DNA from: a bacterium
GTDB lineage: Bacteria; Hydrothermota; UBA3073; JACQXS01
Direction: 5' to 3'
Length of the DNA stretch: 38,218 nucleotides
Assembly (NCBI GenBank): GCA_030592575.1
Contig: JAUVIV010000013.1
Location: forward strand, 1-38,218
The position numbers were made by a program, and so were the translations under genes. Numbering within the stretch: position 1 is the stretch's first letter; each line of letters starts with the position of its first letter. Below are positions 1-38,218 of this stretch, piece after piece. The notes beneath the pieces are model-generated. The model was not told the origin of the DNA, ran no database searches, and saw only the letters and a list, made by a program, of their open reading frames with translations.

Positions 1-3000
1 CAAAGATTTTCCGTAATTAGCCCGCATCCATTTATTGGAAGTAATATAACAGAGCACCCCTTTTTCAGTCAGAATATTTATACCTTTTTCGTAGAAAAGA
101 GCGTAAATGTCACCTGTTCGTTCAAATGTTTTATAGTTCTCCTTTTTATAAATATCTGCAAATTTAAGTTTTCCGTTTATTGCTTTTTGCAGTTGAATAT
201 ACGGAGGATTCCCAAGAACAATATCAAACCCACCTTTTTCAGAAAACACCTCTGCAAAATAGACATTCCACAGAAAGAAATCTTTAGCTTTTCTTCCTTC
301 GGTGTAGGCACTTAAGTCTTTTTCAATTTGTTCAATATCAAAGCCAAGTTTCTTAGCCAGTTTTTGTTTCTCTTCGGCAATTGCTTTTTCTCGTTGTTTT
401 TCGTTTGGCAATACGGAATATTTTTCTTCAATTCTTTTTAACTGTGGGAAGTGTTGATTGATTTTATCTTCAACAATTTTAAAGATAATTTTTTCAATCT
501 CATTACGCAGTTGGTCTTTCTTGTCTTTGTCAGATTCGTTTTGATATTCGTTCTTTACTTCTTCAAATTCTTTAATAAGTAGTTTGTAGGGTTTATCTGT
601 ATCAAACAAAAGATTTTCAGTCGGTTTTTCGGTTGCATTAAAATCAATTCCGGCATAAGTTGAAATCAAACTGTTCCCCTGCATAAGTTTAAAATCAAGA
701 TTTGGTAAAGCTTCAATTTCATAATTATTTTCCGGTTTATTAAAATCAATTTTTTCATCAACAAGTAAAGAGATGAAAAAGCGTAGTTTGGCAATTTCAA
801 CTGCAATTTGCTGTATATCTACACCGTAAATACATTTTTCAATTAAATAGAGTTTACGTCCGTAGTCTGCATTTTTTTCTTTAAACTTTTTTTCAATACT
901 TTCAATTGCAACTCTCCGTGATTTTGGATCTGGAATATTTTTTGTCCCATCCAATTGAACCTGTTGCCAAAATTTATTTTCGGGGTCAAGTTTACCGAGA
1001 ATAAAAACAAGTTTATTGAGGATAGCCATCGGGAAAGCACCGGAGCCAACAGCCGGGTCAACCACGCGTAAATTGTTTATTAACTCTATTATTTGTTTTG
1101 TAGTTTTTTCATCAAATGGATTTTCAGAAGTATTATCGAACAAAGTATCCAAAGCATCTTGCTTTGGAGTTTGTTTTTGTTCTTGAAATTGAAAGCTGGA
1201 AGCTTTCGCTACTATGCCTGCTTTTTCCGGATTTTGTCTTATATAATTTCTGATAGATTTAAATGCTTTCTCGTTTCTTACAATATGATCGTACGATTCG
1301 TGTATCCAAAATTGACCGCTTGAATTGATATTTTTATTTATTTCATTAGCCGTAAACGATTTCCACGAATGCGTAATATCGCTTAGTTGATAATTATCAA
1401 ATGGTTTTACGAGTACATGAACATGATTTGGCATTACTACCCATTCATCAAGTTCATACCTTTTTTCTTTAAAATATTTAATTGCATTTGCAACTATTTC
1501 TGCATTTGCTTTATCTTTTAAAACGCATTTGCCATACCCTGCATCCATCCAGTTCTCAACCCGTTCCGAAAACAAATAGTAATATTCTTTAAGTTCTTCT
1601 GTTGTATATTCATTCCTGTCTTTTTTCTTATGGTTTTTCAACCATATTTTGCGTTCTTTTTTTAACTGCTCAACTTTTTGTTTTGGAATTGAATCAGCCA
1701 ACCTAAAAGTTATAAAGTACCATGAATTATCTTGTGTCCAATGTGGTAATTTACCTTGCTTTATCACTATCTCATCGTTTGGATTTAGAAACCCAATGGT
1801 ATCTATGGTATCCAAAGCATCCTGCTTTGGTTCATTCGGAAGCAAGATGTTTCCGATACCTTGTCTAAAATATTGTTTCAGACTTTCGATAGTCATATAA
1901 TTAACAATCTCTCGCGGTGTGTAAAAACTTCCTGTGGCTTTTCGTGCAGTTGTGGCTGTTTCGGGGTTGTAGCTTGCCAGTAAATTTTCAAAAATAGAAC
2001 CGAGTAGTTCAGGGTCAAGGGCAACTTCAATATCGTCCGGTTCGTTTTCATCGATAGTAAAGTTGTAACTGTTGAGTAAATTTATTAAACCTTCTACTTC
2101 ATAAGTTTTGTTCGCTTTCCCAAAAAAACTACTAATGTCAGCTTTTTGAATTTCGGAAAAGAAAAGAGAATTAGGAACTTTTGGTTGATTTTCTTTGGTA
2201 GCTGTAAACCCATCAATATATTTTCGTTCATTTTTATCTTTGGTTTTATAATCCAGGCACTCAAACAAACCGCCATTTAAGAAAGGTATTTTGCTGAATA
2301 ATTCCTTAAGAGATTCTTCATCATTAAATAGATTATGATAGCGAAATACATTATGGTTACCGAAATCGGGGTTGTAGCCTTTGTTTCCTCTGTTTTCGCT
2401 GCGAAATTTTCTTTCTTTCTGTTTGGTATTTAATGTGGCAAAAAAGAGATTTTGCAAAATAGCTTTATAATATGTTGATTCTTCCGCTGAAAAGTCTTTT
2501 AATATTTTGCTGATATTTTCTTCAACAAAAAGATCGGCAGGAATAAGATTACGTACTTTCATAAACCAGATAAACATAAGCCTGGTGATAAGCCTAATAA
2601 TTGCAACTTCGCGACCGTTTGTTTCTTGTTCGGCATCTTTGGGAAATTCCACATTTTTAATAGCCCAAAAATACCAGCGCTGTAGCTTTTCGTAGAACTG
2701 TTTTGTAATCGGTTCAACGCTAAAAGCCTCCTGAATGCTATCTAAATCATTAAAATCGGCTTTTGATATTTGTTGTATAAAAGTTTTATTCGTGAATTCG
2801 TGGCTTACAAAATAAGTATATCTTTTAAAATCAGTAAAATCTCTTTTTGCACCAAGGAAGTTAACCCGGATTAAACTAAAACGGAAATTGCCGTTATCAT
2901 CATAAAAAATAAAAAATGCAGCGTCTTTGTTTTCTTCTTTTAGGATTTTCTTTGCAATTTCAAACTGTCTTTTTTTCCCGGTTCGGTTAGTAAGTTGGGT

Positions 3001-3219
3001 TAAAGTTTTTGCCGTAAAAACAAGAATATCGTCTGTATTGGTTAAATCGGCTTCACCTATCTTTATAATGTTTTCGTAGTGAGCGGTTATACTTTCATTG
3101 TCTTCAAACAAATACTCGTAATTTTCTTCGTCAGGCTTGAACTTGCTTATTTTTTGTCTAAAAAACTGTTTCAGTATATCAACTGAAAACCCCGTAATTA
3201 AGTTGTTTAAAGTATCCAT
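1..3219 (-). CDS. Type IIG (Eco57I-like) restriction-modification methylase with inserted RAYT domain, partial
   Basis: The reading frame is open from an ATG at 3219 to the window edge, about 1073 codons with no stop; the C-terminus is missing. The N-terminal ~400 residues resemble the N-terminal part of Eco57I-like fused restriction-modification proteins. The methylase core shows FYTPREIVNYM (near residue 435), motif I VVDPAVGSGAFPM (near 720) and motif IV NPPY (near 1002), as in gamma-class N6-adenine methylases. Sequence after NPPY (ITSNKWMRANYGKSL) is typical of the family. Between FYTPREIVNYM and motif I lies about 230 residues foreign to the family: a RAYT/Y1-transposase domain, annotated separately. 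I checked codon by codon that the frame is continuous through the insert. The gene starts 18 nt after the DUF1801 gene and may be cotranscribed with it. Whether the chimera is active cannot be told from sequence. Confidence 0.85.
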   Translation of the reverse strand, partial: MDTLNNLITGFSVDILKQFFRQKISKFKPDEENYEYLFEDNESITAHYENIIKIGEADLTNTDDILVFTAKTLTQLTNRTGKKRQFEIAKKILKEENKDAAFFIFYDDNGNFRFSLIRVNFLGAKRDFTDFKRYTYFVSHEFTNKTFIQQISKADFNDLDSIQEAFSVEPITKQFYEKLQRWYFWAIKNVEFPKDAEQETNGREVAIIRLITRLMFIWFMKVRNLIPADLFVEENISKILKDFSAEESTYYKAILQNLFFATLNTKQKERKFRSENRGNKGYNPDFGNHNVFRYHNLFNDEESLKELFSKIPFLNGGLFECLDYKTKDKNERKYIDGFTATKENQPKVPNSLFFSEIQKADISSFFGKANKTYEVEGLINLLNSYNFTIDENEPDDIEVALDPELLGSIFENLLASYNPETATTARKATGSFYTPREIVNYMTIESLKQYFRQGIGNILLPNEPKQDALDTIDTIGFLNPNDEIVIKQGKLPHWTQDNSWYFITFRLADSIPKQKVEQLKKERKIWLKNHKKKDRNEYTTEELKEYYYLFSERVENWMDAGYGKCVLKDKANAEIVANAIKYFKEKRYELDEWVVMPNHVHVLVKPFDNYQLSDITHSWKSFTANEINKNINSSGQFWIHESYDHIVRNEKAFKSIRNYIRQNPEKAGIVAKASSFQFQEQKQTPKQDALDTLFDNTSENPFDEKTTKQIIELINNLRVVDPAVGSGAFPMAILNKLVFILGKLDPENKFWQQVQLDGTKNIPDPKSRRVAIESIEKKFKEKNADYGRKLYLIEKCIYGVDIQQIAVEIAKLRFFISLLVDEKIDFNKPENNYEIEALPNLDFKLMQGNSLISTYAGIDFNATEKPTENLLFDTDKPYKLLIKEFEEVKNEYQNESDKDKKDQLRNEIEKIIFKIVEDKINQHFPQLKRIEEKYSVLPNEKQREKAIAEEKQKLAKKLGFDIEQIEKDLSAYTEGRKAKDFFLWNVYFAEVFSEKGGFDIVLGNPPYIQLQKAINGKLKFADIYKKENYKTFERTGDIYALFYEKGINILTEKGVLCYITSNKWMRANYGKSL
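1145..1212. repeat. REP/inverted-REP pair at one end of the RAYT
   Basis: It holds two hairpins. CCAAAGCA-TCT-TGCTTTGG at 1149-1167 has a perfect 8-bp stem and is preceded by GTAT. GAAAGCT-GGA-AGCTTTC at 1191-1207 has a 7-bp stem and is followed by GCTAC, so read on the minus strand it begins GTAGC. A GTAG-type tetranucleotide next to a palindrome is the classic REP layout. Confidence 0.75.
1808..1859. repeat. REP/inverted-REP pair at the other end of the RAYT
   Basis: GTATC at 1808 and GATAC at 1855-1859 are complementary and enclose two hairpins. These are CCAAAGCA-TCC-TGCTTTGG at 1812-1830 and CGGAAGCA-AGA-TGTTTCCG at 1837-1855, the latter with one G-T pair. The first 23 nt repeat the segment at 1145-1167 with one mismatch, in direct orientation. 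Confidence 0.75.
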
Positions 3220-3237
3220 TATAATAATTTATTTCTT

Positions 3238-3591
3238 CTATAACTTATACGATTGTTTAACATAATATTCAAGCTTTTTATTTTTAATATCTTCTTGTTG
3301 AGCAAGTTTTAAGTGTCTTCTATATTTCCCGATTCCTTCAAGGAAATTGTCAGGGTCTTGCATCTCCACACCTCTATCAAACTCTACCGAGATATGATTT
3401 TTTCGGACAAAGATTCCGCAGAACAGTCTCTTGCCAATTACAAAAACCAAACCGCCATATTTTATTTCTTCTTTTGCGGTTAGAGCTATATCCAAAATTA
3501 ATTTTCTCAAAGAGATTACAATTTTTCCTTTGTCCTCATCAACAAATAGAATGTCTTGTATGAATTTATCGATTTTAGGATTTGCTTTCAT
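3238..3591 (-). CDS. DUF1801 (YdhG-like) protein
   Basis: This 117-residue protein has the DUF1801 signature: an N-terminal helix with KIDKFIQDI, a central IKYGGLVFVIGKRLFCGIFVRKNHISVEF-type core (from about residue 43), and a C-terminal LEGIGKYRRHLKL segment. Length and layout fit the complete family. The fold is known from structural genomics, but no biochemical role is firmly established. An AAGGAG lies about 12 nt before the ATG. The gene ends 18 nt before the start of the type IIG methylase gene on the same strand, so the two could share a transcript; that link may be positional only. Confidence 0.8.
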   Translation of the reverse strand: MKANPKIDKFIQDILFVDEDKGKIVISLRKLILDIALTAKEEIKYGGLVFVIGKRLFCGIFVRKNHISVEFDRGVEMQDPDNFLEGIGKYRRHLKLAQQEDIKNKKLEYYVKQSYKL

Positions 3592-3643
3592 ATTTATATA
3601 TTCTTCTCCTTATATTATTTATAATATTTCTGAATTAGATTTT

Positions 3644-4975
3644 CTACAATTTATGTATAGCAGAATGTGTTATGTCAAGAAATGCTTCTTTCAAGCATTC
3701 CGAAAGAGTAGGATGTGGATATATAAGCTCGCCGAGTTCTTGAGCCATGATTTCATTTTTTACTCCCATAACGCAAATAGGAATAAGATCTGAGGCATGT
3801 GGGCCTATGATTTGAACTCCTTTAACTTTACAGTTTTTATCCGTAATTACTTTCGCAAAACCTTTAGATTCCCCAATACATAAAGCTTTGCCAACTCCTT
3901 GAAATCTATATTCTCCAACTTTTGCATCAGGAACTTCCGATTCGAATTTTCCGACACAAGCAATTTCAGGATTAGAAAAAATGCAGTTAGGAATTGAATT
4001 GTAATCCATAACAGATTTTAATCCGCTTGCATTTTCAGTTGCGACAATTCCTTCACTTGACGATTTATGAGCAAGTAATGGAGTACCGGTTATATCTCCA
4101 GCTGCATAAATCCCATTTATATTCGTTCTCATGCTACTATCAACAACAATTCTTCCTGCTTCAATGTTTAATCCTATATTTTTAACCGTATCTAAATTTG
4201 GAACTCTACCACAAGCAATAAGAACTTTCTCAGCTTCAATTTCTTCACCCGTTGAAAGCAGGGATATATTACGACTTGTTTCTATTTTCTCTACTTTACT
4301 TCCTTCTATTATTTTTATTCCTTGAGCCTCAAGCTCTTTTTTAATTACGTTAACAATTTTTTCGTCTTTTATTTCCGGCAATATACCTGGTAACATTTCT
4401 ACTAAAGTAACCTTAGAACCTAACCCGGAAAATATAGTTGCAAATTCAACCCCTATTACTCCGGCACCTATAATTAGAATGCTTTTAGGAAGAGATTCAA
4501 GAGATAATATCTCGTCGGAAGTCAATATATATTCTCTGTCAACTTCAAACGGGAGAAACGAAGATGAGCCTGTGCAAATTATTATAGATTTTGCCTTGAT
4601 TTCCTTCTCTCCGACAGTTAAGCATCCTGGCTCTTTTATATTTGCTTCTCCATTTATAATTTCTACTCCATTTTGTTTAAGCAAAAATCTAATTCCGGAA
4701 GTCAATTTTCTCACAATCATTTGTTTTCTTCTCATTATTTCTTGAAAAGATATTTCCGGAGATGTAACTTTTATCCCAAAATCTTTTGCATTTTTTACAT
4801 TTTGAAAAGCTTCAACGGATGCAAGCAGTGCTTTTGTCGGGATACAGCCCCGATTAAGACAAACTCCTCCAATCTCGTCACGTTCTACGATGCAGACTTT
4901 TTTCCCAAGTTGTGCTCCACGAATTCCAGCTACATAGCCGGCAGAGCCACTTCCTATTATGCAAATATCATACAT
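3644..4975 (-). CDS. lpdA: Dihydrolipoamide dehydrogenase (E3)
   Basis: This FAD-dependent pyridine nucleotide-disulfide oxidoreductase reoxidises dihydrolipoyl groups of 2-oxoacid dehydrogenase or glycine cleavage complexes with NAD+. From the ATG at 4975 it is 443 residues. Visible motifs are the FAD-binding GSGSAG at the N-terminus, the redox disulfide GGVCLNRGCIPTK, the NAD-binding GAGVIGVEFA, GIYAAGDITG, and the C-terminal YPHPTLSE with the catalytic His and Glu. A TTG at 5005 would add ten residues, but it lies inside the terminator of the upstream ferredoxin gene, so I chose the ATG. No Shine-Dalgarno is visible. A TATTTT lies 7 nt before the ATG, but its -35 is poor. No E1, E2, lipoate or glycine-cleavage gene is nearby, so its partner complex is unknown. 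Confidence 0.9.
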   Translation of the reverse strand: MYDICIIGSGSAGYVAGIRGAQLGKKVCIVERDEIGGVCLNRGCIPTKALLASVEAFQNVKNAKDFGIKVTSPEISFQEIMRRKQMIVRKLTSGIRFLLKQNGVEIINGEANIKEPGCLTVGEKEIKAKSIIICTGSSSFLPFEVDREYILTSDEILSLESLPKSILIIGAGVIGVEFATIFSGLGSKVTLVEMLPGILPEIKDEKIVNVIKKELEAQGIKIIEGSKVEKIETSRNISLLSTGEEIEAEKVLIACGRVPNLDTVKNIGLNIEAGRIVVDSSMRTNINGIYAAGDITGTPLLAHKSSSEGIVATENASGLKSVMDYNSIPNCIFSNPEIACVGKFESEVPDAKVGEYRFQGVGKALCIGESKGFAKVITDKNCKVKGVQIIGPHASDLIPICVMGVKNEIMAQELGELIYPHPTLSECLKEAFLDITHSAIHKL

Positions 4976-4979
4976 AATT

Positions 4980-5019
4980 TTAAAAATAAAAAGGCCAACA
5001 CCCAAAAAAGGAGTCAGCC
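4980..5019 (-). terminator. Rho-independent terminator after the ferredoxin gene
   Basis: On the minus strand an imperfect hairpin (AAGGC paired with GCCTT plus inner G-C pairs around a T-rich loop) is followed by TTTTTATTTTT. It starts about 18 nt past the ferredoxin stop and ends just before the lpdA start. Confidence 0.55.
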
Positions 5020-5037
5020 TTATTTATATTAATTTAG

Positions 5038-5223
5038 TTACTCCTCTATGGTAATTGCTTCTGCCGGACATGAGTCAGCTACTTCGTTGCAATCACAATC
5101 TTTGCATTCATTAGGAGTAATAACTTTTGCCTTGTCATCATCTCCTACTTTAAAAACCTCAGGACACATAGATTCACATACTCCACATCCTGTGCACAAC
5201 TCTTCATCTATTTTTATCTGCAT
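5038..5223 (-). CDS. Single-cluster [4Fe-4S] ferredoxin
   Basis: This 61-residue electron carrier resembles the Thermotoga/Pyrococcus-type small ferredoxins. The N-terminal CTGCGVCESMCPEVF supplies three cluster cysteines, and the late SCPAEAI supplies the fourth. The MCP cysteine and the ECKDCDC cysteines may form the disulfide known in this family instead of a second cluster. The start is fixed by a strong AAGGAGGG 6-7 nt before the ATG at 5223; a longer reading upstream lacks this signal and runs into the divergent gene. A TTGACA (minus strand, 5268-5273) is a plausible -35, though its -10 is weak. It is transcribed divergently from the EnvC-like gene and probably has its own terminator. 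Confidence 0.9.
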   Translation of the reverse strand: MQIKIDEELCTGCGVCESMCPEVFKVGDDDKAKVITPNECKDCDCNEVADSCPAEAITIEE

Positions 5224-5289
5224 AATTTTCCCTCCTTGAGATTTGTAGTAGCACTCCACTATTTTGTTGTCAAGAAAAAAATTAGATAC

Positions 5290-5318
5290 TTGACATTTCT
5301 TGAAATTTTTGATAGTAT
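5290..5318 (+). promoter_or_regulatory. Promoter of the EnvC-like gene, leaderless type
   Basis: TTGACA at 5290-5295, a 17-nt spacer and TAGTAT at 5313-5318. The -10 box ends 7 nt before the ATG at 5326, so transcription should begin at or next to the start codon. No Shine-Dalgarno is present. Confidence 0.7.
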
Positions 5319-5325
5319 GTTTTTT

Positions 5326-6411
5326 ATGCAACGAATATTACTTTTCTTTGTTTTATGTTTGCTTTGCTTTGTAGAATCTTATGGAGCGGAAAGTCATAAA
5401 ACTAATCTCAATAAAGTGAAAAAAGAACTTGAAGTCAGAAAGAAAGAGAAAAAGAAACTTGAGCGAAAAGAAAAGAGTATACTTGGTAATCTACAAGGAA
5501 TAGACCGTAAAATTTTATCTTCAAATAAAAAAGTCAAGAAATTAAAAACTAAAGAAACTATATTTAAAGATTTAATTAAAACTTTAGACTTACGAAGAGA
5601 AGAAATAGGTTCTCGTTTAGAGGAACAAAAGAATCTTGCAGGCAAAAAACTAACATTTGTGTATCAATATGGAATTTCCAATCAACTTCCTCTAACTAAC
5701 TCTAATCGAGCCCGAACTATTTTTTATCTGGAAGAAGTTTTAAAAGAAGATGCAAATCAACACAAGGAACTTTTTAAATTGAAAACAAATGTTACTACAA
5801 AGGAAGAAGAACAAGAACAAGGACTTTCTAAGTTATTAGAGGTAAAAACTAAAGCAGAAAAAGAGCAAAGAAAAATATTTTCTCAACAGAGAAAAAAGCG
5901 ACAAATTCTTAAAAGCGTTCGCAAAGAGAAAAAAAAGAAAGCCATTCTTATTGTAGAACTGGAGAAGTCTTATGCTAAATTGGAAAAACTTATTGCAGGA
6001 GTCAAGAAATATCCTGCTTCTGAATTCGGAAGTGCAAATTGGCCTGTTAGAGGAAAAATTGTTGGCAAATTCGGAACAGTTGTAGATCCTAAGCTTGGAA
6101 CAAAACTTAGAAACAAGGGAATTGATATAAAAGCTCCTTACGGAACTGCTGTTGTAGCGGTAAACAGTGGGGAAGTTGTGCACGAAGGAGCGTTTCTGGG
6201 ATACGGAGAAGTTATTTTGCTTGATCATCAAAATGGATTTTGTAGCCTATATGCTCATTTATCTGAAACTCTCGTAGTAGAAGGAGATAAAATTAGAAAA
6301 GGAGAAATAATAGGAAAAGTTGGAAGCACAGGTTTAGTCGATGTCCCACTTTTACATTTTGAGATAAGGAAAGGTGGAGTAGCTGTTGACCCATTAAAAT
6401 GGCTAAAATAA
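5326..6411 (+). CDS. EnvC-like coiled-coil protein with degenerate M23/LytM domain
   Basis: About 361 residues: a signal peptide (MQRILLFFVLCLLCFVESYGA), a long Lys/Glu-rich coiled coil (about residues 25-220) and a C-terminal M23 (LytM) domain. This is the layout of EnvC, which activates cell-wall amidases during division. The domain keeps the Asp of GIDI, YAHLS and the final LHFEI histidine. The first zinc-ligand position is Asn (NKGID instead of HxGxD), and the first His of the HxH motif is Leu (PLLHFEI). Loss of these two residues argues for a non-catalytic, regulatory role in the periplasm. I chose the ATG at 5326 because the promoter predicts transcription starting there; ATGs at 5236 and 5317 lie upstream of or within the promoter. 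The hydrophobic signal sequence also begins here. Confidence 0.85.
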   Translation: MQRILLFFVLCLLCFVESYGAESHKTNLNKVKKELEVRKKEKKKLERKEKSILGNLQGIDRKILSSNKKVKKLKTKETIFKDLIKTLDLRREEIGSRLEEQKNLAGKKLTFVYQYGISNQLPLTNSNRARTIFYLEEVLKEDANQHKELFKLKTNVTTKEEEQEQGLSKLLEVKTKAEKEQRKIFSQQRKKRQILKSVRKEKKKKAILIVELEKSYAKLEKLIAGVKKYPASEFGSANWPVRGKIVGKFGTVVDPKLGTKLRNKGIDIKAPYGTAVVAVNSGEVVHEGAFLGYGEVILLDHQNGFCSLYAHLSETLVVEGDKIRKGEIIGKVGSTGLVDVPLLHFEIRKGGVAVDPLKWLK

Positions 6412-6491
6412 AGATGCGCAAAATAAAAAAATTAGTAATAATTTTCTATGAATTAGAAAACTCATTTTCTAAAATTTACTTTTAAAAAAAG

Positions 6492-7412
6492 ATGGCATTT
6501 AAAGATATTATAGGACAGGAAATACCTAAAAAGATTCTTATCTCGCAACTACGAGAAAATAGAATTGCTTCCGGTTATTTGTTTCATGGTCCCGAAGGTG
6601 TTGGCAAAATGCTTATGGCTAAAACTTTTGTGAAAGCAATAAATTGCGAAGAAATAAAAGAAGATTCTTGTGATTCCTGCCAAACCTGCAAGGAAATAGA
6701 TGTTTCGCAAAATCTGGATTTTGAAATCATAATGCCTGAACAAAGTATAAAAATTGCTCAAATAAGAGCTTTAAAGACCCGTTATGCTTATAAAAACACT
6801 TGGCTTAAAAAAAGAGTTGCAATAATAAAAGATGCTGATAAGCTTACGGAAGAGGCTGCCAACTCGTTCTTGAAAATATTAGAAGAGCCTCCGTTGCAAA
6901 CTATATTTATACTTACTACTTCAAAATTAGATGCTATGCTATCTACAATTAGATCAAGATGTCAGGAGGTAAGATTCCGAAAACTTGCCTCTGAAGAAAT
7001 AGAGGAAGTTTTACAGAAACAGCAAATATCTGAACAGATGATTCACGAAGTATCTACGCAAGCTAATGGAAGTATTATTCGTGCCTTGAAATTGCTTTCT
7101 CCTGAAAACGAGAAGTTGCAAAATATTACTATTAAATTTCTTCACTATTCTTTATCCGATAGAATACGAATGTTAGAAGAGCTTACTCCATTGGAACATA
7201 AGGAGTTATTGCTATTAATTCAAGAATTATATGCAAATTTATTAAGAAAAAAACTTGGACTTTCAGTTGATAATAAAATAGAATTAAAAAAAGAATTGAC
7301 AATGGAAGAAATATTACGTTCAATAGTTGTATGCGAACGAGCTTTTTATGCTTTTTCTCGAAATGTGCAGAAAAAGTTTGTTCTATTTGAACTTTCAAAG
7401 GAGTTGTTATGA
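6492..7412 (+). CDS. holB: DNA polymerase III delta-prime subunit
   Basis: This clamp-loader subunit belongs to the AAA+ family and is 306 residues long. It shows Walker A GPEGVGKM (near residue 35), a zinc module CDSCQTC, the SFLKILEEPP segment and the sensor-like TIRSRC motif (IRSRCQEVRF). The C-terminal ~100 residues form the variable clamp-loader part. It would load the sliding clamp onto DNA together with DnaX and HolA, which are not in the window. It follows the EnvC-like gene by 80 nt and overlaps ricT by 4 nt (ATGA), so holB, ricT and metG look translationally coupled. This holB-ricT (yaaT)-metG neighbourhood is common in bacteria. Confidence 0.9.
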   Translation: MAFKDIIGQEIPKKILISQLRENRIASGYLFHGPEGVGKMLMAKTFVKAINCEEIKEDSCDSCQTCKEIDVSQNLDFEIIMPEQSIKIAQIRALKTRYAYKNTWLKKRVAIIKDADKLTEEAANSFLKILEEPPLQTIFILTTSKLDAMLSTIRSRCQEVRFRKLASEEIEEVLQKQQISEQMIHEVSTQANGSIIRALKLLSPENEKLQNITIKFLHYSLSDRIRMLEELTPLEHKELLLLIQELYANLLRKKLGLSVDNKIELKKELTMEEILRSIVVCERAFYAFSRNVQKKFVLFELSKELL

Positions 7413-8089
7413 TTTGTGAACTTGAATTTGGAGAATGGAAGAAAATTTTTTCTTCCTGCCCGATTGAATTAAAACCCAACCTTTTGGATTTTGTTGTTTT
7501 TAAACTCAATACGGGAGAGGAAATAGGAAAAGTAGTTAAAGTTATGGAATCTGGTAAAACTTCAACTACCATACTTAGACTTACAAACCAAGAAGATATT
7601 GAACAGGATATAAAAAATAGAAAGGAAGAAACAGAAGCTTACAAATTCTGCAAGAAAAAAGTAAGGGAACTTAAGATTCCAATAAAAGTAGCATCTGTTC
7701 ATGTTCAATTTGATCAATCTTTTCTTCAAATTGACTTTCTTTCCGAAAAAAGAATTGGACTCAAGGATCTTATGAGTGAACTTGCAAAAATTTACAAAAG
7801 ACGTATAGAATTTCGCCAAATAGGTGTTCGCACTTATGCAAAACGATTTGATGCTTATGGTGTTTGTGGGAAACAGCTTTGTTGTTCTAAATTTCTTAAA
7901 GAGTTTCAGCCAATTACTATTAATACCGTAAAGCTTCAAAATCTTTCTTGCGGTGCAGGAAAACTTACGGGTGTTTGCGGGAGGCTTATGTGTTGTCTCG
8001 CATACGAAAAGAAATTTTACGAAGAAAAGAAAAAATTAGAAAAACAAGAGCAAAAACAAGAGCAAAAACAAGAACAAAAACAAAAATGA
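7409..8089 (+). CDS. ricT: RicT/YaaT-like PSP1-domain protein
   Basis: This 226-residue PSP1-family protein has the conserved cysteine clusters CGKQLCCSKFL and GVCGRLMCCL. In Bacillus RicT (YaaT) such cysteines take part in an Fe-S-containing complex that influences RNA processing and development. That function is known from the family and not shown here. The ATG overlaps the holB stop, and its own stop overlaps the metG ATG. The last ~18 residues are a low-complexity EQKQ repeat encoded by a 12-nt tandem repeat (8047-8085), which also forms the DNA just before metG. This tail is probably variable between strains. Confidence 0.88.
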   Translation: MICELEFGEWKKIFSSCPIELKPNLLDFVVFKLNTGEEIGKVVKVMESGKTSTTILRLTNQEDIEQDIKNRKEETEAYKFCKKKVRELKIPIKVASVHVQFDQSFLQIDFLSEKRIGLKDLMSELAKIYKRRIEFRQIGVRTYAKRFDAYGVCGKQLCCSKFLKEFQPITINTVKLQNLSCGAGKLTGVCGRLMCCLAYEKKFYEEKKKLEKQEQKQEQKQEQKQK

Positions 8090-10092
8090 ACCGTATACTT
8101 ATAACTTCTGCACTCCCTTTTGCGAACGGACAAGTTCATATAGGGCAACTTGCCGGGTGTTATCTTCCAGCCGACATATATTTTAAGTACCAAAAACTTA
8201 GAAAAAGGGATGTAATTCATATATGCGGAGCCGATGAACACGGTGTGCTTATTAGTTTAAAAGCACTTCGCGAAAAAACTACACCAAAAGAAATTGTAGA
8301 CAGATATTATTTAGACATCAAAGAGAGTCTTGAGAATTTTGGCATAGAATATACTAATTTTTCGAGAACCACAAGACCTTTGCATTACAAAACTGCACAG
8401 GATTTCTTTCTTAACCTTCATAAAAAAGGATATTTAACACCTAAAACTTCCGAACATTTATATTGTGAAACCTGTGAACGATGGCTTCCGGAAAGATTTG
8501 TCGAGGGTATTTGCCCCTATTGTGATAGTCCTGATGCAAGAGGCGACCAATGCGAAAGTTGTGGAAGATGGCTTGAACCTACTATGCTCAAAGAACCAAA
8601 ATGTCAAATGTGTGGGAACGCTCCTATTATACGTAAAACTGAACATTGGTGTCTTCGATTGGATCTCCTTCAACCAAAACTCAAGAAATGGATTAAAGCA
8701 AAAAAAGGATGGAGAGAAAATGTGACTAAATTTGTTGACACCTGGTTACGTGAGGGACTTGAGCCACGACCTGTTACAAGAGATATTAACTGGGGAGTTC
8801 CTGTTCCACTTCCTGATGCCAAAGATAAAGTTATATATGTTTGGTTTGAAAATTTAATCGGATATATTTCTTCAACTATTGAGTGGAACCCGGAAGGATG
8901 GAAAGATTATTGGCTTAATCAGAATACCGAACTCGTTCATTTTATTGCTAAAGATAACATTGTGTTTCACGCAATTGTATGGCCCTCTATGCTTCTTGCT
9001 CATGGAGATTTTGTTATGCCTACTCAAATCCCAGCCAATGAATTTTTAAACCTTGAAGGACGAAAATTATCAACCTCGAGAAATAGAGCTGTTTGGCTTC
9101 CCGAATATCTCCAAGAATTTGAACCAGACCCTCTAAGGTACGCACTTACCATAAATGCTCCTGAAAAAGGTGATGTTGATTTTACATGGGATGATTTCTT
9201 GGCTAAAAACAATTATGAATTATCGGATATACTTGGTAATTTTGTTAACCGAACATTGCTCTTTATTACTAAACATTTAGACGGTAAGCTTCCATGTCCA
9301 TCAGCATACACGGAAGAAGATAAAAAATTACTTGAAAAAATTGAACATACACGTGATTCCGTTAGCTTGACTATTGAACGTTTTGAATTCAAAAAGTCTC
9401 TAAAAACTATAATGGCTCTTGTAAAAGAAGGGAATAGATATTTTGATCACAATAAGCCCTGGCTTAAAAACGAGAGAACGGATAATATTATTTATGTTTG
9501 TAGTACACTTATTGCAAATCTTAGTATTCTTATTCAACCATTCCTTCCGTTTACGGCTAAGTCTATCCGAGATATGCTTGATGTAGGAACTGATTATCCG
9601 TTTGACTGGGATAGTATTGGCAAATTTAAGCTTCCAAAAGGTATGTCAATAAAGAAGCCTAAGATATTATTCAAAAAAATAGAAAAGAGCGTAATAGAAA
9701 TCCAAAAGCAAAAACTTGTAAAAGCTACAACTTCAGAGACTACAAATGAAGCGGAAGAAATACAAAAAACTCAAATCTCTTTTGAAGATTTTGAAAAGTC
9801 AGATATTCGTGTAGCAGAAATTCTTTCTGCCTCCAAAATTAAAGGAGCTAAGAAACTCCTGAAGTTGACAATCTCTCTTGGCAAAGAGACTCGCCAAGTT
9901 ATAGCCGGTATTGCAGAAGGCTATTCTCCCGAGGAGCTTGTGGGCAAAAAAGTAGCGGCACTTACCAATCTTGAACCCAGAACCATATATGGAGAGCGTT
10001 CAGAAGCTATGTTACTTGCCGCAGTTCATAACAATAAACCAATCCTTATTATTCCGGACAAAGATAGTGCTCCAGGTTCTTCTATTTCATAG
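8086..10092 (+). CDS. metG: Methionyl-tRNA synthetase with C-terminal tRNA-binding domain
   Basis: This class I aminoacyl-tRNA synthetase charges tRNA-Met and is 668 residues long. It has PFANGQVHIGQ (HIGH motif), a zinc domain with four Cys pairs (CETC, CPYC, CESC, CQMC), and KLSTS as the KMSKS equivalent in the ROSSMANN-fold catalytic region. The anticodon-binding helices follow. From about residue 560 there is an EMAP-II/Trbp111-like domain (FEDFEKSDIRVAEI ... EAMLLAA), as in many dimeric bacterial MetRS. I start at 8086, where the ATG overlaps the ricT stop and gives MNRILITSALPFANG. The reading frame extends upstream to 7948, but only as a Lys/Arg-rich out-of-frame reading of ricT. Confidence 0.95.
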   Translation: MNRILITSALPFANGQVHIGQLAGCYLPADIYFKYQKLRKRDVIHICGADEHGVLISLKALREKTTPKEIVDRYYLDIKESLENFGIEYTNFSRTTRPLHYKTAQDFFLNLHKKGYLTPKTSEHLYCETCERWLPERFVEGICPYCDSPDARGDQCESCGRWLEPTMLKEPKCQMCGNAPIIRKTEHWCLRLDLLQPKLKKWIKAKKGWRENVTKFVDTWLREGLEPRPVTRDINWGVPVPLPDAKDKVIYVWFENLIGYISSTIEWNPEGWKDYWLNQNTELVHFIAKDNIVFHAIVWPSMLLAHGDFVMPTQIPANEFLNLEGRKLSTSRNRAVWLPEYLQEFEPDPLRYALTINAPEKGDVDFTWDDFLAKNNYELSDILGNFVNRTLLFITKHLDGKLPCPSAYTEEDKKLLEKIEHTRDSVSLTIERFEFKKSLKTIMALVKEGNRYFDHNKPWLKNERTDNIIYVCSTLIANLSILIQPFLPFTAKSIRDMLDVGTDYPFDWDSIGKFKLPKGMSIKKPKILFKKIEKSVIEIQKQKLVKATTSETTNEAEEIQKTQISFEDFEKSDIRVAEILSASKIKGAKKLLKLTISLGKETRQVIAGIAEGYSPEELVGKKVAALTNLEPRTIYGERSEAMLLAAVHNNKPILIIPDKDSAPGSSIS

Positions 10093-10200
10093 AGAAAAAC
10101 ACAGAGTTGCATAATTTGCCTCAAATGAGATAAAAGATAAAGTTTTGGTGCGGAATGTGAATAAATTGAATCATAGAAACTCCTTTCATTACTAAAAAGC

Positions 10201-10228
10201 TTGACAATTTTTTAAACTAAATTATAAT
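10201..10228 (+). promoter_or_regulatory. Consensus sigma-70-type promoter
   Basis: TTGACA at 10201-10206, a 16-nt spacer and TATAAT at 10223-10228. It should drive the gene at 10287 with a leader of about 50 nt that contains an AAGGAG 5-6 nt before the ATG. Confidence 0.75.
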
Positions 10229-10286
10229 CCGACCTTATATGTAATACAGGAAGCTTATTAATGAACTTTAAAATCAAGGAGTTAAT

Positions 10287-11201
10287 ATGAAGCACAATAC
10301 ACATATTTATCTTGCTCATAAGAGCATTGAATTTTTGTATGATTCTCTTGGTGATTTACGGCAAATAAACGGCAAAAAAGTGAATGCGAGGAAAAAGCAA
10401 AAAATTAGACGAGAAGCGAAATCTCTTCAAAGGATATTCATTTCTCATCTTGATAGAATCTCGGAAGCCAGTTGGGCTCCTGACGATATTATATGTGATA
10501 AATCTATTTTTCATATTTTCAAGCTTTTTACAGAAGATGAATTTTCTGATTTCAATGACTATGCAAAAAAAACTTATAAATTAAATAACAAAAACTATTA
10601 TCTTGCATCAGGTAGCGGAGGATTGCCTTATAAAATAGATCATCTTTCAAGGATAATCAGCGATATGCTAAAATTACGCAAGTATAATGACAGTTTCTCT
10701 ATGCAACAAATAATGTATCAATTTTTCCTTTTGTCACATTATATAATTGATGCTCATGTTCCGATGCATTGTGATATTAGAGACGATAATCCGGGTAAGA
10801 ACAAACCTAAAAACGGGAAATATTATAAAGATAGATGGCATGGGAAACTTGAGCAAATATGGGAAAAAGCTTGTACTCCAATTGGGATATCAGAAGGCAT
10901 TATTACTCGTGAACGGTCAAAAGATAGCTTAGATAAAACGTCTTATTCGCCATTGGTTACTTTTGATATTGATAAAGATGTAAAAGATATAAAAACATAT
11001 TGTTTAGAACCAAGAGATTTAATGGATTATACAATAAGACTTTGCATTAACTCAAAAGAACGTAATCTACGATTGTTTCCAATTTCAGATCCAAATGATA
11101 TGCAGGAAAAAGAATTAAAAAAACTTACTCGGAAAATATTTGCAGATTCTATTGGTAATCTTGTTTCTATCTGGGTTTGTATTTGGTGCCAAAACCAATA
11201 A
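10287..11201 (+). CDS. Phospholipase C / P1-nuclease-fold protein
   Basis: The 304-residue protein has the spacing of metal-binding residues seen in zinc-dependent phospholipase C and S1/P1 nucleases. These are an N-terminal HIYLAHKSIEFL, EASWAPDD, then LLSHYIIDAHVPMHCDIRDD, then RWHGKLEQIWE. In the families these His and Asp residues bind a trinuclear zinc site. No signal peptide is evident, unlike most secreted members, so it may act in the cytoplasm or leave by another route. The substrate is unknown. It has its own strong promoter and Shine-Dalgarno, and the YchF-like gene follows after 28 nt, probably in the same transcript. Confidence 0.6.
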   Translation: MKHNTHIYLAHKSIEFLYDSLGDLRQINGKKVNARKKQKIRREAKSLQRIFISHLDRISEASWAPDDIICDKSIFHIFKLFTEDEFSDFNDYAKKTYKLNNKNYYLASGSGGLPYKIDHLSRIISDMLKLRKYNDSFSMQQIMYQFFLLSHYIIDAHVPMHCDIRDDNPGKNKPKNGKYYKDRWHGKLEQIWEKACTPIGISEGIITRERSKDSLDKTSYSPLVTFDIDKDVKDIKTYCLEPRDLMDYTIRLCINSKERNLRLFPISDPNDMQEKELKKLTRKIFADSIGNLVSIWVCIWCQNQ

Positions 11202-11229
11202 TATAAAAATAAAAAAAGGAGAGTAAAAA

Positions 11230-11922
11230 ATGAAAATCGCTCATACAGGATTGAATATATCTGAAGGAAAAGTTAAATATGATGACCCGATAGTTCTTGC
11301 TCTTGCAGATAAGTTTTTGCCAAAGAAAGTTACGCCGTATTATTTTGATTTCATATCTGATAATTACGAAGCTGCTGACATTATAGTAGTTGCACGTGAC
11401 CAAATACTTGACTTGCTTATTCATGATATTGATAAGTTGGAAAATCGTCGTGAGCGTATTTCTGAGCCAGATGAGCGAGCTATACTTGACCGAATTCTTC
11501 TCAGCATGGAAGAAGAAACTCCTTTATGCGACAAGACATTTACTGATTCTGATAGAGAATACTTGCAAAAACTTTCGCTCATAAGCATTAAACCTACACT
11601 CCTTATTGATGGCGATACAGTTGATATGAAAGAGTTTATACCACGTGCTATGGAAAAAGCCGATCATATGTTTTTCTATACGGCAGGCAAAGAGGAAGTT
11701 CATGCATGGCTTATTCATTGTGGGGATGATGCAAAAACTTGTGCAGGGAAGATTCATACCGATTTAGCACGAGGATTTATCAAAGCGGAAATCGTTACGG
11801 TTGATAATATGCTTAAATGTCACAGTATGAACGATGCTGGTAAACGTGGCTTGAGTCAGCTTGTAGATAAAGATTTTATTATTCCGGCTAATACTGTTAT
11901 TGATATTCGCTTCAACGTCTAA
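11230..11922 (+). CDS. YchF-like protein lacking the GTPase domain (helical + TGS/DUF933 part)
   Basis: The 230-residue protein matches the C-terminal two thirds of the YchF/OLA1 ATPase/GTPase. A helical segment (DIDKLENRRER ... ERAILDRILLSMEE, about residues 65-115) leads into KPTLLIDG. The TGS-like end follows, with FFYTAGKEEVHAW, AGKIHTDLARGFIKAEIV and DKDFIIPANTVIDIRFNV. The usual N-terminal G domain with its P-loop and NKxE motif is absent; about 55 residues (starting MKIAHTGLNISEG) replace it. In full YchF this end contacts the ribosome, so a nucleotide-independent RNA or ribosome-binding role is possible, but that is inference. An AAAGGAGAG precedes the ATG. It is not simply a truncated gene fragment: the start, Shine-Dalgarno and length all look intact. 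Confidence 0.7.
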   Translation: MKIAHTGLNISEGKVKYDDPIVLALADKFLPKKVTPYYFDFISDNYEAADIIVVARDQILDLLIHDIDKLENRRERISEPDERAILDRILLSMEEETPLCDKTFTDSDREYLQKLSLISIKPTLLIDGDTVDMKEFIPRAMEKADHMFFYTAGKEEVHAWLIHCGDDAKTCAGKIHTDLARGFIKAEIVTVDNMLKCHSMNDAGKRGLSQLVDKDFIIPANTVIDIRFNV

Positions 11923-11984
11923 ATTACTGTATTTTTAATATTTGCAATCCGATTGGTTTCTCTGTTATGTAGCAACTAAAGCAG

Positions 11985-13673
11985 ATGTTTGATAAGAAAG
12001 GAATTAAGTATCTTCTTATAATTATTCCCATTTCTTTTTTAATATATGTATTTACAGGGCAAGCTTTCTTTTCTACTCATCCTGTGTTTAATTATTATAT
12101 CCAACAATTACACGGGGTAATTCTTTTCCTTCCTGTCGTCATATTCTTATATAATATTTTGCCTTTAAGAAAAATTCTTGATTACAGTAAATACCTGCGA
12201 AATGTTAAAGAAATTCATTTTCTTATTGGGATTTTTTTAATTTCAATTATTGCTACAAACTTGATTTCTTATTATTTATACGATCATATTCCACAAGGTG
12301 ATGATGTTACGGCATTTTATCAAGCAAAAATCATTGCTTCGGGAGAAAGATGGATTCCTCCTCCTAAATACCCACAATTCTTTATAAAAGAAATGGTGCA
12401 AAATAATAACAAATGGTCATGGATGAAGCCAATAGGACATGCGCTCTTGCTTAGTATTGGAGTTCTGCTGAAAATTTCCTGGATAATTTGTCCACTTCTC
12501 GCTTCTTTGTCGCTCTTAATTTTTTATTTCTTGCTTAAAAATGTATTTAATTCTATTACTGCACGAGTAGGAACTGTCTTTCTTTTACTTTCTCCAACTT
12601 TTCTTTTTGTTTCTTCTTCAATGTTGCCACAAAATTCAGGATTTTTTTTCTCTCTACTCTCTACATTTTTTATTGCAAAAACCATAAAAACAAAAAAAGC
12701 TATTTATTCTCTATTTTCGGGACTATCTATAGGATTTGCTTTTTTCTCAAGACCTCAGTTACCAACAGTGTTCTTAATCATTTTGTTTGTCTTTTTATGT
12801 ATCTCGGTTATCAGAAATAAAGAATTAACAATTTATCCTGCCTTTCTTTTTGTATTAGGATTTATGCCTTTTCTCTTTCTTCAATTGATTGACAACTATC
12901 TTCTTACGGGTAATCCTTTCCGTTATGGATATTGGTTGTATAGCCTGAAAGCCAATGCTATGGGATTTGGAGCAGGGAGGGGAAGTTCAAGTTTTGGAAT
13001 TTATGGGCATAATTTTACGAAAGCAATTATTAATCTTATTTACAATGGGTTTGCTTGGTCGTTACATCTTTTCGGATGGCCACTACTATCACTTGTTTTC
13101 ATTCCTATTCCCTTTATAAAAAAGACAAAAAACCAATGGGAGCTTCTTGCAATGGGACTTATTATGGGAACTACAATATTTTGGATGTTTTATTGGTTTC
13201 ATGGCATAAGTCCTATGGGGCCAAAATATTATTATGAAATTACTCCTTTTCTTGTCATACTCACGGTAAGAGGAATTGATAGATTGAAAATTAATATAAG
13301 ACCGTTAATTACTTTGTTTTTTCTTATAAATATTTTTGTTTACATCCCACAGACTACAAAGGTTTTCGGTAAGTGGGGAACAAATCTAAATTGCTACAAC
13401 CTCGTAAAAAAAGAGGAAATTCATAATACCATAGTGTTTGTCAGGAACCTACAGAGTTCTCCTAAAATGAAGTATTTTTTGATAAACCTATTTAATTATT
13501 CTTCAGTTAGTTTTAGGAATGCACTTAATCTTGAAGAAGGAGACATCATATATGCTAAGGATTTAGGAGAAGAGGAAAATAAACTTTTAATAAAACTATA
13601 TCCTGATAGAAAAGTCTATCTTTTTGAATACTTAGATGAAACTCATTATCATCTCAAACCCTTAAACTATTGA
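11985..13673 (+). CDS. GT-C fold membrane glycosyltransferase (GT39/ArnT-like)
   Basis: This 562-residue integral membrane protein has about ten or more hydrophobic segments and a first periplasmic loop with HIPQGDDVTAFYQAK. Its acidic pair is typical of polyprenyl-phosphate-sugar-dependent GT-C enzymes of the PMT/ArnT type. Such proteins move sugars from lipid carriers to lipids, proteins or cell-surface glycans on the outer side of the inner membrane. The donor and acceptor are unknown. The last residues, LKPLNY, and the stop codon are encoded by an 8/16-bp repeat found elsewhere in the window. It is convergent with two glycosyltransferase genes on the other strand. No clear Shine-Dalgarno is visible. 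Confidence 0.75.
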   Translation: MFDKKGIKYLLIIIPISFLIYVFTGQAFFSTHPVFNYYIQQLHGVILFLPVVIFLYNILPLRKILDYSKYLRNVKEIHFLIGIFLISIIATNLISYYLYDHIPQGDDVTAFYQAKIIASGERWIPPPKYPQFFIKEMVQNNNKWSWMKPIGHALLLSIGVLLKISWIICPLLASLSLLIFYFLLKNVFNSITARVGTVFLLLSPTFLFVSSSMLPQNSGFFFSLLSTFFIAKTIKTKKAIYSLFSGLSIGFAFFSRPQLPTVFLIILFVFLCISVIRNKELTIYPAFLFVLGFMPFLFLQLIDNYLLTGNPFRYGYWLYSLKANAMGFGAGRGSSSFGIYGHNFTKAIINLIYNGFAWSLHLFGWPLLSLVFIPIPFIKKTKNQWELLAMGLIMGTTIFWMFYWFHGISPMGPKYYYEITPFLVILTVRGIDRLKINIRPLITLFFLINIFVYIPQTTKVFGKWGTNLNCYNLVKKEEIHNTIVFVRNLQSSPKMKYFLINLFNYSSVSFRNALNLEEGDIIYAKDLGEEENKLLIKLYPDRKVYLFEYLDETHYHLKPLNY

Positions 13674-13692
13674 ACCTTTAAGCCTTAAACTC
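13653..13692. repeat. 8/16-bp repeat, glycosyltransferase-tail locus
   Basis: Half-units related to CTTAAACC/CTTGAACC follow one another: CTCAAACC, CTTAAACT, ATTGAACC, TTTAAGCC, TTAAACTC. They overlap the last codons and stop of the upstream gene. The family matches the repeats at 32051-32130 and 35817-35864. Confidence 0.6.
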
Positions 13693-13742
13693 TTACTCTC
13701 CTTACCTTCTGAGATAGGCAGATATCCTTTACTCTCTGCGTT

Positions 13743-14480
13743 TTATTTTATCTTAAATATTTGCAATCCGATAGTTCTCCAGACCACATAATAAATAAGT
13801 CGTAATAGGATAGCTATTCCATACTGCACGCTGTTGGAAAAATCTATTGAGGAAGCCTCTTTAAAATATCTTGTCGGAACAGGAACTTCTTTTATCTTGA
13901 ATTTTTGAGCAACAATTTGAATTATTATTTCCGTATCAAACACGAAATTATTAGAATTTAAATTAAAAGAAATTTTCTCCAAAAGCTCTCTACTATATGC
14001 TCTATATCCTGTATGATATTCCGAAAGTTTCTGCCCAAGTACTAAATTTTCTACAATTGTTAAAGTCCTATTGCCAAAATATTTATACCATGGCATACCT
14101 CTTTTGATGGCATTCTTGGCCAATATTCTGGATCCTAATACGCAATCGCATTTCCCGTTTTTTATAGGTTTCACGATATGAGGCAATAAACTTGGTGCAT
14201 ATTGATAATCAGGATGAAGCATTACTACTATGCCTGCATTTTCTTTAATTGCTTCTTTGTAACAAGTTTTTTGATTTGCACCATACCCTAAATTTTGTTT
14301 GTGTACTATTACTTTAAGCCCTAATTTTTTGCCTATTTCTACTGTTTTATCTTTGCTGGCATCATCAACTAATATTATTTTATCTACAAAGCCTTTCGGA
14401 ATATCATTGTACGTTTTGGCAAGCGTTCTCTCAGCATTATATGCTGGCATTACCACTATTATTTTTTTCTTTTTAGCCAT
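13743..14480 (-). CDS. Family 2 glycosyltransferase (dolichol-phosphate mannosyltransferase-like)
   Basis: This 245-residue GT-A enzyme has VVMPAYNAERTL at the N-terminus, the VDDASKDKT motif, and HPDYQY at the metal-binding DxD position. GSR and HTGYRAYSRE follow, as in polyprenyl-phosphate glycosyltransferases. These enzymes make lipid-linked sugar donors (for example from UDP- or GDP-sugars) used by GT-C transferases. That fits its neighbour: its start overlaps the end of a GT39-like membrane transferase gene by 22 nt, so the two are probably translationally coupled and act in series. The exact sugar is unknown. There are no C-terminal membrane helices beyond a weak hydrophobic stretch. 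Confidence 0.85.
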   Translation of the reverse strand: MAKKKKIIVVMPAYNAERTLAKTYNDIPKGFVDKIILVDDASKDKTVEIGKKLGLKVIVHKQNLGYGANQKTCYKEAIKENAGIVVMLHPDYQYAPSLLPHIVKPIKNGKCDCVLGSRILAKNAIKRGMPWYKYFGNRTLTIVENLVLGQKLSEYHTGYRAYSRELLEKISFNLNSNNFVFDTEIIIQIVAQKFKIKEVPVPTRYFKEASSIDFSNSVQYGIAILLRLIYYVVWRTIGLQIFKIK

Positions 14481-15796
14481 AATGTGCTTGTTGCCAAAAG
14501 ATAAATATAAGGAATCAATGGTAGCCGAAAACGACTTTCATTAACAACCCCTGAAAAGATAAAAAAGTAACCAATAATAAGGATAAAAAGTAAATTAGGA
14601 TATTGAGGTGAACGCATAAAGCCTATAACGGCTAAAAGCAAAAAGCTTATAATTACAAGACTCTCGATTCCTGTAGATAGTACTATTATGGATTTGAGAA
14701 TTGAACTTTCTTTGTTTTCAAAAACGAATCTTGACAAGCGAGATTGAGTAACATCTCTTCCAATCGTTCTTAAAATAATATCATCTGATTTCGTTGATAG
14801 AAATATGTGGAATGCTTTTTTGAAATGGATAAATGTATATCGGAATGGGCTTTTTAAGATTCTTTTAATTGCTATTTTTTGTGCTTGACGAGAAAGTTGC
14901 AAGGGATTAGTTGTTGAAAAATCTAACTTTTTTTGTAATTTGTCTCTCGCTTCTTGAAGACTAATTCCCAATTCCTCGGATTCTAAAATGCTTGCATTAA
15001 AAATTAGTAAATTACATCCTTGAATTGAGGTAAAGAGAGGTAAATTATATACTTTAACGTTTCTTGCTATCCACGGTAAAATAGGCAGAAAAAATAAAAT
15101 CAAAAAAATAATTCCCTTTTTGAAATTGCCTTGCAGAAAAACTAATGGAATAAAAATATAAAAAGCAATAGGTCTTATAAGGGCTGAAATGCCAAAAATC
15201 AAGCCAGTACATGGATTTTTGTTTTTGAGAAACAACCAACTACCCAGAAGAATACAAAATACAAAAAGTGTTTCTGCCATAAAAAGAGACGAGAAAAGTA
15301 TGCTTGTAGGATTTAACGAAAATAAAAATGCAGGTATTATTCCTGCCCAATAGCCATAAGAATTGTTTTCAGAACCGTTTTTTTTGTCCCAGATATTCTT
15401 GCCAATAAGGTAAATAAGATAAATACTCGCAGTGCTTAAAAACACCTGAATTAACATAACTATCCAATCTTTCAATGGTTTGCTGGTAGATGTTTTGGTG
15501 TCATCTCCAGGGAAAAGAGAATAAATTGCTGTAATAAAAAAAGGATATCCCGGGGTCCTGAATGCTACTGGTTCTGAATTCCATGAAAATCTATGATGTT
15601 TCAACATATTTAATGCCAAAGCTTTATATTCCTGAGAATCATGCGGGGAATTTCCTTGAAAATAAAATAGTTCCGAGGGAAGCTTGCCTTTAAAATCGGT
15701 ATAATCAAAATTAGGATTTCTTAAAAGAAATCCCAACCTAATAAAAAAACCAAGACAGAGTACACCAATGATTAGATAATTAGATTTATTAAACAC
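14459..15796 (-). CDS. GT39-family membrane glycosyltransferase
   Basis: The 445-residue multi-span protein has an N-terminal transmembrane helix (YLIIGVLCLGFFIRLGFLL). A periplasmic loop follows, with SPHDSQEYKALALNMLKHHRF and RTPGYPFFITAIYSLF, the layout of dolichyl-phosphate-mannose-protein mannosyltransferase/ArnT-like enzymes. It likely uses a polyprenyl-phosphate sugar made by the overlapping downstream GT2 enzyme. The start codon is GTG (15796); no ATG fits before the first helix. The C-terminal segment has further membrane spans and ends in a basic LWLKRKK. It is unlike the GT-C protein at 11985-13673 in sequence, so the two are not recent duplicates. Confidence 0.78.
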   Translation of the reverse strand: MFNKSNYLIIGVLCLGFFIRLGFLLRNPNFDYTDFKGKLPSELFYFQGNSPHDSQEYKALALNMLKHHRFSWNSEPVAFRTPGYPFFITAIYSLFPGDDTKTSTSKPLKDWIVMLIQVFLSTASIYLIYLIGKNIWDKKNGSENNSYGYWAGIIPAFLFSLNPTSILFSSLFMAETLFVFCILLGSWLFLKNKNPCTGLIFGISALIRPIAFYIFIPLVFLQGNFKKGIIFLILFFLPILPWIARNVKVYNLPLFTSIQGCNLLIFNASILESEELGISLQEARDKLQKKLDFSTTNPLQLSRQAQKIAIKRILKSPFRYTFIHFKKAFHIFLSTKSDDIILRTIGRDVTQSRLSRFVFENKESSILKSIIVLSTGIESLVIISFLLLAVIGFMRSPQYPNLLFILIIGYFFIFSGVVNESRFRLPLIPYIYLLATSTLWLKRKK

Positions 15797-15809
15797 TGGG
15801 ATTTGTCGT

Positions 15810-15826
15810 TACGGTTCTTAACCGTG
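15810..15826. repeat. Small palindrome upstream of the GT39 gene
   Basis: ACGGTT-CTT-AACCGT at 15811-15825 has a perfect 6-bp stem with a 3-nt loop. It could be a REP-like element or a weak transcription signal between the V-ATPase gene and the glycosyltransferase gene. It is not followed by a clear T-tract. Confidence 0.4.
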
Positions 15827-15883
15827 TAAAAATAATTAAATTAAATTTTTACCTACTTCTAATTACAAGAGTGCGTCTTTGGT

Positions 15884-17263
15884 CTATTTATCAGGTTTCG
15901 GCATATACTTTTCGTAATACTCATCACGAATTCGCTTAAGCTCTGCTTTTGGAAACATTGATAAAAGTTTCCATCCTAAATCAAGAGTATATTCAATTGT
16001 ACGGTCATCATATTTGCCTTGTGAGATGTATTGCTTCTCGAATTTATCTGCAAACTTAAGATACAATTTATCTGTTTCGGTAAGTGCCCCTTCTCCTAAA
16101 ATAACCGCAAGTTCTTCTACTTCTTTACCTCTTGCATAACAAGCAAATAATTGATGAGATAAATCTGCATGGTCTTCTCTGGTTTTATCTTTTCCTATTC
16201 CCTTATCCCTGAGTCTTGAAAGCGATTGACTTACATCAATTGGAGGAGATAGTTTTTTTCTATGTAGGGCTCTTGCTAATATGACTTGTCCTTCTGTGAT
16301 ATAACCGGTAAGATCTGGAATTGGGTGCGTTTTATCATCTTCTGGCATTGTCAAAATTGGAATCAAAGTTATTGACCCGGGTTTACCACTAATTCTTCCG
16401 GCTCGTTCGTAAATTGTTGCAAGATCTGTGTACATATATCCGGGATATCCTCTTCTTCCCGGCACTTCTTTTCGGGCAGCTGAAACTTCTCGCAATGCCT
16501 CGCAGTAGTTTGTCATATCTGTTAGGATTACAAGCACATGCATCCCAAGGGTAAATGCGAGATATTCTGCTGCTGTGAATGCTACTCTCGGAGTTGCAAT
16601 TCGTTCAATAGCTGGGTCATCTGCAAGATTCATAAATAAAATTGCTCGTTCTATTGCTCCTGTCTTTTTGAAATCACTCCTAAAAAATTCTGCTTCTTCG
16701 TAAGTTATTCCCATTGCTCCAAAAACTACTGCAAAATCTTCTTGCGTGCCCAATACTTTTGACTGACGAGCTATTTGAGCTGCCAATTGATTGTGGGGAA
16801 GCCCTGAGCCTGAAAATATTGGCAACTTTTGTCCTCTTACCAATGTATTTAATCCATCTATAGCCGAGATGCCTGTTTGAATAAACTCGTTTGGATAATC
16901 CCGAGCGTATGGATTCAGTGGAGAACCCGATATATCAGCAAGTTTATCAGGGATAATAGGCGGAGCTCCATCTATTGGTGTTCCAAGTCCATTAAAGGTT
17001 CTGCCAAGTATATCAGGCGATAGAGGAAACTCAATTCCTCTTGCTAAAAATCGTACTTTACTTGTTGGTATGTCCATTCCACTTGTTCCTCCAAATACCT
17101 GAACCAAAGCACGGTCTCTATTAACTTCAAGAACTTGTCCTTGCCTTATTTCTCCTGATGGAAGTTTAATTTCTGCAAGCTCTTCATATTTTATACCTTC
17201 AACTCCCTCAACCAACATCAAGGGACCTGCAATATCTGCAATTGTCCTATAACTCTTTATCAT
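15884..17263 (-). CDS. ntpB: V-type ATP synthase/ATPase subunit B
   Basis: This 459-residue regulatory, non-catalytic subunit of the V1 ring resembles archaeal/bacterial A/V-type B subunits throughout. Matches include [36 protein letters not shown] (the position of the Walker A in subunit A, here SGSGLPHN), [21 protein letters not shown] and [11 protein letters not shown]. With subunit A it forms the nucleotide-binding interfaces of an ion-pumping or ATP-making complex. A GGGAGG lies about 7 nt before the ATG. Normally subunit A lies upstream and D downstream. Here the upstream neighbour is a restriction endonuclease gene and the downstream one a glycosyltransferase, so the other V-ATPase genes must lie elsewhere. 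Confidence 0.95.
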
Positions 17264-17311
17264 TTTATACCTCCCTTTAAATAATCACGATATTTCCAGA
17301 AAGCCTACTTG

Positions 17312-18214
17312 CTATTTGAAAATCTCCAAGAAAATTTCTTGTAAACGACTATCAATATTGCCATCAAAGTCCTCACAGGGAATGCTTAAATTTCTAAGAA
17401 CAGTTAAAAAACGCTTATACCCATTTTCGCTTCTTAGTTCAACCCATTCAATTCCTAAGCTCGTTAATTGTTGCTTATTCAAATCTGATAATTTATCAGC
17501 TATAAAAACCTGGCTATTCCTTGCTATCACAGCATCAGCACTTTCAGGGTTTCCTTTACCCATTAATTTAATTTCACATCTAAATCTTTCTTGTAATGTT
17601 GTGTTTAAAAGATAAAAATCTACTTCTCTGAGTGATTCTGGTAATTGGCTTTGTTCAAAATGTTTACCTGGAACATTAGAAAGTATACAAAGAGTTTTTA
17701 AAAGATATTTTTCTACTCTTTTCCCAGCCGTACTCCATAATCCACCTCGTAATGCTGCTCTTTTTACAGCAAGTGTATTAATAACTATTAAACTTTCACT
17801 AACATTCAAATCTACACTAACTCCACGAAATTTTATTGTTAATGTTATGCTTATGTCATCATCACTTTCTACTAAGCCACTTATCGCTTGGTAAAGTGTT
17901 TCGTAATGTTCCATAGATGCATCTATCACAATTTCTTTAGTTGCAGAATTATACATGTTAGAGATTGTTTTCATATTTAACCCGGAGTTTATTGCAATAT
18001 CTTCTTTAGGTAGGTTAGGATTTAATAATTCTTTTTTATACCAATCAACTGAAACCTGTTGATTTTTCAATTTTGCTTCAACGACCTTTTTGAAAAAGTC
18101 AATCGCATATTGTAAAAACTGGGCATTTATAAGAGTATGAATTTCAATACGATAATCCTGACCCTTAATTAGTTTGCAAATAATGTTTTGGACAACTTTA
18201 TCGGTTAATGTCAT
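17312..18214 (-). CDS. CfrBI-family type II restriction endonuclease
   Basis: This 300-residue protein resembles my recollection of the CfrBI family: TDKVVQNIICKLIKGQDYRIEI at its start, GLNMKTISNMYNSATKEIV, and VNTLAVKRAALRGGLWSTAGKRVEK-type sequence (residues ~150-175). A probable catalytic region follows, with EVDFYLL ... RCEIKLMGKGNPESADAV. The E-V-D and E-I-K elements fit a PD-(D/E)xK-type nuclease. CfrBI recognises CCWWGG and is paired with an N4-cytosine methylase. The partner here also has the SPPY motif of that class, which supports the call. The ATG overlaps the methylase stop by 4 nt, so the pair is cotranscribed methylase first. The recognition sequence of this enzyme is not known. 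Confidence 0.65.
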   Translation of the reverse strand: MTLTDKVVQNIICKLIKGQDYRIEIHTLINAQFLQYAIDFFKKVVEAKLKNQQVSVDWYKKELLNPNLPKEDIAINSGLNMKTISNMYNSATKEIVIDASMEHYETLYQAISGLVESDDDISITLTIKFRGVSVDLNVSESLIVINTLAVKRAALRGGLWSTAGKRVEKYLLKTLCILSNVPGKHFEQSQLPESLREVDFYLLNTTLQERFRCEIKLMGKGNPESADAVIARNSQVFIADKLSDLNKQQLTSLGIEWVELRSENGYKRFLTVLRNLSIPCEDFDGNIDSRLQEIFLEIFK

Positions 18215-19608
18215 CTAATTTCCTTTTCTCTTTTAGCTAACTTCTGAAAACTTTCTATATTTAATATATGTGGTTCTTCTTTGGTAAATGGTAATTTATT
18301 TCCCAATTCTTGTTTTATCCTCTCAACATATTTTTCTTCTTTCTCAGTTAAAAAGAAGTATCTTCCTAAATTCATTGCGGATTTTCCTAATGTTCCACTA
18401 CCAGCAAAAGGGTCAAAAATCAAATCTTCTTTATAAGAATAAAATTTTATAACTCTATTACATAATTCTATAGGGAAAACAGCACTATGAACTCTATCGA
18501 ATGTAGGGTCAATTTTCCATACATTTGAAGTTTCATAATCTCCTAAAACTTTACTTAGTTTAACTGTTTCCCAATCATATCGCCTAATATTCCAGTCTAA
18601 AAGTTTATCGGTTTTCTTTCTATAAACCATTATATATTCAGTTAAAGGATTTGGCTTATATGCTAATGGTTTCCTGTGTTGTAAAAATCCTGCGTTACGA
18701 TTTTTAACACTTGCTTCTGGTTTTGCCCAGACTATGTCATCAATAAATTCCCAACCCATTTGGACCAAATATGGATGAATATCAAAAGGTATTGGATAAC
18801 GTTTGCTTGAATGTTGCCTGCTGATTCTTGGAATAATAACCGGTGAAGTGTTTAGAACGAAAAATCGCCCTTCTTTTGTAATTCTATAAATTTCTTTGAA
18901 TACACTTACTAAAAATCCAAGGTATTCTTTATAACTTTGATAGATTGAATAATCTCTTGCATTGTAATAAGGTGGAGATGTAAAAGTTAAATGAATAGAT
19001 TCATCAGGAACATCTTTTAAAATATTTCTGACATCTCCCTGAACAACAACATTTTTCATAAAATCAAGACATTCTGTATGTCTCATACTTGAGTCTGAAC
19101 TTGTTTTTTGAGGGAAGAACTCCTTTTGAATCACAGACTGTATCATTTCATTTGGATGATTGTTCAAATTTTCAAGTTTTTCTTTAACGATTATATTTGA
19201 CTTGAAAACTAATAATGCACGGATAACTTGTAATACAATTTTAGGGTCTGAATCATTTAACATTTCTATTAACAGTGGAACTGCTTTTGCTGTTCGCATT
19301 CTACCAATAGTTGAAATTGCTTCTCGTCTTACTGTGGAGTTTTGGTCTTCCGTTGCAATCCTTGAGATTATTTCTAAATAAGAGGTATCACTCAGCTTGC
19401 CGATATTTTTTACTACCCAAAATCTCACTTGAGCATTTTTATTTTCTAATAAAAAAGTAAACCTTTTTCCATCAAAATTTGAAGGCAAACGACCAAGATT
19501 TTCCAGCAAAAACAAAACTGCTCTATTATCTTTTTGTTCTTGCATAAGTCTATATAACTCTCCAATATTATTTATCTTTAATTCCTTTATATATTCTTTT
19601 GTTATCAT
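18211..19608 (-). CDS. N4-cytosine DNA methyltransferase with N-terminal HEAT repeats
   Basis: The protein has 465 residues. Residues ~20-165 are HEAT-like helical repeats (LLENKNAQVRFWVVKNIGKL, TVRREAISTIGRMRTAKAVP, PLLIEMLNDSDPKIVLQVIRAL). The C-terminal ~280 residues are a beta-class methylase: motif IV TSPPYYNARD comes before motif I DPFAGSGT. SPPY is typical of N4-cytosine enzymes. It should protect host DNA from the overlapping CfrBI-like endonuclease. Fusion of HEAT repeats to a restriction methylase is uncommon. The repeats may bind a partner, possibly the endonuclease, and this is inference. A TTGTCA/TAATAT promoter ends 9 nt before the ATG, which suggests a leaderless transcript. 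Confidence 0.85.
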   Translation of the reverse strand: MITKEYIKELKINNIGELYRLMQEQKDNRAVLFLLENLGRLPSNFDGKRFTFLLENKNAQVRFWVVKNIGKLSDTSYLEIISRIATEDQNSTVRREAISTIGRMRTAKAVPLLIEMLNDSDPKIVLQVIRALLVFKSNIIVKEKLENLNNHPNEMIQSVIQKEFFPQKTSSDSSMRHTECLDFMKNVVVQGDVRNILKDVPDESIHLTFTSPPYYNARDYSIYQSYKEYLGFLVSVFKEIYRITKEGRFFVLNTSPVIIPRISRQHSSKRYPIPFDIHPYLVQMGWEFIDDIVWAKPEASVKNRNAGFLQHRKPLAYKPNPLTEYIMVYRKKTDKLLDWNIRRYDWETVKLSKVLGDYETSNVWKIDPTFDRVHSAVFPIELCNRVIKFYSYKEDLIFDPFAGSGTLGKSAMNLGRYFFLTEKEEKYVERIKQELGNKLPFTKEEPHILNIESFQKLAKREKEIR

Positions 19609-19617
19609 ACTATTCTC

Positions 19618-19647
19618 ATATTAAACTACAGAAGTTATTTTTGACAA
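19618..19647 (-). promoter_or_regulatory. Promoter of the restriction-modification operon, leaderless type
   Basis: On the minus strand: TTGTCA at 19642-19647, an 18-nt spacer and TAATAT at 19618-19623. Only 9 nt separate the -10 box from the ATG at 19608. Confidence 0.5.
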
Positions 19648-19842
19648 TCAAATTATTTATGCATAAACTATTTTTACTTAATTTTTACATAATACTTATT
19701 TTCTTTATGCATTCTATTGATGTATTTGCAATAAATTACCACAGATTATTTGAATTGCAAGAAAAAATTTATTAACACAAAGCAACTTTTTTGTAAAAGA
19801 ATATTTTATTTGTGTGGTATTTGTGTTTCCCATTTATATTTT

Positions 19843-20739
19843 TTAAAATCTTCTTGAGCCGATGAGTTCGTTAATATCGTCTATTCCCTTTTGTGTGCAA
19901 TAATCCTCTATTCCATCTACTATCTCTACTCCTATATTTGGATTTACGAAGTTCCATGTTCCAATTTCTACTGCACTTGCACCGACTACAAGAAATTCTA
20001 ATGCATCTTGAGTATTGGTTATTCCGCCCATTCCTATTATTGGGATTTTGCAAACTTCCAATACTTTATATACATAATAAAGTGCCACCGGCTTTATACA
20101 GGGACCGGACAACCCTCCTGTTATGTTTCCCAATATTGAAGTTTTGGTTTTAATGTCAATTTTGAGTCCGTAAATTGTGTTTATTAGTGATATCGCATCT
20201 GCTCCACCCTGTTCTGCGGCAAGAGCTATTTTTTGAATGTCAGATACATTCGGAGACAGTTTAATTATTATGGGTTTTTTAGTAACTTTTTTTATCTCGC
20301 GAGTAAGCTCTAAAAGAGCATCAGGGTTTTTCCCAAATTCAACTTCTTCAATATTTGGGCAACTTACATTGATTTCAAATCCGCTGATCTTCGTGGATTC
20401 AAACTTTTCTATTACTTCTATATACTCGGCTTTAGTTTTACCGGCAACCGATGCAATTACAGGAATACCGAGAGTTAGCCATTCCGGTAGTTTTTGACTG
20501 ATGAATTGACGAACTCCTGGATTCTCAAGCCCTATGGCGTTAAGCATTCCTCCATAAACTTCAACTGTGCGTGGAGGAAGATTCCCGAGCATTGGGTCAA
20601 GAGTTACTGATTTTGTGATAATTGCCCCGATTTTTTTGAGTTCTGTGAATTTCGCAAGTTCAGTTCCACAAGTTCCTGATGCAAGGATAACTGGATTTTT
20701 GAGCTCAAGCTCTCCAATTTTAACAGTTAGTTTTGGCAT
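19843..20739 (-). CDS. pyrD: Dihydroorotate dehydrogenase B, catalytic subunit (class 1B)
   Basis: This FMN enzyme oxidises dihydroorotate to orotate in pyrimidine synthesis and is 298 residues long. It shows ILASGTCGT, the lid and active-site loop NVSCPNIEE with the catalytic Cys, KPIIIKLSPN, the SLINTIYG segment, GGLSGPCIKP and IIGMGGI. Class 1B enzymes work as a PyrD2-PyrK2 complex that passes electrons to NAD+. pyrK lies 40 nt upstream on the same strand, which fits. No Shine-Dalgarno is visible before the ATG, as for several genes here, so translation may depend on coupling or on an unstructured start. Confidence 0.95.
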   Translation of the reverse strand: MPKLTVKIGELELKNPVILASGTCGTELAKFTELKKIGAIITKSVTLDPMLGNLPPRTVEVYGGMLNAIGLENPGVRQFISQKLPEWLTLGIPVIASVAGKTKAEYIEVIEKFESTKISGFEINVSCPNIEEVEFGKNPDALLELTREIKKVTKKPIIIKLSPNVSDIQKIALAAEQGGADAISLINTIYGLKIDIKTKTSILGNITGGLSGPCIKPVALYYVYKVLEVCKIPIIGMGGITNTQDALEFLVVGASAVEIGTWNFVNPNIGVEIVDGIEDYCTQKGIDDINELIGSRRF

Positions 20740-20779
20740 AATTTATTAGCAATAATTAACGATATAATTATTTTCGAAG

Positions 20780-21520
20780 CTAAATTTCTATCTCGTCGGC
20801 CCAAAAGACAGGTCCGTCTTTACACACATATTTATAGCCATTTTTTACCGGAATGGCACATCCCAGACAAACTCCAATTCCACAAGCCATATGTTGCTCC
20901 AGCGAAAATTGGCAAGGAATAAAGTGACTCCGAGCATAAGATTTTATTGCCTTTAACATCCCCAGAGGACCGCAGGCAAAGATAATTTCCGGTTTCTCAA
21001 TAGTTTCAAACAAATCGGTAACCATACCTTTCGTTCCATAAGAACCATCTTCTGTGCTCACCATAACTTTGCCAAAGTTTGAAAACTCAGGTTCACATAA
21101 AACCTCAGTTTTGGTTTTCGCACCTATAAGTGTAGTTAATCGCAAACAGGAGTTTGCTCCTACTATCTGATTTACAAGAAAATGAATAGGAGCTACGCCA
21201 ATTCCACCTGCAATAAAAAGAAAGTTTTGGTATTCTCCGGGAATAAAGCAATTTCCAAGAGGTCCGATTATGTCAAGTTTTTCATTTGCTTTGTAAGTTG
21301 AAAGTTTTTTTGTTCCTTTGCCTATTACTTTATAAAGAATTTTAAAAGTTTCTCCTTCCACGTAGTAAACGCTAAAAGGTCTGCGTAATAGAGGGGAATA
21401 AGAATTTGATACTCTGATAGTTACAAACTGCCCGGGTTTTGCCGTAGTGGCTATTTCCTTGTCCTGTATTGTGAGAATGAATACATCAGGAGCTATCTTT
21501 TCATTCTTTATTACTTTCAT
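20780..21520 (-). CDS. pyrK: Dihydroorotate dehydrogenase B, electron-transfer subunit
   Basis: This 246-residue FAD and [2Fe-2S] protein carries electrons from PyrD to NAD+. The FAD-binding motif RRPFSVY, the GPLGNCF turn, the NAD-binding GGIGVAPI, and ACGPLGML are all present. At the C-terminus CGIGVCLGC plus a later Cys (KYVCKDGPVF) bind the iron-sulfur cluster. Its first 20 nt overlap the end of the TPR/SPOR lipoprotein gene, so translation is probably coupled to it. This is an odd pairing of a pyrimidine gene with a cell-envelope gene. Confidence 0.95.
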   Translation of the reverse strand: MKVIKNEKIAPDVFILTIQDKEIATTAKPGQFVTIRVSNSYSPLLRRPFSVYYVEGETFKILYKVIGKGTKKLSTYKANEKLDIIGPLGNCFIPGEYQNFLFIAGGIGVAPIHFLVNQIVGANSCLRLTTLIGAKTKTEVLCEPEFSNFGKVMVSTEDGSYGTKGMVTDLFETIEKPEIIFACGPLGMLKAIKSYARSHFIPCQFSLEQHMACGIGVCLGCAIPVKNGYKYVCKDGPVFWADEIEI

Positions 21521-23408
21521 TATGATTCTTGGGGATTATCCAAGCATCCTCATATCCTTTGTCTCTCCATTTATCTCTTGCATCAAGTGCTTCTTCGTAA
21601 GTATTATATTGCCCAATTCTAACTTTCCAGTAAGGAGGAATATTTTCAATATAGATATCTTTCTTTTTTAATGATTCATAGAGTCTATTAGCATTTTTTT
21701 CTATCTTAAAAGCTTCAAGCTGGACTTTAAATTCAGCCAATACTTCTTTTGCGGGAATTTTTGCTGCTGCTTCTACTGTATCCACTATCATTGTTGCTGT
21801 ATCCATTATTGCTATTGTATCTATCGGTGTTTCCATTGTATCTATTGGTACTCCTGCGGCATCTATTACTTCCGTTGTATCTACCTTCAATGTTGTATCC
21901 ATTATTGCTATTGTATCTATTGTTGTTGTATCTATTGGCATTTCTATGGTATCCATTACCTCCGTTGTATCTATCGGGGCTTTCAGTGTATCTACTATTT
22001 CTTTCGTTGTATCTATTACTGTTTCTATTGTATCTGTTAGTGCTTCTATGGTATCTGCCACTTCTTCAGTTGTATCTATTTTTACTTCCTCCACTATTAT
22101 TTCCATTGTATCCCACATTGTTGGAGTAAGTGTATCACCTATTAATCTTAAGAGTGCTTTGTATGAAAATTGAGCGTGTTCGGTTCCGCGAAAATCGTTT
22201 CTTGTTCTTTCATAAGCCAAAATAGCTTTTTCGGTATTCTCTTTTTTATATTCAGTAAGCCATGCGATTGAGTAAGCCGATTTAGCTGCATATTTGCTTT
22301 CGGGGAAATTTTGAATTATTTTCTCATATTCTTCTATTGCTGTATCTGTGGTGTCGAACTCCTGCCAATACAATTCTGCAAGCAGAAAATGAATTTTATC
22401 AATGTCATCTACTTTCATTGAATCCTGCTCCTCTATTATTTTTATATATTTTGTTAATTTTTCAATTCTTGAAGATTTATCAATAGCTTGTTTTGTCTTT
22501 TCGCCGGAAGACCCCCATAAGTTTCTGGCTAATTCGTAATATTCTTTTGCTTTGCCCAGATCTGAAAGCTTTTCCTCATATATTGTTCCTAATTCATATA
22601 ATGCAGGTGGAGAATTTTCAAATTCTTCCAAAACTTCTATTGCTTTCTCTATCTCTCCTTTTGCTCTGTAACACTTAGATATTGCAAGTTCAAGTTCTGC
22701 CTTTTTATCAGCCTCAACAGTTTCTCTAAGAGAAATAAGTTTTTGTAATGCTTCTTCGTATTGATTAAGTGCAATAAGGCTTCTTGCAATTGAAAGCGAT
22801 ATATTGAATCTTTGAGTTGTAAGTTTTAACGCTTTTTTGTAATATCCAAGAGCATCTTCAAATTTTTCCAGAGAATCACAGGAGTTACCAATTTTTGTTA
22901 GCATATCTACTTTGAGTTTGGATTTCGGAAAACTGTCGATAAATCCTTTGGCAAAAGATATAAAATTTTCGTAATCTCCTTCAAAAAAATACGAATCTAT
23001 TATTAGTTTATTCGCAAGCTTCTTGTTTTCTTTGACCTCCAAAAGAGCGTATCTTGCATCAGAATAGTCGCCCCTCCTGAGATAAACTCTACCAAGTTCT
23101 AATTGACTTTTGTCCGCCAATGAATGTTCCGGATAATAAGTGATAAGCTCTTTAAATTTACACATAGCATGTTCGTATTCTTCTTTCTCAAGAAAACATT
23201 TGCCAATAAGAAATATGGCATCCGGAACATACTTGGAAGTAGGATGATATTTTATTATTTTTTCACATTTTTGGATAGATTTATCAAGCAAGTTGTGGTT
23301 GGGAGTTGTAGATTCAATAGCTTTTTCGTAATACTCTTTTGCGTTATAAAAAGTATTGAAATAAACACATCCTGTTAATAAAAATATAATTAATATATAT
23401 TTCTTCAT
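21501..23408 (-). CDS. TPR lipoprotein with Asp-Thr repeat linker and SPOR domain
   Basis: About 635 residues. MKKYILIIFLLTGC is a lipoprotein signal with lipobox LLTGC. Residues ~20-455 are TPR repeats of the BamD/YbgF-like type (for example KFKELITYYPEHSLADKSQ). Residues ~460-570 are a low-complexity linker of IDTT, MDTI and VDTTE units rich in Asp and Thr. The C-terminal ~75 residues form a SPOR domain (FKVQLEAFK ... YWKVRIGQYNTYEEALDARDK), a fold known to bind denuded peptidoglycan at division sites. It is likely anchored in the outer membrane and contacts the cell wall. I chose the ATG at 23408 because it begins the signal peptide and sits 9 nt after a good promoter; an ORF extension to 23519 precedes that promoter. 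Confidence 0.82.
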   Translation of the reverse strand: MKKYILIIFLLTGCVYFNTFYNAKEYYEKAIESTTPNHNLLDKSIQKCEKIIKYHPTSKYVPDAIFLIGKCFLEKEEYEHAMCKFKELITYYPEHSLADKSQLELGRVYLRRGDYSDARYALLEVKENKKLANKLIIDSYFFEGDYENFISFAKGFIDSFPKSKLKVDMLTKIGNSCDSLEKFEDALGYYKKALKLTTQRFNISLSIARSLIALNQYEEALQKLISLRETVEADKKAELELAISKCYRAKGEIEKAIEVLEEFENSPPALYELGTIYEEKLSDLGKAKEYYELARNLWGSSGEKTKQAIDKSSRIEKLTKYIKIIEEQDSMKVDDIDKIHFLLAELYWQEFDTTDTAIEEYEKIIQNFPESKYAAKSAYSIAWLTEYKKENTEKAILAYERTRNDFRGTEHAQFSYKALLRLIGDTLTPTMWDTMEIIVEEVKIDTTEEVADTIEALTDTIETVIDTTKEIVDTLKAPIDTTEVMDTIEMPIDTTTIDTIAIMDTTLKVDTTEVIDAAGVPIDTMETPIDTIAIMDTATMIVDTVEAAAKIPAKEVLAEFKVQLEAFKIEKNANRLYESLKKKDIYIENIPPYWKVRIGQYNTYEEALDARDKWRDKGYEDAWIIPKNHNESNKE

Positions 23409-23417
23409 ACTCCATAT

Positions 23418-23446
23418 AAAATAACAACAAAGAGAGAATATGTCAA
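23418..23446 (-). promoter_or_regulatory. Promoter of the lipoprotein-pyrK-pyrD unit, leaderless type
   Basis: On the minus strand: TTGACA at 23441-23446, a 17-nt spacer and TATTTT at 23418-23423, then 9 nt to the ATG at 23408. A GGAG touches the ATG and is too close to act as a normal Shine-Dalgarno. Confidence 0.65.
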
Positions 23447-23476
23447 GATAGAAAAATCGGAACTTCAATTTTTTTA

Positions 23477-23531
23477 TTGACAACCCACAGTATGTTGTAA
23501 TATACTTGATACGCAACACAAGATATTGCGT
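23477..23531 (+). promoter_or_regulatory. nrdD promoter with two NrdR-box-like sites
   Basis: TTGACA at 23477-23482 is followed by TAATAT or TATACT around 23498-23506. Two sites resemble the NrdR consensus ACACWATATATWGTGT. CCACAGTATGTTGTAA at 23485-23500 matches at 11 of 16 positions and overlaps the promoter. ACACAAGATATTGCGT at 23516-23531 matches at 14 of 16. Their starts are 31 nt apart, about three helical turns, the spacing typical of NrdR box pairs. NrdR represses ribonucleotide reductase genes when dATP is high. Confidence 0.65.
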
Positions 23532-23611
23532 AAAATACGAATTAAAATAACTTATGGAGTTTTATGAAATTGGTACGGTAAAAAATTGAGTAAAAATTAG
23601 GAGGGTAGGAA

Positions 23612-25699
23612 ATGTTAGACAAGATTCGTAAAAGAGATGGTAGGGTCGTTTCGTTTGAGAGAGGTCGCATTACTGAGGCTATATTTAAAGCAACTCAGGC
23701 TATTGGAAAAGAGAACCAAGATCTTGCAGAAGAACTTTCTCTTAAAGTTAAAAGGCTTCTTGATGGCTCGGTTCGTCGTAGGGTGCCGGGAGTTGAGGAA
23801 ATTCAGGATTTGGTAGAGCGAGTACTAATTGAAGAGGGGTACACTAAAGTTGCAAAAACTTATATTCTTTATAGGGAAGATCATGCCCGAATAAGAAGAG
23901 CTAAAGAGGTTTTTCTGGATGTTAGCACAACTATAAATGGTTATCTTGAGGTTACGGATTGGCGTGCAAGAGAGAATGCCAATGCTGATTTCTCGTTTTC
24001 CGGATTGATGATGCACTCGGCAAGTGCGGTTATTGCCAATTACACCCTTGATTCAATTTATTCGAAAGAAGTATCGGGAGCCCATACGAATGGAGATTTT
24101 CATATTCATGATTTGGCTATGGGACTTGCCGGATATTGTGCAGGCTGGAATTTAAGGGAACTCCTATTTGAAGGATTTAATGGGGTTTCAAGAAAGGTAG
24201 AAGCTGCTGCTCCCCGACATCTTGAAACTGCACTTGGACAAATAGTAAATTTCCTTGGGACTCTTCAAAATGAATGGGCTGGTGCTATGGCATTTAATTC
24301 TTTTGATACCTACCTTGCTCCCTTTATTCGTAAGGACAATTTAACTTATTCGGAAGTAAGACAATCTATTCAAAGATTTATATTTTCTTTAAATGTGGCA
24401 TCAAGATGGGGAGGACAAACCCCTTTTTCAAATCTTACATTTGACTGGGAAGTTCCTGAAGACCTTAAAAATGAACCGGTTACGGTAGATGGGGAATACC
24501 AATCAAGTTTTGGTGTGTATGGAGATTTTAAGCACGAAATGGATATGATAAATAAGGCATTCTTGGAAATAATGATGGAGGGAGATAAAAATCATCGCGT
24601 GTTTACATTCCCTATTCCTACTTATAACTTGACCGAAGACTTTGATTATGAATCCGAGAATGCAAAGCTTTTGTTTCAAATGACAGGTAAGTATGGACTT
24701 CCTTATTTTCAAAACTTTGTGAACTCTGACCTTGACCCTGCGGATGTTCGCTCAATGTGTTGCAGGTTACAACTTGATTTAAGGCAACTCAGGAAAAATG
24801 TTACAGGTGGTTTATTTGGCTCATCTGAAAATACCGGCTCAATAGGAGTAGTTACTATCAATTTGCCAAGAATCGGCTATCTCTCCAAGAATGAAGATGA
24901 GTTCTTTTCTCGGCTCTCACGACTTATGGATCTTGCAGATACTTCTCTTGAAACGAAGCGAAAGCTTGTAACTCGGAATATTGAGTCAGGGCTCTTTCCT
25001 TATACGAAACGGTATCTCAAAACATTAGATAATCATTTTTCTACAATTGGACTTGTTGGAATGAATGAAGCCTGTCTTAATTTCTTGTCGCAAGATATTG
25101 GAACTGAGGAAGGCAAAAAGTTTGCACTTAAAGTGCTTGATTTTATGCTTGAAAAATTACGAGGATTTCAGGAAAAGACAGGACATATTTGTAACCTTGA
25201 AGCCACTCCTGCAGAAGGAACTGCTTATCGGCTTGCAAGGATTGACCACGAGAAATTCCCCGATATTATTTCTGCTGGAAAAGAAGTTCCTTATTACACA
25301 AATTCAACTCAGCTTCCGGTAGGATATACGGATGATATTTTTGAAGCGTTTGAACTTCAAGAACCATTACAAACTCGCTATACCGGCGGAACAGTTTTGC
25401 ATGGATTCATCGGAGAGGAGATAAGCGACCCGGATGCTTGTGCTTTGATTGTTAAGAGACTTGCAGAGAAATTCAGAATTCCTTATTTCACTATAACCCC
25501 GACTTTCAGTATATGTCCGGAACATGGATACATATCCGGTGAGCATTTTGAATGTCCGGAATGTGGTGCCGTTGCGGAAGTCTATTCAAGAGTGGTAGGA
25601 TATTATAGACCCGTTACTAACTGGAACGAAGGCAAACAGGAAGAATTCAAAGACCGCAAAACTTATGCGGTCTCCCAGCCCGAAGCCGTGGCGAAGTAG
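23612..25699 (+). CDS. nrdD: Anaerobic (class III) ribonucleoside-triphosphate reductase
   Basis: This glycyl-radical enzyme makes deoxyribonucleotides without oxygen and is 695 residues long. An N-terminal ATP-cone (MLDKIRKRDGRVVSFERGRI, residues 1-90) gives allosteric control. The core has HNGDFHIHDL-like sequence (HTNGDFHIHDLAMG), MCCRLQLD with the substrate-facing cysteine, and FGSSENTGSIGVVTINLPRIG. The C-terminal zinc site has cysteines in SICPEHGY and FECPECG. The radical glycine lies in SRVVGYYRPVTNWNEGK. An AGGAGGG precedes the ATG. The activase NrdG, usually adjacent, is not in the window, so the radical must be installed by a gene elsewhere. Regulation by NrdR is suggested by the upstream boxes. 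Confidence 0.96.
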   Translation: MLDKIRKRDGRVVSFERGRITEAIFKATQAIGKENQDLAEELSLKVKRLLDGSVRRRVPGVEEIQDLVERVLIEEGYTKVAKTYILYREDHARIRRAKEVFLDVSTTINGYLEVTDWRARENANADFSFSGLMMHSASAVIANYTLDSIYSKEVSGAHTNGDFHIHDLAMGLAGYCAGWNLRELLFEGFNGVSRKVEAAAPRHLETALGQIVNFLGTLQNEWAGAMAFNSFDTYLAPFIRKDNLTYSEVRQSIQRFIFSLNVASRWGGQTPFSNLTFDWEVPEDLKNEPVTVDGEYQSSFGVYGDFKHEMDMINKAFLEIMMEGDKNHRVFTFPIPTYNLTEDFDYESENAKLLFQMTGKYGLPYFQNFVNSDLDPADVRSMCCRLQLDLRQLRKNVTGGLFGSSENTGSIGVVTINLPRIGYLSKNEDEFFSRLSRLMDLADTSLETKRKLVTRNIESGLFPYTKRYLKTLDNHFSTIGLVGMNEACLNFLSQDIGTEEGKKFALKVLDFMLEKLRGFQEKTGHICNLEATPAEGTAYRLARIDHEKFPDIISAGKEVPYYTNSTQLPVGYTDDIFEAFELQEPLQTRYTGGTVLHGFIGEEISDPDACALIVKRLAEKFRIPYFTITPTFSICPEHGYISGEHFECPECGAVAEVYSRVVGYYRPVTNWNEGKQEEFKDRKTYAVSQPEAVAK

Positions 25700-25733
25700 G
25701 TTTTGGTTATTAATCATTAAATAGAGAGTTCTT

Positions 25734-26618
25734 ATGACCTATTATTCTAAACGTAACAAAGGTTGGGAATATGATTTAAGTAGTGAATTCTGGAATGGGT
25801 TCAAAGCATATATAGAGGAAATTGTCCAAGAAAAATACCTTTATAAAATTTTTGGTGATTGGAAAAATGGTTTTTTGGCAAACTCTGATAAAGTAAAATC
25901 AAAGATGCTTCAAGAAATAGGTGTTGGAGAATGGCCATTATTCAATCAACCTTCAGATGATAAAATATTTGACCTGATACAATTCTTTTTTAAATTTGTA
26001 TCCTATCCCACTGAATGGGAGTATGATCGGGTTTGGGAGCAAAATCTGCCTACCGAATTTGATAGAGGAAAAGGTAGTTTGTACTATACTATGAAAATAA
26101 ATGACCTATTTGAAAATTTTAAGCATCCATACGAGTTTAAAAAAGGAGAAATAAGAGCTCACCGGAGTGAGATATTAGATGAGAAAGTTCTAAATTTAGA
26201 ATTCAAAATATCAGATGTAGAATTGTCTACATTGATAAACGAAGCAATAAAAAATTTTTATAGTAGAAATTCTGAGGATAAAAAAAGAGGGTTAGAAAAA
26301 ATTGTAGATGCATTTCAAAGGTTGAAAACTTTAAAAAACGCTGATGTTAAAAAAGGTGTTGAGCAAATGGCAAAAGAAGCTTCTTTGCTTGAAGAAACAC
26401 AAGCTGCTTTTGGAGAAGATTTAACGGATTTATGGAAGATAGCTAACGATTATGCAATTAGACACTTTGAAACAAATAAAATTCCTTTAGCAGATAACAA
26501 TTTTATAGAATATCTTTTTTATGGATATTTCAATGTTATAAGACTTGTGCTTACAAAGTACGGGATGCTTGGAAATAAGAAAATAGTAGTAGAAGAAAAA
26601 AGGGAACTCCCTTTTTGA
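25734..26618 (+). CDS. Unrecognised protein downstream of nrdD
   Basis: This 294-residue soluble protein is rich in aromatic residues in its first half (YYSKRNKGWEYDLSSEFWNGF ...) and helical in its second. No signal peptide or membrane segment is visible. The C-terminal segment (DLWKIANDYAIRHFETNKIPL followed by a hydrophobic helix pair FIEYLFYGYFNVIRLVLTKYG) loosely resembles the ends of HEPN-like proteins linked to abortive infection. The RHF sequence is at best an imperfect version of the HEPN RNase motif, so I make no functional call. It starts 34 nt after the nrdD stop, in the place where nrdG often lies, but it has no CxxxCxxC radical-SAM motif and is not an activase. Composite REP elements follow it. 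Confidence 0.7.
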   Translation: MTYYSKRNKGWEYDLSSEFWNGFKAYIEEIVQEKYLYKIFGDWKNGFLANSDKVKSKMLQEIGVGEWPLFNQPSDDKIFDLIQFFFKFVSYPTEWEYDRVWEQNLPTEFDRGKGSLYYTMKINDLFENFKHPYEFKKGEIRAHRSEILDEKVLNLEFKISDVELSTLINEAIKNFYSRNSEDKKRGLEKIVDAFQRLKTLKNADVKKGVEQMAKEASLLEETQAAFGEDLTDLWKIANDYAIRHFETNKIPLADNNFIEYLFYGYFNVIRLVLTKYGMLGNKKIVVEEKRELPF

Positions 26619-26668
26619 AATTTGCTATTAAAAAGTACAGTGAAAATTTGGCTGTACAAGAATGTAAT

Positions 26669-26723
26669 GTAGCGTGGGGGTTTATCCCCCACATATTTTG
26701 CCGAGGATGAAACTCGGTGCTAC
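26669..26723. repeat. Composite REP element 1 (REP + inverted REP)
   Basis: GTAGC at 26669-26673 pairs with GCTAC at 26719-26723. Inside are GTGGGGG-TTTAT-CCCCCAC (26674-26692) and CCGAG-GATGAAA-CTCGG (26701-26717). Read from either end the element begins GTAGC followed by a palindrome, as in classical REP/inverted-REP pairs. Confidence 0.75.
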
Positions 26724-26738
26724 TTATATAATATTAAT

Positions 26739-26797
26739 GTAGGGGCAGGTCTTGCACCTGCCCTGTTATTTTGGGCAACCGCAAGGGTTGCCCCTAC
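26739..26797. repeat. Composite REP element 2 (REP + inverted REP)
   Basis: GTAGG at 26739-26743 pairs with CCTAC at 26793-26797. Inside are GGGCAGGT-CTTGC-ACCTGCCC (26743-26763) and GGGCAACC-GCAAG-GGTTGCCC (26773-26793), each an 8-bp perfect stem. The GTAGGGGC head recurs at 35445 and, on the other strand, at 38168. Confidence 0.78.
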
Positions 26798-26850
26798 GAT
26801 TGTTAGATAAAGAAGCAGAGGATGAATATTGGCAGTATTTGTTTTGTTAT

Positions 26851-26901
26851 GGAATGCAAAAGCTTGCTTTTGCCCTACGCAGTAGCAAGCTACTGCACTC
26901 C
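26851..26901. repeat. Composite REP element 3
   Basis: GGAATGC (26851-26857) and GCACTCC (26895-26901) are complementary with one mismatch. They enclose GCAAAAGC-TT-GCTTTTGC (26856-26873) and GCAGTAGC-AA-GCTACTGC (26879-26896), both perfect 8-bp stems. The next bases, CCAAAGCAT at 26900-26908, match half of the palindrome that flanks the RAYT at 1145-1859. The rest of the 313-nt gap between 26619 and 26931 holds no gene I can support. Confidence 0.7.
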
Positions 26902-26931
26902 AAAGCATTTCAGAATAATCTAAAAACGAAT

Positions 26932-28641
26932 CTACTGTTTTTTTGTAGCGCTTAAAAATCCCAAGAATAATGGAGATGCGGTAAGGAATTTTGATGTAAA
27001 CTCAGGATGTGCTTGTGTAGCTACAAAAAACGGATGCTCCGGAAGTTCCAGGAATTCTGCTAACTTAACTCCATCTAATCGATGATGATGACCTGAAAAT
27101 ACTAACCCGGCATCTTCCAATGTCTTCTCAAACTCAGGAGAGAATTCATATCGATGGCGATGACGCTCTACTATATATTTAGTTGCAGGTTGTGAATCTA
27201 TAAGTTGTCCGAGACGATATGGTTCAAATGATTTTGCCATATCCTGTTTAATTCTTCCTTCTTTTTCGTAGAGCTTATAAACAAGAGTGTCCGGTTTGAT
27301 GTAAGCTGCATACGCTCCAAGTCTCATTGTTCCACCATATTGTGATTCTTCCATTGCCTTTTGTTGAGATGGAAGCAGAGTTATTATCGGATAAGGAGTA
27401 TCCGGCAATACTTCTCGTGAATGTGCTTCTTTTAGATTACATACATTTCTTGCGTACTCTACTGCGGCAAGTTGCATTCCAAGACAAAGTCCGAGAAACG
27501 GGATTTTATTTTCTCTAACATACTTAATTGTTTTGATTTTTCCTTCAATACCTGTAGCTCCAAATCCGCCCGGAATAATTATGCCATCATAATTTTTAAG
27601 TATCTCAACTCCTTGTTGCTCTATTTCTTTAGAATCTATCCATTCTATTTTTGGTTTAATTCCAAGAGCGGCACCTGCATTAATAAGAGCTTCATTTATT
27701 GATACATAAGCATCTCGGAGGCTAAATTCTCCGATGTCCAAGTATTTGCCAACCATTCCTATTCTTGCAGTTGTGCTCGGGTTTCTTAAGTTGTTAAGTC
27801 GGACATTCCATTTTTCCCAGTTAGGTTCTTTTTTGGGTTCAAGAGCTAATTTAGTGAGTATTTTTTTACCAAGATTCTCGCGTTCAAAGTTTATAGGTAC
27901 TTCGTAAACAATTTTAACATCTGGAGCCGAGATAACAAATTCTCGTTTTATGTTTGCGTAAGTTTCTATCTTCTTCCTACGTATATCGTCAAGTGCTTCT
28001 TTGCCTCGGCATAAAATTATATCCGGAATTATTCCGTTTTCCTGAAGTAGCTTTATTGCTTGCTGAGTTGGTTTTGTCTTCATTTCCCCGATATGAGATG
28101 GGACGGGCATATAAGTTATGAGCACATAAATAAGATTTTCCTTACCGAGTTCTCTTTCCAATCCTTTTACGGCAAAAAGAAATGGAATATTCTCGTAATC
28201 TCCGACAGTTCCGCCTATTTCTATGATTGTAACATCATAATCTTCAGATGCGGCTCTAATCCTATCCTTTATTTCATTCGGAACATGAGGAATAAATTGG
28301 ACGGTTTCTCCAAGATATTCGCCCCTTCTCTCGCGGTCTATTATGGCTTTATATACCTGACCGGTTGTAATATTATTTCGTTTTGGTATGTCAATTCCAA
28401 GAAACCGTTCGTAACTTCCAAGGTCCTGGTCTATTTCACCACCGTCATTAGTAACCCAAACTTCTCCGTGTTCGGTTGGGCGTAAAGTTCCTGCATCATA
28501 ATTTATATAGGGGTCTATTTTTATGCCCGTGAGGCTATATCCGTATTCATTAAGTATTTTCCCAATTGATGCAGTGGCAATTCCTTTCCCGACACCTGAT
28601 AATACACCTCCGATTACGACAATATATTTTTTCGTTTTCAT
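26932..28641 (-). CDS. pyrG: CTP synthase
   Basis: This enzyme converts UTP to CTP with ATP and glutamine and is 569 residues long. The N-terminal synthetase domain has GGVLSGVGKGIATASIG, KIDPYINYDAGT, HGEVWVTNDGGE and IGGTVGDYEN. The C-terminal class I glutamine amidotransferase domain has GLCLGMQ with the nucleophilic Cys and AHPEF with the catalytic His and Glu. An AAGGAG precedes the ATG. It stands alone on the minus strand between the REP cluster and thyX, with about 130 nt before the end of thyX, so it may be cotranscribed with thyX or have its own promoter. Confidence 0.97.
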   Translation of the reverse strand: MKTKKYIVVIGGVLSGVGKGIATASIGKILNEYGYSLTGIKIDPYINYDAGTLRPTEHGEVWVTNDGGEIDQDLGSYERFLGIDIPKRNNITTGQVYKAIIDRERRGEYLGETVQFIPHVPNEIKDRIRAASEDYDVTIIEIGGTVGDYENIPFLFAVKGLERELGKENLIYVLITYMPVPSHIGEMKTKPTQQAIKLLQENGIIPDIILCRGKEALDDIRRKKIETYANIKREFVISAPDVKIVYEVPINFERENLGKKILTKLALEPKKEPNWEKWNVRLNNLRNPSTTARIGMVGKYLDIGEFSLRDAYVSINEALINAGAALGIKPKIEWIDSKEIEQQGVEILKNYDGIIIPGGFGATGIEGKIKTIKYVRENKIPFLGLCLGMQLAAVEYARNVCNLKEAHSREVLPDTPYPIITLLPSQQKAMEESQYGGTMRLGAYAAYIKPDTLVYKLYEKEGRIKQDMAKSFEPYRLGQLIDSQPATKYIVERHRHRYEFSPEFEKTLEDAGLVFSGHHHRLDGVKLAEFLELPEHPFFVATQAHPEFTSKFLTASPLFLGFLSATKKQ

Positions 28642-28770
28642 CTCACTCCTTGTTCCTGAAAATTAAACAATTTTGGTGAATAGAGTTCTATCAAGAACTT
28701 TTTAATTCGTCTCTCTGTTTTTTCACGTACTCTTTATTTATCTTATAATAGTATTTGGCGAAGATTATAT

Positions 28771-30249
28771 TCATTTTTTCATTACCATCTCGTAAATATT
28801 TTCAAAATTATGCTTACCACCAAGAAGAATAGTTGTAATAGGAGCTATTTTTTTTGCCAGTTTCGACATTGTGTTTGTTACGTTTCTAATTTCCCATTGT
28901 GCAGTCTTGTCCTCTCTTATTCTTGAAATGTGATATAATTGCCGTATATTTGTTGCGACTACAACTCTTCTTCTATGTGCATTTGTCAAGCAATATTCAG
29001 CCGATTTGCCGTATTTTTTAAATTCATTATACAAATCAACGGACTTATCACAAACATTTTGAAATTCTTGCGTTAATCCGATTTCTTCAATATTTGGCGG
29101 GATTGTACATCCGAGTTCAGGAAGATAATCTTGAGTTAATAATGTATTCATTCTATGCCTTTTTAGTTGGGCAAAACAGCTTGCACTCATAATTACTTCA
29201 TAAATTAAAAACCCCGATTCAAATGCTCGCGGAACTTTATCAAATGCACTAATGTGTTTCAAAGAGTCTTTAATAAAATCTTTTGCTTTTCCCTCGTCAA
29301 TTAGTTTATTTGTTAAAGAATAGCAATCACTTATTGGTTTATTTGAATATGTGTGCAACAAAGTGGAAATAATTTCTCTGTCCGGATTATTATGATTTAC
29401 AAGAATTATATCTTTTTCTGAGGTTTTATTTCCTAAATTCTTATTTTGATTAAAACTTTTTTCGACTAAATCTCTTGTGTTTTTCTTTGTATATTTAAAA
29501 TTATCATCTTTTAATTCTTGCCCTGGATTGTGTTGCTTGAATAATTCAGGATCAGTAAGTTGAATTATAGAGGGTGCTTTTTCTGCTATTACCTCATATA
29601 GCAACTTGGCAAACTCTTTTTCCTCTTTTAACCTACCATATTTCAACTCTCTAATTGCCAGTTCTGCAGTTTGTCCTGTGTAAGAACATCCAAGCTGAGT
29701 TTCGGTTGCCAAGCATAAACTATATCTTGCGTCTTCTTTTGCAATGCCTTCTAAATCTTTTAAACTTTCATCTGGGAATTTTTTCTTTAAGAATTCAAAA
29801 AGCTTGGGGTTGGCTTTGAAATAGAAATCATTTTGAAGTTTTACAAGCTTATCAAATTTTGCTAAATCTTCCGAGCTGAATTCTTGAGGTCTAATATAAT
29901 CCCCATCTAATGTAACATATCTTTGAGACTTCTCCGTATATCCTGCCAATCTTCTTTTTTCTATTGATTCTACGAGGAGCCTTGAAACCCTTTTTATATT
30001 TAAATTAAAAATTGCGTGGTCAGCAACTGAATGATGTCCCATACCGTAAATAATTGTTTCATTTGATTTTCTTGCCTTGGAAATATTCTCTATGGATTCA
30101 TTGACTAATTCATCAACATTTTTCTTGCTTCTGCTTATTCTGGCATAAGCAGCGGATATTACCTCTGGGGTCGCTTTTTTCTTCTCCTCTTCGGATAAAT
30201 TTTCAATAACTTTTACGGGAATGTTAATGCCAGCTAAAACAATTTTCAT
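28771..30249 (-). CDS. thyX: Flavin-dependent thymidylate synthase, tandem-domain form
   Basis: At 492 residues this is about twice the usual ThyX length (roughly 220-270). Both halves look like ThyX. The first has a GHHSVADHA segment and KRRLAGYTEKSQRYV, which aligns with the signature RHRxxSxNExSxRY but with RHR changed to KRR. The second has CFAQLKRHRMNTLLTQDYLPE, which keeps RHR but loses the rest, then NIRQLYHISRIREDKTAQWEIR, like the usual C-terminal region. ThyX makes dTMP from dUMP with methylene-tetrahydrofolate and FAD. Its active sites lie between subunits, so a fused pair could form complementary half-sites. Long ThyX proteins are also known in Chlamydiae. A TTGACT/TAGTAT promoter precedes the start. 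Confidence 0.82.
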   Translation of the reverse strand: MKIVLAGINIPVKVIENLSEEEKKKATPEVISAAYARISRSKKNVDELVNESIENISKARKSNETIIYGMGHHSVADHAIFNLNIKRVSRLLVESIEKRRLAGYTEKSQRYVTLDGDYIRPQEFSSEDLAKFDKLVKLQNDFYFKANPKLFEFLKKKFPDESLKDLEGIAKEDARYSLCLATETQLGCSYTGQTAELAIRELKYGRLKEEKEFAKLLYEVIAEKAPSIIQLTDPELFKQHNPGQELKDDNFKYTKKNTRDLVEKSFNQNKNLGNKTSEKDIILVNHNNPDREIISTLLHTYSNKPISDCYSLTNKLIDEGKAKDFIKDSLKHISAFDKVPRAFESGFLIYEVIMSASCFAQLKRHRMNTLLTQDYLPELGCTIPPNIEEIGLTQEFQNVCDKSVDLYNEFKKYGKSAEYCLTNAHRRRVVVATNIRQLYHISRIREDKTAQWEIRNVTNTMSKLAKKIAPITTILLGGKHNFENIYEMVMKK

Positions 30250-30267
30250 ACTTCAATAATTTTCCTT

Positions 30268-30295
30268 ATACTATGATAACTTTATTAAAAGTCAA
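30268..30295 (-). promoter_or_regulatory. thyX promoter
   Basis: On the minus strand: TTGACT at 30290-30295, a 16-nt spacer and TAGTAT at 30268-30273. The gap to the ATG is 18 nt, which leaves only a short leader without a clear Shine-Dalgarno. Confidence 0.55.
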
Positions 30296-30443
30296 GGGGA
30301 TAGTTAAATTTTTAGTGGCTAATAATTCTATGTTGCCGATGATAATGAATATACTAAACATTCTTACTTCCATTTTCTTTTTTGCGAGGGTTAAAGCTAA
30401 TTATTCTTTGATTATCAGGAACTTTTATCTCACAAAATTTCTC

Positions 30444-30471
30444 TTGACAGGGAGATATTCTTTAATATTTT
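30444..30471 (+). promoter_or_regulatory. fabH promoter, leaderless type
   Basis: TTGACA at 30444-30449, a 16-nt spacer and TATTTT at 30466-30471. Only 6 nt lie between the -10 box and the ATG at 30478. Confidence 0.6.
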
Positions 30472-30477
30472 TAAAGT

Positions 30478-31458
30478 ATGCAAAAAATAAAAATCGTTGG
30501 AACCGGTAGTGCCATTCCGCCTCGTATTATTACCAATCTTGATTTGGAAAAGATGGTAAATACCTCAGATGAGTGGATAAGAGAACGAACGGGAATTAGT
30601 GAGCGTCATATCGTTGATGAGAAAACCGCAACATCAGATTTGGTTGCAGAATCTGCGTTAGTTGCATTAAAAGATGCAGGGCTTGAGGCAAAAGATCTTG
30701 GTGCTATTATAGTAGCAACTGCATCACCTGATACTGCATACCCTCCTACAGCTTGTTGGGCACAAAAAAAACTTAATATTCCGGGGATACCGGCGTTTGA
30801 TATATCGGCAGCATGCACGGGCTTTCTTTATGGACTTGAAATAGCAAGTGGACTTGTGGAATCAGGTGGGTATCGGAATGTGCTTGTTTCAGGAGCTGAA
30901 GTAATGTCAAAGATTGTGAATTGGGAAGACCGTAATACCTGTGTAATTTTTGGAGACGGAGCAAGTTCGGTAATTGTAGATAAGAGCGACGGAGAAAGCG
31001 GTATAATATCTTCTTATTTGGGGGCAGACGGGACACTTGGAGAACTTCTCTATCAGCCAGCAGGAGGAACAAGAATGCCGGCATCTCAAGAAACAATAGA
31101 TAAAAAATTACATACAGTGCATATGAAAGGGACAGAAGTATTCAAACATGCGGTGAGGGCAATGGGAGGTGCGGCAATTCGCGTGCTTAAGGAGGCAAAT
31201 CTTACAAGTGATGATATATCGCTTTTTATTCCTCATCAGGCAAACTTGCGGATAGTGGATGCTACTTGCAGAAGAGCGGGTATCTCAATGGACAAGACTC
31301 ATACAATAATTCATAAATACGGAAATGTTCCGGCAGCTTCTATTCCCCTAACATTAGACGATGCACTTCGGGCAGGACGAATAAAACGAGGAGACCTCTT
31401 GCTTTTTGCTGCATTCGGTGGTGGATTTACCTGGGGAGCTATGGTGCTTAAATGGTAG
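30478..31458 (+). CDS. fabH: Beta-ketoacyl-ACP synthase III
   Basis: FabH starts type II fatty acid synthesis by condensing an acyl-CoA with malonyl-ACP. It is 326 residues, the normal length. The catalytic triad is visible: Cys in ISAACTGFLYGL, His in FIPHQANLRI and Asn in KYGNVPAASIPL. GDGASSV and the C-terminal FAAFGGGFTWGA motif are typical. It lies alone, with no other fab gene next to it, and appears to be transcribed from a leaderless promoter. A 78-residue overlapping reading frame upstream (30273-30509) is a shadow. Confidence 0.97.
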   Translation: MQKIKIVGTGSAIPPRIITNLDLEKMVNTSDEWIRERTGISERHIVDEKTATSDLVAESALVALKDAGLEAKDLGAIIVATASPDTAYPPTACWAQKKLNIPGIPAFDISAACTGFLYGLEIASGLVESGGYRNVLVSGAEVMSKIVNWEDRNTCVIFGDGASSVIVDKSDGESGIISSYLGADGTLGELLYQPAGGTRMPASQETIDKKLHTVHMKGTEVFKHAVRAMGGAAIRVLKEANLTSDDISLFIPHQANLRIVDATCRRAGISMDKTHTIIHKYGNVPAASIPLTLDDALRAGRIKRGDLLLFAAFGGGFTWGAMVLKW

Positions 31459-31554
31459 TCCTAAGTTGTATTCACGAAAGAAAATATATTTCAAAAATCA
31501 AATAAATGTAATTTTTATATCTTGTAATTACGTATCCACATTTTAAAATCTAAC

Positions 31555-31582
31555 TTGACAGAAGAAAAATTTGCAGTATATT
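31555..31582 (+). promoter_or_regulatory. Promoter of the pilX-pilY1 cluster, leaderless type
   Basis: TTGACA at 31555-31560, a 16-nt spacer and TATATT at 31577-31582, followed by 9 nt and the ATG at 31592. No Shine-Dalgarno precedes that ATG. Confidence 0.65.
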
Positions 31583-31591
31583 ATCTATGAG

Positions 31592-32044
31592 ATGAAAAAA
31601 GAAAAAGGAATGACTTTAATTCTTGTGTTGGGGATATTTGTAATTCTTGGAATAATAGCAGTTACATTTATAACCTTTACTTCGCGTGAGGCAAAAATCA
31701 GTAAATGGACAGCGGACTCAAAGATTGCTTTTCACGCTGCAGAAGCAGGATTAGAAGAGGGAATAGCGAATATTCCTATGGACTTAATCGCATTTCCTGC
31801 ATTACCAGATACTTGGGATTCGCTTCCAAATCGAGCTAAATATAAGAGTGGACCACCTGATAGCTTGCCTATACCGCCGGAACTTACCGATAAGCAGTAT
31901 TTAGTTGGATATAGTATAGAGCATGGAGCAGCGTTTTATGATTATCTCTATGGTCTTCATACATCCGGAAAAACAAGGAGAAGCACGCGAGAAATAAAAG
32001 CAAGTATTAAATGTGGTCCTATGGGCGGCGGAGCAGGATATTGA
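31592..32044 (+). CDS. PilX-like minor pilin
   Basis: The 150-residue protein begins MKKEKGMTLILVLGIFVILGIIAVTFITF. A short basic leader before Gly is followed by a hydrophobic helix, as in type IV pilin-like PilX N-terminal domains. FHAAEAGLEEGIANIP, a second PilX hallmark, follows. The position +5 Glu of major pilins is absent, as is common in PilX/PilV-like minor pilins. It would be processed by a prepilin peptidase and help start or cap type IV pili. I chose the ATG at 31592, not a TTG at 31571, because the promoter and the leader peptide agree with it. PilY1 lies two genes downstream. Confidence 0.75.
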   Translation: MKKEKGMTLILVLGIFVILGIIAVTFITFTSREAKISKWTADSKIAFHAAEAGLEEGIANIPMDLIAFPALPDTWDSLPNRAKYKSGPPDSLPIPPELTDKQYLVGYSIEHGAAFYDYLYGLHTSGKTRRSTREIKASIKCGPMGGGAGY

Positions 32045-32050
32045 TTAAAA

Positions 32051-32130
32051 GGTTCAAGGGTTTAAAGGTTCAAGAGTTTAAAGGTTCAAGAGTTTAAAGG
32101 TTCAAGGGTTTAAGGGATTGAGAGTTTAAA
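32051..32130. repeat. Tandem 16-bp repeat, five units
   Basis: Five consecutive 16-bp units, consensus GGTTCAAGAGTTTAAA, begin 7 nt after the pilX stop. Each unit is two related 8-bp halves. Variants are AAGGG for AAGAG in units 1 and 4, and GGATTGAG in unit 5. Related copies, inverted, occur at 13653-13692 and inside the tsaC-like gene at 35817-35864. Confidence 0.9.
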
Positions 32131-32151
32131 AATTAAAAAAAGGAGGTAAAA

Positions 32152-32742
32152 ATGTTAGTATTTATAAGTTTACTTTTTGTATTACAAGCTACTTTGAAAG
32201 AGGATATAATCTTAAGCGGTATTTCAAAAGAAGGAGTGAGAATTATACTTGAGAATACAAGATTTGAAGGCAACAAGACGATTCAATGGGAAACAAGAAT
32301 TATGAAACTTGGGGATAAATTGAGAATAGAAAATACTTATCCCGAGATAGGAGAAGTTTGCGAAGTGATTATATGGGATGGCAAGAAGTGCATGATTTTT
32401 ATTCCAAATCATAAGCCACAAGAGATTCCACCTGTACGAGATGGGCTTGAATTTCTTGGATTCACGGGAAAAGTTAAAGAGAACGGAGTAAAATGGGAGA
32501 TAGATGCAAATAAATTACCATTAAAGAAAGAGACACGACACGAAGTAACTAAATATAACGATTATACGAAGATTGAAGGGTTTGGATACTTTCCTGCTAA
32601 AATCGAGAAATATAGGGGTAATAAACTTATAATGAATACAGGATTTAAGGTTGCAGATGATGAGGCAGAACTAAGTGCTAAGCTGTTTGACCCGGAGCTT
32701 GTAGAGTTTTCGGCAGAAGTAAAAAAAATGTATAAAGAGTAG
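32152..32742 (+). CDS. Secreted protein, possibly LolA-like, in the pilus cluster
   Basis: The 196-residue protein has an N-terminal hydrophobic stretch (MLVFISLLFVLQATL) that may be a signal peptide. A beta-rich body follows, with KLRIENTYPEIGEVCEVIIWDGKKCMIFIPNHK and a stretch of alternating charged strands. The pattern of a strand, WDGKK and a P-containing loop recalls LolA/LolB-like or DUF4412-type periplasmic proteins that bind lipids, but I cannot confirm it. It has a strong AAAGGAGG before the ATG. It sits between the PilX-like and PilY1-like genes, so a role in pilus assembly or its surface environment is the simplest inference. Confidence 0.55.
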   Translation: MLVFISLLFVLQATLKEDIILSGISKEGVRIILENTRFEGNKTIQWETRIMKLGDKLRIENTYPEIGEVCEVIIWDGKKCMIFIPNHKPQEIPPVRDGLEFLGFTGKVKENGVKWEIDANKLPLKKETRHEVTKYNDYTKIEGFGYFPAKIEKYRGNKLIMNTGFKVADDEAELSAKLFDPELVEFSAEVKKMYKE

Positions 32743-32752
32743 GAAGGTAGAG

Positions 32753-32774
32753 GTAGTTCACGAACCGCTCCTAC
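32753..32774. repeat. Short REP-like element before pilY1
   Basis: The 22-nt segment starts GTAG and ends CTAC, with GTTC-AC-GAAC inside. On the minus strand it reads GTAGGAGCGGTTCGTGAAC, close to the GTAGGGGCGGTTC head at 35445. Confidence 0.55.
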
Positions 32775-32792
32775 AAAAAACAGGAGGGAATT

Positions 32793-35441
32793 ATGAAAAA
32801 GGTATTAGGTGTTTTAACGATTTTCATCGGGTTATGGCAATTTTGTCTTTATTCCCCTGAGATTGCAAATGCAGATGATGCAGATATGTTTACAACAACA
32901 ATACAGCCAGATGTTATGATTATATTAGATGTTTCGGGTTCTATGACTTTTGATATGAACGGAGATTATACCTGGGGTGATGGAAGTGCAGATTATCCCG
33001 GAATAGATACGGATAGTACTGGTTTTGCGGATAATTCAAGGCTGTATATAGCAAAGGCAGCAATTAGACGGGTTGTAACAAAGAGAGATTTGTTTAGATG
33101 GGGATTTGAGACATTTCCTTCCCAAAAGGGTAGCTGGGCAAGGTCTGATTGGTATCGATTAGCTCCTTATGGATATCCTGGTGATTGTCAAGATATTCCC
33201 TGGGATGACGAGAGTGGATATGGGAATGGTGATATAAGGGTTAATATTGCAGAATCTGCATCTGCTCATCTCCAACAGATATATAACTTGATAGGCGATG
33301 GCAATGTGACTCAAGAACTCAGGGCAGAAGGAGGCACTCCAATTGGTGGTGCATTATATCTTGCAAGAGATGAGTTGACAAAAGAAATACAGACAGACAT
33401 GAGTCCGGGTGGAGGAGGACTATGGTGCAGAAGATACTTCTGTATTTTAGTGGGTGACGGAGAGGAGACCGGCTATCCCTCACATAATTCTCATGATCCT
33501 TACGTAGAAGCAACCGCCCTCAGAGACGTTTTGGTTGATACCTTCCATTTTGATATTCAGACTTATGTGATTGGCATAGCAGTTGGAGACACTACTCCTG
33601 GCGGAAAATGTCTTGATTCAATTGCAAAGCTTGGAGGCACATATCATTATTATCCGGCAACCTCAGCAGCAGCACTTGACAGTATTATGGATATAATTGC
33701 CTCAGATGTAGAGCAAAAATCGTTCTCCTTTGCTGCTCCTGAAGTTCCTGCAATCCGTACGAAATATTATAACTCTCTTTACTTTGCGAGTTTTATGCCA
33801 AGTTTTTCTCCTTTCTGGCAGGGTTTCTTAAAAGCATATAGATTGAACTTAGATGGGACATTTCCACAGGATGATTCAACCGGATTACCGTTATATCCCG
33901 CTGTATGGGAAGCAGGCGAAGAGCTTAAAAATAAATTGTCTTCTGCAAGGAAAATATACACAGCAAAGAATGGTTCACGCGTGAACTTTACCCCATTTAA
34001 TATTGATTCTGTTGCTCTTGGTGTCCTTGCAGATTCCGTTGACCCTTTAATTAACTACGTTCGTGGAGATAATGGATATGATTGGAAACTTGGAGATATA
34101 TTTCATTCCTGGCCCATCTGTGTTGGACCTCCTTCTCCTTGGTATTTCGATGAAGGATACAACCAATTTAAAGTTACTCACGCAAACAGAAGCAAAGTGA
34201 TTATTACCGGAAGTAATGATGGGATGTTACATGCCTTTGATGCCGGGACTTATATTGTGAGTGGAGATTCTTTTACAAATGGAACCGGTGAAGAAGTTTG
34301 GGCTTTTATTCCACCTAATTTCTTGCCAAAACTCAAAAACATAAAATCGCAACACAGCTACTATGTAGATGGAACTCCCATTGTATATGATGTTTGGTTC
34401 CCTTCGGGAGCTGGAGATACTACACAGGAAGCAAGCGAGTGGAAAACCGTTGTAATGTGTGGTGAGCGCAGAGGCGGTAATCATTACTTTACGCTTGATA
34501 TTACCGATACGCAAGACCCTAAATGGTTATGGGATTTCACAGACTCTACACTTGGCCAAACATGGTCAACTCCGTCAATTGGAAAAATACAAATAGGCAA
34601 ACACAAACGATGGTTTGCGGTTGTTGGAGGTGGATTTAACAAGGAATCAGGAGACACAGGAAGAGCTATTTATATTGTTGATATTACCAATGGAGATATT
34701 AAATGGAAGTTCACGGATCCAAGTATGACTTACTGTATTCCAAGTGCTCCAACTTGTATAGACTTAAATAATGATGGATGTATAGACCGAATTTATATAG
34801 GAGATATTGGCGGACAGATGTGGAAACTTGACATCTCGGATACAAATATGGTTAATTGGGACGGATATAGGATATTCAAATCTCAGCAAACACAACCTTT
34901 TTATTATCCTCCGTCCTGTGCCTTGGATGAAGCAGGACACTTATGGCTATTCTTTGGCGGAGGTGATAGAGATGATGTAAGAGAAACGAGCCTAAAAAAT
35001 AGATTTTATGGACTTCGTGATAATGGACAAACAGTACCTTATGCAGATGCAAATCTTAAAGATGTTACAGGTTCTGGAACTGCCAATAGTAATGGATGGT
35101 TTCTTACATTTGTGAAAAACGAAAAATGTCTCTCAAAAAGCGTAGTATTTGCTGGGGTTACTTATTTTACAACCTATGAACCACTTTTTGATGACCCTTG
35201 TATTGCACTTGGAAAAGCACGATTATATCGCACTGTATTTACGACCGGCAAAGCAAGAGAGAGTGAAAATATATGCGAAGAAATTGGTGAGGGTTTGCCA
35301 ACAGCACCTCAAATCTCAGTAACTCCGGAAGGAGATTTCGTTGTTACCATAGGAGCATCAAGAGGAGAGATTATATCTGAAAAAGTTACGGCTCCCGGAG
35401 CGTTTAAGAGAACTCTCTGGTGGAGAGAACATAGATATTAA
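32793..35441 (+). CDS. pilY1: PilY1-like type IV pilus protein (VWA + PilC beta-propeller)
   Basis: The 882-residue secreted protein has a signal peptide (MKKVLGVLTIFIGLWQFCL ...). A von Willebrand A domain spans about residues 35-310, with the MIDAS motif DVSGSM. The C-terminal PilC/PilY1 propeller begins near residue 465 (VIITGSNDGMLHAFD), continues through TWSTPSIGKI and GGGFN, and has a calcium-loop-like DLNNDGCID. In other bacteria PilY1 sits at the pilus tip, controls extension and retraction through calcium, and acts in adhesion or surface sensing. A CAGGAGGG precedes the ATG. It ends 4 nt before a GTAG-headed REP. The partner PilX-like protein is two genes upstream. Confidence 0.88.
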   Translation: MKKVLGVLTIFIGLWQFCLYSPEIANADDADMFTTTIQPDVMIILDVSGSMTFDMNGDYTWGDGSADYPGIDTDSTGFADNSRLYIAKAAIRRVVTKRDLFRWGFETFPSQKGSWARSDWYRLAPYGYPGDCQDIPWDDESGYGNGDIRVNIAESASAHLQQIYNLIGDGNVTQELRAEGGTPIGGALYLARDELTKEIQTDMSPGGGGLWCRRYFCILVGDGEETGYPSHNSHDPYVEATALRDVLVDTFHFDIQTYVIGIAVGDTTPGGKCLDSIAKLGGTYHYYPATSAAALDSIMDIIASDVEQKSFSFAAPEVPAIRTKYYNSLYFASFMPSFSPFWQGFLKAYRLNLDGTFPQDDSTGLPLYPAVWEAGEELKNKLSSARKIYTAKNGSRVNFTPFNIDSVALGVLADSVDPLINYVRGDNGYDWKLGDIFHSWPICVGPPSPWYFDEGYNQFKVTHANRSKVIITGSNDGMLHAFDAGTYIVSGDSFTNGTGEEVWAFIPPNFLPKLKNIKSQHSYYVDGTPIVYDVWFPSGAGDTTQEASEWKTVVMCGERRGGNHYFTLDITDTQDPKWLWDFTDSTLGQTWSTPSIGKIQIGKHKRWFAVVGGGFNKESGDTGRAIYIVDITNGDIKWKFTDPSMTYCIPSAPTCIDLNNDGCIDRIYIGDIGGQMWKLDISDTNMVNWDGYRIFKSQQTQPFYYPPSCALDEAGHLWLFFGGGDRDDVRETSLKNRFYGLRDNGQTVPYADANLKDVTGSGTANSNGWFLTFVKNEKCLSKSVVFAGVTYFTTYEPLFDDPCIALGKARLYRTVFTTGKARESENICEEIGEGLPTAPQISVTPEGDFVVTIGASRGEIISEKVTAPGAFKRTLWWREHRY

Positions 35442-35444
35442 AAT

Positions 35445-35471
35445 GTAGGGGCGGTTCTTACGAATTGCCCC
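35445..35471. repeat. REP element after pilY1
   Basis: GTAG head, then GGGGCGGTTC-TTAC-GAATTGCCCC (35448-35471), a 10-bp stem with two G-T-type pairs. It lies 3 nt past the pilY1 stop and could also act as an mRNA 3' end. Confidence 0.7.
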
Positions 35472-35496
35472 TTTCCTTACAAATTATTCACAAACT

Positions 35497-36144
35497 TTGC
35501 CTGTCTTTGTAGTGAAAATAATTGATAAAGCACTTCAAGTTCTTAATGAGGGTGGAATTATTGGATTTCCTACAGACACTGTTTATGGAATCGGATGCGA
35601 TGCGTTTAATCCCAATGCAATTGAAAAGATATATAAATTAAAAAACAGAAATCACAACAAGCCCTTAATTCTTTTTCTCCGAGATAAATCCGAACTTGAA
35701 AAGTATGCTTATGTCCCAACGATTGGGGAGAAGCTTACAGGAAAGTTTTGGCCTGGCCCACTCACTATTATTTTTTCTGCAAAACCTAATTGTCCAATTC
35801 AACTATCTCCTCATCTCTTAAGCTCTTTATCCCTTAAACCTTTGAATTCTTCAGCTCTTGATCCTTTAACCATAGGTATTCGCATTCCAAATTGTGAATC
35901 TATACTTACGATTTTAAAGGAATATAAAAATCCACTTGCTACAACTTCAGCAAATCTTGAGGGAACTCCACCCCCTAAGTCAGGTCTAAACTTCAACATT
36001 AAACCGGATTTTATAATCTCGGGTACCGTAAAGTCAGGGCTTTCCTCGACAATAATAGATATATCCGGTCACTCTCCTGCTATTATCAGAGAGGGTATAA
36101 TTCGGAGAACGGAACTTCAAACGATTATAGAACAACCTCTATAA
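35497..36144 (+). CDS. tsaC: L-threonylcarbamoyladenylate synthase (TsaC/Sua5/YrdC family)
   Basis: This YrdC-fold enzyme makes threonylcarbamoyl-AMP for the t6A modification of ANN-decoding tRNAs. The 215 residues include GGIIGFPTDTVYGIGCDAF, KNRNHNKPLILFL, KFWPGPLTIIF, DPLTIGIRIPN and PLATTSANLEGTPPP, all typical. Between KPNCPIQLS and DPLTIGIRIP lies an extra ~17-residue stretch rich in Leu and Ser (PHLLSSLSLKPLNSSAL), encoded by three copies of the window's 16-bp repeat. The start is uncertain: TTG at 35497 and GTG at 35512 are both possible, and neither has a clear Shine-Dalgarno. A two-sided terminator follows. Confidence 0.88.
   Translation: MPVFVVKIIDKALQVLNEGGIIGFPTDTVYGIGCDAFNPNAIEKIYKLKNRNHNKPLILFLRDKSELEKYAYVPTIGEKLTGKFWPGPLTIIFSAKPNCPIQLSPHLLSSLSLKPLNSSALDPLTIGIRIPNCESILTILKEYKNPLATTSANLEGTPPPKSGLNFNIKPDFIISGTVKSGLSSTIIDISGHSPAIIREGIIRRTELQTIIEQPL
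35817..35864. repeat. Three 16-bp repeat units inside the tsaC-like gene
   Basis: CTTAAGCTCTTTATCC, CTTAAACCTTTGAATT and CTTCAGCTCTTGATCC are consecutive. They are the reverse complement of the family at 32051-32130. The 48 nt equals 16 codons, so the reading frame is kept. Confidence 0.75.
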
Positions 36145-36260
36145 AAAGTTTATGTCCTACTTGTTAAGTTATATTAGTTCGAAAAATAGTTTATGTGAAA
36201 AAATAGGGGAAAATTCGGAAGGTATTTGTATTGCTTGCTTTTTCCTGAAGAATTAAGTTA

Positions 36261-36286
36261 AATACCCCGTCGTTAAACGGGGCATT
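36261..36286. terminator. Bidirectional terminator between the tsaC-like gene and the beta-barrel gene
   Basis: AATACCCCGT-CGTTAA-ACGGGGCATT forms a strong hairpin with one mismatch. It is followed by a T-rich tract on the plus strand and preceded by A-rich sequence that serves the minus strand. The two genes converge here. Confidence 0.75.
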
Positions 36287-36322
36287 TATTCTATTTGCGT
36301 GTTATTTCGTTTGAATTTTTTC

Positions 36323-37045
36323 TTATAATATGTCGTAGCTTATTCCAACCAGAATGTTAAGATTCCACTGAGAATTCTTAGGCTCAATGGTCATTTCTGT
36401 GGTAGCTTCTTCCATTGTCATTTTTCCCTTGGATACTATGAAATAATCAAAAAGAGCGCCTACATTAAAAGAAAGGTTAGGAATTATACCAATATTAACT
36501 CCGATACCTCCTAAAACTCCAAAATTAGGAACCATACTACCATCATATTCGGCAGAGACGGTAGTTGTTCCCATTTCTATTTCCATTTTCATTTTATAAG
36601 TGTTTAATCCAAGAAATGGTCCAACAGATACCCATGGAGAAATTGTCGGAATACCTTTAATATAATATTTTCCAAGAGCAGATATTTTTATAGAGTTTAT
36701 CGTAGAAGTAACAGTAGAGGGAAATGCGGTATCTTCATCAGTCTCTGTAAAGCTTCCGGTATAGAATCCTATCCCTAATTCTACTCCCAATGGAATAACA
36801 GGAGGGGTAATTTCGCAGAATAACTCTCCACCAAAGCCTGTAGGATGTTTTGTCTCTGCATCTTCATCGGTAGGGATAAATGTAGTGTCCATAACAGTAG
36901 TTCCTGCGGTTTTCATTGTCATATGAACTTCTGTTGTTTTAAGGCTTTCGTATGTATATCCTCCTCTTAACCCGACATTAACAAGTGCGTAAGAATTTAC
37001 TGAAATTCCACTCACCAAGATAAGTAAAGCACAAAATTTTTTCAT
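36323..37045 (-). CDS. Outer-membrane beta-barrel protein
   Basis: The 240-residue protein has a signal peptide (MKKFCALLILVSGISVNSYA). It then shows alternating amphipathic strands typical of small OmpA/OmpW-like barrels: VNVGLRGGYTYESL near the N-terminus, PLGVELGIGFYTGSF, ISALGKYYI, and the C-terminal strand NLNILVGISYDIL. A Thr-rich loop (KTTEVHMTMKTAGTTVMDTT) probably faces outward. No specific substrate can be assigned. A strong AAAGGAGG precedes the ATG, and inverted repeats lie just upstream. Confidence 0.75.
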   Translation of the reverse strand: MKKFCALLILVSGISVNSYALVNVGLRGGYTYESLKTTEVHMTMKTAGTTVMDTTFIPTDEDAETKHPTGFGGELFCEITPPVIPLGVELGIGFYTGSFTETDEDTAFPSTVTSTINSIKISALGKYYIKGIPTISPWVSVGPFLGLNTYKMKMEIEMGTTTVSAEYDGSMVPNFGVLGGIGVNIGIIPNLSFNVGALFDYFIVSKGKMTMEEATTEMTIEPKNSQWNLNILVGISYDIL

Positions 37046-37066
37046 CTTAACCTCCTTTTGAGTGCA

Positions 37067-37111
37067 ACAATTTTGTTTAACACTCGCTAAAATTGTGAGG
37101 CAAAAGCCTCA
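37067..37111. promoter_or_regulatory. Inverted repeats upstream of the beta-barrel gene
   Basis: ACAATTTT (37067-37074) and AAAATTGT (37089-37096) form an 8-bp inverted repeat around 14 nt. TGAGGC-AAAA-GCCTCA (37096-37111) is a further 6-bp hairpin. They could be an operator, an mRNA leader structure or the end of the upstream transcript; the sequence does not decide. Confidence 0.35.
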
Positions 37112-37226
37112 AATTTATATTTAAAAAATATTCTCAAACAAAATATAAGTAATTGCTTATGATGTCAAGAATAAAAGGATAAAAATCTGCTTGATGCTCA
37201 ATTCATAATTTGAGCATAGTACTGAA

Positions 37227-37737
37227 TTAGATAGGTGTACACTTTAAATGGTCGTTTGATTCTTCGGTAATATTCCAGACTTTCGAATTGCTTATTTTTG
37301 TTTTCGTTAGTTCTCGGGGTTGATGACCGTCATCAAGTATTAAAAAACCATCTTTTTTTAATAGACGATGCAATTCTTTTAGAAACGGTATTGGCTCCTT
37401 AATCATAAAGACTACAAGAATAACCATTTGCTAACACTGGCAAGACATTTTTAAAGCCATATTTTTTTATTTTATTTTCTACGGCTTCTATTGCTAATTT
37501 GTGTATATCTATTGCATATACTTTGCCTTTTTTGCCAACTAATTGAGATGCTTTCTCTAAATATCTTCCCGGTCCACATCCATAATCTATTACAACAAAA
37601 TTTTTTTTAATACCAAAAGCTTTTATCCGATTATCAATGGGGGCGAATATATCCTTCAACTTAAACATAATAGACATAATTCTAAAAGCTATATTTGGCA
37701 TTTTATCCATTTCATTTCCACAAAAATATTTTTTCAT
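37227..37737 (-). pseudogene. Broken class I SAM-dependent methyltransferase
   Basis: The first part (from the ATG at 37737, with GGAGG before it) has the SAM-binding motif VVIDYGCGPGRYLEKA and ends ...VLANGYSCSLYD at a premature stop near 37399. The second part continues the family in another frame: MIKEPIPFLKELHRLLKKDGFLILDDGHQPRE and HLKCTPI. Residues expected between them (a stretch like SADVIYALDMFH in relatives) are missing. The cause is therefore a small deletion with frameshift at about 37400-37425 and not a simple one-base error. Neither fragment should work as a methyltransferase. A promoter (TTGACT, 16 nt, TATATT) and Shine-Dalgarno remain, which suggests the break is recent. Substrate class (UbiE/small molecule-like) is a guess. 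Confidence 0.75.
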
Positions 37738-37791
37738 AGTTCCTCCGTTTTGCAAAATATAAACAAAAAACAAAAAAAGTCAATAGAAAAA

Positions 37792-37820
37792 TTGACAATT
37801 GTTCTCAATTACAATAAAAT
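37792..37820 (+). promoter_or_regulatory. Archease promoter, leaderless type
   Basis: TTGACA at 37792-37797, a 17-nt spacer and TAAAAT at 37815-37820. Nine nt separate the -10 box from the ATG at 37830, and no Shine-Dalgarno is present. Confidence 0.65.
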
Positions 37821-37829
37821 CTTGATATA

Positions 37830-38218
37830 ATGAAATATAAATTTTTAGAAGATTTGACTTCCGATGTGATGTTTGAGTCTTATGGCAAAACTTTGGAGAA
37901 ACTTTTAGAAAATTCTGCATCTGCAATGTTCTCTGTTGTTTGCGATATCAATCGTATAGAGCTAAAGAAATCTATAAAGATTGAGCTTTCTTCGGAATGC
38001 AAAGAGGATTTACTTTATGATTGGCTGAGTAAATTGCTTTCACAAAGTGAAATAAATAATCTATTTTTAAGCAAATTTGAGGTCAAACTTTCAATGGGAG
38101 ATAAACCTTTGCTCTATACCATGGGCAAGAAGCATGCGGTAAAGACAATTAGCGAATCGCCCCTACACTTAGTTGGAATAGCATACGGTGAACCGATGTC
38201 ACAAGAAAAAAGCAGGAC
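37830..38218 (+). CDS. Archease (RtcB cofactor), partial
   Basis: The gene starts at 37830 and runs off the window. MKYKFLEDLTSDVMFESYGKTLEKLLENSASAMFSVVCDI matches archease, a small protein that helps the RNA ligase RtcB turn over its guanylate intermediate. LLYDWLSKLLSQSEINNLFLSKFEV follows as expected, then AYGEPMSQEKS. Between FEVKLS and AYGEP there are about 25 extra residues (MGDKPLLYTMGKKHAVKTISESPLHLVG region). Part of this stretch (ISESPLHL) is read from a REP-like half element at 38152-38168. The acidic metal-binding residue near the N-terminus is present in the TSDVMFE segment, while the C-terminus cannot be checked. Confidence 0.85.
   Translation, partial: MKYKFLEDLTSDVMFESYGKTLEKLLENSASAMFSVVCDINRIELKKSIKIELSSECKEDLLYDWLSKLLSQSEINNLFLSKFEVKLSMGDKPLLYTMGKKHAVKTISESPLHLVGIAYGEPMSQEKSR
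38152..38168. repeat. REP-like half element inside the archease gene
   Basis: GCGAATCGCCCCTACA is, on the minus strand, a GTAGGGGCGATTCGC head. It matches the GTAGGGGCGGTTC head of the REP at 35445 at 12 of 13 positions. The second stem arm is degenerate. It is read in frame as part of an insertion relative to normal archease. Confidence 0.6.

What the first reader, a model, noticed from the sequence alone, without database searches (positions are those of the whole stretch)
1145..1859. A complete RAYT domain inserted in frame in a type IIG restriction methylase, with its REP hairpins translated as part of the protein
The sequence shows one open frame from 3219 to the window edge that passes through a full HUH/Y1 REP transposase domain (MPNHVHVLV, ESYDHIVR) placed before methylase motif I. 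The two flanking palindromes are 663 nt apart (221 codons), in direct orientation, and both read PKQDALDT. RAYTs are normally stand-alone genes. Here the transposase has no start signal of its own and would exist only as a methylase fusion, like an intein without splicing. Selection for an in-frame insert suggests the host protein is kept alive, or that the chimera has a role.
Basis: partly seen in the sequence, partly recalled or inferred. Interest (0 to 1): 0.85.

Follow-up and report, generated by a model that had tools for sequence, protein, structure and literature searches.

The report
REP transposase nested in defence genes
A complete REP-linked transposase, with the DNA hairpins it normally acts on, sits in frame inside a bacterial restriction enzyme, and about 30 further cases show that such nested transposases occur again and again in anti-phage defence genes and, in our sample, in no other identifiable gene.

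Summary
The minus-strand ORF 3219..1 (open at the contig edge) is a type IIG (Eco57I-like) methylase with a full RAYT domain (HUH H599/H601, Tyr659) between methylase motifs X and I, bordered by translated REP hairpins 663 nt apart. Four homologues (67-81% identity) have the empty site. The case is not isolated. In samples of roughly 1,000 genomes I found 31 more intact in-frame RAYT insertions. All lie in restriction/defence proteins (type IIG, HsdR, HmaB/DUF1156, PglX-like, DrmD-like), at about 12 distinct positions; none lies in another identifiable gene. Embedded copies have mostly lost their start codons (6/26 have one, against 27/28 stand-alone; p=1.5e-8) but keep catalytic residues and REPs. 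In one HsdR set they are under purifying selection (dN/dS 0.12-0.19). Closely related RAYTs occur in unrelated hosts, so the lineage has moved between genes. Its REPs are confined to the host gene in G000 and G260. Best reading: a protein-embedded, start-less REPtron adapted to live inside horizontally exchanged defence genes. A functional domain role and simple tolerance remain rivals. The papers I searched do not describe this; one survey discarded 'unexpectedly long' fusions. No protein evidence exists.

The parts
1..3219 (-). Type IIG (Eco57I-like) restriction-modification methylase ORF with embedded RAYT, 1,073 codons, ATG at 3219, cut by the contig edge
1864..3219 (-). Host part 1: N-terminal region up to motif X (GSFYTPREIVNYM...ESLKQYF), residues 1-452
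   Evidence: 75-81% identity to L003-L006
1..1146 (-). Host part 2: from the linker (LFDNTSENPFDE) through motif I (DPAVGSGAF) and motif IV (NPPY) to the contig edge
   Evidence: 67-80% identity to L003-L006
1147..1863 (-). Insert relative to empty-site homologues (about 239 codons where they have a non-conserved linker of about 20-26)
1177..1785 (-). RAYT (TnpA-REP, HUH/Y1 transposase) domain, residues 479-681; predicted as an ordered domain (block pLDDT mostly about 70-89) between disordered linkers
   Evidence: best sequence and fold match 4er8 TnpA-REP
1417..1425 (-). HUH motif (H599-V-H601 of MPNHVHVLV)
1243..1245 (-). Catalytic tyrosine Y659 (NYIRQNPEKAG), aligned with the YIYINPVKHG tyrosine of E. 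coli TnpA-REP
1808..1830 (.). REP hairpin on the N-terminal side, translated PKQDALDT
1836..1856 (.). Degenerate inverted REP (TCGGAAGCAAGATGTTTCCGA) paired with the previous one (BIME-like), translated within GIGNILLPN
1145..1167 (.). REP hairpin on the C-terminal side, direct copy, translated PKQDALDT
1765..1767 (-). Only possible start codon next to the RAYT N-terminus (GTG, no Shine-Dalgarno match)

Best explanation
This is a REPtron (REP-RAYT-REP unit) that has become resident inside the reading frame of a defence gene. SHOWN BY SEQUENCE: the RAYT and its hairpins are in frame in a variable linker of the methylase; relatives have the empty site; most embedded RAYTs have no start codon of their own; catalytic residues and REPs are kept; related RAYTs occur in unrelated defence genes and at several positions; in two genomes tested all cognate REP copies lie in the host gene. 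INFERRED: the RAYT is made only as part of the host protein and folds as a separate domain on two flexible REP-coded linkers, so the host enzyme keeps working. From there it nicks and re-joins its REP hairpins in single-stranded DNA. Rarely it moves the whole unit into another gene, and only in-frame, loop-tolerated insertions survive. Recombination between the direct REP copies can delete it precisely and in frame, leaving a REP scar. It persists because defence genes are exchanged horizontally and, in restriction systems, are costly to lose, which gives a transposase without its own cell-to-cell mobility a vehicle.
For: Empty sites in L003-L006. A HmaB empty site: L121 lacks the RAYT of L137 in well-matching flanks. 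32 intact embedded RAYTs, all in restriction/defence proteins. Same RAYT clade in IIG, HmaB and DrmD-like hosts (SH-aLRT 96), and the window's clade includes an HsdR-embedded copy (97). RAYT 64% identical where the host is 39-44% (window vs L097), and 64% in the unrelated hosts L102/L133. Start codon loss, p=1.5e-8. REP hairpins, many with GTA-type tags, at most of the examined insert borders. REPs confined to the gene in G000 (2/2) and G260 (7/7). REP without RAYT at site 1 of L103. RAYT dN/dS 0.12-0.19 in HsdR copies. Predicted separate fold with disordered REP linkers.
Against: No movement has been observed; mobility is inferred from trees. The confinement to defence genes is not itself explained by a generic selfish element, and the vehicle argument is inference. 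Conserved RAYT catalytic residues and purifying selection would also fit a useful domain. No protein-level evidence that the chimeras are made or active.
Confidence: 0.58

Rival explanations
1. Functional fusion: the RAYT domain was recruited repeatedly by restriction/defence enzymes to add single-stranded hairpin binding or nicking, for example against phage or plasmid DNA.
For: Exclusive occurrence in defence proteins and convergent capture by several RAYT lineages; HUH and Tyr conserved; dN/dS well below 1.
Against: About 12 unrelated positions including helicase linkers and a specificity region; close relatives without it; REPs, which a protein domain would not need, are kept; RAYTs differ at the same site in otherwise similar hosts (L120/L121, L122/L139).
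Confidence: 0.22
2. Plain tolerance: REPtrons insert anywhere, and large, loop-rich, dispensable restriction genes are simply where in-frame insertions survive.
For: Insertions are in linkers; REPs alone are known inside many kinds of genes (PMC3733652).
Against: None of the 32 lies in another large protein; 78 stand-alone RAYT loci show no out-of-frame remnant in these host families; no clear embedded case among about 150 listed IS200 matches; start-codon loss and the clustering of embedded RAYTs on the tree indicate adaptation.
Confidence: 0.15
3. Reversible switch: REP x REP recombination promoted by the RAYT adds or removes the insert or REP repeats and so modulates the enzyme (phase-variation-like).
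For: Direct REPs a multiple of 3 apart; in-frame REP array length differs between the related HsdR genes L117 and L118; REP-only sites.
Against: No mixed population or within-strain variation was examined.
Confidence: 0.05

Closest known systems
REPtron / RAYT (TnpA-REP) with flanking REPs (E. coli TnpA-REP, PDB 4er8)
   Same: HUH/Y1 domain with conserved HxH and Tyr, best sequence and fold match 4er8; bordered by palindromes with GTA-type tags.
   Different: Known RAYTs are stand-alone genes, described as single-copy, vertically inherited and incapable of self-mobilisation (PMC3116915, PMC8049555). Here they lie inside other proteins, mostly lack start codons, and occur in unrelated genes.
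Intragenic REPs and Rickettsia palindromic elements (RPE)
   Same: Palindromes translated in frame inside host proteins, in part in DNA-processing genes (PMC3733652).
   Different: Those are short elements without a transposase; here the whole transposase is inside the protein and hosts are restriction/defence genes.
Inteins / homing elements
   Same: An enzyme domain nested in frame in a host protein, with empty-site relatives and recurrent use of one position (from general knowledge).
   Different: No splicing domain; REP-coded linkers stay in the protein; several positions per host; different enzyme chemistry.
Type IIG / Eco57I-like, HsdR, HmaB, PglX, DrmD defence proteins
   Same: Host parts score against these models.
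   Different: Insertion of a 150-200 aa transposase domain plus REP-coded arrays.

Membership tests
RAYT / TnpA-REP | HUH/Y1 nuclease fold with one catalytic Tyr, closer to TnpA-REP than to IS200 TnpA | tested here: met
   NF047646 4.9e-21 vs IS200 1.9e-7; 4er8 best by sequence and by fold; H599, H601, Y659 conserved. The score of 75 is just under the NCBIfam cut-off of 80.
RAYT / TnpA-REP | Gene flanked by tagged REP palindromes (REPtron) | tested here: met
   Hairpins on both sides with GTAT-type tags. The canonical GTAG is a variant here; other copies have GTAG or GTAA.
RAYT / TnpA-REP | Stand-alone gene, extragenic REPs in many copies per genome | tested here: not met
   In-frame inside a methylase; REPs only in this gene.
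Type IIG restriction-modification enzyme | Gamma-type N6 methylase motifs X, I and IV in a single chain with an N-terminal region | tested here: met
   TPREIV, DPAVGSGAF, NPPY; PADLOC IIG 7e-64.
Type IIG restriction-modification enzyme | Complete C-terminal specificity domain and restriction activity | not testable with these tools
   ORF cut by the contig edge; no biochemistry.
Intein | Splicing domain with conserved N- and C-terminal splice residues | tested here: not met
   Pfam scan shows only Y1_Tnp in the insert.
IS200/IS605 insertion sequence | Mobile multi-copy IS with TnpA of the IS200 type | tested here: not met
   IS200 model far below its cut-off, 31 vs 55 bits; this unit occurs once in the genome.

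The most novel reading that the evidence does not exclude
A class of protein-embedded mobile elements: RAYTs that have given up their own gene structure, live as translated domains inside anti-phage defence enzymes, move between unrelated defence genes, and spread with them.
Probability: 0.5. Interest if true: 0.93.

Novelty: new variant of a known kind. Interest (0 to 1): 0.86.

Why it matters
RAYTs are the textbook domesticated, immobile bacterial transposases, and what keeps them in genomes is an open question. Finding their relatives inside defence enzymes of several families suggests that some lineages do move, and gives a concrete vehicle for their persistence. It also shows that restriction/defence genes can carry whole catalytic domains of selfish origin. 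If the RAYT contributes to defence instead, it is a new activity added to restriction enzymes. The catalytic-mutant experiment tells these two apart.

Tried and rejected
Native methylase domain: rejected, close homologues lack it. Assembly chimera: rejected by recurrence on megabase contigs. Ordinary IS200 insertion: rejected by model scores; of about 150 listed IS200 matches in the control, the two long frames were a run of N and a terminal read-through with no embedding in a known gene. Chance hairpins: rejected. RAYT relatives in plasmids, phages or viral contigs: the window RAYT's DNA found no plasmid match, its protein found only three plasmid matches, annotated as transposase or hypothetical, no phage match and no viral relative. 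One clade for the site-1 IIG RAYTs: not rejected (AU p=0.56), so a single old insertion at site 1 followed by losses remains possible there; independent insertion is argued from other sites and hosts. L138 (ORF with an in-frame stop, no recognisable host) was not counted.

Full report
WHAT IS THERE. The minus-strand ORF from 3219 to the contig edge is open for 1,073 codons. Its host part is a type IIG, Eco57I-like methylase (Pfam Eco57I 7e-33; PADLOC IIG 7e-64). Between motif X (GSFYTPREIVNYM) and motif I (DPAVGSGAF) lies a complete RAYT: Y1_Tnp 1.4e-9, REP_Tyr_transpos 4.9e-21, best solved relative E. coli TnpA-REP 4er8 by profile (2.2e-11) and as the top PDB fold match of the whole model (3.5e-4). 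HUH (H599, H601) and the catalytic Tyr (Y659) are present. REP hairpins at 1145-1167 and 1808-1830 are direct, 663 nt apart and translated PKQDALDT; a degenerate inverted REP at 1836-1856 makes the N-terminal border BIME-like. Codon-shuffled copies of the gene give 0.05 such hairpins on average against 2 observed. The two exact REPs (up to 1 mismatch) are the only copies in the 2.49 Mb genome.

EMPTY SITES. Four methylases from MAGs labelled Deferribacteres, Cloacimonadales, BMS3Abin04 and Desulfobacterales (67-81% identical per matched segment) and two more distant ones run through this position without the RAYT, with a short, unconserved linker of about 20-26 residues in the four close ones. 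So the RAYT is an insertion into a variable linker. A predicted structure gives the insert as an ordered domain with low-confidence stretches (pLDDT<50) at the REP-coded parts, 457-492 and 671-685; the whole model is only moderate (mean pLDDT 69.6, pTM 0.57).

IT RECURS, AND ONLY IN DEFENCE GENES. I searched samples of several groups with this RAYT or a RAYT profile, never with the host protein (together roughly 1,000 genomes), and opened the loci of hits in long frames. 32 intact in-frame insertions were found, the window included. Hosts: type IIG between motifs X and I (window, L097, L098, L099, L100=L101, L116), between motif I and YGVD (L102, L103, L136, L187), before NPPY (L096, L142), in the C-terminal/specificity part (L105); HmaB/DUF1156 methylases at about four positions (L095, L104, L120, L121, L134, L135, L137, L140, L141, L191); a PglX-like methylase (L122, L139); type I HsdR at two positions (L117-L119, L185); a DrmD-like helicase (L133, L186). 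Representative hosts were checked with Pfam and PADLOC; the rest were assigned by eye from close similarity to these. Some of these ORFs (window, L095, L103, L119, L120, L133, L141, L187) run off a contig end, so 'intact' means open through the insert and both visible host parts. L190 is a truncated methylase with a RAYT. I saw no long-frame RAYT in any other recognisable gene. Frames of 300-450 aa were mostly not opened, and hit lists are samples.

CONTROLS. None of 78 loci with stand-alone RAYTs shows pieces of these host genes on both sides, so out-of-frame insertions in them were not seen. Among about 150 listed IS200 transposase matches in the phylum of G103, the two long frames were a run of N and a terminal read-through. 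A start codon lies within 24 codons before the conserved LPHW in 6 of 26 embedded and 27 of 28 stand-alone RAYTs (Fisher p=1.5e-8; related copies are counted separately, so the p-value is optimistic). This supports translation only as a fusion.

MOVEMENT AND SELECTION. On the RAYT trees the embedded copies are strongly clustered but not one clade (7-8 changes, at least 4 forced, 0 of 500 shuffles as low). Within clades the host changes: IIG, HmaB and DrmD-like hosts share one (support 96), and the window's clade (97) includes an HsdR-embedded copy. The window and L097 RAYTs are 64% identical while their hosts are 39-44%; L102 and L133 share a 64% identical RAYT in unrelated hosts. At one HmaB position the RAYTs of L120 and L121 are more diverged at synonymous sites (pS 0.81) than their hosts (0.48-0.54), consistent with replacement or repeated insertion there. 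In the HsdR trio, RAYT dN/dS is 0.12-0.19 and host 0.10-0.11 (longer host segments). L100 and L101 are 99.97% identical over 7.3 kb in two genomes and diverge at the gene's 3' end, which suggests recent exchange.

REPS LIVE IN THE GENE. In G260 all seven REP copies (up to 3 mismatches) flank the RAYT in the methylase gene. In G462, six of ten copies are in hsdR, one is in an ORF beside the hsdM-like gene, and three appear intergenic. L103 carries five tagged REPs in one methylase, one of them alone at site 1, as expected of a scar. L117 and L118 differ by in-frame REP array length.

HOW IT MOST LIKELY WORKS. See Best explanation: an in-frame REPtron expressed through its host, tolerated because it sits in linkers, moving rarely by REP nicking and strand transfer, lost by REP x REP recombination, and carried between cells by exchange of the defence gene. 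Sequence shows the anatomy, start loss, conservation, host range and host switching; activity, transposition and the vehicle argument are inferred.

COMPARISON WITH WHAT IS KNOWN. RAYTs are described as single-copy, vertically inherited, domesticated and incapable of self-mobilisation (PMC3116915, PMC8049555). Intragenic REPs without transposase are known, several in DNA synthesis and repair genes (PMC3733652). [quoted passage not shown] My searches of the open-access library found no description of RAYTs inside restriction or defence proteins; most subscription papers were not searchable. I rate it a new variant of a known kind (REPtron), with a new location, expression mode and host range.

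Noticed in passing
L188 (G1020:C426) 3757-4503: A RAYT closely related to the HsdR-embedded ones, with its own start and stop, stands as a gene between hsdS-like and hsdR-like genes of a type I restriction operon: a possible intermediate between stand-alone and embedded.
   Followed up: partly
L173 (G576:C155) 730 and 2219; L174 3798: The same REP as in the hsdR genes also lies inside the neighbouring hsdM-like gene (G576) and near the start of the next ORF (G576, G462).
   Followed up: partly
L143 (G156:C1:2325963-2326194): Three copies of the REP of G260's methylase (1 mismatch) at exact 105-nt spacing in an apparently intergenic region of another genome, whose own embedded RAYT has different REPs.
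   Followed up: no
L190 3253-4305: N-terminal fragment of what looks like a DNA methylase followed in frame by a RAYT and then an unrelated gene: looks like a decayed embedded case.
   Followed up: partly
L185 8406-9623: A second, probably decayed RAYT frame next to an hsdS-like gene in the same type I restriction locus that has a RAYT embedded in hsdR.
   Followed up: no
window 3238-3591 (-): Small ORF just upstream of the methylase that looks like a DUF1801-type protein (by eye only).
   Followed up: no
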